Positions 1 through 64,000 of a DNA stretch of 64,000 nucleotides are shown one piece after another. Under the pieces are notes generated by a model. That model did no database searches and was not told the DNA's origin. It saw nothing but the letters and a program-made list of their open reading frames with translations. Position 1 is the stretch's first letter. Each line of letters starts with the position of its first letter. The DNA comes from Gilliamella sp. Lep-s35 (GTDB lineage: Bacteria; Pseudomonadota; Gammaproteobacteria; Enterobacterales; Orbaceae). A program made the translations under genes and the position numbers. Where the stretch lies: contig NZ_WTEX01000009.1 of the NCBI RefSeq assembly GCF_009795845.1, positions 1-64,000 of the forward strand. Direction: 5' to 3'.

Positions 1-71
1 GGATACAAATACGGGTACATTTTTCATCTAAATTTTTCAAATCCAGTAACCACAAGAATTCACCCCACATC

Positions 72-94
72 TTCGATTCCGCGTCCGGGCACCA
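72..94 (+). other. tRNA-Phe 3'-end fragment, probable att site
   Basis: The 23 bases TTCGATTCCGCGTCCGGGCACCA match the T-loop, acceptor strand and CCA end of bacterial tRNA-Phe (E. coli reads TTCGATTCCGAGTCCGGGCACCA). The 71 bases before it cannot fold as the rest of a tRNA: there is no GCCCGGA acceptor strand and no GAA anticodon arm. It is therefore a fragment and not a gene. A duplicated tRNA 3' end is the usual scar of a tyrosine-integrase island, so this is probably one end of an integrated element whose other end lies outside the window. Confidence 0.6.
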
Positions 95-110
95 ATCACC
101 AAATTCTAAG

Positions 111-133
111 ACCTGCTTCTAGCAGGTTTTTTT
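111..133 (+). terminator. Rho-independent terminator after the tRNA fragment
   Basis: The stem ACCTGC/GCAGGT with a five-base loop is followed by a run of seven T. It sits 17 bases after the CCA of the tRNA-Phe fragment, where a tRNA terminator would stand, so it may have been copied together with the tRNA end. Confidence 0.75.
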
Positions 134-244
134 ATGCCTAAAGCCTTTTCAAATAAGCCTTTCAGCTTGTTTCACTACTCAACCGAATTCAACTGAAATT
201 ACCCCAAATCAAGCGGAAAATCGGATATAAACCCGGATACATTT

Positions 245-814
245 CAATTTACACTGATAATAGGGCGAAAATCGCTATCCTAAAAGCAAATCGACATCGT
301 TATAGCATAACAAAACTATGTCAATATTTAGGATTATCAAGACATTATGCTTATTATCAGTGTAAATTGAATAGACAAAAATCAGTAGGGCTTTATGCTA
401 ATAAAATCGTGACGCTATTTAATCAAAGCTATCAGTCTTATGGCACAAGACGAATTCGTTTTGATTTACAAAAAGAGAATATTTGGGTGTCACGCCGTTA
501 CATTGCTCGGGTGATGAAAGCCTTATTGTTAGTATCAAAATACACCGTTAAACATTATCAATCTCACACTACGGAAGTGAATGAAACCGCTGCATGACAA
601 TGCGGTAGCGGAAGCGACATTTAAAACAATTAAAACGGAATTTGTAAAAGGCCAACGTTTTAACTCAACGGCTGAGTTACAACGAGCTTTTTCGGCTTAT
701 GCTTATTGGTATAATCATAAACGATTACATTCTTCGTTAGGCTACTTGCCTCTCGTTGAATTTAAAAAACACTTACCCTTTAATTGTTTTGTTTGAAAAT
801 GTGTTGCCATTCCA
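245..814 (+). pseudogene. IS3-family transposase OrfB relic, copy 1
   Basis: Open frame from about 265 to 597 encodes the N-terminal part of an IS3-family OrfB (AKIAILKANRHRYS..., then an HTH_21-like segment with YGTRRIRFDLQ). It then jumps frame at about 580-597 into the C-terminal end of the rve integrase core (NAVAEATFKTIKTEF, YNHKRLHSSLGYLP), which stops at 796. The middle of the catalytic domain, with the first two acidic residues of the DDE triad, is deleted, and orfA is missing. The element ends at about 814 with GTGTTGCCATTCCA, the same terminus as the second relic near 21134. It is a dead fragment and cannot transpose by itself. Confidence 0.85.
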
Positions 815-867
815 ATCGCTTTTTTATACAAACGTTAATGAGCTTAAAATAAGGAAAGGAATACGAC

Positions 868-1947
868 ATGACAATTGATGATTTAAAAGCACAAAACTTA
901 ATCTTATTTGAAGTGATCAGCGGTAGCCGTGCATTTGGTTTGGCTACTGAAACATCAGATACCGATATTACAGATACCGATATTAAAGGGGTGTTTTATT
1001 TACCTAGAGATAAATTTTATGGACTCGAGTATATTCCGCAAATTAGTAATGAAACTAATGATATCGTCTATTATGAATTAGGTCGCTTTGTTGAGTTATT
1101 GCTAAAAAATAATCCGAATATTTTAGAAGTATTGGCTTCTGTACCCGACTGTATTTTATATTAGCATCCAATTATGCAGCAGTTAACCCTTGATCTATTT
1201 TTATCCCAACAAACTAAACAAACCTTTGCTCACTATGCAATGTCACAAATTAAAAAAGCTAAAGGATTGAATAAAAAAATCAATAATCCCATTGAGGTGA
1301 AACGTAAATCGGTTCTTGATTTTTGTTATATTATTCAAGGTCAGCATGCTTATCCCCTCACCAATTGGTTAAGTGAAAAGCGTTTTGAGCAACACTTATG
1401 TGGTTTGGTGAATATTCCACATAGTCGAGATTTATATGCGCTTTTTTATGATGCATCGGGGGAGTGTGGCTATCATGGTATTATTCAAAATGATGATTCG
1501 ACCGAACTTTGCTTGTCATCGGTGAAAGTAGGCGCCACAGTAAATGCTTACTTAAGTTTTAATCGTGATGGTTTTTCATCGCATTGTCGTGATTATAAGG
1601 CTTACTGGCAATGGGTTGAAAAGCGAAATGAGCAGCGTTATCAAAGTAATATTAAAAGTGGTAATGATTTTGATGCTAAAAATATGATGCATACCATTCG
1701 CTTATTACAAGTTGCTCATGAAATAATGACCAAAGGCACCATTACCAATAAACGCACTAATCGAAACGAACTGCTCGCCATTAAAAATGGTCAATTAAGC
1801 TATGATGAGATTATGCATATCTCAGAAACATTGTTAAGCAAAATTGAAATCGCATCGCTAACATCATCACTACCTGAACTGCCTGATTCAAATGAAATTA
1901 TTGCTCGGTTAATTAAAATGCGGGAGTGGTTATATAATCGATATTAA
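868..1947 (+). pseudogene. MNT-type nucleotidyltransferase (COG3541-like), interrupted
   Basis: Two open segments, 868-1164 and 1165-1947, lie in the same frame and are separated only by TAG at 1162-1164. Joined, they give about 359 residues resembling the COG3541 predicted nucleotidyltransferases. The N-terminal part carries the minimal nucleotidyltransferase signature GSRAFGLAT followed by S-D-T-D-I. That acidic motif is itself duplicated by a 15-base tandem repeat (956-970 and 971-985), giving TDTDI twice. A nonsense codon plus an in-frame duplication in the active site argue for a dead gene. The RBS AAGGAAAGG precedes the ATG at 868. Family members often sit in phage or defence neighbourhoods; here the neighbour is an IS relic. 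Confidence 0.8.
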
Positions 1948-2072
1948 GTAATAAAAAATTATAGAATATATACAATCGAGGAAAGAGAAATCAATTACCA
2001 AAATGGTCCAAATTATAAAAATGAAATATCCAAATCATTAAGGTTATATAGAAATAAATCCCTAAATTTTTA

Positions 2073-2639
2073 CTAAACAGGTATATGCAAATTTTTGACT
2101 TCATAGCGAACACCTGACAAATATAAATTACGTAAAAAACAATCAATTTGGTCATGTGTGTATACCCCACTTATCACGCTTTTTTTTAGTTTTACTTTTT
2201 TATTTTTAAAAGTTATAAATAATATATATATAGGATGCCATCTCCCTTTCCATCTTATCCTTTTCCTTGGCTTCACTGTAAATGGATACCCGTTAAATGG
2301 ATACTTGAAATATTCGACCTTAATGATTTTAACTTCAAGATCTTGGCAAATTGGAATATAAATTTTTGGTCTAATTTTTCGTAAAATAATAATGCTTTTC
2401 TTTGTGATATGGAAAGTTGGAGTCATGCATAGCCATACTAAAATAGTAGCAGGAAAAAACCACACACCGTGAATTAAAAATAATAATTCATCAACACCTA
2501 TAAATAAATTTATAACAGCTAGAAAAATAAAAACTAATAACAAAATAGACCAAAATAAAACACCAAAAACCAGTGCTGTTAATATAATATCCATAAAAGA
2601 TTTTTTTAATGGTTTATTTTGTTTTCTTCTTGTGTTCAT
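2073..2639 (-). CDS. Unknown small membrane protein
   Basis: A 188-residue protein I do not recognise. A basic N-terminus (MNTRRKQNKPLKKS) precedes two hydrophobic segments at about residues 17-45 and 52-72, which look like a transmembrane hairpin. The remaining C-terminal part is soluble, strongly basic and rich in beta-type residues, with KPRKRIRWKGRWHP near residues 123-136. The shape resembles small PH-like or DUF membrane proteins that reside next to toxin or immunity genes, but no family can be named from sequence alone. It is isolated between the accessory genes and the trehalose operon, and is very AT-rich, like the flanking noncoding DNA. Confidence 0.5.
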   Translation of the reverse strand: MNTRRKQNKPLKKSFMDIILTALVFGVLFWSILLLVFIFLAVINLFIGVDELLFLIHGVWFFPATILVWLCMTPTFHITKKSIIILRKIRPKIYIPICQDLEVKIIKVEYFKYPFNGYPFTVKPRKRIRWKGRWHPIYILFITFKNKKVKLKKSVISGVYTHDQIDCFLRNLYLSGVRYEVKNLHIPV

Positions 2640-3122
2640 TTTTTTCTCTGTTTTTTAACGATGATAAATCTATTATTTTCAATGGTATTATTACTGATCG
2701 AATTATAATTTATTATTTTATAATAATTATTTTTATATACCAAATTCTAAAAATCAAAATTATCCCAATAAATATGATTGAAGAATATTTTTTAGTATAA
2801 AACGAATGTATTATTGCTCTATTTCTCGATAGCTTTACTAATTAGATCATTTAACATGCTCTCTATAACACTTTATCTCAAAACAACCTAATATTGATAT
2901 TCATCACTTATGCTAATTAATCACTGTTCTAGTTGGTATAGATAGACATTCTGATTACCCGTTTTTTATAACAGGAAAGTTAGATTTACACATAAAAAAG
3001 TATGATTTGCCAATTATTTAACGTGATTTAGATTAGCTGTTAATTAACTAACATATAGGAATTGATGACCAATATGAACTATCCACAACTTTTGATGAAC
3101 AACATATTATGAAGTTTCAATC
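2640..3122. other. Gene-poor AT-rich stretch with possible coding remnant
   Basis: No intact gene is visible. Between about 2930 and 3120, short plus-strand stretches read like decayed coding sequence (VGIDRHSDYPFFITGKLDL, then IDDQYELSTTFDEQHIMKF) separated by stops. These could be remains of one small gene, but no family is recognisable and chance cannot be excluded. The rest is low-complexity A+T sequence. Confidence 0.25.
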
Positions 3123-3152
3123 AAAAAGCCAACACGATGGTTGGCTTTTTTT
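3123..3152 (-). terminator. Terminator of the treBC operon
   Basis: A GCCAAC/GTTGGC-centred stem of about nine pairs has a six-base loop and T-runs on both strands. It lies 80 bases downstream of the treC stop codon on the minus strand and is the obvious end of the trehalose operon. Confidence 0.7.
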
Positions 3153-3232
3153 ACTCCCCAGTTTGTCCAACATTTTTTAATTCAATAGAACAAAATGATT
3201 TAGCGTATATTCTAGTAATCTGATGCCACCGA

Positions 3233-4906
3233 TTAACTATTTAGGTGCAACCAATACATTGCCTCATAAGGTTGCAACACCATTTCTGGCTTTAATACAA
3301 TTTGGTTTTCATAATTACCTAGTAATCTTTGCCAATGACTATTTTCTAACCCTTTAGGTAATTGCCATTTAACCGTATTTTCGGTCAGATTGGCTATCAC
3401 CAGTAACGTTTGATTATGCCACCGCCTGATATAGCACCAATAATCAGCAATATCTGGCGTTAAATCTTGATAATCACCAAAAATAAAAATCGGGTACGTT
3501 TTGCGTAATTTAATTAAGGTTTGATAGCAATAAAATACCGAATCAGGATCATCGAGTGCCGCTTTGACATTAATTTGTGGATAATTATTAGCAACCTCAA
3601 TCCAAGGCTTACCTTTAGTAAAGCCAGCATTGGCTGAATTATCCCATTGCATTGGCGTTCGGCTGTTGTCTCTGGATTTGTTAGCAAGGATAGCTAAAAT
3701 TTCCGCTTTAGGCATACCATCTGCTATTTTTTCTTGATAGATGTTAAGACTTTCCACATCTTTATATTGTGAAATATCAGTAAAATGAGGATTGGTCATA
3801 CCGATTTCTTCACCTTGATAAAGATAAGGTGTGCCTTGTAAACCATACAGCAGCATGGCTAACATTTTGGCCGATTGTTTGTGATATTGGTTTTCATTAC
3901 CAAGGCGTGAAACGATACGAGGTTGATCATGATTACACCAAAAAATTGCATTCCAAGCCTTACCGTGCATACCTTTTTGCCAATAGCCAAGGATTTTTTT
4001 AAGTTCAAGTAAATCGGGCTTAGCCAGCGTCCATTTTTCCCCATTTGGATAATCAATTTTTAAATGATGAAAATTAAATGTCATGGTCAACTCTTTGCCA
4101 TTCAATGCGGCATATTTTTGACAGTTTTCTAATGTAGTGGATGACATTTCGCCCACTGTTTTTAAACCATTAGGTTGGAAAACATCTCGGCTGATCTCTT
4201 GCAAAAATTCGTGTATTTTGGGGCCGTCCGTATAATATTTTCGTCCGTCACCTTGCTCGTCATCCGGAAAGTCTTGCTGTTTGGAAACTAAATTAATCAC
4301 ATCAAGCCTTAATGCATCAACGCCTTTATCAGCCCAAAATTGACATACTTTTTTAATTTCTTGACGAACGGTTGGGTTTTCCCAATTAAGATCGGCTTGC
4401 TGTTTAGCAAATAAATGTAAATAGTATTGTTTGGATTGCTCATGCCATTGCCATGCTTTACCGCCAAATTTTGACCGCCAATTGTTGGGTTCAAAGCCGT
4501 CAGCTTTGGCATCTTTCCAAATATAAAATGAGCGATAAGGGCTTGACTTATCTAGGGCCGATTTAAACCATGGGTGCTGTGTTGAAGTATGATTAAACAC
4601 CATATCCATCATAATGCGAATACCACGCTCGTGCGCTTGTTTAACCAGTAGCTCAAAATCAGCCATTGAGCCATAGCTCGGATCTATATCATAATAATCC
4701 GACACATCATAACCGTTATCAATTTGTGGGGATGGATAAATCGGCGTTAACCAAATAGCACTAACCCCTAAATTTTCAAGATAATCTAATCGGCTAATAA
4801 TGCCTAATAAATCACCCGTTGTACCAGCACCACTGGCTTGGAAACTTTTGGGATAGATCTGGTAAATAGTACCATTTTGCCACCAAGGGATATTAATTTT
4901 ATTCAT
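3233..4906 (-). CDS. treC: Trehalose-6-phosphate hydrolase
   Basis: A cytoplasmic GH13 enzyme that splits trehalose 6-phosphate into glucose and glucose 6-phosphate. The 557-residue length fits TreC. It begins with the typical WWQNGTIYQIYPKSFQ and carries the GH13 regions in order: DMVFNHTS near 101-108, the nucleophile in GVDALRLDVI (D202), the acid/base in TVGEMSS (E253) and the third acid in NHDQPR (D327). It lies 77 bases downstream of treB in the same orientation, so the two form one operon for uptake and breakdown of trehalose. No treR repressor gene is nearby. Related oligo-1,6-glucosidases share the fold, but the treB partner makes TreC the firm choice. Confidence 0.95.
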   Translation of the reverse strand: MNKINIPWWQNGTIYQIYPKSFQASGAGTTGDLLGIISRLDYLENLGVSAIWLTPIYPSPQIDNGYDVSDYYDIDPSYGSMADFELLVKQAHERGIRIMMDMVFNHTSTQHPWFKSALDKSSPYRSFYIWKDAKADGFEPNNWRSKFGGKAWQWHEQSKQYYLHLFAKQQADLNWENPTVRQEIKKVCQFWADKGVDALRLDVINLVSKQQDFPDDEQGDGRKYYTDGPKIHEFLQEISRDVFQPNGLKTVGEMSSTTLENCQKYAALNGKELTMTFNFHHLKIDYPNGEKWTLAKPDLLELKKILGYWQKGMHGKAWNAIFWCNHDQPRIVSRLGNENQYHKQSAKMLAMLLYGLQGTPYLYQGEEIGMTNPHFTDISQYKDVESLNIYQEKIADGMPKAEILAILANKSRDNSRTPMQWDNSANAGFTKGKPWIEVANNYPQINVKAALDDPDSVFYCYQTLIKLRKTYPIFIFGDYQDLTPDIADYWCYIRRWHNQTLLVIANLTENTVKWQLPKGLENSHWQRLLGNYENQIVLKPEMVLQPYEAMYWLHLNS

Positions 4907-4937
4907 TGCTTGCTCTTTATTATTTATTTTTTGATAA

Positions 4938-4967
4938 ATTAACCGCTCAATGATAAGAACGGTTAAT
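4938..4967 (-). other. Intercistronic hairpin between treB and treC
   Basis: The inverted repeat ATTAACCG/CGGTTAAT with a 14-base loop sits in the 77-base gap between the two trehalose genes. It has no U-run on the minus strand, so it is more likely an mRNA stability or processing hairpin than a terminator. That role is inferred. Confidence 0.4.
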
Positions 4968-4983
4968 GGTTATTAACTCGTGT

Positions 4984-6411
4984 TTAGCGAATATCTAACG
5001 TACCTTTTTTAAGTTTTATTTTATAAACGATCGAAGTTAAAACAATCGGAACCACAATTGCCACAATCATCGCCAAAGCATAAATCGACCAATATATCGG
5101 CTTTATCGATAAAATACCCGGCAAACCGCCAACCCCAATACCATTTGATAACACACCAAACAAACCACAAATTAACCCAGCTAAAGCTGAACCAACCATA
5201 GCGCACAGCATCGGGAATTTATAGCGCAAATTAATACCGTACATGGCCGGCTCGGTGACGCCTAAATAAGCCGATATAGCAGCAGGAACCGACACTTCAC
5301 GCTCATTATGTTTTTTACTAACTAAAATAATACCCACAACAGCCGAAGCTTGCGCAATATTAGATAAAGCAATAATTGGCCAAATCGGCGTACCGCCCAT
5401 ACTTTCAGTCATTTGTAAATCAATCGCAAGGGTTGTATGGTGAATACCTGTAATCACCAATGGCGAATAAAAGAAACCAAAAATAGCAGCGCCAATAAAG
5501 GCATAATCCCCCGTCATTAAATATTTAACAATAAAAGCAATACCATTACCTAGCATGCGTCCAAAAGGACCCAATAAAAAATGCGCTAAAAAGACGGATA
5601 GTAACAAGGCTACAATTGGCACTATCACCAAATTTAGGTAATCTGGCACGATTTTGCGTAATCGTGTTTCGATCCAACCCAACGCTAAACCTGCAAAAAT
5701 AGACGGAATGACCTGCGCTTGATAGCCGACTTTTTCGATACTAAACCAACCAAAATCCCAAACATCAGGGATTTTACTGCCAAGATCATACGCATTCATT
5801 AACTGAGGGGAAACTAACGTAATACCAAGTACAATACCAAGTACGGGTGAGCCACCCATTTTTTTTACGGTAGACCAACAAATGGCGACCGGTAAAAAGT
5901 GGAAAATCGCCTCGCAAGGTAGCCAAAGTATACTGTAAATTGGCGCCAACCAATGATAGGTTTGTATCAGCGGTTTATCATCAATGGTTGGCATTTCGCC
6001 AATAATATTACGCACACCTAATAACAAACCACCAGCAATTAGCGCCGGTAACAATGGCACAAAAATTTCGGCTAAATTAGAAATTAGTCTTTCAAAAAAG
6101 GACATATTTTGTTTTGCAGCTATTTTAGTTTGTTCCTTGCTTGCCTCGTTTAAATTTAATTGTTGGATAAGTGATTGATAATAACTATTAACATCAGTAC
6201 CAATAATTACCTGAAATTGTCCAGCATTATTAAAACAACCTTTCACAAAAGGCAGTTCTTCTATGGCTTGAACATCAGCTTGCTTAGGATCAATTAAAGC
6301 AAACCTTAATCTTGTTAAACAATGGGTGACACTGGCAATATTTTTACTTCCGCCAACCAACTCAATTAATTGTTTGATTGATTCTATTGCTATTGTTGTA
6401 CTTTTAACCAT
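4984..6411 (-). CDS. treB: PTS trehalose-specific EIIBC component
   Basis: An inner-membrane phosphotransferase permease that imports trehalose as trehalose 6-phosphate, receiving phosphate from EIIA-Glc (Crr) because it lacks its own EIIA domain. The EIIB domain covers about residues 1-85, with the phosphorylated cysteine in VTHCLTRLRF (C31). A linker leads into an EIIC domain of about ten hydrophobic segments from about 110 to 470, including GVTEPAMYGINLRYKFP, the typical sugar-binding loop of the glucose/sucrose superfamily. Its length of 475 fits TreB. It is the first gene of treBC, with a consensus CRP box about 135 bases upstream of the ATG, which predicts carbon-catabolite control. Confidence 0.93.
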   Translation of the reverse strand: MVKSTTIAIESIKQLIELVGGSKNIASVTHCLTRLRFALIDPKQADVQAIEELPFVKGCFNNAGQFQVIIGTDVNSYYQSLIQQLNLNEASKEQTKIAAKQNMSFFERLISNLAEIFVPLLPALIAGGLLLGVRNIIGEMPTIDDKPLIQTYHWLAPIYSILWLPCEAIFHFLPVAICWSTVKKMGGSPVLGIVLGITLVSPQLMNAYDLGSKIPDVWDFGWFSIEKVGYQAQVIPSIFAGLALGWIETRLRKIVPDYLNLVIVPIVALLLSVFLAHFLLGPFGRMLGNGIAFIVKYLMTGDYAFIGAAIFGFFYSPLVITGIHHTTLAIDLQMTESMGGTPIWPIIALSNIAQASAVVGIILVSKKHNEREVSVPAAISAYLGVTEPAMYGINLRYKFPMLCAMVGSALAGLICGLFGVLSNGIGVGGLPGILSIKPIYWSIYALAMIVAIVVPIVLTSIVYKIKLKKGTLDIR

Positions 6412-6513
6412 AATCTTATTCTCTCCTTAGTGAAGCCAAATTGAAACTTACACTATTTTAAATTTATCAATAAACTAGCTATTTTTGAGCTTCGATTCAC
6501 TATAGATTGAATT

Positions 6514-6529
6514 CATTTATTAATAAATG
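6514..6529. promoter_or_regulatory. Perfect 16-bp palindrome upstream of treB
   Basis: CATTTATTAATAAATG is identical on both strands. It lies between the CRP box and a possible minus-strand -10 TATAGT (6504-6499), where a repressor would block the promoter. It is a candidate operator for a trehalose regulator encoded elsewhere. AT-rich palindromes also arise by chance, so confidence is modest. Confidence 0.4.
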
Positions 6530-6545
6530 GAAACATACTCTTGTT

Positions 6546-6561
6546 TGTGACTGATGTCACA
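6546..6561 (-). promoter_or_regulatory. CRP-cAMP binding site for treBC
   Basis: TGTGACTGATGTCACA has both perfect half-sites TGTGA and TCACA with the canonical six-base spacer. A possible -10 TATAGT at 6504-6499 would put the start near 6492, about 61 bases from the centre of the box, which is the classical class I spacing. A PTS sugar operon is an expected CRP target. Confidence 0.75.
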
Positions 6562-6703
6562 TATTGCAGAGAAATAAGCACAAATTAAATAAACGTGATT
6601 GTTGGCTAGCTTATTAAATTGCAAGGAGGAATAGTAATACTGTTCAAAGATTGCCCAACAGTAGTTAGAATAAAAAATTAGATAAAAATTTATGAAATTT
6701 AAA

Positions 6704-7816
6704 TTAGCATAAGCCAAAACTATTTAATAACGCCAATAAGCTATTTCTAATAATGTTATTATCTTGCGTTAAATCAATAGTACAAAATGATAATTTATGT
6801 CCTTGAATGGTCATATTTTCATTAACTGTCACGCCGACAGCTGGGTATAGCAACATGCCAGAGGCACTGACGGATAAAGGATCGCTATCTTTTTCCTGAC
6901 TTCTTAAATAAGCATACAATTGATAAAGATGATGACTACTAAACGAGTTAAGTCTAAATCGTGATTTTTTTAAAATAGAAGTACATTTAGTATCAATAAT
7001 TAAACGTTGTGTATAATTGCTATTTTCAAGGATTAAATCGGTTTTCATGGTGGGCAAATAGGCGGTGATATTATCGGTCGCATTGCTATATTGCCAATTT
7101 AGTTTTTTACCTGCATAAATAGTCCATTGCTGAGGATCTAAATTTACACGATAAAAACCAACTATCGCTTTTTCAAATAATTCCCGTAACCAATGATCGT
7201 TTTTTTTTAGTTGTTCAATGGTATGTAATCCTTGAAATTGAGTAGGAATTGACAAGCTAAAAATCAGTTTTGCTAAAGAGATTAAAGTATTATCTTTAAG
7301 ATTCGCATGGTTAAAACGTTCCTTTTCATAGCAATAATATGTTGTTTGACCAATATTCAACGCAGTAAATTGGTGAATAATTTTTCTACATTGTTCAATT
7401 AAGCTTGCATCATTCAATTGTTTTACTAATAAATGAGCCGCAGCATGAATATAGCGATTTTTAGGGGTATCTATCGTTAAATCATCATATCGACATTGAA
7501 TTTTACCCTTTGCTAATAATTGTTTACGCTGAGTAGTTAAAATATCTATTTTTCCTCTGACACGATTAAGTGCTTTTGTTGTGAGCTGATAATCTGCGGC
7601 AAGATGATGTATTAACCTTTTATTTGCTGCCTGACAATATAGTTTGGCGGCGAGTGTTATTAATTCCTCAGGGTTAGTTTCCAGCTCTATTCTCTGTTTT
7701 TTCCCTACAGTTTTATAATAATCAGAAGCATAGAGCAAAAGTAGCCATATGTTTCTAATTGGTATTTTGGCAACGGTAGTATTGGTTAATAGCGGATGAT
7801 AATTTATCGTGGCCAT
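6704..7816 (-). CDS. McrC-like nuclease subunit of a McrBC-type system
   Basis: A 370-residue protein with the McrC plan: an N-terminal region that contacts the McrB ring (IPIRNIWLLLLYASDYY near 18-34) and a C-terminal PD-(D/E)xK nuclease core. The visible catalytic set is D260 in MKTDLIL and D275-T-K277 in LIIDTKC, followed by an HHLYQLYAYL helix near 295-304. In the McrBC family this subunit cuts DNA when the McrB ring drives translocation to modified sites. Its ATG overlaps the McrB stop codon by one base (TAATG), so the two are translationally coupled. E. coli mcrC is similar in length. Confidence 0.8.
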   Translation of the reverse strand: MATINYHPLLTNTTVAKIPIRNIWLLLLYASDYYKTVGKKQRIELETNPEELITLAAKLYCQAANKRLIHHLAADYQLTTKALNRVRGKIDILTTQRKQLLAKGKIQCRYDDLTIDTPKNRYIHAAAHLLVKQLNDASLIEQCRKIIHQFTALNIGQTTYYCYEKERFNHANLKDNTLISLAKLIFSLSIPTQFQGLHTIEQLKKNDHWLRELFEKAIVGFYRVNLDPQQWTIYAGKKLNWQYSNATDNITAYLPTMKTDLILENSNYTQRLIIDTKCTSILKKSRFRLNSFSSHHLYQLYAYLRSQEKDSDPLSVSASGMLLYPAVGVTVNENMTIQGHKLSFCTIDLTQDNNIIRNSLLALLNSFGLC

Positions 7817-9963
7817 TATTGTGCATTACCTAATAATATATCTATTGCATCGTTAAATTTTTCAGGCTCGCCAAACCAATACTCTTCTAATAGAGGCTCG
7901 ATTTCTGAACGAACAATATGCTCAAACCAATCTTTCGCAGCCATTTCTTGGTTAAGACAAGTAAAATAGCTATGTCCAATGGTAAATGCCTTGCCAAGTG
8001 TACTATCATTACTGATATATTTATTTAATGCCTCTATACGGTGCTTTATATCTTGTAATTCTTGCGGTGAAAAGTCGTTTTTTTCTTGCATATAGTTGAG
8101 CCAATTTTCACCAAAATGAGGACTTAAATGGTAAAAGGCAAAACGACGACGTAAAGCAAAATCGATCATCGCTAACGAACGATCGGCAATATTCATAGTG
8201 CCGATAACATAGAGATTATCAGGAATAAATATGCCTTTTTCATTTTGGTGTTGGTATGTTAATTCTAATGCCTCATTTGGATTTCGTTTATCAGCTTCAA
8301 GTAGCGTTAACATTTCGCCAAAAATTTGTGCTGGATTACCGCGATTAATTTCTTCAATCACAATCACATAATTTGATTGAGCATCATTCCGTGCTTGATT
8401 AATTATCTCTAAAAAAGGTCCATCAATCAGCGCTAATTTCCCATCACTGGTTGGTCGATAGCCACGGATAAAATCCTCATAAGACATATTAGGATGAAAT
8501 TGAATAGCTTTGATATTATTTGAATCTTTATAACCGACCTTAATATTAGCCAAACGTTTAGCTAACCAAGTTTTACCTGTCCCTGGCGGACCTTGTAAAA
8601 TAATATTTTTTTTCAACCTTAAGCTATTTAATATATCTTGCAACTGCTGTTTATCAACAAAACATCCCTCATCGATTAGGTCATCTTGGGTATAAAGTTG
8701 TTTTATGATTAAGGGTTGAATAATATCTTGGTTATTCAAATGATCTTGAGCTTCATAATCAGTATCTAAGATCGCATTTTCATTATTACGCAATGCAGTT
8801 AAATAAAGTTCAGGATAAGAATGAACAGGAAAATTCTTATCAGCAAACCTCACAGTTAAATCATCAAGCAATTTAAGATAATCATTTCCGCTGAAATCGC
8901 TTTTGCTTAAGTTTTTATTTTTGAAAATTTCTACATACTGACTTAAGTAACTTTTTGTTACTTTATCTAACACTAAATAAGCATTAGGACGAATCCAAAA
9001 TAAACCATTGGTTAGTTGCCAAGAGCAATAAGGTTGTGCCATAGCCAAATCAAATTTTTGCTTAAAATCTTCTTGATAATTGTTATCAATATTAGAAAAA
9101 TTTAAAGCGACAGAATAAAGGTCCCAAAGATTATCTATTTCTTGTTGCTGGTTTTCTGAATCGGTGAAAAACCAAGAGATTTGATTATTTAATAATGGTA
9201 TTCCTTCCCAAGAATTCGGTACTGGTTCCTTAACATCAAGAAATTCAGCCCATTTTTGAGCAATGTTTTTCCTGGTTTCTTCGGCATTTCCTCTATTAAA
9301 TGTTCCTAGCACAGTAAAAGGGCAAATATCGTGCAAATCTTTATCTATTAAATAGGATAGTTTAAACTCTAAAGCAAGCTGATTAATAAAAGTCATCAGT
9401 TTAAGTCTTTTATTTTTATCATGGTAACTTAACAACTTATCAGCAATTTCCTCATAAAAAGATATCCATTCTAATAATGGTTTATTATTATCGTTGTTGT
9501 CACCATAACGAGATTTCCAATATGGTGCATTGCGAAAAGCATCAATATCTTGTGGCTGATCATAAAATGCAAAATTAATTAATTGTTTTGATAGCCAAGA
9601 ATCATTTTTAACACTCCAGATAGTGTCTATATAGGTATAAAAGTACCATTTCTTATTCAGATTAGTTTGTTGCCAATCAACTTCTAACAACTTTCCATCA
9701 CCATGATTTTTAGTTACGGTGCCAATAGCCTTTATTTCCATTACCGAAACAGGTAGACCTTTATTATCAAAGGGTAAATTATGTTTTTGGGTATAAACTG
9801 ATTTGATGGCAACTTTATCGCCAACAGAAATAGATTTTACGATATCCAAAAGTTTATTATCATAACCATTTTGCCAGATACCAGAACTAATAAAATTCTC
9901 TGTTTGGTCTTTACTACCTTTAAATTTTGCGCCTAAAAACCAATATGTTTTTATCCCATCCAA
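7816..9963 (-). CDS. McrB-like AAA+ GTPase/ATPase with variant N-terminal domain
   Basis: A 715-residue motor and recognition subunit. The AAA+ module near 445-690 has Walker A GPPGTGKT (458-465), Walker B VIVIEEINRGN (about 533-543) and the McrB signature TMNIADRS (589-596), close to the family's MNTADR. The N-terminal 110 residues (YWFLGAKF..., GIW, GDKVAIKS, IGTVTKN) do not resemble the E. coli McrB DNA-binding domain and instead look like an EVE/PUA-like modified-base reader; this assignment is inference. A middle region of about 300 residues is unassigned. The start is TTG at 9963, chosen because AGGAAAG lies about six bases upstream and no in-frame ATG is nearby. The nucleotide used cannot be decided from sequence. 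Confidence 0.8.
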   Translation of the reverse strand: MDGIKTYWFLGAKFKGSKDQTENFISSGIWQNGYDNKLLDIVKSISVGDKVAIKSVYTQKHNLPFDNKGLPVSVMEIKAIGTVTKNHGDGKLLEVDWQQTNLNKKWYFYTYIDTIWSVKNDSWLSKQLINFAFYDQPQDIDAFRNAPYWKSRYGDNNDNNKPLLEWISFYEEIADKLLSYHDKNKRLKLMTFINQLALEFKLSYLIDKDLHDICPFTVLGTFNRGNAEETRKNIAQKWAEFLDVKEPVPNSWEGIPLLNNQISWFFTDSENQQQEIDNLWDLYSVALNFSNIDNNYQEDFKQKFDLAMAQPYCSWQLTNGLFWIRPNAYLVLDKVTKSYLSQYVEIFKNKNLSKSDFSGNDYLKLLDDLTVRFADKNFPVHSYPELYLTALRNNENAILDTDYEAQDHLNNQDIIQPLIIKQLYTQDDLIDEGCFVDKQQLQDILNSLRLKKNIILQGPPGTGKTWLAKRLANIKVGYKDSNNIKAIQFHPNMSYEDFIRGYRPTSDGKLALIDGPFLEIINQARNDAQSNYVIVIEEINRGNPAQIFGEMLTLLEADKRNPNEALELTYQHQNEKGIFIPDNLYVIGTMNIADRSLAMIDFALRRRFAFYHLSPHFGENWLNYMQEKNDFSPQELQDIKHRIEALNKYISNDSTLGKAFTIGHSYFTCLNQEMAAKDWFEHIVRSEIEPLLEEYWFGEPEKFNDAIDILLGNAQ

Positions 9964-10337
9964 TTGCTTTCCTTTCTGATTATATTATTTATTTTTATGT
10001 GTATTTTAAACTAATTTATTATTAACCAAAAATAGAATATTGATAATTATTTGCTGATTATCGTTATATTGTTATAAAGTTATTTATGTTTTTACTTTGC
10101 ATAATCAAATAGTTAAATAATAAAAAAAGTAGATGATTTTTACTAAAGCATTAATGACTTAAAAGTGTTGTGCATGCATATCGGATTAAATTTTTTTATG
10201 TAATTAATCTTTTTACTAAGCAAAAGAAATTGGTTAAATTAGGCTATAAAATTATTCATCATAATACATTGTCAATCACATATCTGGTATAAGATGTAAT
10301 ATCATGTCAACCATTAAACGCTTAAAAGGAGCAAAAT
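9964..10337. other. Divergent intergenic region between mcrB and the NAD(P)-binding gene
   Basis: AT-rich region holding promoters for both directions. For the plus-strand gene, an extended -10 TGGTATAAG (10286-10293) and the RBS AAAAGGAGC just before the ATG at 10338 are visible. No palindrome or transposon end stands out, and I see no further gene. Confidence 0.4.
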
Positions 10338-10973
10338 ATGAAAATTGCAGTCATTGGTGCAAGTGGTAAAACAGGGCAGCTTTTAGTAAAAGAGGCGATT
10401 TCACGAGGTCATGACGTTACTGCAATTGTGCGTAAGCCAAATCAACATCTCGATCCAAAAGCAGCAGTGTTAATTAAAGATCTGTTTGAATTAACCTATA
10501 ATGATCTAAAGCCCTTTGATGTGATTATTGATGCATTTGGCACATGGTCACTTGAATCACTGCCATTGCATCAAACCAGTTTAAAACATTTAACAGATAT
10601 CTTGAGCGGTAAAGCTAATCGCCTATTAGTTGTTGGTGGAGCTGGAAGTTTATACGTTAATCCACAACATTCAATTCGTTTGATTGATACACCTGACTTT
10701 CCTGATGAATTTAAACCATTAGCAACCAATATGGCAAGAGCACTTGATCAACTTAGAAAATGCAATAATGTACAATGGACATATTTAAGCCCAGCAATTG
10801 AGTTTAACGCTGATGGCGAAAGGACAGGGCATTATATTATGGGGGGCGAAGAAGCGTTATTTAACAGCAAAGGAAAAAGCCAAATTAGTTATGCTGATTA
10901 TGCCATTGCCATGATTGACGAAGCACAAACAGCTAAGCATATTAAACAACGCTTTACTGTGGCTAGTGAGTGA
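10338..10973 (+). CDS. NAD(P)H-binding oxidoreductase (atypical SDR, YwnB/COG2910-like)
   Basis: A 211-residue Rossmann protein of the NAD(P)H-binding atypical short-chain dehydrogenase group. The glycine-rich dinucleotide loop is IGASGKTGQLL at residues 4-14, followed by a second strand with AIVRKP. LLVVGGAGSLYVNP near 98-110 is the typical third-region motif of this family. It lacks the YxxxK catalytic pair of classical SDRs, so it may be a flavin/NAD(P) reductase or a redox sensor. Substrate is unknown. It is monocistronic, with a strong RBS, and is followed by a palindromic repeat that may act as its terminator. Confidence 0.75.
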   Translation: MKIAVIGASGKTGQLLVKEAISRGHDVTAIVRKPNQHLDPKAAVLIKDLFELTYNDLKPFDVIIDAFGTWSLESLPLHQTSLKHLTDILSGKANRLLVVGGAGSLYVNPQHSIRLIDTPDFPDEFKPLATNMARALDQLRKCNNVQWTYLSPAIEFNADGERTGHYIMGGEEALFNSKGKSQISYADYAIAMIDEAQTAKHIKQRFTVASE

Positions 10974-10989
10974 TATTGTTAAGATGTTT

Positions 10990-11053
10990 AAAAATAACGC
11001 ATTGTTTACAGTGGTTTCTAAAATTACTTTAAACAATGCGAGTCATTCCTACA
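10990..11053 (+). repeat. Dispersed palindromic repeat, copy A
   Basis: Arms CGCATTGTTTA (10998-11008) and TAAACAATGCG (11030-11040) pair perfectly over 11 bases, followed by AGTCATTCCTACA. The 3' half matches the core shared with copies at 12.2, 17.0, 26.2, 31.7 and 45.1 kb. It lies just after the NAD(P)-binding gene and could terminate it in RNA form, though there is no long T-run. Confidence 0.55.
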
Positions 11054-11129
11054 TCTAATACTAGTTTATTTAAACTTTTCCTAATGCAAACATATGAAAA
11101 TAAACATATTTATCGATTTATCTAACAAT

Positions 11130-11969
11130 TTATTTACCAAATAAACGATTAAAAAACCCCTTTCTTTTCTTTTGATAAAATGGTTTTTCATCCTTGATTG
11201 CTTGTTGACCAAATTCGGTATTCGCGACAATAAAATCAATAAACATATCTTTAGCAAGGAAAGCTTGTGCTGCTTGGCCTAAATCATTAAATATCGCTTT
11301 TGTATCTACACCTTTTTGGATATCAACAACAACTAAATAACTTTGTTGCTGATTTTGCACCATTAATCTTAAATAGGCTGCGTTAACTTCTGATTTATTT
11401 TGTAAATGCTCTTTGAGCTTACCAACCAATATATGAGGATATTGTTCAGGAGTACCAATAATAACTTCAGTATCTTTAGAAAGATAAATTTCTTTTCCGT
11501 TTTCTGTTGAAGGCGAGTTATCAGTAAGCACTTCTGACAACATAGAACGATCTAATTGAAAACTATTGCCAAATGGATTAATAACGACCCCTTTACACCC
11601 ATCTGAATCGTTAAGTAATGTTTGATAATAGGATAAATCTACCACTAATGTTTGTTGATCTTTAATATTTTGCCATTTTCTTAATTCATTCCAATCAGTA
11701 AATGCAGGAAGAGCAGGAAAAAAATTTTTATTTTCAACATTACTGATTGCCACAAAAGAAAGAGTATTGCCTTGTTGCAAGGTGATCGTGTTATCGTCAT
11801 TACATCCAATATTATCTGGTAAATTCATTGTAATAGGAGCTAATAACTTTGCAGATTTTAAATGGTTAAACAATTTTTTTTGTGTTTCTAACGACGGTGT
11901 TTGATTAAATGTTTGTAATGCTTCGATTAATTTGGGATTGGTTACAGGTTGGCTAACATCAAAACTCAT
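11130..11969 (-). CDS. SseB-family protein
   Basis: A 279-residue cytoplasmic protein with the SseB arrangement: an N-terminal domain (about 10-140) containing NPKLIEALQTFNQTPS and a region with GVVINPFGNSFQL, then a C-terminal domain (about 160-260) with IGTPEQYPHILVGKLKEHL and AYLRLMV. The E. coli relative SseB was named for enhanced serine sensitivity; its biochemical role is not established. No signal peptide is present. In Enterobacteriaceae the gene is often near pepB and the isc genes, but here it is far from them (about 38 kb). The strongly basic tail KKRKGFFNRLFGK is notable. Confidence 0.75.
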   Translation of the reverse strand: MSFDVSQPVTNPKLIEALQTFNQTPSLETQKKLFNHLKSAKLLAPITMNLPDNIGCNDDNTITLQQGNTLSFVAISNVENKNFFPALPAFTDWNELRKWQNIKDQQTLVVDLSYYQTLLNDSDGCKGVVINPFGNSFQLDRSMLSEVLTDNSPSTENGKEIYLSKDTEVIIGTPEQYPHILVGKLKEHLQNKSEVNAAYLRLMVQNQQQSYLVVVDIQKGVDTKAIFNDLGQAAQAFLAKDMFIDFIVANTEFGQQAIKDEKPFYQKKRKGFFNRLFGK

Positions 11970-12118
11970 GGCTTAATTTCCTTACTCATTATTCCTTATC
12001 ATTTGTTAACTGCTCATAACAGAATTTATTTAGTATAATAGAAAAAAGGATATCAACAAATTTTATTTTTCTTTTAAATAGTTTATTGTTGATTTTCAGT
12101 TTTTAAAACTATACAACA

Positions 12119-12262
12119 ATTTAAACACCCAACAAAATTTAGCCCTTTGCCTTATAATGTCTAGTTGTGGAAATTCCTAACGTTATTTACAGCAATTTAA
12201 GAGGCTACTTTAAATAATGCGAGGAATTTCTACAAGCGGTTAGCTTTGGTGGGTGTTTAAAA
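12119..12262. repeat. MITE-like nested inverted repeat, copy B of the dispersed family
   Basis: Outer arms TTAAACACCCAACAAA (12121-12136) and TTTGGTGGGTGTTTAA (12245-12260) are inverted repeats matching at 15 of 16 positions. Nested inside, 12167-12189 and 12211-12233 form a second inverted repeat of 23 bases with few mismatches. The whole 140-base unit has terminal inverted repeats and no coding capacity, like a miniature element. The inner right arm (TAAATAATGCGAGGAATTTC) belongs to the same family as the other intergenic palindromes. Confidence 0.6.
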
Positions 12263-12351
12263 AATATTGATTTATTAGTTAATTACTGATTTACTGCATA
12301 GAAACAAAAAATAATTAATGATATCTTATGAAAATATAAGGGTAAATTAGC

Positions 12352-15300
12352 ATGGAGTTTCTTTTTTATTTACTCATTATTGGTATGCTAATAGCAGTGT
12401 TTGTTAATTTTTCTAGCTTAGGAAATCAAATTTCTGTTTTAAGGCATCAGTTAACAGAGTTACAAAAAAGTGTTTTATCGCTTTCAGAGCATCTTTATCA
12501 GCAAAAAAGTAGTTCGTCAGATTCTGATACGGTTGAAGAAACTGCCGAGCAAACTTTGAATGAGTTAACCATACACAGCAAACAAGATGGTAGTGATAAT
12601 GAAAATACCAATCAGCAATTTGACTATCAAACCAATGCTGTTATTCAAGAATCCGAAGATACCGATCTATTAATAACCGAACCCCCACCGCAAATTTCTT
12701 GTGCTGCTAATAATTACAATTTAAACGCCGATTGTTTGCAACTCAATGATCAAAACGAGCCAGTTTTAGTCACACAATCCGAACAATTTGCTTACAATCT
12801 ACTTGACGATAAAAACGTTGATTTCGATACGTTAACGCAGACAAACACGTCATATGTAGAAGTAACAACAGAACAAGAAGCACAAACTTGTGTCAGTGAA
12901 TCAGTATACGATGAGGTTACCGAGCCTGAAATGACAAACGCAGAAACATTAACATCACCAACATTAGATCCCTTTGATTCTGCATATAAAAAATCGACTA
13001 CTACGAGCACAAACCCTAATTTATTGTTACTTGCTTTTAATTGGTTTATTAAAGGCAATGTTCTTGCCAAAATTGCCATTGCAATACTGTTTTTAGGATT
13101 AACATATTTGTTTAAATATAGTGTTGAACATGATGTTATTTCGCCAGAGTTGAGAGTATTAGGTGCATTAGTCTTGGGTATTGCTTTATTGGTTATAGGT
13201 TGGAAATTAAAAGATAAGCGCAAAATTTATGCCTTAATTTTGCAAGGTGGTGGATTTGCAACTTTGTACCTAACCATTTTTGCCGCGTATAGGCTGTATG
13301 AACTTGTGCCTATGATACTGGCTTTTGCTTTTTTGTTCGTGATTTGTTCAACAAGTATTGTGTTTGCGGTTGTGCAAAGAGCAATGAGTTTGGCAATTAT
13401 TGCTTGCGTTGGCGGCTATTTAACACCCATTTTATTATCTAATGACTCGAGCAACCATGTTGCGTTATTTAGTTATTATTTAATGATTTCTAGTGCTATT
13501 TTGGTCATTAGTATTTCGCAATCTTGGCGATTACTTAATTTATTAGGATTTTTATTTACCTTTGTTGTATCACTACTATGGGGAATGAGTAATTTCCTAC
13601 CTGAATTTTATATTGAATGTCAGATATTCATCATCGCTAATATGCTAATTTATGGTATTTTGGCCGTGCTGCTATCAATTCGTAGTGATAATCAAGAACC
13701 TTATCAAAATGTGATTGATCTCATTTTGCTATTTGGAACGCCATTATCAGGATTTGGCCTGCAATATGCGATCACTCAGCAATGGGAATTTGGTCCTGCG
13801 TTTTCTTCATTAGGTTTTGGTTTATTTTATCTGATTGGTTCTTATATTATTTTACGCTTGTGGCCAACAACAGCTAAAAAAATTGCGCTTTTGGGACTGG
13901 CTATTGGTATAGCATTTAGTACCTTATCCATTCCGCTTGCCTTTAGTGCTAATTTGACTGCGACACTTTGGTTATTTGAGGGAACGGCATTAAGTTGGAT
14001 TATGCTTTCTCAAAAATATTATCGCATGGCGTTACTAGGCAGTGCTATTACCCTACTGGGAATCATTTCTACCTGTATATCTTTAGAATATGATCACTTA
14101 ACCATAGCGTCATTTATAGCACTTTTAGGTATCACCAGTATTATTTTATTTATCAATGGGTGTTTATGGCACTGTTATGACCGTAATGACGATATTGATA
14201 AACTGATCAAAATATTATTTATGGTCATCGCTTCTATTGCTTGGATATTGTGGATTTCATTATGTATTCCACTCATGCTTGATGAAAGCACACCAAATGT
14301 GGCACCAATTTTATTGGGCTTTACGGTATCGACTTGGTTATGGTATGGCGTTGGTCAAAAAATCAAGTGGAATATAATCCGTTATGCAGTATTAGCACTA
14401 TGGTTAGTGATACCTTTGTCATTGTTCAGAGCGTATATTGGATATTATTATTTATCAAGCTTTGGCGTTTGGAACTTGGTTTGGGTGCTTGCGTTTGTTA
14501 GTTGTTATTATTATTTGCGTGTTGCCAATCATCTTATTGAAAGCAAAGCAGCAGAAACAACGTTCAACACTTTTCCTATTGTGTTACATATTAGTTTATT
14601 CTGGATGATGCTTTGCTGGCTAATTCGTGAAACAGTTCATTGGTTTAATTCATTACCGTGGGGTTACGAGGTAGTAAAATGGAGTATTGCTACAACCATA
14701 GCAAGCAGTATTATTTTATTATTCTACTTCTTAATTAAGCGTCAAATAATGACCTCGTTGCCATTAATCAAATTCTATTGGATAATAGGTCTAATGCCTA
14801 TTGTGCTTTATATTAGCTATTATTTAATTGTTGGACTTGGTATGAGTGGACAAATTATTTACTGGCAATATATTCCGATTCTCAATCCGCTAGAAGAAAG
14901 TGCCATTTTTGCCTTAATTATGTTAACGGTCTGGTTAAAGTTTGCCATCAGTTATTCACATATTGGCAACAAAATTATCAATACTTCTTATTTTAATATC
15001 CCCTTACCAAATATGGTTTTAGTGCCATTAATCACGCTAACCTTTTTATGGGCAAATAGTGTAGTATTACGCTACTTAAGCCAGGTGTTTGATATATCTT
15101 GGATGGCTTATTCTTTGTGGCACAATAATATTGTTCAAATGACTGCTTTGTTGCTTTGGATGTTAACATCGGTAATATTAATCACTATCGGACATCGTTA
15201 TTCACTTCGGAAAATATGGTACAGCGGTGAAATTATTCAAGTGATCGTTATTATAAAATTAATTTTTGTCGATATTCGTGAACTTGATGGATTACTGCGA

Positions 15301-15399
15301 GCATTTGCCTTTATTGGTGTTGCATTATTAATGTTATTAATCGCCTATTTAGCGCCATTACCACCAAAACAAGATAATAATAAGCAAATTTTGGAGTAA
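12352..15399 (+). CDS. DUF2339 family large membrane protein
   Basis: A 1015-residue polytopic inner-membrane protein. A short N-terminal hydrophobic helix is followed by a coiled-coil-like stretch (LGNQISVLRHQLTELQKSV near 23-41) and an acidic low-complexity linker to about residue 215. After that come some twenty or more hydrophobic segments to the end. The conserved entry to the membrane domain, NWFIKGNVLAKIAIAILFLG near 230-250, is characteristic of DUF2339 (COG5373). Function is unknown. The gene is followed after about 100 bases by a DUF3999 gene, a pairing seen in other proteobacteria, and the two probably act in one envelope process. Confidence 0.85.
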   Translation: MEFLFYLLIIGMLIAVFVNFSSLGNQISVLRHQLTELQKSVLSLSEHLYQQKSSSSDSDTVEETAEQTLNELTIHSKQDGSDNENTNQQFDYQTNAVIQESEDTDLLITEPPPQISCAANNYNLNADCLQLNDQNEPVLVTQSEQFAYNLLDDKNVDFDTLTQTNTSYVEVTTEQEAQTCVSESVYDEVTEPEMTNAETLTSPTLDPFDSAYKKSTTTSTNPNLLLLAFNWFIKGNVLAKIAIAILFLGLTYLFKYSVEHDVISPELRVLGALVLGIALLVIGWKLKDKRKIYALILQGGGFATLYLTIFAAYRLYELVPMILAFAFLFVICSTSIVFAVVQRAMSLAIIACVGGYLTPILLSNDSSNHVALFSYYLMISSAILVISISQSWRLLNLLGFLFTFVVSLLWGMSNFLPEFYIECQIFIIANMLIYGILAVLLSIRSDNQEPYQNVIDLILLFGTPLSGFGLQYAITQQWEFGPAFSSLGFGLFYLIGSYIILRLWPTTAKKIALLGLAIGIAFSTLSIPLAFSANLTATLWLFEGTALSWIMLSQKYYRMALLGSAITLLGIISTCISLEYDHLTIASFIALLGITSIILFINGCLWHCYDRNDDIDKLIKILFMVIASIAWILWISLCIPLMLDESTPNVAPILLGFTVSTWLWYGVGQKIKWNIIRYAVLALWLVIPLSLFRAYIGYYYLSSFGVWNLVWVLAFVSCYYYLRVANHLIESKAAETTFNTFPIVLHISLFWMMLCWLIRETVHWFNSLPWGYEVVKWSIATTIASSIILLFYFLIKRQIMTSLPLIKFYWIIGLMPIVLYISYYLIVGLGMSGQIIYWQYIPILNPLEESAIFALIMLTVWLKFAISYSHIGNKIINTSYFNIPLPNMVLVPLITLTFLWANSVVLRYLSQVFDISWMAYSLWHNNIVQMTALLLWMLTSVILITIGHRYSLRKIWYSGEIIQVIVIIKLIFVDIRELDGLLRAFAFIGVALLMLLIAYLAPLPPKQDNNKQILE

Positions 15400-15502
15400 T
15401 TTAGAGAAGATGATTAATTTCAGTTTTTAGTATAAAAATAGAAATAGAAATAAAAATAAAAATAAAGCCTAAGTGCTATTAAATTTTATGGATAAATGAA
15501 TT

Positions 15503-16894
15503 ATGAAAAAATTAATATTAAGTGCTTTAATGCTAATCAGTGGATTTTGTCAAGCAACAGACAGAACCAACCAATATGCCTATGGTGCAATGATTGAAAC
15601 TAGCAATGATTCAAGTATGTATAGCCGTATAGAGCTAACGAGCGATGTGTATACACAAACGCTTTCAAGTCATTTAGATGATATTCGTGTGTTTAATCAT
15701 AAAGGACAACCTGTGCCTTATGCATTAGTTAACGTTTACCAACAAGACGACATTAATCAAATATTTCCGGTCAATATTTATGATTTAGATAAAAAACAAG
15801 GACACCGCCAAGAAAAGCAAAGTAAGTTAGGTGTTGAACAATATAATATTAATATCAATAATAAAGATGTTCAAATTTACCTAGATAATACCAATAGTCA
15901 GGAACAATACTATGCAACTTATTTATTACAAGTTCCTAACGAAATCAAACTAGAGCAAGCAATTAGTCGTTTATCAATCGATTTTGATACCGCAGAAAGT
16001 CAAAATTGGCAAGCTACTGCTAAACTACTTTATAGCCAAGATTTAAGCAATTGGCAAACTGCACTAAATAACGTACCGATGATGTCTTTGATTGATAACA
16101 ATAATGAACAGTCGCTTAAAGTCAATACCATTGATATTCCTTCAAATACCAATTACAAAGCTAAGTATTGGATTTTACAATTAAAATCAGAACAGCAAAT
16201 AATCCCAACTATTAAAAAAGTTGAATTTATTTCTAGAAAAGCAACCCCAAAAATTGCGCTTTACCCAATTAATTTTGAACTTGCATCTTCTGATCAGCAA
16301 GAGGCAATTTATCAGTTACCAACCCCACAGCCAGTTAAAGAATTATCTATCTCACTGCAAAACTCACGCACGGTGTTGCCAATTAGCGTTTATTATAAAA
16401 GCAATGATAAAGATCAAATCTGGCATAAGCTTGACGATTACATTATTCGACGCGTTACAGATACTGATCAAAGCCAAAGCATTAAAATGAACAATTCAGA
16501 TTTACAAATAAAACAGCTCAAGATAAAAGCTAACAACGCTAGCTTTGACCAAGCACCACAAGTAGTTGCTTACCGTAGCCGTATGAGTTTAATTTTTAAT
16601 AGTGGTAATAATGGACCATTTATTTTGGCTTGGGGTTCTGCTAAAGCTAAATCAGCAGCATTAAGTGAAAAAGCACTGCTTTCTGATTCGCTATCAGCAC
16701 AAGATTTGCCTGCAGCCTATATTGGTGAAAATATCAAATTAGCTGGCAAAAAGGCATTATCTCAAACTGTTAATGATAGCAATACGACAAGTTCATATTT
16801 GCCAAAATGGTTAATTTGGATTTGTTTAGTTATTGGGGCTATTGTGTTAATGATTATTGCGTTAAAACTACTTAATGAAGTTAAAAATTCATAA
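15503..16894 (+). CDS. DUF3999 family periplasmic/membrane-anchored protein
   Basis: A 463-residue protein with a signal peptide (MKKLILSALMLISGFCQAT, cleavage likely after QA near residue 18), a large beta-rich periplasmic part and a C-terminal hydrophobic helix (WLIWICLVIGAIVLMIIAL near 436-455) ending in a short charged tail. That layout and the opening YAYGAMIETSNDSSMYSRIEL fit DUF3999. Function is unknown. It follows the DUF2339 gene in the same direction and is probably cotranscribed. The linkage suggests a periplasmic partner for the polytopic protein, which is inference. The spacer between them is low-complexity A+T. Confidence 0.8.
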   Translation: MKKLILSALMLISGFCQATDRTNQYAYGAMIETSNDSSMYSRIELTSDVYTQTLSSHLDDIRVFNHKGQPVPYALVNVYQQDDINQIFPVNIYDLDKKQGHRQEKQSKLGVEQYNININNKDVQIYLDNTNSQEQYYATYLLQVPNEIKLEQAISRLSIDFDTAESQNWQATAKLLYSQDLSNWQTALNNVPMMSLIDNNNEQSLKVNTIDIPSNTNYKAKYWILQLKSEQQIIPTIKKVEFISRKATPKIALYPINFELASSDQQEAIYQLPTPQPVKELSISLQNSRTVLPISVYYKSNDKDQIWHKLDDYIIRRVTDTDQSQSIKMNNSDLQIKQLKIKANNASFDQAPQVVAYRSRMSLIFNSGNNGPFILAWGSAKAKSAALSEKALLSDSLSAQDLPAAYIGENIKLAGKKALSQTVNDSNTTSSYLPKWLIWICLVIGAIVLMIIALKLLNEVKNS

Positions 16895-16961
16895 AAAAGA
16901 AAGCTAAAAAAATAAAATTTACTAAAGAAAGAATTTTGTAATAGAAATTATATTCCATTTT

Positions 16962-17035
16962 GAGGAAAACGCCTTATAAGTTTTTAGCAGATCATTTTAA
17001 CCATGATGCGTAAACAATTCGGCGTTTTCCTACAC
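16962..17035. repeat. Dispersed palindromic repeat, copy C
   Basis: Arms AGGAAAACGCC (16963-16973) and GGCGTTTTCCT (17021-17031) pair perfectly. The interior TTATAAGTTTTTAGC and the right half GTAAACAATTCGGCG align with copy D at 26.15 kb. It lies between the convergent DUF3999 and DUF4272 genes, where it could end transcription from both sides. Confidence 0.65.
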
Positions 17036-17067
17036 ATAATGTTACCATGATGAAAAGATAAACATTA

Positions 17068-18090
17068 TCAAGTTGGTGTATCTACATCATCCCAATCTGC
17101 ATTTTCAAAGCTAGTTAACCAATTTAAAGCATAGTGGCGCTCTTGAATGACATCACTTATAATTGACGCAGGCGGCTGCTTATCGTTGATTCGAAAATCT
17201 CTGATTATCCAATGTAAGCGGTAGTGTAAATCTAAGGCGTCTAACAATTCACTAACAGGTCTTAAGGTTGCTGTAGAAATATCTTGCTCACTATGTTCCA
17301 TTCCTTCGTCAACTAATGATGAAACATTACAAATAGTATCTGCAAATGGCAGCTCTGATTGCCAATTTATCGCCCATTGTAAAGGTAATAATGCTTCGTA
17401 TTTCCAAGACATATCTATAACATCTTGCTCTGTAGGTTGTTCGCTATAAATAAAGTCACGTTCATTATTTGATAAAGCTGCAAACCCTGTTGGGCAACGT
17501 TCTTTAAATTCCATCGGATTGATTGGATTATTTTCTCGAAAACTTTCAGCTTGAATACCTGTTAACATTATCGCTAAAGCGCGTTTAGCTACCTCGTCAG
17601 GTGTTCTAAGTATTACTTCGGATTCAGCAATAACCGGTGGTAAATGTGTAGGTGTATGTAACCCTAATTTGGCTAAATATTGCTCAGTTTTTGTTTTGCG
17701 TTTTAATGCTTCGGGGGGATAAGGAACAATTACATCAAAATCGATATCATCATCAGGATCTAGTAATACATCTCCATCAGGATTGCGAATAGTTCCATCT
17801 GTCATCAATATAATGGCATTGGCCTGCCAGCCCCAAGTGGTAAACTCATTAAAATTGTCTTCTTCAATCTCAAAGGCAAATTGATGTTTAACTCGTTGGA
17901 TATGGCGATACAAAGCATAACGGCGTGAATTCATCTGCCCATCTCCTGCTTGCATGACATAACCGATAAAACCATTAAGGTGTTGCATTAACTCAGAATC
18001 ATCTAATCCACGATGATATAAACGTTCGCAAGGAAAATTAATGGTTGGTGGTTGAGTGGCTGTAGAATAAGCATTGATCAATATTGGCAT
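17068..18090 (-). CDS. DUF4272 domain protein
   Basis: A protein of about 340 residues, soluble and acidic, of unknown function. The C-terminal two thirds carry the DUF4272 pattern: RTPDEVAKRALAIMLTGIQ, LSNNERDFIYSEQPTEQDV, then SWKYEALLPLQWAINW with ELPFADTICNV. The N-terminal 120 residues (NAYSTATQPPTINFPCERLY) look like an added domain. I prefer the internal ATG at 18090 because AGGA lies nine bases upstream of it; the first ATG at 18099 has no room for a ribosome site. It stands alone between repeat copy C and an IS256 relic. DUF4272 proteins are sometimes found near contact-dependent toxin loci, but nothing here confirms such a role. Confidence 0.7.
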   Translation of the reverse strand: MPILINAYSTATQPPTINFPCERLYHRGLDDSELMQHLNGFIGYVMQAGDGQMNSRRYALYRHIQRVKHQFAFEIEEDNFNEFTTWGWQANAIILMTDGTIRNPDGDVLLDPDDDIDFDVIVPYPPEALKRKTKTEQYLAKLGLHTPTHLPPVIAESEVILRTPDEVAKRALAIMLTGIQAESFRENNPINPMEFKERCPTGFAALSNNERDFIYSEQPTEQDVIDMSWKYEALLPLQWAINWQSELPFADTICNVSSLVDEGMEHSEQDISTATLRPVSELLDALDLHYRLHWIIRDFRINDKQPPASIISDVIQERHYALNWLTSFENADWDDVDTPT

Positions 18091-18269
18091 TTCAAACATT
18101 CCTATTTTAGATTTTATCTGTTTTATGGTTATAAAAAGTGGCTATTTTTTCTCCTCATTTTATAATAAGTCATTGTATTTTTCTAGCATTGAAAGCCATG
18201 CTCTATTTTGTGTTTTGTGATTATCTTATTAAAGGTAAAGTATGAAGATTTAGGTAAATTAACCGGTTA

Positions 18270-18665
18270 TTATGAATAAACTGGTGATAAAAACGATCTT
18301 AAATGCTGAAATGAGCGAACATCTTGGACATGAAAAAAATCAGAAGAAGCATGGCAGTAATAGCTGCAGTGCTATAGCAAAAAGCCGTTATTAGTGATGA
18401 TGGCGAGATAGAGTTGGCCATTGCTCGTGACAGGGAAAGTAATTTTGAGCCACAGCTCGTCAAAAAACATCAAACGCGAATCGATAAAATCAATCCAACA
18501 GATGATGCGGTAAAAAGGTGCTCTATTTAGCGATACAACAAGTATCTAAAAAATGGACAATGCCGATCAAAAATTGGAAAAAAGCGATGAGTCGATTTAT
18601 GATAGAATTTGGTGACTGGGTTGACCATCACCTTTAATGGGTAAATACACAAAATTTGGGGTGGG
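18270..18665 (+). pseudogene. IS256-family (mutator-type) transposase relic
   Basis: Two fragments of an IS256-type transposase survive. The N-terminal part, at about 18280-18480, reads ILNAEMSEHLGHEKN and then, after a frame break, DDGEIELAIARDRESNFEPQ, typical of the family. The C-terminal part, ending at TAA 18635-18637, reads LYLAIQQVSKKWTMPIKNWK and then MIEFGDWV. The catalytic middle is deleted. GTAAATACACAAAATTTGGG just after the stop resembles the IS256-type terminus. It is dead. Confidence 0.75.
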
Positions 18666-18698
18666 GTCATCGCTAAACGTGGTAAGGTTAAATCATTA

Positions 18699-19703
18699 TT
18701 AAATACTTTCTCCGTCTAAATACTCAACAGGTAAATCAATCACTTTTTTATCAATTTGTTCACCATTAATCCGTTTTAATAACAGCTCCGCTGCAATTTT
18801 TCCCATTTCAATTCTTGGTGTTTGTATAGACGCTAATTTGGGATTCATATATTGACCAATTTGATGCCCATGAAATCCAACAATCGCTATCTGTTTTGGC
18901 ACTTCAATCCCTATCCGCTGACATTCAAGTAGCACCCCTAAAGCTAGATCATCATTAGTAGTAAAAACACCATCAACACTAGGAAATTCTTTTAAAATTT
19001 GATGCAAAAATCTGGCACCTAATGCATAAGATGAAGCTTCTTTAGTGGCTAGCGTTCGTGGGGTTAGTCCAGCTTCTTCCATAGCCTTTTCATAACCTTG
19101 TTGACGAATAATACTACGTTGATCTTGCCTTGCACTAAAATAGACAATATTTCGGCGACCTTTATCTATCATTTTATGAATCATATTTCTAGTAGCAGTA
19201 AAGTTATCAAACCCAACAGCCATATCAATACAAGGTGAAACACTGTCCATAATTTCAACCACTGGCACGCCAGTCATTTCGATCATCTTTAATGTTGCAG
19301 GGGTATGTGTTCTTTCGGTTAAAATCAATCCATCAATATTATATGAAAGCAACGAACGCAAACGGGACTCTTCTTTTTCTGCGCTGTATCCCGTATGGGT
19401 AATCATGGTTTGGTATCCCCTAGCATCAGTCACCATTTCAATACCTTTTAAAATATCGGCAAAAACCTGATTAGTTAAAGAAGGAAACACAACCCCAATT
19501 GCATTACTTTTGGCGTTAGACAGCATATCAGGTGCTTTATTAGGAATATAACCAAGCTCATCAATTGCAGCTGAAATTTGTAATTGAAGAGGTTTAGATA
19601 CCGAATTGGGATCACGTAAAAAACGACTAACTGTCATTTTACTAATCCCAATTAAATTGGCGATCTCTTGCAAACTTGTTCGACGTTTTTTATTTGCACT
19701 CAT
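18699..19703 (-). CDS. gntR: LacI-family repressor, gluconate regulator GntR
   Basis: A 334-residue LacI/GalR regulator. The N-terminal helix-turn-helix ([20 protein letters not shown], residues 11-30) is followed by a hinge and a periplasmic-binding-like sensor domain. It matches E. coli GntR closely along its length: [32 protein letters not shown], and GFHGHQIGQ near the C-terminus. GntR represses gluconate uptake and kinase genes until gluconate is bound. The ATG overlaps the ung stop codon by four bases (ATGA), an unusual pairing since gntR is normally beside gntK. No gluconate genes are in this window, so its targets lie elsewhere. Confidence 0.85.
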
Positions 19704-20389
19704 TTATGATCTTCCGGTAGTTTTGGTTGCCAATCAATGGGTGTTTTACCTTGTTGCATAATAATATCATTTGTTTTAGAAAAGTGCTTACAACCCAAAA
19801 AACCCCGATTTGCAGACAACGGTGATGGATGCACAGAGGTCAAAACATGATGTTTTTGTTGATCAATAAATTGCCCTTTTTTTTGTGCAGGTGATCCCCA
19901 TAATAAAAAAACCACACCTTTAAGATGTTGATCAATTGCTGCAATAACGTGATCGGTAAAGGTTTCCCAACCTATTTTTGCATGAGAATGTGCTTGTCCT
20001 GCTTCAACCGTTAGTACATTATTTAACAACAACACACCTTGAGTTGCCCAAGAAGCTAAATAGCCATGAGAAGGCACTTCAAAACCATCAATATCAGTAG
20101 ATAACTCTTTATAAATATTTAATAATGACGGTGGGGGCTTAACACCAGGTAGCACAGAAAAAGATAAACCGTGAGCCTGATTAGGACCATGATAAGGATC
20201 TTGTCCTAAAATCACCACTTTAATTTGCTCAAATGGTGTAAAACGAAACGCATTAAAAACATCATGCTGAGGAGGATAAATAACTTTACCATTGGCTCGT
20301 TCTGAAGCCACAAATTGCATTATATGCTGAAAATAAGGCTTTTCTTTTTCACCACCAATAACATCATGCCAAGTTAAATTTGTCGTCAT
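19700..20389 (-). CDS. ung: Uracil-DNA glycosylase
   Basis: Removes uracil from DNA to start base-excision repair. The 229-residue protein has the family-1 water-activating motif GQDPYHGP (62-69, catalytic D64), the uracil-specificity region with [10 protein letters not shown], and the DNA-intercalation motif [11 protein letters not shown] near 185-195. Length and start agree with enterobacterial Ung. It is divergent from grcA, the same neighbour as in E. coli. The overlap with gntR at the 3' end suggests that the repressor is cotranscribed with it. Confidence 0.97.
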
Positions 20390-20528
20390 ATTTTATATCG
20401 CTCGTTAATAATGCCTATATTACAATGCCTATATTACTTAGCAAAAGCTAATTTAACTTAAGACATAATAACCCAACAAAAGCAAAAATTAAAACTAAAG
20501 GTATTACTTATCGAATCAATAGTTTTTT

Positions 20529-20542
20529 TTGACTTTAATCAA
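20529..20542 (+). promoter_or_regulatory. FNR box upstream of grcA
   Basis: TTGACTTTAATCAA differs from the FNR consensus TTGATNNNNATCAA at one base. It lies 66 bases before the grcA ATG. A weak -10 TTAATT at about 20567 would give class II spacing near -41.5. E. coli grcA (yfiD) is strongly induced by FNR without oxygen, so the site makes sense. Confidence 0.7.
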
Positions 20543-20607
20543 ATTTTTAAGGTGCTATATTAACCTTAATTATTTTAGGGCAATAAGGCCCGTTAGGAGG
20601 ATTTAAA

Positions 20608-20991
20608 ATGATTACAGGTATCCAAATTACTAAAGCAGATAACGCAGCACTTCTTAATTCTTTCTGGCTATTAGATGACACTACAAAAGAAGCTCGTTGT
20701 GTAGCTGCTAAGTCAGTTTACAAAGAAGATCAAGTGATCCCAACTGCAGAACTCGGTCAATTCGAATATCGTGAAATTCCATTAGATGTGGCACCAACTA
20801 TTAAAGTTGAAGGTGGTCAACATTTAAATGTTAACGTTCTTCGTCGTGAAACTTTAGAAGATGCGGTTCAACATCCAGAAAAATATCCACAATTAACTAT
20901 CCGTGTTTCTGGTTATGCAGTGCGTTTTAACTCACTAACAGCAGAACAACAACGCGACGTTATTGCTCGTACATTTACTACGAAAATGTAG
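20608..20991 (+). CDS. grcA: Autonomous glycyl radical cofactor
   Basis: A 127-residue spare glycyl-radical domain that restores pyruvate formate-lyase activity after oxygen damage. The C-terminal half is nearly identical to E. coli GrcA/Yfi[21 protein letters not shown] and then [12 protein letters not shown], where the glycine in VSGY (about residue 102) carries the radical. The strong RBS TTAGGAGG stands seven bases before the ATG. The FNR box upstream and the divergent ung neighbour match E. coli. It implies that the cell ferments through a PflB-type enzyme encoded elsewhere. Confidence 0.97.
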
Positions 20992-21133
20992 GTGCGACAA
21001 GAGCGCACTAATTACGCTTAAATCATTGATTTTTAATCAAAAATATGGGTTAGCTATTAAAGTAAATAACTTTAAATAGCCACCCTCATAATATCCAAGT
21101 AGGGCGTTATACAATGTCCGAAAGGGTATTGTA

Positions 21134-21571
21134 TGGAATGGCAACACATTTTCAAACAAAACAATTAAAGGGTAAGTGTTTTTTTAATTCAACGGGAGGC
21201 AAGTAGGCTAACGAAGAATGTAATTGTTTATACTTATACCAATAAGCATAAGCCGAAAAAGCGCGTTGTAACTCAGCTGTTGAGTTGAAACGTTGGCCTT
21301 TTACAAATTCCGTTTTAATTGTTTTAAATGTCGCTTCCGCTACCGCATTGTCATAAGGCCCCTCTTTCTTGCTTAATGAATGCGTGATATTAAATGTCTT
21401 AAAACAATCCGCTAATAACCGATTATCAAATTATCAGTTCAGCTGATGGTGTCAAATCCTATTTTGCAACCATTTCACTATGTGATTTACATGTTGATAA
21501 AGATTGACCCTGACCATTTGGTGTTTAAAATCGTCATTGAATGTTCGTCTTTTGCGTTTAATCTTATTCAT
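21134..21571 (-). pseudogene. IS3-family element relic, copy 2 (orfA and orfB ends)
   Basis: On the minus strand, 21571-21452 is the start of an orfA (MNKIKRKRRTFNDDFKHQMV, HTH_8 type) cut short by TGA. It is followed by the C-terminal end of orfB (about 21431-21152: NRLLADCFKTFNITHSLSKK, DNAVAEATFKTIKTEF, LHSSLAYLPPVELKKH). The element ends at 21134 with TGGAATGGCAACAC, the same terminus as copy 1 at 814. The bulk of both genes is deleted. The orfB tail is nearly identical to copy 1, so both derive from one element that once moved in this genome. Confidence 0.8.
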
Positions 21572-21832
21572 ATTTGCTTCTTTTTTAGTTGTGATAAGTC
21601 TACCTTATCCCTTAAAATAATGTAGCCGATCTAGTTAAAAATGAGCAAATACAAAAATTTATTTATAGGGTCTAACTGTCATTTCTTAATAACACCAATA
21701 CACTAATATAAGCTAAAATTGTTAGGTTAAGTTTAAGCCACTACAATATTTCTTATCTACATATTTCGCCGCCATGGTATTCAGGTAGAATACCATTTAT
21801 AATAATTAGTTCATTAAAATAAAAATATTAGA

Positions 21833-24253
21833 TTATTTATTTTCAGATCTCGCTTTCCAACGCTTAAGTAACAAAGCATTAGTCACAACACTCACACTAC
21901 TTAACGCCATAGCAGCACCTGCAAGCATTGGATTTAAAAACCCCAGTGCCGCAAGCGGAATACCAATTAAATTATAAAAAAAAGCCCAAAATAGATTTTG
22001 CTTAATTTTATGATAAGTTCGGCGCGAAATATCAATTGCATCAGCAATTAAAAATAAATTACCTCGCATTAACGTAATGTTTGCTGCATGCATAGCCACA
22101 TCAGTCCCTGTACCCATAGCAATACCAATATCGGCCGCCGCCAAAGCAGGGGCATCATTAATACCATCGCCAACCATTGCCACTTTATTAATTGCGGTTG
22201 AATTTTCACTTTGTTGCAGTTGATAAATATAATTAGCTTTATCTTGTGGTAACACCTCAGCAATAACTTTATCTAGACTTAATTGCTGACCAACCATATT
22301 AGCTACTTTCTGATTGTCGCCAGTTAGCATAACGGTTTTTACATTCAATTGATGTAATGCTTCAATTGCCGTTTTTGCTTCTTGTTTAATAACATCAGCA
22401 AATCCCAAGAGCGCCAATATCACCATACCACCTTCTAATTGCTGTTTGGCTAAAAACGAAATGGTATAACCTTTGCTAGATAATTCATTAATCTTATCGT
22501 CCATATTCACAAAATAAGTATTTAATGATTTCATCCAACGCAAGCTACCTAAATAATATTCTGTATTATCAACCGTTGCCATCACTCCCGAACCAGCTAC
22601 CGAAGTAATATTTTGAGCATAATGATACGCTTTAGCTTTACTTAAAATTGCTTTTGCTAGTGGATGCTCACTACCTGCTTGTAATGATGCAGCGAGCGAT
22701 AAAATCTGATCGGGCGTCTCGCTACCCATAATATCCATCTCAACTAATTCAGGTTTACCAATAGTTAAAGTGCCTGTTTTATCAAAAGCGATGGTATTGA
22801 TATTATGCAGTGTTTCTAACGCTTCGGCATCTTTAATTAAAATGCCATGACGAGCAGCCACTCCAGTACCCACCATAATTGCTGTTGGTGTTGCTAAACC
22901 TAAAGCACATGGGCAAGCAATCACTAACACCGCAACAGCATGGAGCAACGCTTGTTGCCAATCATGCGACATCATTCCCCAAGCCAATAACGTAACAAGT
23001 GCAATCAATAAAATCACTGGCACAAAAATAGCACTGATGCGATCAACAATTCGCTGGATTGGTGCTTTCTTAGCCTGAGCAGATTCAACCATTTCAATGA
23101 TTTTGGATAAAGTAGAATCCGCTTGAATCGCTGTAGTTTTAACGATAAGTAACCCTTCGCCATTAATTGTACCGCCAGTAACAACATCATTAACGGTTTT
23201 ATTTACAGGAAAGCTCTCGCCGGTTAGCATTGATTCATCACTACTAGATGCACCTTCAATCACAACGCCATCAACTGGAATACGCTCCCCTGGCTTAATA
23301 ATAACAATATCATGCACTTTAACTTGGCTAATAGGCAAACTCACCTCTTGCTCACCACGCCTGACTAAAGCAACATCAGGACGTAGCGCTGACAGGGCTT
23401 CAATTGCTTGTGTGGTTTGATGTTTAGCTTTTGATTCTAACCACTTACCAAGCAAAATTAAGGTAATAATAATCACTGAAGATTCAAAATAAAGGTGCTC
23501 ATCATTACCCAAGATAAACTGATACACCGACAGCCCATAAGCAGCACTAGTACCAATAGCCACCAACAAATCCATATTGCCTGACAACGCTTTAACCGCA
23601 TTAAAACCGCTTCGATAAAATTTAGCACCCAGTCCAAATTGCACAATAGAGGCAATAACCAATTGTAACCAAGCAGGCATCATCAAATGAAACTCAAAAG
23701 GTTTCAATAACATAGGTAACGCAAAAGGAATGGCTAAAATAATACAAATCACAATCGGCCAAAATCTAATAACCAGTTGTAACCAAGCTGGCATCATCAA
23801 ATGAAATCCAAAAGGTTCCAATAGCATAATAGATAACACAAAAGGAATGGCTAAAATAATAGAAATCACAATCGGCCAAGATACAATAACCAGTTGTAAC
23901 CAAGCTGGCATCATTAAATGAAACCTAAAAGGTTCTAATAACATAGGTAACACAAAAGGAATGGCTAAAATAACAGAAATCACAATCGGCCAAATAGATG
24001 CTTGTTTGTTAACTTTCTTTGCACCTGATTGTTGATCTGAAATTTTAATAGCACGATAGCCCGCTTTATCAACCGCAGACATTAACGACTCAATCGTAAC
24101 ATGTTCCTTGGCATCAACTGTTGCCTTTTCGGTCGCAAGGTTTACGCTAACATCAACAACGCCATCGACCTTTTTCAGCGCCTTTTCAACACGCCCAACA
24201 CACGATGCACAACTCATATCTTCAACAATAAAATGATATTGAACTGTTTTCAT
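21833..24253 (-). CDS. copA: Copper-exporting P1B-type ATPase, with triplicated membrane segment
   Basis: Pumps Cu(I) out of the cytoplasm. One N-terminal metal-binding domain has MSCASC (C15, C18); E. coli CopA has two. The core has the CPC metal-transport motif in ACPCALG (447-449), the actuator TGES near 344, the phosphorylated DKTGTLT (D491), SEHPLAKAI and the hinge [16 protein letters not shown]. Length is 806 residues because the first membrane region is present three times (residues about 87-200), adding about 77 residues to a single-domain CopA. Otherwise all catalytic motifs are intact. Substrate could in principle be silver. No CueR gene or clear CueR palindrome is visible nearby. 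Confidence 0.93.
23654..23995 (-). repeat. Triplicated 114-117 bp segment inside copA
   Basis: Three tandem units encode residues 87-123, 125-162 and 164-200, each of the form [18 protein letters not shown] followed by [16 protein letters not shown] copies differ at several positions each, and the middle one has an extra codon. They are therefore older than a single fresh slippage event and are unlikely to be an assembly slip. All three stay in frame. Confidence 0.9.
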
Positions 24254-24385
24254 TATGCTTTCCTTAATGATTAATGGAATAGAATATAAAGTCGGCCTAT
24301 GCTTAATATAAAGGTCGAATAAAATAACACAGCGCTCACAGGGCTTAGCAAACCCTGCGATAAAACAGAAAAGAGGAAGTGGGAA

Positions 24386-25189
24386 TTAGTTGCGTAACTT
24401 TTCTGGCCACTCGTTTTGGGTTGAAACCAACAAATCTTTCACAATTCGAGGATTACCCGCCACCACATTGCCCGAAGCCATATAATTATTACCACCAACA
24501 AAATCCGTAATCACACCACCTGCCTCACGCAAAATCAGCTCACCACCCGCAATATCCCAGGGTTTTAAACCGATTTCAAAAAAGCCATCTAAACGGCCTG
24601 CGGCAACATAAGCAAGATCCAAAGCAGCAGAACCACTACGACGAAAATCGCCACATCTTACAAACAACTTTTGTAGCACAGCAAAATAGCTATCACTATA
24701 TTGTTTTTGTTTGAAAGGAAAAGCCATTGCCAGCACGCTATTATCTAAATCCTTAGCATTACTAACACGAATACGATAACCATTAAGTTGCGCACCTTTA
24801 CCCCGTGCAGCGGTAAACAGTTCGTTAGTCATTGGGTTATAAACAACAGCAATTTCGGTTTTCCCCTTAACGCGAGCTGCGATAGACACTGCAAAATGAG
24901 GGATATTTTTAATAAAATTGGTCGTACCATCAATCGGATCGATAATCCACTGAGTATCGGCATCATTACCTTTAACTAAGCCGCTTTCTTCGGCAATGAT
25001 AGTATGGTCAGGGTAAGCTTTTTTGATTGTTTCAACAATTAAAGCCTCGGCAGCACGATCCACATTTGTGGCAAAATCATTAGCGCCTTTGCTGTCAATT
25101 TCGATTGAACTAGGGTTTTCATAAGCCTTAATGGCCACATTGCCTGCTTTACGAGCAGCACGAATAGCGATATTAAGCATCGGATGCAT
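24386..25189 (-). CDS. suhB: Inositol-1-monophosphatase
   Basis: A 267-residue Mg-dependent phosphatase of the IMPase family that dephosphorylates inositol monophosphates; in E. coli the protein also acts in rRNA antitermination complexes. Metal-site motifs are visible: IIAEESG (about 64-70), WIIDPIDGTTNF (81-92) and the C-terminal KPWDIAGGELILREAGG near 211-227. The length and the opening MHPMLNIAIRAARKAGN match enterobacterial SuhB. It is monocistronic and transcribed in the same direction as copA, about 130 bases upstream of it. No unusual feature is visible. Confidence 0.95.
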   Translation of the reverse strand: MHPMLNIAIRAARKAGNVAIKAYENPSSIEIDSKGANDFATNVDRAAEALIVETIKKAYPDHTIIAEESGLVKGNDADTQWIIDPIDGTTNFIKNIPHFAVSIAARVKGKTEIAVVYNPMTNELFTAARGKGAQLNGYRIRVSNAKDLDNSVLAMAFPFKQKQYSDSYFAVLQKLFVRCGDFRRSGSAALDLAYVAAGRLDGFFEIGLKPWDIAGGELILREAGGVITDFVGGNNYMASGNVVAGNPRIVKDLLVSTQNEWPEKLRN

Positions 25190-25335
25190 AAATTTATTCC
25201 AATTGATGATGTTAAAGAACGGATTATATTAGTATGACATCTGCCATAATAAAAACTGTTACATAGTATAAAGGTTTTGTGACTTTATTGCCAGAGTGTG
25301 TGGGGATTGATAGGTAAAACTTACTCGACTTAATT

Positions 25336-25772
25336 TTAAGCATCTTTATAACGACGATCTTTTCGTATATATTTTAAACTATCCTTACCATCTGGCATAA
25401 AATAAATCCCATATTTAACTAACCCTCCTTGTTTAAAATAACAAATTAGTTTATAAGCTAATACCATGTTATAGTTGTTTTTTTCATCAATATTGAGATT
25501 AATAGAAGCAAGCCTTGGTTCATACATTTAATAATGTTTGTTCAATTGCTCTCATTAACAAGTAAGCTGATGAAGGTAAGCTTTGAAAAATTGTTGACAT
25601 ATCAAGGTACCCCATAGTCTGGCATGTGCTTTATAGCTCTAGCACGGCTGTTTAAAATACGCTCAATATTATCCATCACGCTAATAATTGTCTGTTCATT
25701 TTCAGTTATATCATCAACCGCTATACCGGATTCAAAATAACCATAAAGCAAATCATATAGTGAAGCACTCAT
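25336..25772 (-). pseudogene. tssE: Type VI secretion baseplate protein TssE, frameshifted
   Basis: Reads as a gp25-like TssE spread over three frames. The first part (25772-25602) opens MSASLYDLLYGYFESGI and includes NIERILNSRARA and PDYGVP, then hits TGA. One base on, it continues DMSTIFQSLPSSAYLLM. A second one-base shift near 25527 leads to YEPRLASINLNIDEK and on to 25336. The pieces PDYG(V/L)PD and YEPRL are hallmarks of TssE, and the joined length of about 146 residues is normal. Two single-base insertions make it dead. The start codon overlaps the tssJ relic by ATGA, as in a real operon. Confidence 0.75.
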
Positions 25773-25993
25773 TTACTTTCATCCACCAATTTTATTGTAT
25801 ATTGACTTGCAGATATTTCACGTGGCTTACTGATATTTAAATTCCCTCGATTCAAAACAAGTCGCCAGCTATTATCTTTTAGGTTTGGTTCTTTATAAAG
25901 AGCTGCAATACCTACTACTTTAGCTTTTTTATTAAATGAAGTATCAATAGAAATAGCAGTATTTGGTTTGAATATTATTTCTTTACTGTCCAA
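25769..25993 (-). pseudogene. tssJ: Type VI secretion lipoprotein TssJ, C-terminal relic
   Basis: A 74-residue fragment from a weak TTG start, with a stop codon directly upstream. NKKAKVVGIAALYKEPNLKD followed by SWRLVLNRG fits the last strands of TssJ (usual form: iGviAaYRd...WR). The signal peptide, the lipobox cysteine and the first half of the protein are missing, so it is 5' truncated. It runs into the tssE relic with a four-base overlap, keeping the order of a type VI operon. Identification rests on short motifs plus the tssE neighbour. Confidence 0.6.
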
Positions 25994-26014
25994 AAATCAT
26001 AGGAGACAAATATC

Positions 26015-26086
26015 ATGATCAAAAATTTACCAAACCAGCCTGCAAACAAACCAGTGGGAAAGCCCAAAGCGTGCTATGTACTTTGA
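26015..26086 (+). CDS. 23-codon ORF with strong RBS, possibly a truncated gene start
   Basis: AGGAGA stands eight bases before ATG at 26015. The ORF reads MIKNLPNQPANKPVGKPKAC and three more residues, then TGA at 26084-26086. The dispersed repeat copy D begins one base after the stop, so the ORF looks like the 5' end of a gene cut by the repeat. It could instead be a real micro-protein. No homologue is recognisable. Confidence 0.3.
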   Translation: MIKNLPNQPANKPVGKPKACYVL

Positions 26087-26224
26087 ATTGAGATGTGGCA
26101 TAATCAGCAAATATTCAATGATGCAAAAGATAAAAAAAACTAAGCGATTTAAGAAAAAACGCCTTATGCGTTTTTAGCGAATAGTTAATCATGAAGTGTA
26201 AACAACGCGATGTATTCCTACAGC
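26087..26224. repeat. Dispersed palindromic repeat, copy D, long form
   Basis: Begins with ATTGAGATGTGGCATAATCA (26087-26106), identical to 31890-31909. The palindromic part follows at 26151-26224 (AAAAAACGCCTTATGCG, then GTAAACAACGCGATGTATTC). Copies D and E therefore share a longer unit than copies A-C. It separates the type VI relic from the two secreted-protein genes. Confidence 0.65.
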
Positions 26225-26256
26225 TTAAATAAAAAAACCGTAGATTGGAAAAAAGA

Positions 26257-27334
26257 ATGTTAAAAAAATATTATATTAATAACATGTCTAACAATTAGTG
26301 CTATTAGTAATATCTGCCATGCAAAACCACCTTGCTTAAATAAGGCAGAGATTAAAAATCATCCTTTTAACATCCACTCTAAACCTTATCATTTTACTAC
26401 TTATCGCTGTGATGATGAAAATGGTGAATTTTTAAAACCCATTATATTAGAAGTTAAAGCGGATGATATGGATTACCAATTTAAAAATTTAATTGGATTG
26501 TTTGGGGAACTTGATATTAAATTTGTCAATTGGATGAATAAACCCACTTTTTTTTACTCTGGCACAAGGACTCATAATACTGAAGCTTATATTCCAATAA
26601 CTATCCGAGATAGTCATTTAACTGTTGATTGTGTATATGTCAGAAGACGGTTAATAAACTTGATGAAAACACAATATTCATATTGTATAAATAGACAAAC
26701 ATTAAATAGAGTTGATGATTTATATAAATTTTTTATCTATTTTTCGCCTGAATCAATAAATTCTTATGCTTATTTTCCCCATACTGATGAAAGTCTAGCG
26801 TATAGAGATTTTGATGTGCTTGTTGCCAAAGTGGGGGATATTAATTTTTATCAACGTTACCAATCCATCGAAGATTATGATTTAGATAAATATACGGTAA
26901 TAATGGCCAATAAAGATAAGCAATACCATTTCAAAAATGTTGAAGTGTTTCAAAGAATGGTGAGCTCAAATAGTTGCCAGTTCCCATATATGATTGGTTT
27001 AGATATTCTTGATTCTAGTGGTCATTTTACTTTCTATGATACAAAAAAACTGTCAACATTGTTGGATAAATCAACAAAAAAAAGAGATATTCATTCTTAT
27101 ATTCAACTAGCAAAAGTCCAACTTTATGAACAACCTAATTTTCAGCATCCAACTGATAACTATTTAAAACGAAACGATTTTGTCAAAATTCTTGATATAG
27201 AAAGGGACGAAAATAAAATGGGAGAAATTGAAGATAAAAATAAGGAACTTTTGTGGTTTAAAGTCAGCTATCAAAGTAAAAAGAATGGTGAAATAATCAA
27301 CTGGGTACCATGGAATTCGTTTAGAGACTGGTAA
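26257..27334 (+). pseudogene. Unknown secreted SH3-like protein, frameshift in poly-A of signal peptide
   Basis: The open frame from ATG 26468 gives 288 residues, but the frame is open much further upstream and reads as the end of a signal peptide (LITCLTISAISNICHAK) plus about 60 more residues. An ATG at 26257 starts that signal peptide in another frame; removing one A from the A7 tract at 26262-26268 would join them into a protein of about 358 residues. The C-terminal 75 residues (VQLYEQPNFQHPT, WFKVSYQSKKNGEIINWV) look like a bacterial SH3 fold. This may be a phase-variable gene, a recent pseudogene or a sequencing error. The neighbourhood hints at a periplasmic immunity protein, which is inference. 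Confidence 0.6.
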
Positions 27335-27394
27335 AAACAATACAAATTATCACTAAAAAATGGCTAAAATGATCAGTAAGGATGTACAAAAAAA

Positions 27395-28177
27395 ATGAAA
27401 TATTTTTTAATTTCAATATTCTTTTTACCTAATTTTGTAGTTGCCGACTATTTTTACGGTATTCAAATTAAAACTAATGGAAAATATAAAGAAGAATATC
27501 ATTATGATTATGATACTAATAGAGTTGTATATATAAATAATATAACTAATACCCCTAAATTATTAGATGAAACGTTTTTTGAAGATAACAATGAAAATAA
27601 TGTTGAATCAGATAAGATTCCATTAGATAAAACAAAGTTGGAAAGTGAATTTAAATTTGGATGTATTTCTGATAAATCGGAAAAAAAATCTAAAAATGTA
27701 GAATTTTTACAACACAGAACCACTAAAGATTATTTTTTTAAAGTCCTTTTATCCATAAAAGGCTGTGCGCCTAAAATGGTTGGTATTAATGTTTACCGAA
27801 AAAGAGATGGTAGTTTACTGCAAACAACCGATGATATCATGGATGCGCCAATTATTGATCGTTATTACGCTTTCGCTAAGAAAGAAGGGAAGTTTATTTA
27901 TCTAAATTTAGAAGGTCGTGATATAACCTTTGATAAAAATAAAAAACAGGCTTCTAAGCGAAAATTTTGTTCTATTAAAGATAATGGCGCTGTTATTGTG
28001 ACAGAAACACACCAATATGATGTCAACAAAAATCACTTCACTTTAGTTAATTCGCTATGTCAGTATAAAAAATCTGATGATAAATCAAATGATGAATTTT
28101 CTCGTCAATGTACACAAAAAGAAGAAAATTATTGCAATAACGAAAATGAACTTGATAAGGATTATCTTAATTTTTAA
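27395..28177 (+). CDS. Unknown secreted protein, possible immunity protein
   Basis: A 260-residue protein I do not recognise. MKYFLISIFFLPNFVVADYF is a signal peptide with likely cleavage after VVA (residue 17), so it is periplasmic or exported. The mature part is hydrophilic, charged, very AT-rich in codon use and holds several cysteines (FGCISDK, KGCAPKM, KFCSIK, SLCQYKK, then a C-terminal cluster) that could form disulfides. It follows the SH3-like gene by 60 bases in the same direction and ends at a strong terminator. Pairs of small secreted proteins next to type VI genes are often immunity proteins, but this is inference only. Confidence 0.55.
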   Translation: MKYFLISIFFLPNFVVADYFYGIQIKTNGKYKEEYHYDYDTNRVVYINNITNTPKLLDETFFEDNNENNVESDKIPLDKTKLESEFKFGCISDKSEKKSKNVEFLQHRTTKDYFFKVLLSIKGCAPKMVGINVYRKRDGSLLQTTDDIMDAPIIDRYYAFAKKEGKFIYLNLEGRDITFDKNKKQASKRKFCSIKDNGAVIVTETHQYDVNKNHFTLVNSLCQYKKSDDKSNDEFSRQCTQKEENYCNNENELDKDYLNF

Positions 28178-28211
28178 TTATGGCTGTAAAATAGTCAATA
28201 TATTTATTGTC

Positions 28212-28258
28212 AATAAAACAAACGCTCTGTTTTTGATAAACAGAGCGTTTGTTTTATT
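28212..28258. terminator. Bidirectional terminator before frr
   Basis: A perfect 21-pair stem centred on ACGCTCTGTTT/AAACAGAGCGT, loop TTGAT, with A/T-rich flanks on both sides, lies between the convergent 27395 gene and frr. It can end both transcripts. Confidence 0.9.
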
Positions 28259-28279
28259 AGAAGGGAAAACAGTTAGGGA

Positions 28280-28837
28280 TTAGAACTCCATTAGTTCCTT
28301 TTCTTTATCAGCAAGTACGGTATCTAGTTTTTTAATCGCTGCATCGGTTGCTTTTTGGATGAGTTCTTGCGATTTGCGTTCTTCATCTTCTGAGATTTCT
28401 TTATCTTTTAGTAACGCTTTGATTTGGTCGTTGGCATCACGGCGAATATTACGGATTGATACTCGGCCTTGTTCTGCTTCGTTACGGACAATTTTAGTTA
28501 AGTCGCGACGGCGTTCTTCGGTTAATGGCGGAAGGGGTACACGAATAACCGTACCTGCTGACGCTGGGTTAAGCCCTAAATCTGATGTTAAGATTGCTTT
28601 TTCAATTAGTGGCGTAAGTGATTTGTCAAATACAGTAATCGCTAGCGTTCTTGCATCTTCAGCAACAATATTAGCTAGTTGGCGTAGTGGCGTTGGGCTG
28701 CCATAATATTCGACCATAATGCCATCTAATAAGCTTGGCGATGCGCGACCAGTTCTTATTTTTGAAATATGATTTTGAAACGCATCAATACTTTTTTCCA
28801 TGCGCGTTTGCGCTTCTTTTTGAATCTCGTTTAACAT
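28280..28837 (-). CDS. frr: Ribosome recycling factor
   Basis: With EF-G it splits the post-termination ribosome. The 185-residue length is exactly that of the family, and signatures are clear: [21 protein letters not shown] near 26-46, then [20 protein letters not shown] and the C-terminal helix ending EKELMEF. It is the last gene of rpsB-tsf-pyrH-frr, 29 bases after pyrH. In E. coli frr is followed by dxr; here dxr is elsewhere, next to deoR at 35.8 kb. Confidence 0.97.
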
Positions 28838-28866
28838 AATAAAAGCCTTATTTTAAATAAAGATAA

Positions 28867-29601
28867 TTAGCAGGTTACGGTTGCTTTGTTATTAATTAAT
28901 GTTCCTTCTGGTTCACCTAAAATGACACGACGCAATGCGCCTGGTTTGTTCATATTGAAAACACAGATCGGTAAATTATGGTCACGCGCTAGCGTAAAGG
29001 CAGCTAAGTCCATAACTTTTAATTCGTCGTCTAGTACTTTGTCATAATTAAGTGTTTTGTAAAGTGTCGCATTAGGATCTTTTACAGGATCAGCAGAATA
29101 GACGCCATCAACTTTGGTAGCCTTTAAAACAACATCTGCTTCAATTTCAATGCCACGCAAACACGCTGCCGAATCGGTTGTAAAAAATGGGTTACCTGTA
29201 CCTGCAGAAAGGATCACCACTTTACCATGACGAAGTAAGCTAATTGCTTCGGTCCAACGGTAATCATCGCACACGCCGTTTAATGGAATGGCTGACATTA
29301 GGCGAGCGTTTACTTCAATTCGGTGCAGCGCATCTCGCATCGCAAGGCCGTTCATGACGGTTGCAAGCATTCCCATGTGATCACCAACAACACGGTTCAT
29401 CCCTGCTTTAGCAAGACCAGCACCACGAAATAGGTTACCCCCCCCAATCACAACTGCAACTTGAACGTTCATTTCAATTAATTCTTTGATTTCTTGCGCC
29501 ATGCGATCAAGAACCGTTGCATCAATACCAAAGCCTTCGTCGCCTTGTAGTGCTTCGCCACTGAGTTTTAGAAGAATACGTTTATAAAAAGGGGTTGCCA
29601 T
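28867..29601 (-). CDS. pyrH: UMP kinase
   Basis: Phosphorylates UMP to UDP in pyrimidine biosynthesis; a hexameric enzyme of the amino-acid-kinase fold. The 244 residues contain [16 protein letters not shown] (12-27), [11 protein letters not shown] near 50-60, and [20 protein letters not shown] near 135-154, all typical of bacterial PyrH. It follows tsf after a terminator hairpin and leads into frr, the standard order in gammaproteobacteria. Confidence 0.97.
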
Positions 29602-29685
29602 ATAAAATCTCGCTATTTCGTTATTTGATTATTTAGCCAGTAAATACTAGCAAATAATTATTTTAAAATATTTTGCAGATAAACA

Positions 29686-29710
29686 AAACCGCCTTAACGG
29701 CGGTTTTTTT
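29686..29710 (-). terminator. Terminator between tsf and pyrH
   Basis: The stem AAACCGCC/GGCGGTTT with a five-base loop has T-rich tails on both strands. It ends the rpsB-tsf transcript or allows partial readthrough into pyrH-frr, as is known for this locus in E. coli. Confidence 0.8.
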
Positions 29711-29716
29711 AAACAA

Positions 29717-30574
29717 TTAAGATTGTTTTGATATCGCTGCAACTTCTGCTGCAAAGTCAACTTCAACTTTTTCAATACCTTCACCCACTTCAAAACGGAT
29801 GAATGAAGCAACTGCTGCGCTCTTTTCTTTTAATAAGTCACCAACTGTTTTTGATGGTTCCATTACAAATGGTTGACCTGTTAAAGAAACTTCGCCAGTG
29901 AATTTACGCATACGACCTTCAACCATTTTTTCAGCGATTTCGCGTGGTTTACCAGATTGCATTGCAATATCGATTTGGATGTTACGTTCGTGTTCAACCA
30001 CATCAGCAGGAACATCACTTGGATCAACATATTCTGGTTTGCTTGCAGCAATGTGCATTGCGATGTGTTTAACTAGCTCATCGTCAGCACCATTTGCTGC
30101 AACTAATACACCAATACGAGCACCGTGTTGGTAACTACCAACTACGTCACCAGCAATTTCAGTAACACGACGAATACCAATGTTTTCACCTATTTTAGCA
30201 ACTAATGCTGTGCGCTCTTCTTCAAATTTTGCTTGTAGTGCTGCAACATCAGTAATACGGTCTACTAATGCTGCCTCTGCAACTTTGTCACTAAATGCTA
30301 AGAAACCAGCATCTTTTGCAACGAAGTCTGTTTCACAGTTAACTTCTAAAATAACACCGAATTTTTTATCCGCAGAGATTTTAGAAATAATCACACCTTC
30401 AGCAGCAACACGACCTGCTTTTTTAGCTGCTTTTGCTTGACCTGATTTACGCATGTTGTCAATTGCAAGTTCAATATCGCCATTAGCTTCAACTAATGCT
30501 TTTTTACATTCCATCATACCTGCGCCAGTTCTTTCACGCAGTTCTTTTACCATAGAAGCGGTAACTTCAGCCAT
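29717..30574 (-). CDS. tsf: Elongation factor Ts
   Basis: The guanine-nucleotide exchange factor for EF-Tu. The 285-residue protein opens with the conserved [21 protein letters not shown] and carries [12 protein letters not shown] near 78-89, the segment contacting EF-Tu. It lies about 90 bases downstream of rpsB in the same transcript. Nothing unusual. Confidence 0.97.
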
Positions 30575-30667
30575 TTTTTAATCCTCTATTTAACCATTGT
30601 GATGATTTTCATTAGATTGGGTCGATTTGGTTATTTTACAGATCGACCCTGAAAATATTTGAGTTTA

Positions 30668-31405
30668 TTATTCAGCTGCTGGAGCTTCTTCAACAAAACT
30701 TTCTTCAGATACTGGAGATTGGTTTTGCTCACGACCCGCACGAACTGCATCAGCAACTGCATTTGCATATAATTGAATTGCGCGAATTGCGTCATCATTA
30801 CCAGGAACGATGTAATCAATACCATCTGGATCTGAGTTAGTATCAACAATAGCAACGACTGGAATACCTAAATTGTTAGCTTCTTTTATAGCGATATGCT
30901 CATGGTCTGCACCAATAACAAAAATCACATCGGGTAAGCCACCCATATTCTTAATTCCACCCAAGCTATTTTCTAATTTAGCCATTTCACGAGCACGCAT
31001 TAGTGCTTCTTTTTTGGTTAATTTATCAAATGTACCATCACTAGCTTGTGTTTCTAAATCTTTTAGACGTTTGATTGATTGACGTACTGTTTTCCAGTTA
31101 GTCAACATACCACCTAACCAACGGTGATTAACGTAGTATTGCCCACAACTTTCAGCGGCTTGTTTGATCACTTCGCTAGCTGCACGCTTTGTACCAACAA
31201 ATAAAATTTTACCTTTACGAGCGGCAATCTTGTTTAATTCAGCTAATGCTTCATTAAACATAGGAACTGTTTTTTCAAGATTGATAATATGAACTTTGTT
31301 ACGTGAACCAAAAATAAATGGTTTCATTTTTGGGTTCCAATAACGAGTTTGGTGTCCAAAGTGTACACCCGCTTGTAACATATCGCGCATTGATACTGTA
31401 GTCAT
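30668..31405 (-). CDS. rpsB: Ribosomal protein S2
   Basis: A small-subunit ribosomal protein of 245 residues. It begins [20 protein letters not shown] and contains HIINLEKT, the long helical hairpin, [18 protein letters not shown] and [18 protein letters not shown], all family signatures. The C-terminus is acidic. It heads the rpsB-tsf operon behind a structured leader at 31406-31500. Confidence 0.97.
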
Positions 31406-31500
31406 AATTTCCTCATTTTGCGTTGGGGTTATGCCTCCACATATCCGCTTTATCCGACCTAATTACCTTAAGCAAAAGGCACCCCGGAAAAGTGTAATAA
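31406..31500 (-). promoter_or_regulatory. Structured rpsB leader, likely S2 autoregulation site
   Basis: On the minus strand GGGGTGCC (31485-31478) can pair with GGCATAACCCC (31435-31425) across a loop of about 40 bases holding GGATAAAGCGGATATGTGGA. The pairing closes just before the rpsB ribosome site. E. coli rpsB has a very similar leader through which S2 represses its own operon; the match here is seen directly and the function is from that knowledge. Confidence 0.6.
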
Positions 31501-32182
31501 TATGTGTGTGTTATAACGTTAATTAATCATTAAAAGTAATGCTGTTATTCACGATTATTTTTTTGTAAAAAAATAATACGAAATGTAGCGCGCGTTTTAT
31601 ACCATAAATTGTATAAGATTACCATCTTTTTATATTTCCTATTGGCGATTTGTTTGGTCTTTTTAGTCTATCGCTAGCGAGTTAATAGGCAAATAAGGTT
31701 GTAATGAGTTTAGGAATCCCTTTTGTGTTGTTTACAGTCATTTGAAAGAAATAGGTAGCGTAATTTTCTACGTAAGCTAGTACTCACCATGAGGTATTGA
31801 CACAACTGTTTACTCTTGCGGTTAAAAAATTTAGGAATCTAGACGATTTAGAGCTTAATAAAACCGAAAAAGAGTAATACACATTTTTTATTGAGATGTG
31901 GCATAATCAATCACTATTTAGCGATTGAAAAGAGAGAAAAAAAGTTTAAGCAATTTATTCAGTTTTATAATACGGTTAAACCGCATAAAGAGTTTTTGAA
32001 AAAATACCTTATAAGTTTTTAACGGATTATTTTAACAATTGGTTAAAAGTGGCAAGCGCCTACAGTCAATACCAAAAGCTTAGCAAACCTGCTTTGCATA
32101 TTTTTACTACCGAATACAGCCAATAACTGGTTAATATTTTACTTTCAATAACCTTAGTTAAATGATAAAGGTGCAATGAATT
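31501..32182. other. Intergenic region with two dispersed repeats
   Basis: No gene is visible. It contains repeat copy G (31708-31740, minus-oriented core GTTTACAG with GGAATCCC) and repeat copy E: ATTGAGATGTGGCATAATCA at 31890-31909 and the palindromic part at 31998-32065 (AAAAAATACCTTATAAG, CGGATTATTTTAAC). Upstream of copy E, AAACCGAAAAAGAGTAATAC resembles a stretch near 33.87 kb, so the repeat unit extends leftward. The rpsB promoter must lie near 31510-31620. A cobB RBS, AAGGTG, precedes 32183. Confidence 0.5.
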
Positions 32183-32866
32183 ATGACAATGCCTAAAATA
32201 GTTATTCTAACCGGCGCGGGTATTTCGGCCGAATCGGGCTTATCAACCTTTCGAGCCCAAAATGGATTATGGGAAGGTTATGATGTTAATGACGTAGCAA
32301 CTTACGAAGGTTATATACGCAACCCAACAGCGGTACATGATTTTTATAATATGTTGCGTCGCAAATTACAACATCCAAGCGTAAAGCCTAATGCGGCTCA
32401 TTTTGCTTTAGCTGAGTTAGAACAAAAATTAGGCACTGATAATGTCTTAATTGTGACACAAAATGTGGATAACTTGCACGAACAAGCTGGATCTAAAAAT
32501 ATTATTCACATGCATGGTGAATTATTAAAAGTCCGTAATGAAAAAACAGGACAGATAATTGATTGTTTTGACGATGTGAATTATCAACAAAACAAACTCA
32601 TTCGCCCACATATAGTCTGGTTTGGTGAAATCCCCCTACAAATGGAACAAATTTATGATGCCCTTTCACAAGCGGATTATTTTATATCCATTGGCACATC
32701 AGGCAATGTCTATCCTGCTGCTGGGTTTGTACAAATTGCTAACCAAACAAATGCAAAAACGATTGAACTGAACTTAGAGCCAAGCTTAGGTGAAAGTCTG
32801 TTTCAAATCAAAATTTACGGACCCGCAAGTAAAGTGGTACCTGAATTTATAAAAACAGTCATCTAA
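32183..32866 (+). CDS. cobB: NAD-dependent protein deacylase (sirtuin), zinc module lost
   Basis: Removes acetyl or succinyl groups from lysines using NAD. The 227-residue protein has [14 protein letters not shown] (11-24), [12 protein letters not shown] and HMHGEL (general-base histidine), then RPHIVWFGE and [13 protein letters not shown], all in the CobB order. The zinc-ribbon cysteines of E. coli CobB (VRC...CHCC) are absent: the segment reads [20 protein letters not shown], with only one cysteine. The enzyme core is otherwise intact, so activity without structural zinc is possible. It converges with mtgA, stops being three bases apart. Confidence 0.93.
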
Positions 32867-32869
32867 CTA

Positions 32870-33562
32870 TTAGTTAAGTTTATCTAAATAATACTTACCG
32901 CCCAAATTATTCATTTGGGTACGAATCCATTCTGCTTTTTTTTGAATATGACTATTGGGATTAACAGGGCTCCATTTTCTTGGATTAGGCAAAATCGCCG
33001 CTAGCAAACTTGCTTGAGTTGGCGTTAATTGGTTAGCACTAACCTTAAAATAGTGACGAGAAGCCGCCTCAATACCAAAAACGCCCTCATCCCATTCAAC
33101 GCTATTTAAGTAAATTTCCAGAATGCGCTGTTTAGACCAAGTAAGCTCGATCCAAAGCGTAAACCAAGACTCAAATCCTTTCCGAACCCAGCTACGCGAT
33201 GGCCACAAAAAAATATTTTTGGCGACTTGCTGAGTAATTGTACTGGCACCACGAATTTTTTTATTATTTTGGTTGTGTTTTAAAGCCCGATTCATCGCCT
33301 TAAAATCAAATCCCCAATGATTCGAAAAGTTTTGATCTTCGGCAGCAATAACGGCTATTTTAATGTTATCAGAAATCTGATCCCAATCTTTCCATGTGCG
33401 TTGTTGAGTCATGTTCCAATGAGCGATTTTTCTTTCTATCATCAGCATTGAACCCAAAGGATTAACCCAACGCATTAACACAACAAGCAAAACGGACAAT
33501 AGCATAAACCCCATTATCACTTTTTTAGTTGTATTCAAGATTTTTTTGAATAAAGACTTCAT
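32870..33562 (-). CDS. mtgA: Monofunctional peptidoglycan glycosyltransferase
   Basis: Polymerises lipid II into glycan strands. The 230-residue GT51 protein has an N-terminal membrane anchor (VIMGFMLLSVLLVVLMRW near 15-32), the catalytic glutamate in IAAEDQNF (E75), the second motif GASTITQQVAKNIFLW (105-120) and RILEIYLNSVEWDEGVFGIE. No transpeptidase domain follows, which separates MtgA from bifunctional PBPs. The stop codon lies three bases from that of cobB. Confidence 0.95.
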   Translation of the reverse strand: MKSLFKKILNTTKKVIMGFMLLSVLLVVLMRWVNPLGSMLMIERKIAHWNMTQQRTWKDWDQISDNIKIAVIAAEDQNFSNHWGFDFKAMNRALKHNQNNKKIRGASTITQQVAKNIFLWPSRSWVRKGFESWFTLWIELTWSKQRILEIYLNSVEWDEGVFGIEAASRHYFKVSANQLTPTQASLLAAILPNPRKWSPVNPNSHIQKKAEWIRTQMNNLGGKYYLDKLN

Positions 33563-33681
33563 GCTGATTTAGATAAAATAACGTAAAAAAATTAGCAAAT
33601 AAGATACGATATATTAACGTTTTAATAAATAATTTTTATAAACGCGGCGATTGTTTGTAACTATCCTACTTTACGCAATTT

Positions 33682-33780
33682 TTAGCTATCTTTTCTTGCA
33701 ATATCAAATTCAACATCGAGCTGTGCATGTTGTAAAGTCGCCACCTTAAAGCCTTTCTCAACAAGTAGCGGAATAACAGC
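33682..33780 (-). pseudogene. Possible mobB fragment
   Basis: On the minus strand the frame ending at TAA 33682-33684 reads AVIPLLVEKGFKVATLQHAQ and then LDVEFDIARKDS. This fits the segment after the P-loop of MobB, the GTP-binding protein of molybdenum-cofactor synthesis (E. coli: IPALCARGIRPGLIKHTHHD...GKDS). The P-loop and the rest are missing. Assignment rests on about 32 residues. Confidence 0.4.
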
Positions 33781-33801
33781 AGCCCCACATCAAGTGGGGC
33801 T
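33781..33801. terminator. Strong GC hairpin beside the mobB fragment
   Basis: AGCCCCAC/GTGGGGCT with loop ATCAA. A moderate T-rich tract follows on the plus strand only. What it would terminate is unclear because no intact plus-strand gene precedes it. Confidence 0.4.
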
Positions 33802-34129
33802 GTTTATTGGTTTATTTTGCTAGTTATTTTTGTAAAAAATATTCAGGAGTGTATACCGTTTGGGCATTTAAAAACCGAAAAGTGTGATAGGCACTTTAAT
33901 TGAAATAGCGTGTCATTAATCAATATTTAACTGTTTAACCATTTAAATTATATAAACAATTTCAAAAAACACGGGTGCATTTATGGCGGATTATTTTAAT
34001 CATAACAAAGGACAATTCGCTGTTTTTTTACAGCTTAAAAAGTGCGCTGTTTATTGGTTTATTTTACTGGTTATTTTTGTAAAAAATATTCAGGAGTGTA
34101 TACCGTTTGGGGATTTAAAAAACCAAAAG
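33799..34129. repeat. Direct repeat pair with repeat copy F between
   Basis: 33799-33882 and 34045-34129 are near-identical stretches of about 84 bases (both begin GCTGTTTATTGGTTTATTTT and include ATTCAGGAGTGTATACCGTT), offset by 246 bases. Between them sits dispersed palindrome copy F (33961-34034, CGGATTATTTTAATCATAAC). The left unit continues into CACTTTAATTGAAATAG, resembling the start of copies D and E. A tandem duplication of a repeat-bearing segment, or two insertions of one element, would explain it. Confidence 0.6.
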
Positions 34130-34194
34130 CATATAATAGTCTTCACTTAATCTGACATTTGAGCTATTTTATAACACAAAAAGGAGAGTCAGAA

Positions 34195-34212
34195 ATGAAT
34201 CAAACCGTTTAA
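34195..34212 (+). other. Five-codon ORF with strong RBS, probable gene remnant
   Basis: AAGGAGAG precedes ATG at 34195, but the frame reads only MNQTV before TAA. In an adjacent frame the following bases read NRLILFLFVLFSTIPHNV, a signal-peptide-like stretch ending within the deo operator region. A one-base shift right after the start would explain both. It may be the dead 5' end of a secreted-protein gene, or a chance. Confidence 0.3.
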
Positions 34213-34252
34213 TACTATTTTTATTTGTACTATTTTCTACAATCCCCCATAA

Positions 34253-34299
34253 TGTTACTATAATAACATTATCACCCTATATCTGTTATTAAAATAACA
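34253..34299 (+). promoter_or_regulatory. Two DeoR-type operators and promoter of deoC
   Basis: TGTTACTATAATAACA (34253-34268) and TGTTATTAAAATAACA (34284-34299) each have the 16-base TGTTA-N6-TAACA form of the E. coli DeoR site (TGTTAGAATTCTAACA). Their centres are 31 bases apart, about three helical turns. A perfect -10 TATAAT (34259-34264) lies inside the first, so repressor would block polymerase. The deoR gene is two genes downstream, giving autoregulation. Confidence 0.85.
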
Positions 34300-34358
34300 T
34301 TTACAACTAATAAATTCATTATATTAGACATCAAAACTAAAAACTTAAGGACATTACT

Positions 34359-35024
34359 ATGAATTATGCAAAGTATATCGATCATACTTTACTGGCAATG
34401 AACGCAACAAAAGACCAAATCACTAAACTTTGTGAAGAAGCTAAACAATACCATTTTTATTCAGTTTGTGTAAATTCAGGCTATGTTCCTTTAGTGGCTA
34501 GTTTACTGAAAGGTAGCGATGTAAAAGTGTGTTCAGTAGTTGGCTTTCCGTTAGGTGCAATGCTAACTAGTGCTAAAGCCTTTGAAACCGAAATGGCGGT
34601 TAAAGCAGGCGCGCAAGAAATCGATATGGTTATTAATGTGGGTTGGTTAAAAAGTAACGATTGGGATGCGGTTAAACAAGATATTGAAGCGGTATTTAAT
34701 GCTTGTGGCGCTGTGCCATTAAAAGTGATTTTAGAAACTTGTTTATTAACTAAAGACGAACTTGTTAAAGTCTGTGAAATCTGTAAGCAAATCGGCGTTG
34801 CTTTTGTTAAAACCTCAACAGGGTTTAGTGTATCTGGCGCAACGGTTGAGGATGTTAAGTTGATGCGTGATACCGTTGGTAATGCGATGGGCGTTAAGGC
34901 ATCGGGCGGTATTCGTGATCGTCAAACGGCTGAAAAAATGGTTCAAGCGGGGGCTTCGCGTTTAGGGGCTAGTGCTGGTATTGCGATTGTTTCAGGCGAT
35001 GCAACTTCGACCAGTGATTATTAA
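34359..35024 (+). CDS. deoC: Deoxyribose-phosphate aldolase
   Basis: Cleaves 2-deoxyribose 5-phosphate to glyceraldehyde 3-phosphate and acetaldehyde in deoxynucleoside catabolism. The 221-residue TIM barrel opens [10 protein letters not shown] and has the Schiff-base lysine in FVKTSTGF (K151) and the proton-relay lysine in GVKASGGIR (K180). It is the short form typical of Firmicutes-type DeoC, not the 259-residue E. coli enzyme. It is the first gene after two DeoR operators and is followed by deoR itself. The other deo genes (deoA, deoB, deoD) are not in the window. Confidence 0.96.
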
Positions 35025-35041
35025 TCAATGATATCAATTCA

Positions 35042-35060
35042 TAAGCTACTTATGTAGCTT
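35042..35060 (+). other. Small hairpin between deoC and deoR
   Basis: AAGCTAC/GTAGCTT with loop TTAT, 20 bases after the deoC stop, without a long U-run. It may lower readthrough or protect the deoC mRNA end. The role is inferred. Confidence 0.35.
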
Positions 35061-35085
35061 GTTATTATTGATTTATGGGATCAGC

Positions 35086-35847
35086 ATGGAAACACAATCA
35101 CAAAAAAGAGTGAATGATCTTATTCAACTTTTAAAAAAAACAGATAAGATTCATTTAAAAGATGCTGCTAAGTTGTTGGCCGTTTCAGAAATGACCATTC
35201 GCCGAGATTTGAGCCATGTTGGCTGTTCCCTAAGTGTTTTGGGTGGCTATGTTGTTAGTGATGCTCGTCATCAAATTACCCCGTATTTTTTGTCAGACCA
35301 ACAAGATAAACAGGTTTATGAAAAGCAATATATTGCCAATATAGCCAGTAAATGCATTGTAGAAAACGATACCGTTTTTTTTGATTGTGGCACCACCATT
35401 CCTTTTATTATTGATGCCATTGATGATGATGTGGCATTTACTGCGATCTGTTATTCATTAAACGCATTTTTAGCATTACAAAATAAACCCAATTGTAAGA
35501 CAATTTTATGTGGTGGTCATTATCAGGCGAATAATGCGATTTTTAGCGCCATTGGTCAGCATAGTGAATTAAATTCGATTTGCCCAAATAAAGCATTTAT
35601 TTCGGCCGCAGGGATTGATATTAAGCAAGGCGTAACTTGTTATCATTTTGATGAGCTTAATATGAAGCGTGCAGCAATACAGCGTTCAGGTCAAACTATT
35701 TTAATTGCTGATCATACTAAATTTAATCAAGTTAAACCGGCTTTTATTGGTGAGTTAACTCTGTTTAATCAAATTATTACAGATAAAGCGCCGAGTAATG
35801 AGTTTATTACTTTTTTTAATAACCATAAGATAACGTTAATTTATTAA
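35086..35847 (+). CDS. deoR: Deo operon repressor DeoR
   Basis: A DeoR-family repressor that senses deoxyribose 5-phosphate. The N-terminal helix-turn-helix ([21 protein letters not shown]) and the sensor domain with [17 protein letters not shown] and [10 protein letters not shown] match E. coli DeoR along its full 253 residues. I place the start at METQSQKRV (35086), which aligns with E. coli METRREERI; upstream codons are read from TTG and have no homologue. In E. coli deoR is far from deoC; here the repressor is cotranscribed with its target and dxr begins one base after its stop. Confidence 0.92.
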
Positions 35848-35848
35848 T

Positions 35849-37027
35849 ATGAAAAACATCACAATTTTAGGTTCGACTGGCTCAATTGGTTGCAGTACGC
35901 TAGCGGTTATTGCTCAAAATCCACATCTATTTAAAGCTTATGCTTTAGTAGGAGGTAATAATGTTGCCAAAATGACTGAGCAATGTTTGACTTTTAAACC
36001 TAAATACGTTGCCATGGCAACAGCGCAAGCCGCGACAGAGTTAAAAGCAAATCTTGCTAATTTAAAATTGGATATTGAAGTGTTAAGTGGTGAACAAGCC
36101 ATTTGCGACTTAGCGCAGTTGCCCGAGGTCGATCAAGTGATGGCGGCTATTGTGGGGGCGGCAGGGCTAAGACCAACGCTTGCTGCGATTAAAAAAGGTA
36201 AGCGTATTTTGTTGGCCAATAAAGAATCGCTAGTAACCTGTGGGCATTTATTTATGCAAGCGATTAAAGAGTATGGTGCTGAGTTGTTACCAGTGGATAG
36301 TGAACATAACGCTATTTTTCAAAGTTTGCCAACAGTGGTACAGCATGATTTAGGTTTTGCTAATCTTGCTGAGCATGGTATTACTAAAATCGTGTTAACA
36401 GGATCTGGCGGACCATTTCGCGATTGGGATTTAGCTAAACTGGCGCATGTCACCCCCGAGCAAGCGGTGGCTCACCCTAATTGGTCGATGGGCAAAAAAA
36501 TATCTGTCGATTCGGCAACGATGATGAATAAAGGCCTTGAATATATTGAAGCTCGTTGGTTATTTAATGCCAGTGCCGATGAAATGGAAATTATTATTCA
36601 TCCGCAATCAATCATCCATTCCATGGTGCGTTATCAAGATGGTAGTGTGGTGGCTGAACTTGGTGTGCCTGATATGTGCACGCCAATTGCTTATGCCATG
36701 TCTTACCCCGATCGTGTGCCATCAAGCGTACCTCCTTTAGATTTTACGCAAATTTCATCGTTAACCTTTAAACAACCTGACTTTGGTCGTTATCCATGTT
36801 TAAAATTGGCAATCGATGCCTTTAATCAAGGGCAAGCGGCTACCACGGCGCTTAATGCTGCTAATGAAGTTGCGGTTGAGGCCTTTTTGCAAAATAAAAT
36901 TGGTTTTATGGATATTGCCAAGCAAGTATCAAGTGTATTAGACAAGCTTAATCTACCTGAACCAAAAACGATTGACGATGTTTTTGTTATTGATGATTGG
37001 GCAAGATCGCAAGCATTAGTTTATTAG
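35849..37027 (+). CDS. dxr: 1-deoxy-D-xylulose 5-phosphate reductoisomerase
   Basis: Second enzyme of the MEP isoprenoid pathway, making 2-C-methylerythritol 4-phosphate with NADPH. The 392 residues carry ILGSTGSIG (5-13, NADPH loop), [11 protein letters not shown] near 123-133, [11 protein letters not shown] (metal and substrate binding) and [21 protein letters not shown]. The start lies one base after the deoR stop, so it is likely translated by coupled ribosomes. In E. coli dxr follows frr-uppS genes; here it is behind the deo promoter, unless a promoter sits within deoR. It is essential in this class, so it cannot rely on induction alone. Confidence 0.97.
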
Positions 37028-37039
37028 CGGTTATGGTTA

Positions 37040-37068
37040 AATGTATGGTGATGATTTCACCATACATT
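37040..37068. terminator. Terminator between convergent dxr and cscK
   Basis: Twelve-pair stem AATGTATGGTGA/TCACCATACATT with loop TGATT, 12 bases after the dxr stop and 20 bases from the cscK stop. It can serve both strands. Confidence 0.75.
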
Positions 37069-37088
37069 AGCTTTATAAGCATTAAGTG

Positions 37089-38048
37089 TTAATCCATTAA
37101 TTTAGCCGATAGTGCAGGGTTATCAGCAATAAATGATTGTAAAAATGCACTATCAGGAAGCGCGGTTAACGCGCCTTTTTGGGTCGTGGCTAATGCCCCA
37201 CAAGCACTGGCGACAGTCATCATACTTTCTAGCATTAATTTATCGTTTGGCATTCCTGATGTTGCAATGCTACTAAGCAATCCTGCAACAAAAGCATCGC
37301 CTGCGCCTGTTGTGTCAACACTATTAACATGATAAGCGTTAAACGAGAACATTTTATCTTGCCATAATACAACACTGCCATCTTTACCTTTGGTGATTAA
37401 TTTTAATGGTGCATGATAATGCTGTTGTAGTTTGTTTAGGGCAATTGTCCAATTGTCACTTTCTGTTAACCAAAATAGCTCATCATCAGATAATTTTAGA
37501 ATATCAGCATCATGGCAAAATTGGTTGATTGTTATGCGCATTTCGGTTTTATCGACCCACATTTGTTCACGCAAATTGATATCAAAACTAATTAAACCTT
37601 TTTGAGTGCTAAGTTGGTTAATTGCCGTTTTGACGGTTTGTCGGCAAGTGTGGCCAACTAGCGCTAAAGAACAAAAATGTAAAATATCTTGGTTAAATTT
37701 AGGAATAGCTTGTTGTGATAAAAATTGATCGGCCGATGGTGAAACTAAAAAAGTAAAGCTTCGTTCACCATTTTTACCTAGATCAACCACTACAGTGCTA
37801 GTTTTGTGGTGATCATCTTTTTCAAGACTTTGGCAATCAACGTGATGCTCGCAAAACGTCTTTTCCATAAAATGACCAAAAGGGTCGTTGCCTACTCGCC
37901 CAATAAATCCTGATCGAAGCCCTAATTTTGCAATGCCAATTGCGACATTGGCAGGTGCGCCGCCAGCGCATGCTTTATAATTCATATCAACAAGCGGTAA
38001 TAAATCAACGACCGCATCGCCAAGACACCAAACTTTAGTATTATTCAT
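37089..38048 (-). CDS. cscK: Fructokinase of the sucrose system
   Basis: Phosphorylates the fructose released by sucrose hydrolysis. A PfkB-family kinase of about 319 residues with the N-terminal CAGGAPANVAIGIAKLG signature and the C-terminal DTTGAGDAFVAGLL (catalytic aspartate in GAGD). I prefer ATG 38048 over the upstream TTG at 38060, since a GAG-containing ribosome site fits it. It is divergent from cscA with a CRP box and a csc operator between, so both are coregulated. Aminoimidazole riboside kinases share the fold, but the csc neighbours settle the role. Confidence 0.88.
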   Translation of the reverse strand: MNNTKVWCLGDAVVDLLPLVDMNYKACAGGAPANVAIGIAKLGLRSGFIGRVGNDPFGHFMEKTFCEHHVDCQSLEKDDHHKTSTVVVDLGKNGERSFTFLVSPSADQFLSQQAIPKFNQDILHFCSLALVGHTCRQTVKTAINQLSTQKGLISFDINLREQMWVDKTEMRITINQFCHDADILKLSDDELFWLTESDNWTIALNKLQQHYHAPLKLITKGKDGSVVLWQDKMFSFNAYHVNSVDTTGAGDAFVAGLLSSIATSGMPNDKLMLESMMTVASACGALATTQKGALTALPDSAFLQSFIADNPALSAKLMD

Positions 38049-38206
38049 TTTATGACTCAATTTGTAGTTAGTTATGTTTTAATTTGCTAAATATATCGTT
38101 ATTTTTGCATAAATGAGTTAAGTTTTTATTATTTGATATATCGTTATCAAAGGTTGATAATAGACTAAATCATTTATCAAAAAAATCATGGTTAGCATTA
38201 AAAATA

Positions 38207-38222
38207 TGTGACATTTATCACA
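38207..38222 (+). promoter_or_regulatory. CRP site between cscK and cscA
   Basis: TGTGACATTTATCACA has perfect half-sites and spacing. It lies 26 bases upstream of the csc operator and 114 bases before cscA, placed to activate either divergent gene. Two ATATATCGTTAT stretches at about 38089 and 38143 lie on the cscK side and could be further sites. Confidence 0.8.
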
Positions 38223-38247
38223 TATTTCACTTGTTATTTTAACATGA

Positions 38248-38259
38248 GTTAACGTTAAC
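38248..38259 (+). promoter_or_regulatory. Csc repressor operator, cscA side
   Basis: The perfect 12-base palindrome GTTAACGTTAAC recurs in near-identical form upstream of cscB (42892-42917). LacI-family repressors bind such CG-centred palindromes, and cscR is between the two sites. The assignment as the CscR operator is inference from this distribution. Confidence 0.7.
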
Positions 38260-38320
38260 AGGTAAATTAGAGTACTATGTAACTATATCAATTTAATATT
38301 GGGTGAATAAAGGGGATTTT

Positions 38321-39790
38321 ATGTCTAGTACTATTGATAAAGCTAATCAAGCTGTTGAAAATTTAGAAAAAGAGATGAATAAGCAATACTATCCGCATTT
38401 TCATTTAGCACCGCAATCAGGTTGGATGAATGATCCTAATGGTTTGATCTATTTTAAAGGGCAATATCATGCTTTTTATCAACATCATCCTTATAATGAA
38501 AATTGGGGACCAATGCATTGGGGGCATGCTGTTAGCGATGACTTGGTGACATGGCGTAGATTACCAATAGCTATTGCACCTGATCAAGATTTTGATAAAA
38601 GTGGTTGCTTTTCGGGTTCCGCTGTTGATAACCATGGCGAGCTGTATTTGTTTTATACTGGACATGTCTGGTTAAGCGGCCAAGGTGATGATGAGCAGAT
38701 CCGCCAAACTCAATGCTTTGCAACGAGTAAAGATGGCATTCATTTTGAAAAACAAGGTACAGTGCTTGTTCCTAAAGAAGGGATTATGCATTTTCGTGAT
38801 CCTAAAGTTTGGCAACAAGAAGGTAAATGGTGGATGGTTGTTGGTCAACGAACTCCTGATGATGTGGGTGAGGTCTTGCTTTATCGTTCTGATAATTTAA
38901 AAAATTGGGAATTTGATCAGGTCGTTGTCAGCAATATCGATCCGAACGTTTATATGCTTGAATGCCCAGACTTTTTTCCACTTGGTGATAAATGGGTTTT
39001 GATGTTTTCACCACAAGGCATGAAAGCAAAAGGATATCAATACCGCAATCGTTTTCAGTCTGGTTATATTGTTGGTGATTGGCAACCAAGAAAACCATTT
39101 TCTATTATTAAACCTTTCCAAGAAATGGATTTTGGGCATGATTTTTATGCGCCGCAATCATTTCTTGCTGCTGATGGACGCCGTATTGTTTTTGCTTGGA
39201 TGGATATGTGGGAGTCTGCCATGCCGAGCAAAAAAGATAAATGGGCAGGCGCGTTTACGCTTCCACGTGAACTTATTTTAGATCATGATAATAAAGTTCG
39301 AAACCGCCCAATTAAAGAGCTTGAAGCATTACGAGAAAACCCACAATCGCTAAATAATATCATCCTAAAAAATCAACTTAAAAATACAGATATTCAATCT
39401 ATTAGCTGTGAACTTAAGGTTGAACTTGATTTAACTCAAAGTGATGCCGAGCGGTTTGGTTTGCAACTTGCCGCAACCGAAGATGGTAAACAAGCAACAT
39501 TACTGTTTGTTGATCTACAATCAAATCGTCTTGTACTTGATAGGAGCTTATCAGGTCTTGAATTAAAAGGTTACCGCAGTGTGTCGTTACCAGAAACAGA
39601 TAAATTAACCTTGCACATTTTTATTGATGCCTCATCAGTCGAGGTTTTTGTCAATGATGATTTGTATAGCTTGACTAGTCGTATTTATCCACAATTACCT
39701 GCAAAACGCCAAATTAATTTATTTGCTGAAAATGGACAAGCTAAAATCACTAAATTAGACAGTTGGCAATTGAAATCTATTTATTCATAA
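38321..39790 (+). CDS. cscA: Sucrose hydrolase (invertase), GH32
   Basis: Hydrolyses sucrose to glucose and fructose in the cytoplasm. The GH32 five-blade propeller has the nucleophile in GWMNDPNGL, FSGSAV, the transition-state residue in FRDPKVW and the acid/base in LECPDFF, followed by a beta-sandwich with SSVEVFVND. Length near 489 matches E. coli CscA closely. ATG 38321 is chosen because AGGGG is six bases upstream; a GTG at 38303 is in frame but lacks a site. The sugar is imported unphosphorylated by CscB, so this is a sucrose hydrolase and not a sucrose-6-phosphate hydrolase. Confidence 0.94.
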   Translation: MSSTIDKANQAVENLEKEMNKQYYPHFHLAPQSGWMNDPNGLIYFKGQYHAFYQHHPYNENWGPMHWGHAVSDDLVTWRRLPIAIAPDQDFDKSGCFSGSAVDNHGELYLFYTGHVWLSGQGDDEQIRQTQCFATSKDGIHFEKQGTVLVPKEGIMHFRDPKVWQQEGKWWMVVGQRTPDDVGEVLLYRSDNLKNWEFDQVVVSNIDPNVYMLECPDFFPLGDKWVLMFSPQGMKAKGYQYRNRFQSGYIVGDWQPRKPFSIIKPFQEMDFGHDFYAPQSFLAADGRRIVFAWMDMWESAMPSKKDKWAGAFTLPRELILDHDNKVRNRPIKELEALRENPQSLNNIILKNQLKNTDIQSISCELKVELDLTQSDAERFGLQLAATEDGKQATLLFVDLQSNRLVLDRSLSGLELKGYRSVSLPETDKLTLHIFIDASSVEVFVNDDLYSLTSRIYPQLPAKRQINLFAENGQAKITKLDSWQLKSIYS

Positions 39791-39795
39791 TATTA

Positions 39796-39825
39796 TTCAC
39801 TGCCAATAGGCAGTGAAGTTTTACT
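39796..39825 (+). terminator. Terminator of cscA
   Basis: Nine-pair stem TTCACTGCC/GGCAGTGAA, loop AATA, followed by GTTTTACTTTT, six bases after the cscA stop codon. Confidence 0.85.
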
Positions 39826-40000
39826 TTTGTAAAGTCGAATTTTTATTGAAACGTATTCAGAAATACGACAAATTGTTTATTTTGTAACGCAATTTTTATA
39901 TTATCAAGATTAATGTAGGCAAATATTGCATTTATTATTAGTATATGTCACATGTTTCTAAATAATAAATGCAGAACTTTGTTTTCCATTGCATATTTAT

Positions 40001-41482
40001 TTAGTGGCTATTTAGCTTTTGTTTTGCATCTGGTTTATTATAAACCCCAAAATGGTCTACGATTGTGCTACTTGCTTTATTTAGCCCTAAAACTTCTACT
40101 TGTGCGCCTTCTGTGCGGAATTTGATTACAACTTTATCTAAAGCTGCTACAGCAGTTATGTCCCAAAAATGTGCTTGGGTAAGATCAATTGTTACTTTTT
40201 TTGCTGATTTTGTAAAATCAAATGAACTAATAAATTTTGAGGAAGAAGCAAAAAATACTTGTCCATACACGATATAGATGTGCTGTTCCTTATTGTGTTG
40301 CTTAGTTTCAATTTGTAGGTAATGAGCAACTTTATTAGCATAAAATAATGATGCCAGTAACACTCCTACAAATACACCGTAAGCAAGGTTATGGGTAAAT
40401 ACCACTACAACTACAGTCGAAAGCATCACAATATTGGTTGAAAGTGGATATGATTTAAGGTTTCTAATTGATTCCCAGCTAAAGGTACCAATTGAAACCA
40501 TTATCATGACAGCAACTAACGCAGCCATGGGAATTTGGCTTACCCAGTCTTGCAAAAACACAACTAATAATAAAAGAACACTTCCTGCTATGAATGAAGA
40601 TAGACGCGTTCGTCCACCTGACTTCATATTAATAATTGATTGTCCAATCATCGCACAACCAGCCATACCACCAAAGAAGCCCGTGACTATATTGGCGATA
40701 CCTTGTCCCTTGCATTCTCGGTTTTTATCACTCGGTGTGTCGGTTATATCATCTACAATGGTTGCGGTCATCATTGACTCTAATAAGCCAACAATGGCTA
40801 ATGAAATGGAATAAGGAAGAATAATCAATAGAGTATCAAGATTAAAAGGAACATTTGGAAGTAAAAATGTAGGCAAACTTGTTGGAAGTGTTCCCATATC
40901 GCCGACCGTTCTTATATCCATTCCCAGATACATATAAATACCAGTAAGAGTAAGAATGCAGAGTAGCGGTGAAGGAAGTATTTTTCCTACTTTAGGAACA
41001 TAAGGAAAAAGGTAAATAATACCAAGTCCTGCAATAGTCATTACATAAACGTGCCATGTTACATTAGTCAATTCTGGAAGTTGCGCTAAAAAGATCAAGA
41101 TAGCTAAGGCATTGACAAAACCAGTTACCACAGAGCGAGAAACAAAGCGCATTAAGTTTCCTAATTGAAGAAAACCCGCAATAATCTGAAAAATACCACA
41201 TAAGATTGTTGCAACTAGTAAATATTCAACTCCGTGATTTTTAACTAATCCTGCAATAACTAACGCCATTGCACCTGTAGCAGCAGAAATCATACCTGGA
41301 CGGCCACCAGTAAAAGCAGTAACAACCGCTATACAAAAGGCAGCATATAGCCCCATTTTGGGATCAACGCCAGCAATAATTGAAAAAGCAATTGCTTCGG
41401 GAATAAGAGCTAGCGCTACAACGACACCGGACAGAACATCATTTCTGATATTTGAAAACCATTCTTTATATAAAGATTGCAT
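40001..41482 (-). CDS. SulP-family anion transporter with STAS domain
   Basis: A 493-residue inner-membrane transporter of the SLC26/SulP family. About 12-14 hydrophobic segments cover residues 15-390; the family signature [25 protein letters not shown] stretches from about 25. A cytoplasmic STAS domain from about 400 to the end contains [20 protein letters not shown]. The short form resembles bicarbonate or dicarboxylate transporters of the group more than long sulfate permeases, but the substrate cannot be read from sequence. It stands alone inside the csc cluster, oriented against cscA, and splits cscKA from cscRB. No carbonic anhydrase is next to it. Confidence 0.88.
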
Positions 41483-41735
41483 TGAATTAAATCACCATCT
41501 GAAAAAGTAAAAGAAAATTACAGCGTGAAGGAATGCATTATAAGGCTAGCAAAATTTGATAGGAACAAACATGAAGTCTGTGCATCACGCGAGTAATTAT
41601 AATTATGATTGATAAAAAGAACTCGCAATAAACTACACAGGTATACTCCAGAATAAATTTATATTTTTATACTAATAAAGTTTAAGCAATTGTACAAGAT
41701 TAATTTTTTATTATAGCCAAAGACAATAATAATTT

Positions 41736-42740
41736 TTATAAAGATTCCCTTTCTAAATAAGGCGATGCCACATGTACTATCTCTTTTTGGGGTTGATTTG
41801 TGATAATATGTAATGCTGCTTGTTTACCGATCTCATAATGAGGTAACTGAACTGTTGTCAGTGGTGGGTAAAATAGTTCACCTGTGCCCACCATATTATC
41901 GTAACCTAATACCGCAATATCATTTGGAATTTTTAATCCTTTGCTAAGTAAAAATTGATAAGCAACAAAAGCAATGCGGTCATTACCACAAATTAGCACA
42001 TCAAAATCCGGTTTTTTATTACAATGTTGTTTCAATATATCAACTGTCATCATATATTCTTGTTTAATATTACTTGGCAAATGAGATATATGGTAACTTG
42101 TTAGATCTTTTATGTCTTTGCCAGCATCTTGCCATGCTTGTTCAACTGCTTTACGTCGAGTATTACCTGCCAATGTTTTATCTGATAGGTAGATACATAA
42201 AGGTTTTTTATAACCTTTTCTAATTACTTGCTGCATAGCTTGATATTGACCTAAATAGTCATTTGGTATATAGCAAGGCAACTTTTCAGAATTACTAATA
42301 CAATTAGCTAACACTATATTTTTTTTCAGTAATTTTTTAGGGAGATCAACTTTTCGTAATCCCATTGTTGTATAAATGATACCATCAGGTCGATACGATA
42401 ATAGTGTATTAATTGCGTGATCAGCGTGTTTATCATCAAACAAATTTACAATAAAAGTATTCCAACCATATTGTTGAGCTGTTTTTTCAATTGCTTGTAA
42501 TAGTTCAACCGAAAAAGGCGTCATTGCTGTTTCTAAGGCAAGCACCCCAATAGCACGAGGCCCTGAATTATCACCTCTAATTTTACGTGCTGACAAGTCA
42601 GGAACATAATTAAGCTGATCAATGGCTTGTTTGACTCGATTATAAGTTTCTTTGTTTAATTTGCTAGGATCATTTATTGCTCTAGATACTGTCATCAAGG
42701 ACACTGATGCCAGTTTTGCAACATCCTTTAGTGAAGCCAT
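41736..42740 (-). CDS. cscR: LacI-family sucrose operon repressor
   Basis: A 334-residue repressor matching E. coli CscR along its length: N-terminal helix-turn-helix MASLKDVAKLASVSLMTVSR, LNYVPDLSARKIR hinge, RPDGIIYTTMGLRKV, DFDVLICGNDRIAFVAYQ and PPLTTVQLPHYEIG. It should hold the csc genes off without sucrose (the inducer in E. coli is probably fructose or sucrose). It is divergent from cscB, whose promoter region carries two operator palindromes. GATTAACGATTAATC at 42772-42786, just before its own start, resembles the operator and may give autoregulation. Confidence 0.92.
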   Translation of the reverse strand: MASLKDVAKLASVSLMTVSRAINDPSKLNKETYNRVKQAIDQLNYVPDLSARKIRGDNSGPRAIGVLALETAMTPFSVELLQAIEKTAQQYGWNTFIVNLFDDKHADHAINTLLSYRPDGIIYTTMGLRKVDLPKKLLKKNIVLANCISNSEKLPCYIPNDYLGQYQAMQQVIRKGYKKPLCIYLSDKTLAGNTRRKAVEQAWQDAGKDIKDLTSYHISHLPSNIKQEYMMTVDILKQHCNKKPDFDVLICGNDRIAFVAYQFLLSKGLKIPNDIAVLGYDNMVGTGELFYPPLTTVQLPHYEIGKQAALHIITNQPQKEIVHVASPYLERESL

Positions 42741-42891
42741 ACATAAATCCTTTTTACTTACAAGTATAGAAGATTAACGATTAATCTTAACGTGATCAAA
42801 TGATAACACAATGATAAATGATAAAAAATGTGAGATAAGTAGCAATTATGAAAATTGATTATGTTCATTCCTTAATAAATATGCGCATAAT

Positions 42892-42917
42892 GTTAACATT
42901 AACATGTTAACGTTAAA
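42892..42917 (+). promoter_or_regulatory. Tandem csc operators before cscB
   Basis: GTTAACATTAAC (42892-42903) and GTTAACGTTAAA (42906-42917) lie 14 bases apart start to start, ending 25 bases before the cscB ATG. Both match the palindrome at 38248-38259. A repressor bound here would sit over the transcription start. Confidence 0.7.
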
Positions 42918-42942
42918 CACAAACGATTATAGGGTAATAAAT

Positions 42943-44187
42943 ATGAATATAGTACAAAACAGAAATTATTGGTTCTCATCTGGTTACCTTTTTACATTTT
43001 ATGCCGCATGGTCACTGTGGTGGTCTTTTTATGCTATTTGGTTAAACAATAAAATTGGCTTATCGGGTGAGCAGTTAGGCATTGTTTATGCTGCTAATTC
43101 TGCTGCTGCCATGTTTTTTATGATTTTCTATGGCATTATCCAAGACAAATTACAAACAGGTAAAGCAGTTGTTACTTTTCAAAGTATTATTATGATGCTT
43201 ATTGGCCCATTTTTAATTTATGTGTATGAACCTTTATTACAAAATAATTTTATTTGGGGTGTTTGTATTGGTGCACCAGTTTTAAGTGCCAGCTTTATTT
43301 CAGGTAGCGCTTTGATTGACTCTTTTATTGAACGCATTAGCCGGTTATTTGGCTTTGAATTTGGTTCCGCTCGTTTTTGGGGATCATTTGGTTATGCTGC
43401 TGCAACATTTGTTGCGGGTAAGTTATTTGGTATTGATCCTCATATTAACTTTTGGATGGCATCGGTTATTGCAGTTATCTTTTTTACTATTAATATTGTA
43501 TTTAAGCCAAAACACTATCAAACATCACCGATTAAAAATAACAATACCACTTTATCAGAAAAAACAACGACTATACCAACAATGGCTGAAATTTTCTCGC
43601 TTTTAGGATTGCAAAAATTTTGGTTATTTGTATTGTTTGTTATTGGTACTTATAGTTTTTATACTATCTATGATCAGCAGTTATTTCCTAATTTTTATAC
43701 TAGCTTTTTTGACAAACCAGAAGATGGTTATGAAGTTTATGGCTATTTAAATTCCTTCCAAGTCTTTTTAGAAGCAGCGTGTATGGTTATTGCGCCTTAT
43801 TTTATTAACAAAATGGGAGCTAAAAAATCGTTATTAGTTGCTGCATTAGTCATGATTTGCCGAATTGCATTATCTGCAACATTAGATAACGTTTATTTCA
43901 TTTCGTTAGTAAAACTATTTCATGCGATTGAAATTCCCTTATTTATTTTGGCAATGTTTAAATATATTGTAGGTAATTTTGATGCAAGGTTATCTGCTAC
44001 ACTTTACTTAGTTGGTTTTAATATTTCATCAAATCTTGGTGTTATTGTGTTGTCATGGTTGGTGGGTAAATTATTTGATAAGACAGGATATGCAACAACA
44101 TTTTATGTGCTTGCGGGAGTTGTTTTACTTACTTCGATAATAGCAATATTTACTTTAAGTGACGAGAAAAAGGCAAATCAACAATAG
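42943..44187 (+). CDS. cscB: Sucrose:proton symporter
   Basis: A 12-helix major-facilitator permease of the LacY/RafB/CscB group that brings sucrose in with protons. About 414 residues; starts NYWFSSGYLFTFYAAWSLWWSFYAIWL, has the family's acidic and basic motif FGSARFWGSFGYA near 155-167 and a C-terminal region with KLFDKTGYATTFYVL. ATG 42943 is chosen because LacY-type proteins begin a few residues before this YWxSSG segment and AGGG precedes it; the earlier in-frame start at 42904 overlaps the operators. With cscA and cscK it completes the non-PTS sucrose route. Confidence 0.92.
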   Translation: MNIVQNRNYWFSSGYLFTFYAAWSLWWSFYAIWLNNKIGLSGEQLGIVYAANSAAAMFFMIFYGIIQDKLQTGKAVVTFQSIIMMLIGPFLIYVYEPLLQNNFIWGVCIGAPVLSASFISGSALIDSFIERISRLFGFEFGSARFWGSFGYAAATFVAGKLFGIDPHINFWMASVIAVIFFTINIVFKPKHYQTSPIKNNNTTLSEKTTTIPTMAEIFSLLGLQKFWLFVLFVIGTYSFYTIYDQQLFPNFYTSFFDKPEDGYEVYGYLNSFQVFLEAACMVIAPYFINKMGAKKSLLVAALVMICRIALSATLDNVYFISLVKLFHAIEIPLFILAMFKYIVGNFDARLSATLYLVGFNISSNLGVIVLSWLVGKLFDKTGYATTFYVLAGVVLLTSIIAIFTLSDEKKANQQ

Positions 44188-44211
44188 TTTTAAATTAGCG
44201 CTAATAATTAC

Positions 44212-44247
44212 AAAAATGGGAACATATTGTTTCCATTTTTCTTTTTT
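44212..44247 (+). terminator. Terminator of cscB
   Basis: Stem AAAAATGG/CCATTTTT with further pairing inside, followed by CTTTTTTATC, 25 bases after the cscB stop. Confidence 0.75.
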
Positions 44248-44336
44248 ATCAACATTAAATCAATACAATCCTTGCTTCCAAGGAAAGTTTGCGAAACAAT
44301 ATTAGCAATTTTAGTTATTGAGTATAGGGACTTGTA

Positions 44337-45131
44337 GTGAATGATGTAAAAGTAGTTGTTAAACCCGAGATGTTATGGCAAACCATTCGGCAAGAGGCCT
44401 TTGAATTAGTGGAAAGCGAGCCAATGCTAGCAAGTTATTTCCATGCAACTTTACTTAATCATGAAGATTTGGGCAGTGCTTTAAGCTATATTTTAGCTAA
44501 TAAACTTGTTTCTCAGGTTATGCCCGCTATTGAAATTCGTGAAATTGCTAGGCAGGCTTATCAAGCTGATGAAAGCCTCATCCAATTTGCGGTAAGTGAT
44601 ATTAGTGCCGTTTATATTCGCGATCCTGCAACAAATTACTACTCAACACCACTTCTTTATTACAAAGGATTTTTGTCCTTGCAAGCTTATCGAATTGCTC
44701 ATTGGCTTTGGAAGCAAAACCGTAAATCACTTGCCATTTTTCTACAAAGCCAAATTGCGATAGTGTTTGGGGTGGATATTCATCCTGCGGCAAAAATTGG
44801 TTGTGGTGTGATGTTTGATCACGCAACCGGTATTGTGATTGGTGAAACGGTCGTAATTGAGAATGATGTTTCTATTTTGCAATCTGTTACATTAGGCGGT
44901 ACAGGTAAAGAAAACGGTGATCGTCATCCCAAAATTCGAGAAGGGGTAATGATTGGCGCTCACTCAACGATTTTAGGTAATATCGAAATCGGCAAAGGTG
45001 CCAAAATTGGAGCGGGTTCTGTTGTGTTAGATCCTGTGCCACAGCATACCACCGTTGCAGGTGTACCTGCTAAAGTAGTGGGGTGTCCTGATTGCGAAAA
45101 ACCAGCGTTAAATATGGATCAAGATATTTAA
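44337..45131 (+). CDS. cysE: Serine O-acetyltransferase
   Basis: Acetylates L-serine from acetyl-CoA, the first step of cysteine synthesis. The 264-residue protein has the N-terminal helical domain (EPMLASYFHATLLNHEDLGS) and a left-handed hexapeptide beta-helix with DIHPAAKIG, DHATGIVIGETVVIENDV and HPKIREGVMIGA. It is close to E. coli CysE, including the feedback-site region. The start is GTG 44337 with AGGGA eight bases upstream; no in-frame ATG occurs before residue 12, which would cut into conserved sequence. Confidence 0.96.
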   Translation: MNDVKVVVKPEMLWQTIRQEAFELVESEPMLASYFHATLLNHEDLGSALSYILANKLVSQVMPAIEIREIARQAYQADESLIQFAVSDISAVYIRDPATNYYSTPLLYYKGFLSLQAYRIAHWLWKQNRKSLAIFLQSQIAIVFGVDIHPAAKIGCGVMFDHATGIVIGETVVIENDVSILQSVTLGGTGKENGDRHPKIREGVMIGAHSTILGNIEIGKGAKIGAGSVVLDPVPQHTTVAGVPAKVVGCPDCEKPALNMDQDI

Positions 45132-45135
45132 TTAT

Positions 45136-45164
45136 GTGTAGGAATAACTTGCGTCGTTTACAGC
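45136..45164 (-). repeat. Dispersed palindromic repeat, half copy H
   Basis: On the minus strand it reads AGCTGTAAACGACGC then AAGTTATTCCTACAC, matching the right half of copies A and D. The left half is missing. It follows the cysE stop by five bases. Confidence 0.45.
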
Positions 45165-45260
45165 TATAGTAGCTCAAATCTTTTTACGTTATAAAATAAC
45201 TAGAATGTCAGCTCAAATAAAGAGTATAAAAGTTTTTTAACATATTAAATCGATGTATTA

Positions 45261-46571
45261 TTATTCCACAAGAGTAAAACCGATTTGTGTTCCTTTTCCT
45301 TGTTCTGTCACAAATACGCCAACTGCGCAGATCAGTTGTTCGTTGTAGTAAATCAATGGGATTCGTGTTCGCATCCATGGTGGAATATTATGCTCTTGCC
45401 ATAGTTTTTTTATTGATCGTGAACCGTGACGATTAACAATTTGAAATTTTCCTTGAGCATGGAATTGTACTGTCACTTGTTCGTCTTTTTTCGGCAAACG
45501 ACATGTTAAATGATGTTGGTTATTGAGCTGTAATTTACCGACATTATCAGGCAAGATTAATTCAGAAGTTAAGTCCCAATCGAGTTTTTGTTGTTCAATA
45601 TTTTGATATAGCGGTAATAGGTAGAGTTGATTCTGATAACGGCGTATTTGTTTGTTGTTAAGAATAAATTGTGGATTGGCATCCTCTTTGGCTAAGGCAA
45701 CGGTTGGCCAAATTAAAGCCAATTGTTTTTGAGTTGGCATGACTATTTGTTGAGTTCGTAACCACATGCGCAAAATAGCATTGCGTTTATATTCTGAATA
45801 ATTTATTAAAGGGGAAAGGTTCAATTGCCCTTGTTGGGTAACAATTTGTTGAAATTCAGATAATAATAATTCGTTAATTAATGCTTCTTGTTGTTGACAT
45901 AATTCCGCACTGCGTGCCACCATTTGCGAAAAATGAGGCCAGCGTTGATTAATTGTTGGCAAGACATTGAGTCTTAAAAAGTTACGATCGTAGCGGTCAT
46001 CTTGGTTGCTTTCATCTTCTATCCAAATGAGCTGATGTTTATTCGCATAGGTTTCAATTTGTGATCGTGATATTGTTAATAAAGGTCGAAGATGTTGTTG
46101 ATTTTCCCTTGGCATTGCGGACAATCCTGCAGGTCCACTACCACGTTTCAATGCCAAGAAGAAAGTTTCACATTGATCATCAAGATGTTGAGCTGTACAT
46201 AACGTTTCATCATCTTTTAGATGGTGATATATAGCTTGGTAACGTGCATTTCTAGCTTGCTCTTCAATATTACCCGCTATGAGATCAAGTCTGACTTTTT
46301 CAATAATTATTGGAACTTGCCATGTTTGACATTGTTGCTTGCAATGCATTGCCCAGTTGTCAGCATTGCTACTCAAACCATGATGAATATAGATCGCTCT
46401 TAGTTCTAAATTTGGTAACAATTGTTGTTTAAGCTTAACAAGCACATGCATTAATACCGTTGAGTCAACACCACCACTATATGCAACCAGTAGCGCTTTG
46501 TGGTGTTTTATATTATGAAAAACTGTTTGTTTTATTATTTCATCACACGTGATTTGGTTTTGATTATTCAT
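45261..46571 (-). CDS. tilS: tRNA(Ile)-lysidine synthase
   Basis: Adds lysine to C34 of tRNA-Ile(CAU) so that it reads AUA. The 436-residue protein has the N-type ATP pyrophosphatase loop YSGGVDSTVLMHVL (about 31-44), YIHHGLSSNADNW, and LARPLxxxxR-type region PLLTISRSQIETYA. The C-terminal TilS domains end with RTRIPLIYYNEQLICAVGVFV. Length matches E. coli. It is followed, downstream on the minus strand, by the convergent cysE. Confidence 0.95.
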   Translation of the reverse strand: MNNQNQITCDEIIKQTVFHNIKHHKALLVAYSGGVDSTVLMHVLVKLKQQLLPNLELRAIYIHHGLSSNADNWAMHCKQQCQTWQVPIIIEKVRLDLIAGNIEEQARNARYQAIYHHLKDDETLCTAQHLDDQCETFFLALKRGSGPAGLSAMPRENQQHLRPLLTISRSQIETYANKHQLIWIEDESNQDDRYDRNFLRLNVLPTINQRWPHFSQMVARSAELCQQQEALINELLLSEFQQIVTQQGQLNLSPLINYSEYKRNAILRMWLRTQQIVMPTQKQLALIWPTVALAKEDANPQFILNNKQIRRYQNQLYLLPLYQNIEQQKLDWDLTSELILPDNVGKLQLNNQHHLTCRLPKKDEQVTVQFHAQGKFQIVNRHGSRSIKKLWQEHNIPPWMRTRIPLIYYNEQLICAVGVFVTEQGKGTQIGFTLVE

Positions 46572-46634
46572 CTTCTACTTACATTATGCTAAACTAAACA
46601 TTCGTAATGCATTGGTTTTATATAGATTCATTTT

Positions 46635-47816
46635 TTATAGCTTGATTCTGTCTAAACCAGCAGCAAGATCGGCAATTAAATCATCGGGATCTTCAAGACC
46701 TATATGAAGACGAATTAAAGTTCCTTTAAAATCAATACCAGATACAGGTCTAATTTTTGCTAGTTCTTCGGGTTGATTGGCTAAAATTAATGATTCAAAA
46801 CCACCCCATGAATAAGCCATTGAGAAATAAGTTAAGTTGTCAATAAAATCAGATAATTGCTCGTCAGTTAATCGATCTTTGAGTACAAAAGAAAATAATC
46901 CACTTGCACCTGAAAAATCACGTTTAAAAAATTCATGCCCCTTACAACTTTCTAATGCTGGGTGATTGACGGTAGCAACTTTAGGATGATGAGCTAACCA
47001 TTTTGCTACTTTTATGCCGCTTTCATGATGTTGTTTAAGTCTTATTGCTAGTGTTCGTAAGCCTCGGGTTGCCATGTAAGCTGTGTCTGCGTCGCACATT
47101 TGTCCCATTAAGTAGGAGCGTTCGCGTAGTCTGTCCCAACAACGCTGATTAGCAACTGCAGTGCCTAGCATAGCATCAGAATGACCGATTAGGTATTTAG
47201 TACCTGCTTGTATTGAGATATCAATATCATGCGCTAGGGCTTTAAATAATATGCTAGCTCCCCAAGTGTTATCCATCATGATAACAATTTCAGGGTTGCT
47301 GCTTCGAATGGCTTTGACAATAGTGGGGATGTCTTGCACTTCCATTGTTATGGAACTAGGTGACTCAAGAAATACGACTTTGGTATTGGGTTTTATATAA
47401 TTGGTGATATTACTGCCTATTAACGGCGAAAAGTAATCCGTTTCAACGCCTAGATCTTTTAAGATGTGTTGGCAAAATTCTTGAGTAGGTTCGTAAGCCG
47501 CTTCGGATACTAAAATGTGATCGCCCGTTTTTACAAAAGCTAAAATGGAATTAGCAATTGCTGCTGCACCACATGGGTAAAGGTAACAACCTGCTCCACC
47601 TTCAATTTCAACCATCGCATCTTGTAGCGAAAAATGAGTTAATGTACCACGGCGTCCATAGAATAATGCACCATTGGCACGGTTTTTGGTTGCTTCTTTT
47701 TTTGTTTCAATTGAATCAAAAACCAGTGATGAGGCTCGTTGTATTACCGAATTAACAGCGCCTTGTGTATAACGCTTTTTACGTCCAGCATGAACTAATT
47801 TTGTTGGTAATGACAT
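46635..47816 (-). CDS. metC: Cystathionine beta-lyase
   Basis: A PLP enzyme of the Cys/Met-metabolism family that splits cystathionine into homocysteine, pyruvate and ammonia. The 393 residues carry [14 protein letters not shown], the cofactor aspartate in MMDNTWG (D182) and the Schiff-base lysine in [12 protein letters not shown] (K207), and match E. coli MetC closely. No clear MetJ box was found upstream. With cysE close by, the pair concerns sulfur amino acids, but the genes are on opposite strands. Confidence 0.94.
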
Positions 47817-47936
47817 AATGATACACCTTTGCGACTATTTATTAAGGTTGATATTTTTATTAATTTTGATAACAGTTAGCATAGCATGCTGTTAAAATAG
47901 TAAAAAATAAATTTTATTAATATTTTCTTGCTAACT

Positions 47937-48554
47937 ATGCTAATTGTTCAACTTGCTTACCTTAATGACGCTGACATTAATTTTTCACTGTTGCCTCAAA
48001 CGCTTCTTGATGAAGCGAATAATTTAAGTGGACAGCGTAAAAAACAGTTTTTAGTTTGCCGTTCAATTTTGGCTCATTTGCTTAAACAATACTGTGATAT
48101 TTCGATGTTACCTGTTATTAAGGTTGGAGATAATGGTCGTCCCTCTTTTTTAGAGCCACACTTACCAGATTTTAATATTAGTCATAGCCAAGATTGGGTA
48201 GCAGTTGCGATTTCTTTAGTTGGTAAGGTTGGTTTAGATATCGAAGTAGCACGTCCACGAAAAAATTATTTGAAAGTAGCTAAAAATTTTTTTGCTGATG
48301 ACGAATATCAATGGATGACTAAACAAGATGATACATTAAGAGCCTTTTGGCAACTATGGACATTAAAAGAGTCTGCATTAAAGCTTTATGCTAAAGGTGT
48401 TTGGCAAATAAAATCGGTTAACGTCGACTTAAAACAGCAGATGATTATGGCACCTTTTGCACAAGAATTTTATTATCAATATCGTCAAGTGGACGATGTT
48501 CATCTGTCGGTGAACAGCAACCAACCGATCTCTAAATTAATTTTGTTGCCTTAA
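47937..48554 (+). CDS. acpT: 4'-phosphopantetheinyl transferase, AcpT-like
   Basis: Moves the phosphopantetheine arm of CoA to a carrier protein. About 205 residues, with the Mg-binding motifs of the Sfp/AcpT type: FNISHSQDWVAVAIS, VGLDIEVARPRKNY (aspartate and glutamate ligands) and FWQLWTLKESALKLYAKGVW. The size and the last motif resemble E. coli AcpT more than EntD. TTG at 47928 is also in frame; I prefer ATG 47937, though neither has a clear ribosome site. No polyketide or siderophore genes are in the window, so its carrier protein is unknown. Confidence 0.8.
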   Translation: MLIVQLAYLNDADINFSLLPQTLLDEANNLSGQRKKQFLVCRSILAHLLKQYCDISMLPVIKVGDNGRPSFLEPHLPDFNISHSQDWVAVAISLVGKVGLDIEVARPRKNYLKVAKNFFADDEYQWMTKQDDTLRAFWQLWTLKESALKLYAKGVWQIKSVNVDLKQQMIMAPFAQEFYYQYRQVDDVHLSVNSNQPISKLILLP

Positions 48555-48566
48555 TATAATGTTTTT

Positions 48567-48600
48567 CCATTATCTATTATGACACGATAATGGTTTGTTA
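48567..48600. terminator. Terminator between acpT and the phosphatase
   Basis: CCATTATC/GATAATGG with an 11-base loop in the 50-base gap between two convergent genes. T-richness is moderate on both sides. Confidence 0.55.
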
Positions 48601-48604
48601 TTTA

Positions 48605-49378
48605 TTAAACCAGATAGATATCTTGAATTCTTTTCCTATTAGTTTCGTTTAATTGATATTCCTGTGATAACCAATTGTCAATTGTGCCGTGACGCGTTTT
48701 AATTGCATTCAGTGCCGCAGTTAGATACTCTTTTTTGGCGGCAAAAATTAATTTGCGTTTTTCAAACTCATCAGGCGTCATTTCATGTTGGTATTGGCTT
48801 AATAGATTTTCACGATAATCTGACAATAGCTGTTCTGTTAGTAAATAATCGTGCATGACAGTTTCTTCACTAACCCCCAGAGCAAACAATGTTAATGCAA
48901 CGCCAACACCTGTACGATCTTTACCAACAGCACAATGTTGTACCAATGGTCTACCTTGTGAGTTTAGTAGGATTGAGGAAAGTTTTTGATATGCTGCGTT
49001 ATTAAATGGTAGTAGCTGGTAAAGCTTAATCATAAAATCAAATGGAGCATTTTTTTTAAGTGTTTGGTGAGCATTGCCTAGATCACTTGTTAAACTTGCG
49101 GTGATCGTATTGCTCAACGGATTAGCTGGTACATTAATATAATGAACATTTTGCCATAATTTATCTGGATTTCGTTCAATTTCATCAGGATCGCGATAGT
49201 CTAAAACGTAGTGCAGATTTAGCTGATTAGCCAAAAAAGATTGCTCTTGTTGTGTAATAAGCGAGAATGCGCCTGAGCGGTATAGCAGTCCCGATCGAAT
49301 TTGACGTCCATCAGTTGTTTTGATTCCTCCCAAATCACGAAAATTAATTCCATTTTTTATTGGTACTATCGCTGCCAT
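48605..49378 (-). CDS. Tyrosine-protein phosphatase (DSP-like, Y_phosphatase3)
   Basis: A 257-residue phosphatase of the atypical tyrosine/serine group. Near the N-terminus NGINFRDLGGIKTTDGRQIR and LLYRSGAFS are typical of Y_phosphatase3. The catalytic loop is HCAVGKDRTG (C149, R155) with the general acid in LDYRDPDE (near 60). No signal peptide is present, so it is cytoplasmic. Relatives act on phosphotyrosine, phosphoinositides or phospho-sugars; the substrate here is unknown. It is divergent from pepB and has no kinase beside it. Confidence 0.85.
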   Translation of the reverse strand: MAAIVPIKNGINFRDLGGIKTTDGRQIRSGLLYRSGAFSLITQQEQSFLANQLNLHYVLDYRDPDEIERNPDKLWQNVHYINVPANPLSNTITASLTSDLGNAHQTLKKNAPFDFMIKLYQLLPFNNAAYQKLSSILLNSQGRPLVQHCAVGKDRTGVGVALTLFALGVSEETVMHDYLLTEQLLSDYRENLLSQYQHEMTPDEFEKRKLIFAAKKEYLTAALNAIKTRHGTIDNWLSQEYQLNETNRKRIQDIYLV

Positions 49379-49481
49379 TATTCTTCCTTATTTCTGCTTA
49401 ACTTAGCTTGCTATATTAACATGTTTCTGATTAGAATTAATTCATTGTTATGTCGTTTATCAATTTTTTGAGGTTTTTACT

Positions 49482-50762
49482 ATGTCGACGTTATCTGTTT
49501 TACTAACTGATAAACCTGCACCAAAACAGTGGGGAAAAGATGCATTGCTGAGTTTTTCTAACGAGGCGATTACTATTCACTATAAACCAGAACATCGCTT
49601 AGGGGCGATTCAACGTGCAGGTCGCAAGTTAGATAACCAAGGAATAAATTCGGTTAAACTAAGCGGTGAAAATTGGGATCTTGAAGCTTGTTGGCATTTT
49701 TGGTTGGGTTACCGTAATGCTAAAAAAAGTACGAAAGTCAGTTGGCCTAAACTAAATACCAAAGACAAACAAGAGTTAAAACACCGTTTAGCGATCATTG
49801 ATTGGTGCCGTGATATTGTTAACGAGCAAGCCGAGACATTAAGCCCATTGACTCTAGCAACGAAAAGTGCGGAATTAATTAGTGCCTATTCGTCTGATGT
49901 CTTTTACAACATTGTTTCCGGCGAAGCGTTAAAAGAGTATGATTATATGGGAATTTATTCGGTGGGTAAAGGGTCGGATAGACCTGCTGCCTTGCTTGAA
50001 CTTGATTATAACCCAACCCAAAACCCTAATTCACCAATTACGGCCTGTTTAGTTGGTAAAGGTATTACCTTTGATTCTGGAGGATATAGCTTAAAACCAA
50101 GTAATTTTATGGAGTCAATGCGCTCAGATATGGGTGGGGCTGCGTTAGTGACCAGCGCGTTAGCATTAGCCATTGCACGTGGCGTGAATCATCGAATTAA
50201 GCTGTATTTATGTTGTGCTGATAATTTGGTTAGTGGCAATGCATTTAAGTTAGGTGATATTATTCGTTATCGTAATGGTAAAACAGTCGAGGTTGATAAT
50301 ACCGATGCCGAAGGGCGCCTTGTCTTGGCTGATGGTTTAATTTGTGCTGATAATGATAAACCTCATTATATTATTGACTGCGCAACACTGACTGGTGCGG
50401 CTAAAATTGCGGTAGGGAATGATTATCACTCATTACTTTCGTTTGATGATAACTTTGCTAGCCAATTGTTAGCTAGTAGTGATGTTGAACATGAAGCTTT
50501 TTGGCGATTACCATTAGCAGAATTTCACCGTTCGCAATTTCCATCATCGTTCGCTGATATGGCAAATTCCGGCATACCTAATACCGCTGGAGCAAGCACC
50601 GCTGCGGCTTTTTTATCACATTTTATTAAAAATTATCAAAAAAATTGGTTACATATTGATTGTTCAGCAACATTTCGCAAAAGTGCGACAGCTTTATGGG
50701 CAACAGGTGCTACAGGCGTTGGCGTGAGAACATTGGCAAACTTATTAATAGCATTAAAATAG
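49482..50762 (+). CDS. pepB: Peptidase B (M17 aminopeptidase)
   Basis: A cytoplasmic manganese aminopeptidase that prefers acidic N-terminal residues. The 426-residue protein matches E. coli PepB: an N-terminal domain with [32 protein letters not shown] (metal ligand), MRSDMGGAA and the signature [14 protein letters not shown]. In E. coli pepB ends the isc-hscBA-fdx-iscX cluster; here it is about 6 kb away and on its own, so the cluster has been broken. It ends at a good terminator. Confidence 0.95.
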
Positions 50763-50804
50763 TTTGGAATGATAGTCGTAAATGTAGGTTAGTATTATTA
50801 GGAT

Positions 50805-50850
50805 AAACACCGCTGCAAATCGTTTCATTTCCAGCGGTGTTTTGTTATTA
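50805..50850 (+). terminator. Terminator of pepB
   Basis: Eleven-pair stem AAACACCGCTG/CAGCGGTGTTT with a 16-base loop, followed by TGTTATT, 43 bases after the stop. Confidence 0.75.
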
Positions 50851-50905
50851 GAAAATTTCTTATTAAAAAAAGAATTGCGATAATTAATTTATAGTCGCTA
50901 TATTA

Positions 50906-51469
50906 TTATTCTTTAACAACAATGGCTTTTTTGATGTAAATTGGCTCAACCGGAACATTTTGGTGGGGTCCTACGCGCTTAGTTTCTACGCCCACAATTT
51001 TGTCAACTACGTCCATGCCTTTAATAACTTTACCAAATACCGCATAACCATATTGCATTGATGATTGGTAATTAAGAAAGTCATTGTTGACGACATTGAT
51101 AAAAAATTGGCTTGTTGCGCTGTTTACTTCACTGGTTCTTGCCATGGCAATAGTGCCACGGTCATTTTTTAAACCATTGTCGGCTTCGTTTTTAATTGCT
51201 GGATTAGTATCTTTGAATTTTAATTGCTCATCAGCACCACCACCTTGAATCATAAATCCAGGGATAACGCGATGGAAAGTTAAATTTTCATAGAATCCAC
51301 TATTTACATAATCAAGAAAGTTTTTGGTGGTAATCGGCGCATGTTCGCTGTCTAGCTCAATTTCAATGTCACCCATACTGGTTTGTAATAATACTTTGGT
51401 GTCAGCTAAAGCGATGCTAGAAAATAAAGTTAGTAATATTGTGATAAATAAAAGTTTAATTTTTTTCAT
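50906..51469 (-). CDS. ppiA: Periplasmic cyclophilin-type prolyl isomerase
   Basis: Speeds cis-trans isomerisation of prolyl bonds during folding. [20 protein letters not shown] plus LA is a signal peptide (cleavage near residue 22), so it is periplasmic. The cyclophilin core includes [14 protein letters not shown] (catalytic arginine), [11 protein letters not shown] and [17 protein letters not shown]. Length 187 fits PpiA; cytoplasmic PpiB lacks the signal. It is a single gene, divergent from comF. Confidence 0.93.
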
Positions 51470-51624
51470 ATATTAATTTCTTGCTCCAAAAAGGGAATGG
51501 TTGATTATACCGAATATTTAATTATTTTGAATACTATTATGAAAAATCAGATAATTTTTTGCGTTGCAGATCGTAGAAGTATTTAATTGTATAAAATAGC
51601 AAAACCAATTGCTTTATTGTATTG

Positions 51625-52338
51625 ATGTTTCCTGAAACTTTTTTACAAATAAAGATATTAAATTTTATGCGATGTATTTTGTGTGATATGCCTTTGTTTT
51701 TGTCTCATCATGGCATTTGTTGTCAATGCGTTAATAATTTACCAAAATTCAATAAAATTTGTCATCAATGCTGTTTGCCACACTCTTTATCGACAGATAT
51801 TTGTTATCGATGCCGTGTCAATCGACCACACTGGAATGAACTTATTGCCGTTTCTGATTATGTTAATCCGTTAAAAAAGTTAATTCATCATTTAAAGTTC
51901 TATAATAAAATTGAACTAAGTACAGCATTAGCAAGATTGATGTTTTTAGCTTGGTATCAACGGCGAGAAAGTGACGCTCTAGTTAAACCTGATTTGGTGA
52001 CTTGTGTGCCATTGCATCATATTCGTTATTGGTCTCGTGGTTTTAATCAAGCAGAATTATTGGCAAAGCCAATTGCTAGATGGTTAAATCGTGATTTTTA
52101 TCCTTATTTGTTGTCTCGGAATAAAAGTGGACAAGATCAAAAAAGGCTGTCTCTTACAGAACGAATTGCTAATGTCGAAACGCTTTTTATATGTCATCAA
52201 GATCTTTCAAAAAAAACGATAATGCTTATTGATGATATTGTCACAACAGGTAATACAATTAATGTCATTAGCCAACAATTAAAAAAATGCGGTGCAACGA
52301 GCGTTCAAGTCGTTTGTTTATGCCGTACAGTATTGTAA
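51625..52338 (+). CDS. comF: ComF/GntX-family phosphoribosyltransferase-like protein
   Basis: About 237 residues: a cysteine-rich zinc-binding N-terminus (CILCDMPLF, CQCVN, CHQCCLP, CYRCR) and a C-terminal type I phosphoribosyltransferase domain with VPLHHIRYWSRGFNQAELLA and the PRPP loop IMLIDDIVTTGNT. ComF relatives take part in DNA uptake; the E. coli homologue GntX/YhgH is not required for gluconate transport. The start is uncertain: MRCILC at 51667 is another choice, since the region before it is not conserved. It is 104 bases upstream of nfuA, as in E. coli. Confidence 0.88.
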   Translation: MFPETFLQIKILNFMRCILCDMPLFLSHHGICCQCVNNLPKFNKICHQCCLPHSLSTDICYRCRVNRPHWNELIAVSDYVNPLKKLIHHLKFYNKIELSTALARLMFLAWYQRRESDALVKPDLVTCVPLHHIRYWSRGFNQAELLAKPIARWLNRDFYPYLLSRNKSGQDQKRLSLTERIANVETLFICHQDLSKKTIMLIDDIVTTGNTINVISQQLKKCGATSVQVVCLCRTVL

Positions 52339-52442
52339 AATCCTAAACAACGCCTATAATAACCAAGAAAGTTAGTCAACTATTATTATATTATAAATGA
52401 TATTAGGTTTATTATGACCTAATAACATTAAAGTGAGGGGTT

Positions 52443-53024
52443 ATGTCTATTATCACTATTTCTGAATCAGCTCAACAACACTTTAAAAAATTGCTTGCTA
52501 ATCAACCTGATGGGACACAAATTCGGGTGTTTGTTATTAACCCAGGTACGCCTAGTGCTGAATGTGGTGTTTCGTATTGTCCTGCTGATACAGTGGATGA
52601 TAGTGATATAGAAGAAAAATATACTGACTTTTCAGTTTATATTGATGAAATTAGTGCGCCATTTTTAGAAGAAACCATTATTGATTATGTGACAGATGAA
52701 TTAGGTTCGCAATTAACATTAAAAGCGCCAAATTCAAAAATGAAAAAAGTCGCTGACGATGCGCCACTTATTGAACGTGTCAATTATGTAATTCAAGCGC
52801 AGATTAATCCTCAATTAGCTAGTCATGGTGGGCATGTTAGTTTAGTTGAGTTAACTGAAGATAATTATGTTATATTGCAATTTGGTGGTGGATGTAATGG
52901 ATGCTCAATGGTCGATTACACTTTGAAAGAAGGCATTGAAAAACAATTAATGGCAGAATTCCCTGAACTTGCTGGTGTAAAAGATATTACAGAACATCAT
53001 GCCGGAGCGCACTCGTTTTGCTGA
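52443..53024 (+). CDS. nfuA: Fe/S biogenesis carrier protein
   Basis: Carries a 4Fe-4S cluster to client proteins, notably under stress. The 193 residues have a degenerate A-type domain at the N-terminus (about 1-100) and a C-terminal Nfu domain with the cluster motif [18 protein letters not shown], two cysteines supplied by each subunit of a dimer. This matches E. coli NfuA. RBS GAGGGG is four bases before the ATG. Cotranscription with comF is possible but the 104-base gap leaves room for its own promoter. Confidence 0.96.
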
Positions 53025-53110
53025 AAATAAATTTTATTTAAGCCTTGCTTATTGCTAGGATTGAGTCATAATCGATTGATATTTGCCATTTGATATTATG
53101 ATGAGGTTTT

Positions 53111-54028
53111 ATGAATCAAGTTAGTATTATTTCAGATCTTATCGTTTGGATTGAAAAAAATTTGGAGCAACCGTTATCTATCGATCATGTTGCACAAAAA
53201 TCAGGTTATTCAAAATGGCATTTACAACGTATGTTTAAAGAGGTAACAGGTCAGGTACTTGGAACTTATATTCGGCATCGTCGCTTGACCTATGCAGCAC
53301 TTGCGCTGCGTATGACTAGTAAGCCTATTTTAGATATTGCGATGCAATATCGTTTTGATTCTCAACAAACTTTTACCCGATCTTTTAAAAAACAATTTAA
53401 TGAAACACCCGCAAGTTATAGGCGAGGTGAATTTTGGGATCCCGCAGGACTAACACCGGCTATTGAACTAAATAAAAATAAGCTTTCATTACCTGAACCA
53501 ATATTTGTTAATATGCCCAAACGAACTTTTTGGGGTATTACCTTTAAGAATAATTGTAATTTGAGCCAATTATTAGATGAAGAAAATAAGCTAAGAACTG
53601 AATTTTTTTATAATTATATATCACGCTGTAATAATAAATGTGGAAATCTACCAGACAAGATTTATGCTTTTAGTCGTATATTGAAAAGCAAAGATAATAC
53701 TAATGAACAAGAGCTATTTTATACAATTGCTTTAGATCATAATAATAATCTTGAACATATTGAGGAGTTTGTTAGTGAAGGAGGCTTATATCTTTGCTTT
53801 AAATATATTGGTTCACCCGATGAGTTTAGTGATTTTATTTCTCGAGTACATTTAGCGGCTATGCCTGCATTAAAAGTACGTTTGCGTTACTCTAGTTGCA
53901 TAATTGAAATTCATAAAAACCTTCATGATGAAAGTATTGAATCTGTTAAGGATATTAAACATATGGAATGTGATTATTGCGTGCCGGTTGTGGCCGAAAG
54001 TGACGTCAATATCCAATCAAATTTATAG
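53111..54028 (+). CDS. rob: AraC-family regulator Rob
   Basis: A 305-residue activator of the MarA/SoxS/Rob group that induces efflux and stress genes. The N-terminal 110 residues hold the double helix-turn-helix (KSGYSKWHLQRMFKEVTGQ and DSQQTFTRSFKKQFNETPA), nearly the same as E. coli Rob. The C-terminal GyrI-like domain (about 130-290) senses ligands and has FVNMPKRTFWGITFKNN. Unlike MarA and SoxS it carries this extra domain, which favours Rob. It is a single gene convergent with trpR. Confidence 0.88.
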   Translation: MNQVSIISDLIVWIEKNLEQPLSIDHVAQKSGYSKWHLQRMFKEVTGQVLGTYIRHRRLTYAALALRMTSKPILDIAMQYRFDSQQTFTRSFKKQFNETPASYRRGEFWDPAGLTPAIELNKNKLSLPEPIFVNMPKRTFWGITFKNNCNLSQLLDEENKLRTEFFYNYISRCNNKCGNLPDKIYAFSRILKSKDNTNEQELFYTIALDHNNNLEHIEEFVSEGGLYLCFKYIGSPDEFSDFISRVHLAAMPALKVRLRYSSCIIEIHKNLHDESIESVKDIKHMECDYCVPVVAESDVNIQSNL

Positions 54029-54075
54029 TTATAACGAAATATTCTAATATGTTGATAGATATTGACTTATTTTGT

Positions 54076-54366
54076 TTAATTATCTGATTTTAATAAAATA
54101 CTTTCTAACCACTTTTTGAATTCAGGTGTTACTTCTTTAAGACTATTAGATCCTCTAGTTACTGTTGCAATACCAATTTTAAGTTGTTCTTTAAGTTGGC
54201 GTTGATTGATTGAACCATCAAGTAGTGAATGTACAATTTTAAGTCGGGTGATTAATGCATCGCGCTCATCAGCGGTCATTAATAATTTTAATATATCAAG
54301 TGCATAACCGTCATTAAACGCTTGGTGTAATATTTTAACGGTTTGTTGCCATTCGTTAGTTTTCAT
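54076..54366 (-). CDS. trpR: Trp operon repressor
   Basis: Binds tryptophan and represses trp and aro genes. About 96 residues of the all-helical family: LKLLMTADERDALITRLKIV and, as DNA-reader, LKEQLKIGIATVTRGSNSLK, both close to E. coli TrpR. ATG 54366 is chosen because AGGTG is seven bases upstream; the GTG at 54375 just precedes it. It begins ten bases after the slt stop, keeping the slt-trpR order of E. coli. Confidence 0.95.
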   Translation of the reverse strand: MKTNEWQQTVKILHQAFNDGYALDILKLLMTADERDALITRLKIVHSLLDGSINQRQLKEQLKIGIATVTRGSNSLKEVTPEFKKWLESILLKSDN

Positions 54367-54375
54367 TATAATCAC

Positions 54376-56316
54376 CTAATATTGTTTATTAAATTCATTT
54401 GAACTAAGAAAATTGACATTTTTTTGCCCTAAGATTACTTGATAAATATAATCATATACCAATACGTTTTTGACGTAATTACGTGTTTCAGTAAATGGTA
54501 TACTATCAATAAATGCTGCTGCATCAAGTTTTCCATTACTCTTTTTTAGCCAGCGTTTAACATTATTTGGGCCAGCATTGTAAGCTGCTGAAGATAATAT
54601 GCGGTTATTATTATTTTGTTGATAAACCGAGTTTAGATACGAAGTGCCTAACTGTATATTGGTTTGAGGGTCAAATAATTGTGTTGATGAAACATAAGAG
54701 ACTGAATTAACTTTTTTAGCTGTTTCTTTGGCTGTAGCAGGCATTAATTGCATTAATCCTCGAGCTCCTACAGGTGATTTAGCGGTAGTATCAAGCGCAC
54801 TTTCTTGACGAGAAATAGCTAAAGCATAAGATAGCGTAATGGCTTTGTCTTTTAATGCACTATTATATAAATCTTTGTACATAATTGGTAAACGTTCTGT
54901 CCAGTTATTCCAAAGCTTGCCAGTAATAGTTGCTTGAATACTAAGATCTCCCCATCCTCTTTGTAAGGCATATTGGGCTAATGATAAATATTCATCTTTA
55001 TTTCCTTGATTATTTAAGACATATCGCCATTCTTGTTTTGATTCTGATGTCATGCCAAAATAACGTAATTCGTTAATTCTTTTTACATAGGGTTGGTTAT
55101 CATATTTGCTTTTTAATGTTGATATGTCTGATTGTGTGATTTTTTTGGATTGATTATTGATTGAATAAGACTGGTTAAGTGTCTGTGCACTTATCATGCC
55201 ATAAAATCCACGTTTAGTTGTGAGTTTTTTTAAAATGCTGTTAGCTTCATTTTCTTTATTATTATTTAGTAGTACTCTAGCTTGCCAGTATTGCCACTCT
55301 TCTTTTAATTTATCTTCGGGTGATAATTGTGCTATCCAGTAAGCTATGTCCGTAAAGTTATAAGCATCTATCGCAAGGCGAATGCGTTTTTCAACTAATG
55401 CTGTATCATGATATTTTGCTATATAGCTATCACGCCATTTTATTTGTTCACTGGTCGCCGAATCATTAAAGTAGCGACTAGCCAAACTCTTTTGTAACAT
55501 AATTTGCTCTGCTTCATTTAAGGCCTGCTGTTTTACTAGTTTTGGTAATAATGTTGCAGCTAAGTTTATGTCTGCTTTTGCTAAGCGAGGAAATGATGCT
55601 AAGACAATTTTTTTAGTGAAAGTATTAGCTTTAATATTTTTTGAAAAATCTTCTAATTTTCTAGGGTTATCTAATACAGCCAGTAAATTAATTTTTGTTG
55701 TTTTATAGTTCCCATCAAGTAAGTTTGCTAAATGTTTAGCTAACTTTAAATTACTTTCTTCAATAGCCAGTTCAATACGCAATAATATTAAATTAGTCGT
55801 TTTTTTGCCTGCTTGAGCCCAGGCGTCAAGTAATGGATCGCAGGCAGAAGGGAGCTCTTTGCCAGTCATCCAAAGAGATTCAATTGCACTAAAGGCAGTA
55901 TCGTTATTTTCTTGTTGTAGTAACGCGTACTGATAGCGACAATTAGAAAGTATCGAGTTGTCTTTTGGAAAAGAGACAATTGAATTCCAATCTTGACGAT
56001 TACTTAATTCTGTTAAGTAAGATTGGCTTAATGAAGCAGTTAGTGGAAAATCACTATACTGGTTAACAAAATCACTAATTATTTGGGGTGAAATGATCTT
56101 TATATTGTTTTGAAAAAATTGCACAGCAGCATAAGGATATAATGGATAATCTTTTATGGCAGAAAGTAGGGTTTGCTGTTCCTCAAAATTAAGTGTTTGA
56201 TAAGAATTAAGCCATTTTTGGTAATATTCTCGTAGCCTTTTTTGAGAATTATCTGCATAAGTGCTACTTGTGAACAGTAGGCATGTTATCAAAAAACAAC
56301 GTAATACTAGTTTCAT
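54376..56316 (-). CDS. slt: Soluble lytic murein transglycosylase
   Basis: Cleaves peptidoglycan glycan strands, leaving 1,6-anhydro ends, in the periplasm. The 646-residue protein has a signal peptide (MKLVLRCFLITCLLFTSSTY, cleavage after ADA-like YA), a long helical superhelix (about 30-450) and a C-terminal lysozyme-like domain with the catalytic glutamate in AISRQESALD, then PVGARGLMQLMPATAKETAK and YNAGPNNVKRWL. Length and layout match E. coli Slt70. It forms an operon with trpR. Confidence 0.95.
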   Translation of the reverse strand: MKLVLRCFLITCLLFTSSTYADNSQKRLREYYQKWLNSYQTLNFEEQQTLLSAIKDYPLYPYAAVQFFQNNIKIISPQIISDFVNQYSDFPLTASLSQSYLTELSNRQDWNSIVSFPKDNSILSNCRYQYALLQQENNDTAFSAIESLWMTGKELPSACDPLLDAWAQAGKKTTNLILLRIELAIEESNLKLAKHLANLLDGNYKTTKINLLAVLDNPRKLEDFSKNIKANTFTKKIVLASFPRLAKADINLAATLLPKLVKQQALNEAEQIMLQKSLASRYFNDSATSEQIKWRDSYIAKYHDTALVEKRIRLAIDAYNFTDIAYWIAQLSPEDKLKEEWQYWQARVLLNNNKENEANSILKKLTTKRGFYGMISAQTLNQSYSINNQSKKITQSDISTLKSKYDNQPYVKRINELRYFGMTSESKQEWRYVLNNQGNKDEYLSLAQYALQRGWGDLSIQATITGKLWNNWTERLPIMYKDLYNSALKDKAITLSYALAISRQESALDTTAKSPVGARGLMQLMPATAKETAKKVNSVSYVSSTQLFDPQTNIQLGTSYLNSVYQQNNNNRILSSAAYNAGPNNVKRWLKKSNGKLDAAAFIDSIPFTETRNYVKNVLVYDYIYQVILGQKNVNFLSSNEFNKQY

Positions 56317-56417
56317 CCTTTAACTCCCATATGAATTTAGCTTCTTAGATTAGCATATTATGCTATAGTTCGTCGATCATGAACTACGATTTAATTCCTA
56401 CTAAAATACTCAACTAA

Positions 56418-56442
56418 ATACTTGACTAAACTAAGAGGATAT
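56418..56442 (+). promoter_or_regulatory. IscR type 1 binding site in the isc promoter
   Basis: The 25-base stretch beginning ATACTTGACTAAACTAAGAG and ending GATAT resembles the type 1 IscR motif of E. coli (ATAGTTGACC...ACTCGGGAAT at iscR) and overlaps a -35-like TTGACT. It is 37 bases before the iscR ATG. Cluster-loaded IscR would repress the operon here. Confidence 0.6.
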
Positions 56443-56478
56443 ATACAATAAACGTTGTTAGATATAGGGGAATGATTA

Positions 56479-56934
56479 ATGAAATTGACATCAAAAGGAC
56501 GGTATGCGGTGACAGCAATGCTTGATGTCGCATTGCATGCTGATTCTGGGCCAGTATCTCTTGCCGATATTTCAGAACGTCAAGAAATCTCGCTTTCTTA
56601 TCTTGAGCAATTATTTGCTCGGTTACGCAAAAATGGTTTAGTGCAAAGTGTTAGAGGCCCTGGCGGTGGTTATATTCTTAGCCGTAGTATGGATCAAATT
56701 GCTATTAGTGCTATTGTTAAAGCCGTTGATGAAACAGTGCATGCGACAAAGTGCCATGGGAAAGATGGGTGCCAAGGTGGTGTTAGATGTTTAACTCATA
56801 CTCTTTGGAATGACTTAAGTGAGCGTATTGATCATTTCTTGACAAGTATTACTCTAAGTGAGTTGGTTAACAATCAAGAAGTTAAAGCCGTAGCTAATCG
56901 ACAAAGTAATATACAGCACGTCCAAATTAATTAA
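56479..56934 (+). CDS. iscR: Fe-S cluster-responsive regulator IscR
   Basis: An Rrf2-family regulator that binds a 2Fe-2S cluster and represses the isc operon when clusters are plentiful. The 151 residues contain the winged helix ([41 protein letters not shown]) and the cluster cysteines in [15 protein letters not shown] (three cysteines; spacing as in E. coli). It is the first gene of the isc operon, 32 bases before iscS. Confidence 0.96.
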
Positions 56935-56966
56935 TAAAATACAGAATTTGTAATTGGGAGTATTTA

Positions 56967-58181
56967 ATGAAACTACCTATTTATATGGATTATGCAGCCA
57001 CTACGCCTGTAGATCCTACCGTTGCCGAAAAAATGATGCAGTATTTAACTCCTGATGGTATTTTTGGCAATCCAGCATCTCGTTCCCATAAGTTTGGTTG
57101 GCAGGCAGAAGAGGCGGTTGACATTGCTCGAAACCAAATCGCTGATTTGATTGGTGCTGATTCACGCGAAATCGTTTTTACATCAGGGGCTACCGAAGCG
57201 GATAACTTAGCTATTAAAGGTGCTGCACATTTTAATCAAGCCAAAGGTAAACATATTATTACTTGTAAAACTGAGCATAAAGCTGTGCTTGATACTTGTC
57301 GTCAACTTGAGCGAGAAGGTTATGAAGTGACTTATTTAACGCCAGAATCCGATGGGATCCTTGATCTTGATAAACTTGCAGCAGCTATGCGTAGTGATAC
57401 AACCGTTGTATCAATTATGCATGTCAATAATGAAACGGGTGTAATACAAGACATTGAAAAAATTGGTGAGATGTGCCGCGAAAGAGGCATTGTTTTTCAC
57501 GTTGATGCAACGCAAAGTGTGGGTAAATTACCAATTGATTTAACAAAATTAAAAGTCGATCTGATGTCGTTTTCGGGGCATAAGATTTATGGTCCTAAAG
57601 GAATTGGTGGACTTTATGTAAGGCGTAAACCTCGTGTTCGTATTGAAGCTCAAATGCATGGTGGTGGACATGAGCGGGGTATGCGTTCTGGCACTTTACC
57701 TGTACATCAAATTGTTGGTATGGGGGAAGCATATCATATCGCTAAAGAGGTAATGGCAACTGAAATGCCACGTTTGTTGTCGCTTAAGAATCGTTTATGG
57801 AATGGTTTAAAAGATATCGAAGAAGTTTATCTTAATGGTTCTTTAGAGCACAGTGTGCCAAATATCTTAAATGTTAGTTTTGCTTATATTGAAGGTGAAT
57901 CTTTGATGATGGCTTTGAAAGATTTAGCTGTTTCATCAGGTTCGGCTTGTACATCTGCTAGTTTAGAGCCTTCTTATGTTTTGAGAGCATTAGGACTTAA
58001 TGATGAGCTTGCTCATAGTTCAATCCGTTTTTCGATTGGTCGCTTTTCAACCGAAGAAGAAATTGATTATGTTATTAAGTTAGTTAAACAATCAATTGGT
58101 AAACTCAGAGATTTATCCCCGCTTTGGGAAATGTTTAAAGATGGCGTTGATTTGACAAAAATTAAATGGTCAGCACATTAA
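56967..58181 (+). CDS. iscS: Cysteine desulfurase IscS
   Basis: A PLP enzyme that takes sulfur from cysteine and gives it to IscU and to tRNA thiolation enzymes. The 404-residue protein starts [20 protein letters not shown], has the cofactor lysine in [15 protein letters not shown] and the active loop cysteine in [15 protein letters not shown]. All are as in E. coli IscS, same length. Confidence 0.97.
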
Positions 58182-58196
58182 AATTAGGAGTAAATT

Positions 58197-58583
58197 ATGG
58201 CGTATAGTGAAAAGGTTGTTGATCATTATGAAAACCCACGTAATGTTGGTTCTTTTGATCAAAATGATCCTAATGTGGGCAGTGGTATGGTTGGTGCACC
58301 AGCGTGTGGTGATGTAATGCGTTTGCAAATTAAAGTCAATGATAGTGGTATTATTGAAGACGCTAAGTTTAAAACCTATGGTTGTGGTAGTGCAATTGCA
58401 TCAAGCTCTTTGGTTACAGAATGGATAAAAGGTAAAACATTAGACGAAGCAGAGGCGATTAAAAATACCGATATTGCAAATGAACTTGCTTTACCACCAG
58501 TTAAAATTCACTGTTCAATTTTAGCTGAAGATGCAATTAAAGCAGCAATAGATGATTATAAAAACAAAAAAGGACAGCGTTAA
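58197..58583 (+). CDS. iscU: Fe-S cluster scaffold IscU
   Basis: The scaffold on which clusters are built. Its 128 residues include the three ligand cysteines: [18 protein letters not shown], and HCSILAED, plus the LPPVK motif that HscA recognises. Its stop overlaps the iscA start (TAATG). Confidence 0.97.
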
Positions 58584-58906
58584 TGACAATTACGTTAACA
58601 AACAGTGCAGCCGATCGTATTCAGGCTTTTTTAGCCAATCGTGGAAAAGGTGTTGGGCTCAGATTAGGTGTTAAAACATCAGGTTGTTCAGGTATGGCTT
58701 ATGTTTTAGAGTTTGCTGATGTGATTAATGATGATGATAGCGTATTTGAAGACAAAGATGTTAAAGTCATCGTTGATAAAAAAAGTTTAGTTTATATTGA
58801 TGGTACTGAACTTGATTTTGTCAAAGAAGGGTTAAATGAAGGTTTCAAATTTAATAATCCCAATGTGCATAATCAATGCGGTTGTGGTGAAAGTTTTAAT
58901 GTGTAA
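58583..58906 (+). CDS. iscA: A-type Fe-S carrier IscA
   Basis: An iron or cluster carrier of 107 residues with the three conserved cysteines, in [15 protein letters not shown] and at the C-terminus in [10 protein letters not shown]. It overlaps iscU by one base, so translation is coupled. The family form is standard. Confidence 0.97.
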
Positions 58907-58921
58907 TTGGACAAAATAGTT

Positions 58922-59440
58922 ATGGTTAATTATTTTGAATTGTTGGGTTTACCAGTTCAGTTACCAGTAGATGTCACACAGTTGACCGCTCATTATCAGC
59001 AATTGCAACGGCAGTATCATCCAGATAATTTTGCTACTGTAGCTGATAGTGATAAAGTGTCAATTATCCAAAAATCAGCAACTATAAATGATGGTTATCA
59101 TACATTAAAAAATCCAATCAAAGCGGCTGAGTATTTTTTATCTTTGAAAGGTTTTGATGTAGTAACTGAGCAAAATATTATTCATGATACTGATTTCTTA
59201 ATGGAACAATTTGCTCTCCGTGAACAGCTTGACGATATTGAAAGCCAAGCTAATTTTGAAGCATTAGATAGTTTTCATGAAGAAATTATTGAACGTCAAA
59301 AAACAGTATATAATGAACTATTACAATTCATCTCAAAGCAAAATTGGCAAATTGCACTTAATCAAATTTATAAAATCCGTTACCTAACTAGATTGATCGA
59401 ACAAATCGAAAAGTTACAAGAAAAGCAATTTGATTTATAA
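58922..59440 (+). CDS. hscB: Co-chaperone HscB
   Basis: A J-domain protein that brings IscU to HscA. The N-terminal J domain (YFELLGLP..., HPD in QYHPDNFAT) and C-terminal helical IscU-binding domain (DTDFLMEQFALREQLDDIES) are visible. ATG 58922 (MVNYFELLGL) aligns with E. coli MDYFTLFGL; the earlier in-frame TTG directly after iscA is less likely. Confidence 0.94.
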   Translation: MVNYFELLGLPVQLPVDVTQLTAHYQQLQRQYHPDNFATVADSDKVSIIQKSATINDGYHTLKNPIKAAEYFLSLKGFDVVTEQNIIHDTDFLMEQFALREQLDDIESQANFEALDSFHEEIIERQKTVYNELLQFISKQNWQIALNQIYKIRYLTRLIEQIEKLQEKQFDL

Positions 59441-59476
59441 TTTAAGATAAGTAACGTATTGATAGAGATAGATTAA

Positions 59477-61336
59477 ATGGTATTATTACAAATCAGTGAA
59501 CCTGGACAAACTCCACTGCCACATCAGCGTCGCATCGCTGTAGGAATTGATCTTGGTACCACCAATTCATTAGTCGCAACAGTGCGTAGTGGTCAATCAG
59601 AAGTATTGCCTGATTTAGAAGGTAATTCGTTGTTACCATCAGTTGTCCATTATGGTGTTGATCATGATGAGAACCCTGTTATCACAGTTGGAAAAAAAGC
59701 TAAAAGCAATGCAGTTAATGATCCACAAAATACCGTTAGCTCTATTAAGCGATTAATGGGGAGAAGTTTACCTGATATAGATTTATCTCACTTTCCATAT
59801 ACTTTTTCACAAACTGAAAATAACGTACCTTTGTTAAATTTACCTAATGGTCAGGTCAATCCAATACAAGTTTCCTCCGAAATTTTGAATGCTTTAGCTG
59901 AGCGGGCAAAGCAGAGCTTGCAAGGTGAGATAGATGGCGCTGTTATTACTGTTCCTGCCTATTTTGATGATGCACAACGGCAAGCAACAAAAGATGCCGC
60001 AAAATTAGCTGGTTTGCATGTTCTTCGGTTATTAAACGAGCCAACTGCTGCGGCTATTGCGTATGGTTTAGACTCAGGAAAAGAAGGTGTTATTGCTGTT
60101 TACGATTTAGGCGGTGGAACATTTGATATCTCTATTTTGCGTTTACATCAAGGCGTATTTGAAGTTCTATCAACAGGTGGTGATTCAGCACTTGGTGGTG
60201 ACGATTTTGATAGGTTGCTTGCTGATTATATAAAAAGTGAGTTGGGATTGATTAATAATATAGATCCTTATCTTAATCAAGAAATTAGTAATCAAGCTAC
60301 TGAAATAAAAATTTTACTAAGTCAGCAAGATTCTGCGCTCTTTTCTCTTGAGAATCAGTCGTTGGTTATTACTCGTCAGCAATTTCAACACCTAATTGAG
60401 CCATTAGTTAAACGCACTTTGGCTGTTTGTCGTCGTGCTTTAAAAGATGCTGATATTAATGCCGATGAAATAGTTGAAGTTGTGATGGTTGGAGGTTCTA
60501 CTCGTGTACCTTTAGTACGAGAATTAGTGGGTAATTATTTTAAAACTAATCCGTTAACCTCTATTGATCCAGACAAAGTTGTTGCAATTGGTGCGGCTAT
60601 TCAAGCTGATATTCTTGTAGGAAATAAGCCTGATTCTGATATGTTATTACTTGATGTAATTCCATTATCCCTAGGAATAGAAACTATGGGGGAATTAGTT
60701 GAAAAAATTATTCCAAGGAATAGCACAATTCCATGTGCAAGAGCTCAAGAATTTACTACTTTTAAAGATGGTCAAACAGCCATGATGATTCATGTGCTTC
60801 AAGGTGAGCGTGAAAGTGTTAGTGACTGCCGCTCATTGGCTAAATTTATTTTACGCGGAATCCCTGCTATGCCTGCTGGTGCAGCACATATTCGTGTCAC
60901 TTTCCAAGTGGATGCTGATGGATTGCTAAGCGTAACGGCAATGGAAAAATCAACTGGTGTTGAAACATCAATTCAAGTTAAACCATCTTATGGATTGAGC
61001 GATAAAGAAATAGCAACTATGATTCAAGATTCAATCAATCATGCGCAACAGGATAAACAAGCAAGAATGCTTGCCGAACAAAAAGTTGAAGCCGCCAGAG
61101 TACTTGAAAGTTTACAAACCGCTTTAGATAAAGATGCCGATTTATTGAATGAAAAAGAACTTAACCAAATTTTAGTTGCTAAGCATCAATTACAAGCAGC
61201 GAGCGAGTTAGATGATAGCCAACTGATTGAAAAACAAATTAAAATTGTTGATGATGTGACACAAAATTTTGCAGCTAAGCGTATGGATAGGTCAATTCGT
61301 TACGCCTTAACAGGTCATAAAGTTGACGAGATTTAA
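59477..61336 (+). CDS. hscA: Hsp70-type chaperone HscA
   Basis: A specialised Hsp70 that releases the cluster from IscU. The 619 residues have the ATPase signatures [29 protein letters not shown] and [17 protein letters not shown], then a substrate domain and helical lid. Length is near the 616 of E. coli HscA and the N-terminal extension before the first ATPase motif (about 20 residues) is typical of HscA but not DnaK. Confidence 0.96.
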
Positions 61337-61350
61337 ATAACGAGATTATT

Positions 61351-61689
61351 ATGCCGAAAATTACCTTTTTACCAAACGCCGATCTTTGTCCAGAAGGAAA
61401 AACTGTCGAAGCACAAGAAGGCGAATCTATTTTAGATGTTGCTCTGCGTAATGATATTGAGATAGAACATGCTTGCGAAATGTCGTGTGCGTGTTCTACA
61501 TGTCATTGTATTGTTCGTAAAGGATTCGATTCACTTGAAGAAAGTGACGAGCAAGAAGATGACATGTTAGACAAAGCGTGGGGTGTTGAACCTCATAGCC
61601 GTTTAAGTTGCCAAGCACGCGTTGCTAACGAAGATCTAGAAGTCGAAATTCCAAGATACAGTCTTAATCATGCCAAAGAAGATCATTAA
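61351..61689 (+). CDS. fdx: [2Fe-2S] ferredoxin
   Basis: An adrenodoxin-type ferredoxin of 112 residues giving electrons for cluster assembly. Four cluster cysteines are seen in HACEMSCACSTCHCIV and SRLSCQAR. It ends the operon; iscX, which follows fdx in E. coli, is absent here, and a hairpin terminator comes next. Confidence 0.96.
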   Translation: MPKITFLPNADLCPEGKTVEAQEGESILDVALRNDIEIEHACEMSCACSTCHCIVRKGFDSLEESDEQEDDMLDKAWGVEPHSRLSCQARVANEDLEVEIPRYSLNHAKEDH

Positions 61690-61743
61690 TCTACCATTGT
61701 CATTGATAATTAAGGTGACCAAAATAATTAATCATAAAAATTT

Positions 61744-61770
61744 GGTATTAGACGTTTAAAATTTAATACC
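61744..61770 (+). terminator. Weak hairpin after the isc operon
   Basis: GGTATTA/TAATACC with a 13-base loop, 55 bases after the fdx stop; AT-rich and without a long U-run, so termination is only probable. Confidence 0.4.
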
Positions 61771-61823
61771 ATTAATATGATAGTGTACTTTGTATTATAA
61801 GAAATCAATTTGTTAATTACTGC

Positions 61824-61851
61824 TTGCATTAGTTTACTAATGCCGTATAAT
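61824..61851 (+). promoter_or_regulatory. Promoter of the S10 ribosomal operon
   Basis: -35 TTGCAT (61824-61829), 16-base spacer, perfect -10 TATAAT (61846-61851). It would start transcription near 61858, giving a leader of about 190 bases as in E. coli. Confidence 0.7.
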
Positions 61852-61858
61852 TAGTAAC

Positions 61859-62363
<505 letters not shown>

Positions 62364-62394
62364 TCCTAAGCTGAATGATTGAGAGGTCGAAACA

Positions 62395-63021
62395 ATGATT
62401 GGTTTAATCGGTCGTAAAGTAGGAATGACACGAATCTTCACTGAAGATGGTGTTTCAATTCCTGTCACCGTAGTTGAAGTTCAAAGCAACCGAGTTACTC
62501 AAGTTAAAACACTTGAGAATGACGGTTATCAAGCCATTCAGGTTACTACTGGCAGCAAAAAAGCAAGCCGTGTAAACAAACCTGAAGCAGGTCATTTCGC
62601 TAAGGCTGGCGTTGAAGCTGGTCGTGGTCTATGGGAATTCCGTTTTGAAGAAGGCGAATTTACTGTAGGTCAAAGTATTAACGTTGATATTTTTACTGAC
62701 GTTAAAAAAGTTGATGTTACTGGGACATCTAAAGGTAAAGGTTTTGCTGGCGTGACTAAACGCTGGAATTTCCGTACTCAAGATGCGACTCATGGTAACT
62801 CTTTGGCACACCGTGGTCATGGCTCTATCGGTCAAAACCAAACTCCGGGTAAAGTGTTTAAAGGTCGTAAAATGGCAGGTCACCTAGGTAATGAACGTGT
62901 AACTGTTCAAAACTTAGATATTGTACGTGTTGATGCTGAACGTAATCTTTTATTAATTAAAGGTGCAGTTCCTGGCGCAATCAATAGTGACGTAATTGTT
63001 AAACCGGCAATCAAGGCTTAA
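62395..63021 (+). CDS. rplC: Ribosomal protein L3
   Basis: A 208-residue large-subunit protein that helps shape the peptidyl-transferase region. [32 protein letters not shown] and [20 protein letters not shown] are standard. It follows rpsJ by 31 bases. Confidence 0.98.
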
Positions 63022-63037
63022 CGTCGAGGAGATAGAG

Positions 63038-63640
63038 ATGGAATTAGTAGTAAAAGACGCGAAAGCGCTTTCTGTTTCCGAAACTACCTTCGGACGTGAG
63101 TTTAATGAAGCGTTAGTTCATCAAGTGGTTGTTGCTTATGCATCTGCTGCTCGTCAGGGCTCTCGTGCACAAAAAACTCGTGCAGAAATCGCTGGTTCAG
63201 GCAAAAAACCATGGCGTCAAAAAGGCACAGGTCGTGCTCGTTCAGGTTCTATTAAGAGCCCAATTTGGCGTAGTGGTGGTGTAACATTTGCAGCAAAACC
63301 ACAAGATCATAGCCAAAAAGTTAACCGTAAAATGTATCGTGGTGCATTAAAGAGTATTTTCTCTGAATTAGTGCGTCAAGAACGTTTAATTGTTGTTGAA
63401 ACATTTACTGTTGAAGCACCTAAGACTAAATTATTAACTCAGAAATTAAATGATATGAACCTTAATGATGTTCTTATTATCGCTTCTGAAGTTGATGAAA
63501 ATCTTTTCTTAGCAGCACGCAACTTACATAAAGTTGATGTGCGTGATGTAGCAGGTATTGATCCAGTTAGTTTGATTGCATTTGACAAAGTAGTTATCAC
63601 TGTTGATGCTGTTAAACAAGTAGAGGAGATGTTAGCATGA
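63038..63640 (+). CDS. rplD: Ribosomal protein L4
   Basis: A 200-residue large-subunit protein and the probable autoregulator of this operon. [20 protein letters not shown] opens it; the exit-tunnel loop has [20 protein letters not shown]. The start is ATG 63038 with GAGGAGATAGAG before it; an earlier in-frame codon overlaps rplC and is not conserved. It ends overlapping rplW by ATGA. Confidence 0.98.
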
Positions 63641-63939
63641 TTCGTGAAGAGCGTCTGCTTAAAGTCCTGCGAGCACCACATGTTTCTGAAAAAGCATCTA
63701 TTTCAATGGAAAAAACAAATACATTAGTATTGAAAGTTGCTAAAGATGCTACTAAGAGAGAGATTAAAGCCGCAGTTGAACAACTATTTGAAGTTAAAGT
63801 AGATGACGTTAATACTCTTGTTGTTAAAGGCAAAGTAAAACGTCGTGGTCAACAAATCGGTCGCCGTAGCGACTGGAAAAAAGCTTACGTTACTTTAGCA
63901 GAAGGTCAAAATTTAGACCTTGCTGGCGTCGCTGAGTAA
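63637..63939 (+). CDS. rplW: Ribosomal protein L23
   Basis: A 100-residue protein at the exit of the polypeptide tunnel, where it docks trigger factor and [23 protein letters not shown] and [20 protein letters not shown] are typical. It overlaps rplD by four bases. Confidence 0.98.
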
Positions 63940-63957
63940 TTCGGAGGAGTAAGAACA

Positions 63958-64000
63958 ATGGCAGTTGTTAAGTGTAAACCTACATCTCCGGGTCGTCGCC
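63958..64000 (+). CDS. rplB: Ribosomal protein L2, 5' end only
   Basis: The first 14 codons (MAVVKCKPTSPGRR) of L2 are present after RBS GGAGG; the window ends here. The S10 operon order rpsJ-rplC-rplD-rplW-rplB makes the call safe. Confidence 0.95.
   Translation, partial: MAVVKCKPTSPGRR

What the first reader, a model, noticed from the sequence alone, without database searches (positions are those of the whole stretch)
25336..25993. Relic of a type VI secretion operon (tssJ-tssE) in decay
Minus-strand fragments read as the C-terminus of TssJ and a full-length TssE broken by two one-base insertions, still overlapping by ATGA. This shows that the lineage once had a type VI system here and lost it recently enough to keep reading frames. 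The two unknown secreted proteins on the other strand may be leftover immunity genes for type VI effectors, kept for protection against neighbours after the weapon was lost.
Basis: partly seen in the sequence, partly recalled or inferred. Interest (0 to 1): 0.55.

Follow-up and report, generated by a model that had tools for sequence, protein, structure and literature searches.

The report
Scar of a swapped type VI secretion system
A bee-gut-type bacterium (genus Gilliamella) keeps a broken tail-end of its old toxin-injection gene cluster at this spot while carrying a complete-looking cluster of another lineage elsewhere, so the weapon looks exchanged rather than lost.

Summary
Minus-strand 25336-25990 is the C-terminal part of tssJ (cut at 25990) followed, through an ATGA overlap, by a full-length tssE broken by two frame shifts. 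The nearest relative (G022) has an intact tssM-A-F-G-J-E cluster directly upstream of suhB; the relic is colinear with it at 95% DNA identity and groups with it in a tree (100/99). So a T6SS cluster once stood here; the rest was not found in the genome. The break lies in insertion-sequence debris (IS3, IS481); beyond it the DNA belongs to the frr locus, which lies 121-314 kb from suhB in seven single-contig relatives. But the lineage did not lose its weapon: the genome holds an apparently complete second T6SS on two contigs (C40, C42), 91-97% identical to that of a distant relative whose core genes are only 84% identical, hence acquired horizontally. Loss and transfer of Gilliamella T6SSs are published (PMC8125069): a new instance of a known process. 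The two plus-strand genes are not leftovers of this cluster; they belong to the frr locus. Relatives of both do sit directly behind GH19-like or M23 effector modules, as immunity genes do; the window's copies are damaged.

The parts
24386..25189 (-). suhB (inositol monophosphatase family), anchor gene of the locus
   Evidence: ORF; 99% identical protein in G022 next to an intact T6SS
25336..25527 (-). tssE relic, 3' piece
   Evidence: tblastn to intact TssE residues 82-140
25529..25612 (-). tssE relic, middle piece, in another frame
   Evidence: tblastn to TssE residues 54-81
25605..25772 (-). tssE relic, 5' piece with start codon
   Evidence: tblastn to TssE residues 1-56; NCBIfam TssE 3.7e-8
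25769..25990 (-). tssJ relic, C-terminal part; ATGA overlap with tssE; truncated at 25990
   Evidence: Pfam T6SS-SciN 1.3e-6; DNA homology to G022 stops at 25990
25991..26025 (+). debris of an IS3-family element (start of its first gene), at the break
   Evidence: 97% over 35 bases with DNA at the start of an IS3 gene in G007 (L123; family on the same element in L383)
26018..26233 (+). decayed end of an IS481-family element (transposase C-terminus)
   Evidence: matches the IS beside suhB in G012 and G019 (family on L036); 54 matches in the own genome for 25985-26240
26264..27334 (+). orfA: exported protein, member of a family that often follows GH19-like effector modules; start codon out of frame in this copy
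   Evidence: 96% to G022 beside frr; residues 8-360 in frame; neighbours
27395..28177 (+). orfB: exported protein, member of a family that often follows M23 peptidase effector modules; lacks about 55 residues against G022
28280..28837 (-). frr, anchor gene of the locus to which orfA-orfB belong
31861..32140 (+). second stretch of IS481 debris, on the far side of the orfA-orfB-frr-pyrH-tsf-rpsB block (ends approximate)
   Evidence: matches the same elements as the 26018-26233 stretch

Best explanation
The stretch is the 3' end of the resident T6SS structural cluster (probably the kind published as Ga-T6SS-1) that stood directly upstream of suhB. A rearrangement whose break point is now filled with IS3/IS481 debris cut the cluster inside tssJ and joined the stump to the orfA-orfB-frr block; the remaining tss genes are gone and the stump is decaying by frame shifts. 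The strain holds another T6SS of the same family, obtained by horizontal transfer, so the machine was replaced, not abandoned. Shown: identity and position of the relic, failure to find other pieces of the resident cluster, presence of a foreign-like second cluster, tree conflict. Inferred: that insertion sequences caused the rearrangement, that C40 and C42 are halves of one working cluster, and any order of events (gain before or after loss).
For: Relic plus suhB colinear with G022 over 1602 bases at 95.0%, against 76% to the own C42 copy. Tree of tssJ-E DNA: relic+G022 100/99, C42+G008 100/100; core-gene tree (suhB, frr, pyrH): own+G022 100/100 and G008+G024 100/100. Own C42 against G008: 90.9% over 9.5 kb; tssB-C-K region 97.0%; core genes 83.6-84.9%. 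G022's tssC-vgrG and tssM-G DNA find only C40 and C42 (73-78%) plus short weak stretches on C57 (65-72%) in the own genome. One tssC; tssJ only on C42 and in the relic. IS debris at 25991-26233. suhB and frr lie 121-314 kb apart in 7 of 7 single-contig relatives (computed).
Against: The genome is a draft (103 contigs). C40 (15.0 kb) and C42 (12.5 kb) are short; contamination is given as 0.03%, but linkage of the second T6SS to this chromosome rests only on a gene on C40 that I read as sstT (recalled). The substitution pattern of the tssE relic against G022 (13/3/19 by codon position) is not clearly different from an intact pair (20/11/50), so decay must be recent; single-base frame shifts in a draft could be sequencing errors, although the truncation of tssJ could not. 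The suhB-frr orientation varies among relatives (opposite strands in 5 of 7, same in 2 of 7), so I cannot tell inversion from translocation.
Confidence: 0.85

Rival explanations
1. The fragment is a partial duplicate copied from the intact C42 cluster, never part of a resident cluster here.
For: An intact tssJ-tssE of the same family exists in the genome.
Against: 76% DNA identity to C42 but 95% to the suhB-adjacent cluster of G022, in the same position and orientation; the tree places the two apart with strong support.
Confidence: 0.03
2. The lineage lost its T6SS altogether and the C40/C42 cluster is contamination, so the reader's reading (weapon lost, immunity kept) stands.
For: C40 and C42 are short contigs with 91-97% identity to another lineage; no contig joins them to the window.
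Against: Given contamination is 0.03% (table); C42 is 9% diverged from G008 in its tssM-E half, so not a stray from that strain; transfer of such a cluster between Gilliamella lineages is published (PMC8125069, passage of section 6).
Confidence: 0.1
3. The frame shifts are sequencing or assembly errors and the tssJ-tssE end is an intact part of a split but complete cluster.
For: Draft genome; two single-base insertions; codon-position pattern still coding-like.
Against: tssJ is cut at 25990 and followed by IS debris on one contig without N; the missing tssJ part and tssG-tssM of this type were not found in the genome.
Confidence: 0.04

Closest known systems
Ga-T6SS-1 of Gilliamella, with published multiple losses and transfers (Steele and Moran 2021, PMC8125069)
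   Same: Same genus and gene families; the paper states that Ga-T6SS-1 was lost several times in bumble bee Gilliamella, moved between Gilliamella lineages, and was in some cases replaced by Ga-T6SS-2 (passages).
   Different: Here the replacement appears to be by another cluster of the same family, and the scar of the resident one is still readable. The paper's main text has no word beginning with 'pseudogene', but section 10 describes pseudogenization of vgrG by nonsense mutations and mobile elements.
Orphan immunity genes of T6SS effectors
   Same: orfA and orfB families lie directly downstream of peptidoglycan-hydrolase-like effector modules in many relatives, and stand without them at frr.
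   Different: The window's copies are damaged; no immunity activity was shown.
WHIX effectors (PMC12135965)
   Same: Of four long effector genes that I looked at in loci with orfA or orfB homologues, two carry a WHxxxH motif (L177, L372); M23 toxin domains are also reported for WHIX effectors (passages).
   Different: Only the motif was compared, no profile; the other two (L179, L381) lack the W. These effectors are in relatives, not in the window.

Membership tests
TssE (baseplate gp25-like) | match to TssE/gp25 profiles | tested here: met
   TIGR03357 3.7e-8 on the first piece alone, 0.088 on the last, none on the middle; all pieces align in order to an intact TssE. Each piece alone is under the full-length cut-off.
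TssJ (outer-membrane lipoprotein) | match to TssJ profile | tested here: met
   Pfam PF12790 28.6 bits, cut-off 27.
TssJ (outer-membrane lipoprotein) | N-terminal lipoprotein signal | tested here: not met
   The N-terminal part is missing; homology stops at 25990. It is a relic, not a working member.
Functional T6SS at this locus | full set of core tss genes | tested here: not met
   Only part of tssJ and a broken tssE remain; no other G022-type pieces found in the genome.
Ga-T6SS-1 (Gilliamella) | groups with the published Ga-T6SS-1 reference cluster | not tested
   No reference cluster was used; the name is inferred from the genus and from this being the widespread type (a tssE of this kind in 21 of 35 genomes).
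T6SS immunity protein (orfA, orfB) | gene directly downstream of an effector module in relatives | tested here: met
   orfA: GH19-like module directly upstream in 5 of 8 non-frr loci; orfB: M23 module directly upstream in 9 of 16 loci. Not at the frr site itself.
T6SS immunity protein (orfA, orfB) | neutralises the cognate effector | not testable with these tools
   Needs an experiment.

The most novel reading that the evidence does not exclude
The incoming T6SS made the resident one dispensable (a weapon swap within the genus caught midway), while two immunity genes against the wall-cutting effectors of neighbours are inherited at a separate fixed site (frr) as a standing shield that starts to decay once the strain's own arsenal changes.
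Probability: 0.2. Interest if true: 0.5.

Novelty: new member of a known kind. Interest (0 to 1): 0.3.

Why it matters
It shows, in one genome, both the scar of a resident T6SS and the cluster that seems to have taken its place, so that the order of loss and gain could be read in a gut-symbiont lineage; and it points to two unnamed exported protein families as likely immunity proteins against GH19-like and M23 T6SS effectors. The general fact (loss and exchange of Gilliamella T6SSs) is already published.

Tried and rejected
Duplicate of the intact cluster: rejected. Cluster merely split with its other half elsewhere in the genome: rejected, no such half found. Simple local deletion: not enough, since the right-hand side of the junction belongs to another locus. 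An ordinary gene starting near 26016: rejected; that stretch is IS debris. Scars in G012 and G019: about 33 bases resembling the tssE 3' end are left beside suhB, followed by an IS481 element; suggestive of further losses at the same site, too short to be sure. Pfam and NCBIfam gave no name to orfA or orfB. Literature: four searches; two papers opened: PMC8125069 (outline, found passages, section 10) and PMC12135965 (found passages only); the others seen as search listings. In what I saw none describes this scar; supplementary files were not read.

Full report
What is there. On the minus strand, 25990 down to 25336 reads as the C-terminal part of TssJ and then TssE, which starts inside the tssJ stop (ATGA). 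TssE is complete in length but lies in three frames. The pieces match the expected profiles when searched apart: TssJ in Pfam above the cut-off and TssE in NCBIfam at 3.7e-8 for the first piece, 0.088 for the last and nothing for the 29-residue middle. Pfam's gp25 model sees the first piece only at E 0.083.

Is there another T6SS? Yes. PF04965 and PF12790 searches of the own genome find an intact tssE and tssJ on contig C42. C42 (12.5 kb) carries tssM-A-F-G-J-E and two similar lipoprotein-like genes (TssE and TssJ confirmed by NCBIfam, the other names read from sequence and order). C40 (15.0 kb) carries tssB, tssC, tssK, tssL, an OmpA-like gene, hcp, tssH and vgrG, with a gene that I read as sstT beside tssB (tssC is confirmed and TssL by Pfam, the other names are read from sequence). 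tssC is single-copy. Between them the two contigs appear to hold a complete set.

Which is the old one? I fetched the DNA upstream of suhB in 31 relatives (3 of the 31 stretches are under 1.2 kb and say nothing). In 3 of the 31 (G022, G007, G003) an intact tssM-A-F-G-J-E cluster stands directly upstream of suhB, in the orientation of the relic. The relic is colinear with G022 through suhB, the spacer, tssE and tssJ at 95.0% over 1602 bases, and homology stops at window 25990; the own C42 copy is 76% identical. In a DNA tree of 22 tssJ-E sequences the relic joins G022 (100/99) and C42 joins G008 (100/100). A tree of suhB+frr+pyrH from the 26 genomes for which I had both loci joins the own genome to G022 and G008 to G024 (both 100/100) (several inner branches are weak, and G024 and G027 are long in the tssJ-E tree). 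C42 is 90.9% identical to G008 over 9.5 kb, and the tssB-C-K end of C40 is 97.0% (G008) and 97.4% (G031) identical, whereas suhB, frr and pyrH are 83.6-84.9% identical to G008, and suhB and frr 84.8 and 83.9% to G031. The relic is therefore the inherited copy and C40/C42 an acquired one. I did not find the rest of the resident cluster: G022's tssC-vgrG and tssM-G stretches match only C40 and C42 at 73-78%, with short stretches at 65-72% on C57.

The break. Window 25991-26025 is 97% identical over 35 bases to DNA at the start of an IS3 gene in G007, and 26018-26233 is the decayed end of an IS481-family element, with 54 matches to 25985-26240 in the own genome. From 26227 on, the DNA is 94% identical to the frr locus of G022: orfA, orfB, frr, pyrH, tsf. 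A second stretch of the same IS481 debris lies at about 31861-32140, at the other end of that block, and relative to deoC the block is turned round compared with G022. In the seven single-contig relatives suhB and frr lie 121 to 314 kb apart (computed), on opposite strands in 5 and on the same strand in 2. A rearrangement between insertion-sequence copies is the natural reading; the exact event is not resolved. In G012 and G019, which have no tssE of this type but have a tssC, an IS481 element stands beside suhB behind about 33 bases that resemble the end of tssE, which hints that the same site was emptied more than once.

Age. Against G022 the tssE relic has 13/3/19 changes at codon positions 1/2/3; suhB has 2/0/11, frr 5/1/31, pyrH 2/0/31, and an intact tssE pair (G022 and G007) 20/11/50. 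The relic may be somewhat relaxed, but not clearly so; decay is recent.

The two plus-strand genes. orfA (26264-27334) and orfB (27395-28177) sit beside frr in G022, G012, G019 and G003, so they are not left over from the T6SS cluster. Their families do belong to the T6SS world. Outside the frr site, a GH19-like module stands directly upstream of an orfA homologue in 5 of 8 loci (not in L176, L178, L180); G033 has four and G011 three homologues in tandem (one of the three cut by the contig end). The GH19 matches are weak (E 1.7e-4 to 0.0097 for the four tested, all below Pfam's cut-off). An M23 peptidase module stands directly upstream of an orfB homologue in 9 of 16 loci (not in L369-L371, L380, L382-L384), with E-values from 1e-10 to 6e-19, above the cut-off. 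orfB homologues also lie near the tssM end of the T6SS cluster of G003 (L052). VgrG genes lie in some of the same islands. Of four long effector genes looked at in such loci, two (L177, L372) carry the WHxxxH motif after which WHIX effectors are named and two (L179, L381) lack the W. In the window the start codon of orfA is out of frame with the rest and orfB lacks about 55 residues found in G022. They are best called decaying orphan immunity genes, by inference.

Comparison with print. Steele and Moran 2021 (PMC8125069; outline, found passages and section 10 seen) report that Ga-T6SS-1 moved between Gilliamella lineages, was lost several times in bumble bee strains and was sometimes replaced by Ga-T6SS-2, and that Gilliamella other than G. 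[quoted passage not shown] The genus is fixed by named relatives: the best suhB matches are Gilliamella bombi (96%), G. bombicola (95%) and Gilliamella sp. App6-5 (94%). The finding is an instance of that published process, with the scar and the incoming cluster both visible in one genome.

Noticed in passing
L173-L180, L369-L384 and window 26264-28177: Two unnamed exported protein families (orfA, orfB) recur directly behind GH19-like and M23 peptidase effector modules, respectively; likely immunity proteins. Neither has a Pfam or NCBIfam name.
   Followed up: partly
window 31861-32140: A second stretch of IS481 debris bounds the orfA-orfB-frr-pyrH-tsf-rpsB block, which is turned round relative to deoC compared with G022.
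   Followed up: partly
L035-L065, DNA upstream of suhB: This site is variable across the genus: T6SS clusters, frames that look like two-partner secretion transporters (read from sequence only), insertion sequences or housekeeping genes, depending on the genome. It may be a hot spot for competition systems.
   Followed up: no
L036 about 940-982 and L063 about 900-946 (reverse complement): About 33 bases like the tssE 3' end beside suhB in G012 and G019, followed by an IS481 element: possible scars of further T6SS losses.
   Followed up: partly
window 23680-24000: In the P-type ATPase gene on the minus strand a stretch of roughly 110-120 bases appears repeated in tandem (similar lines near 23690, 23790 and 23910), lengthening the protein in frame.
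   Followed up: no
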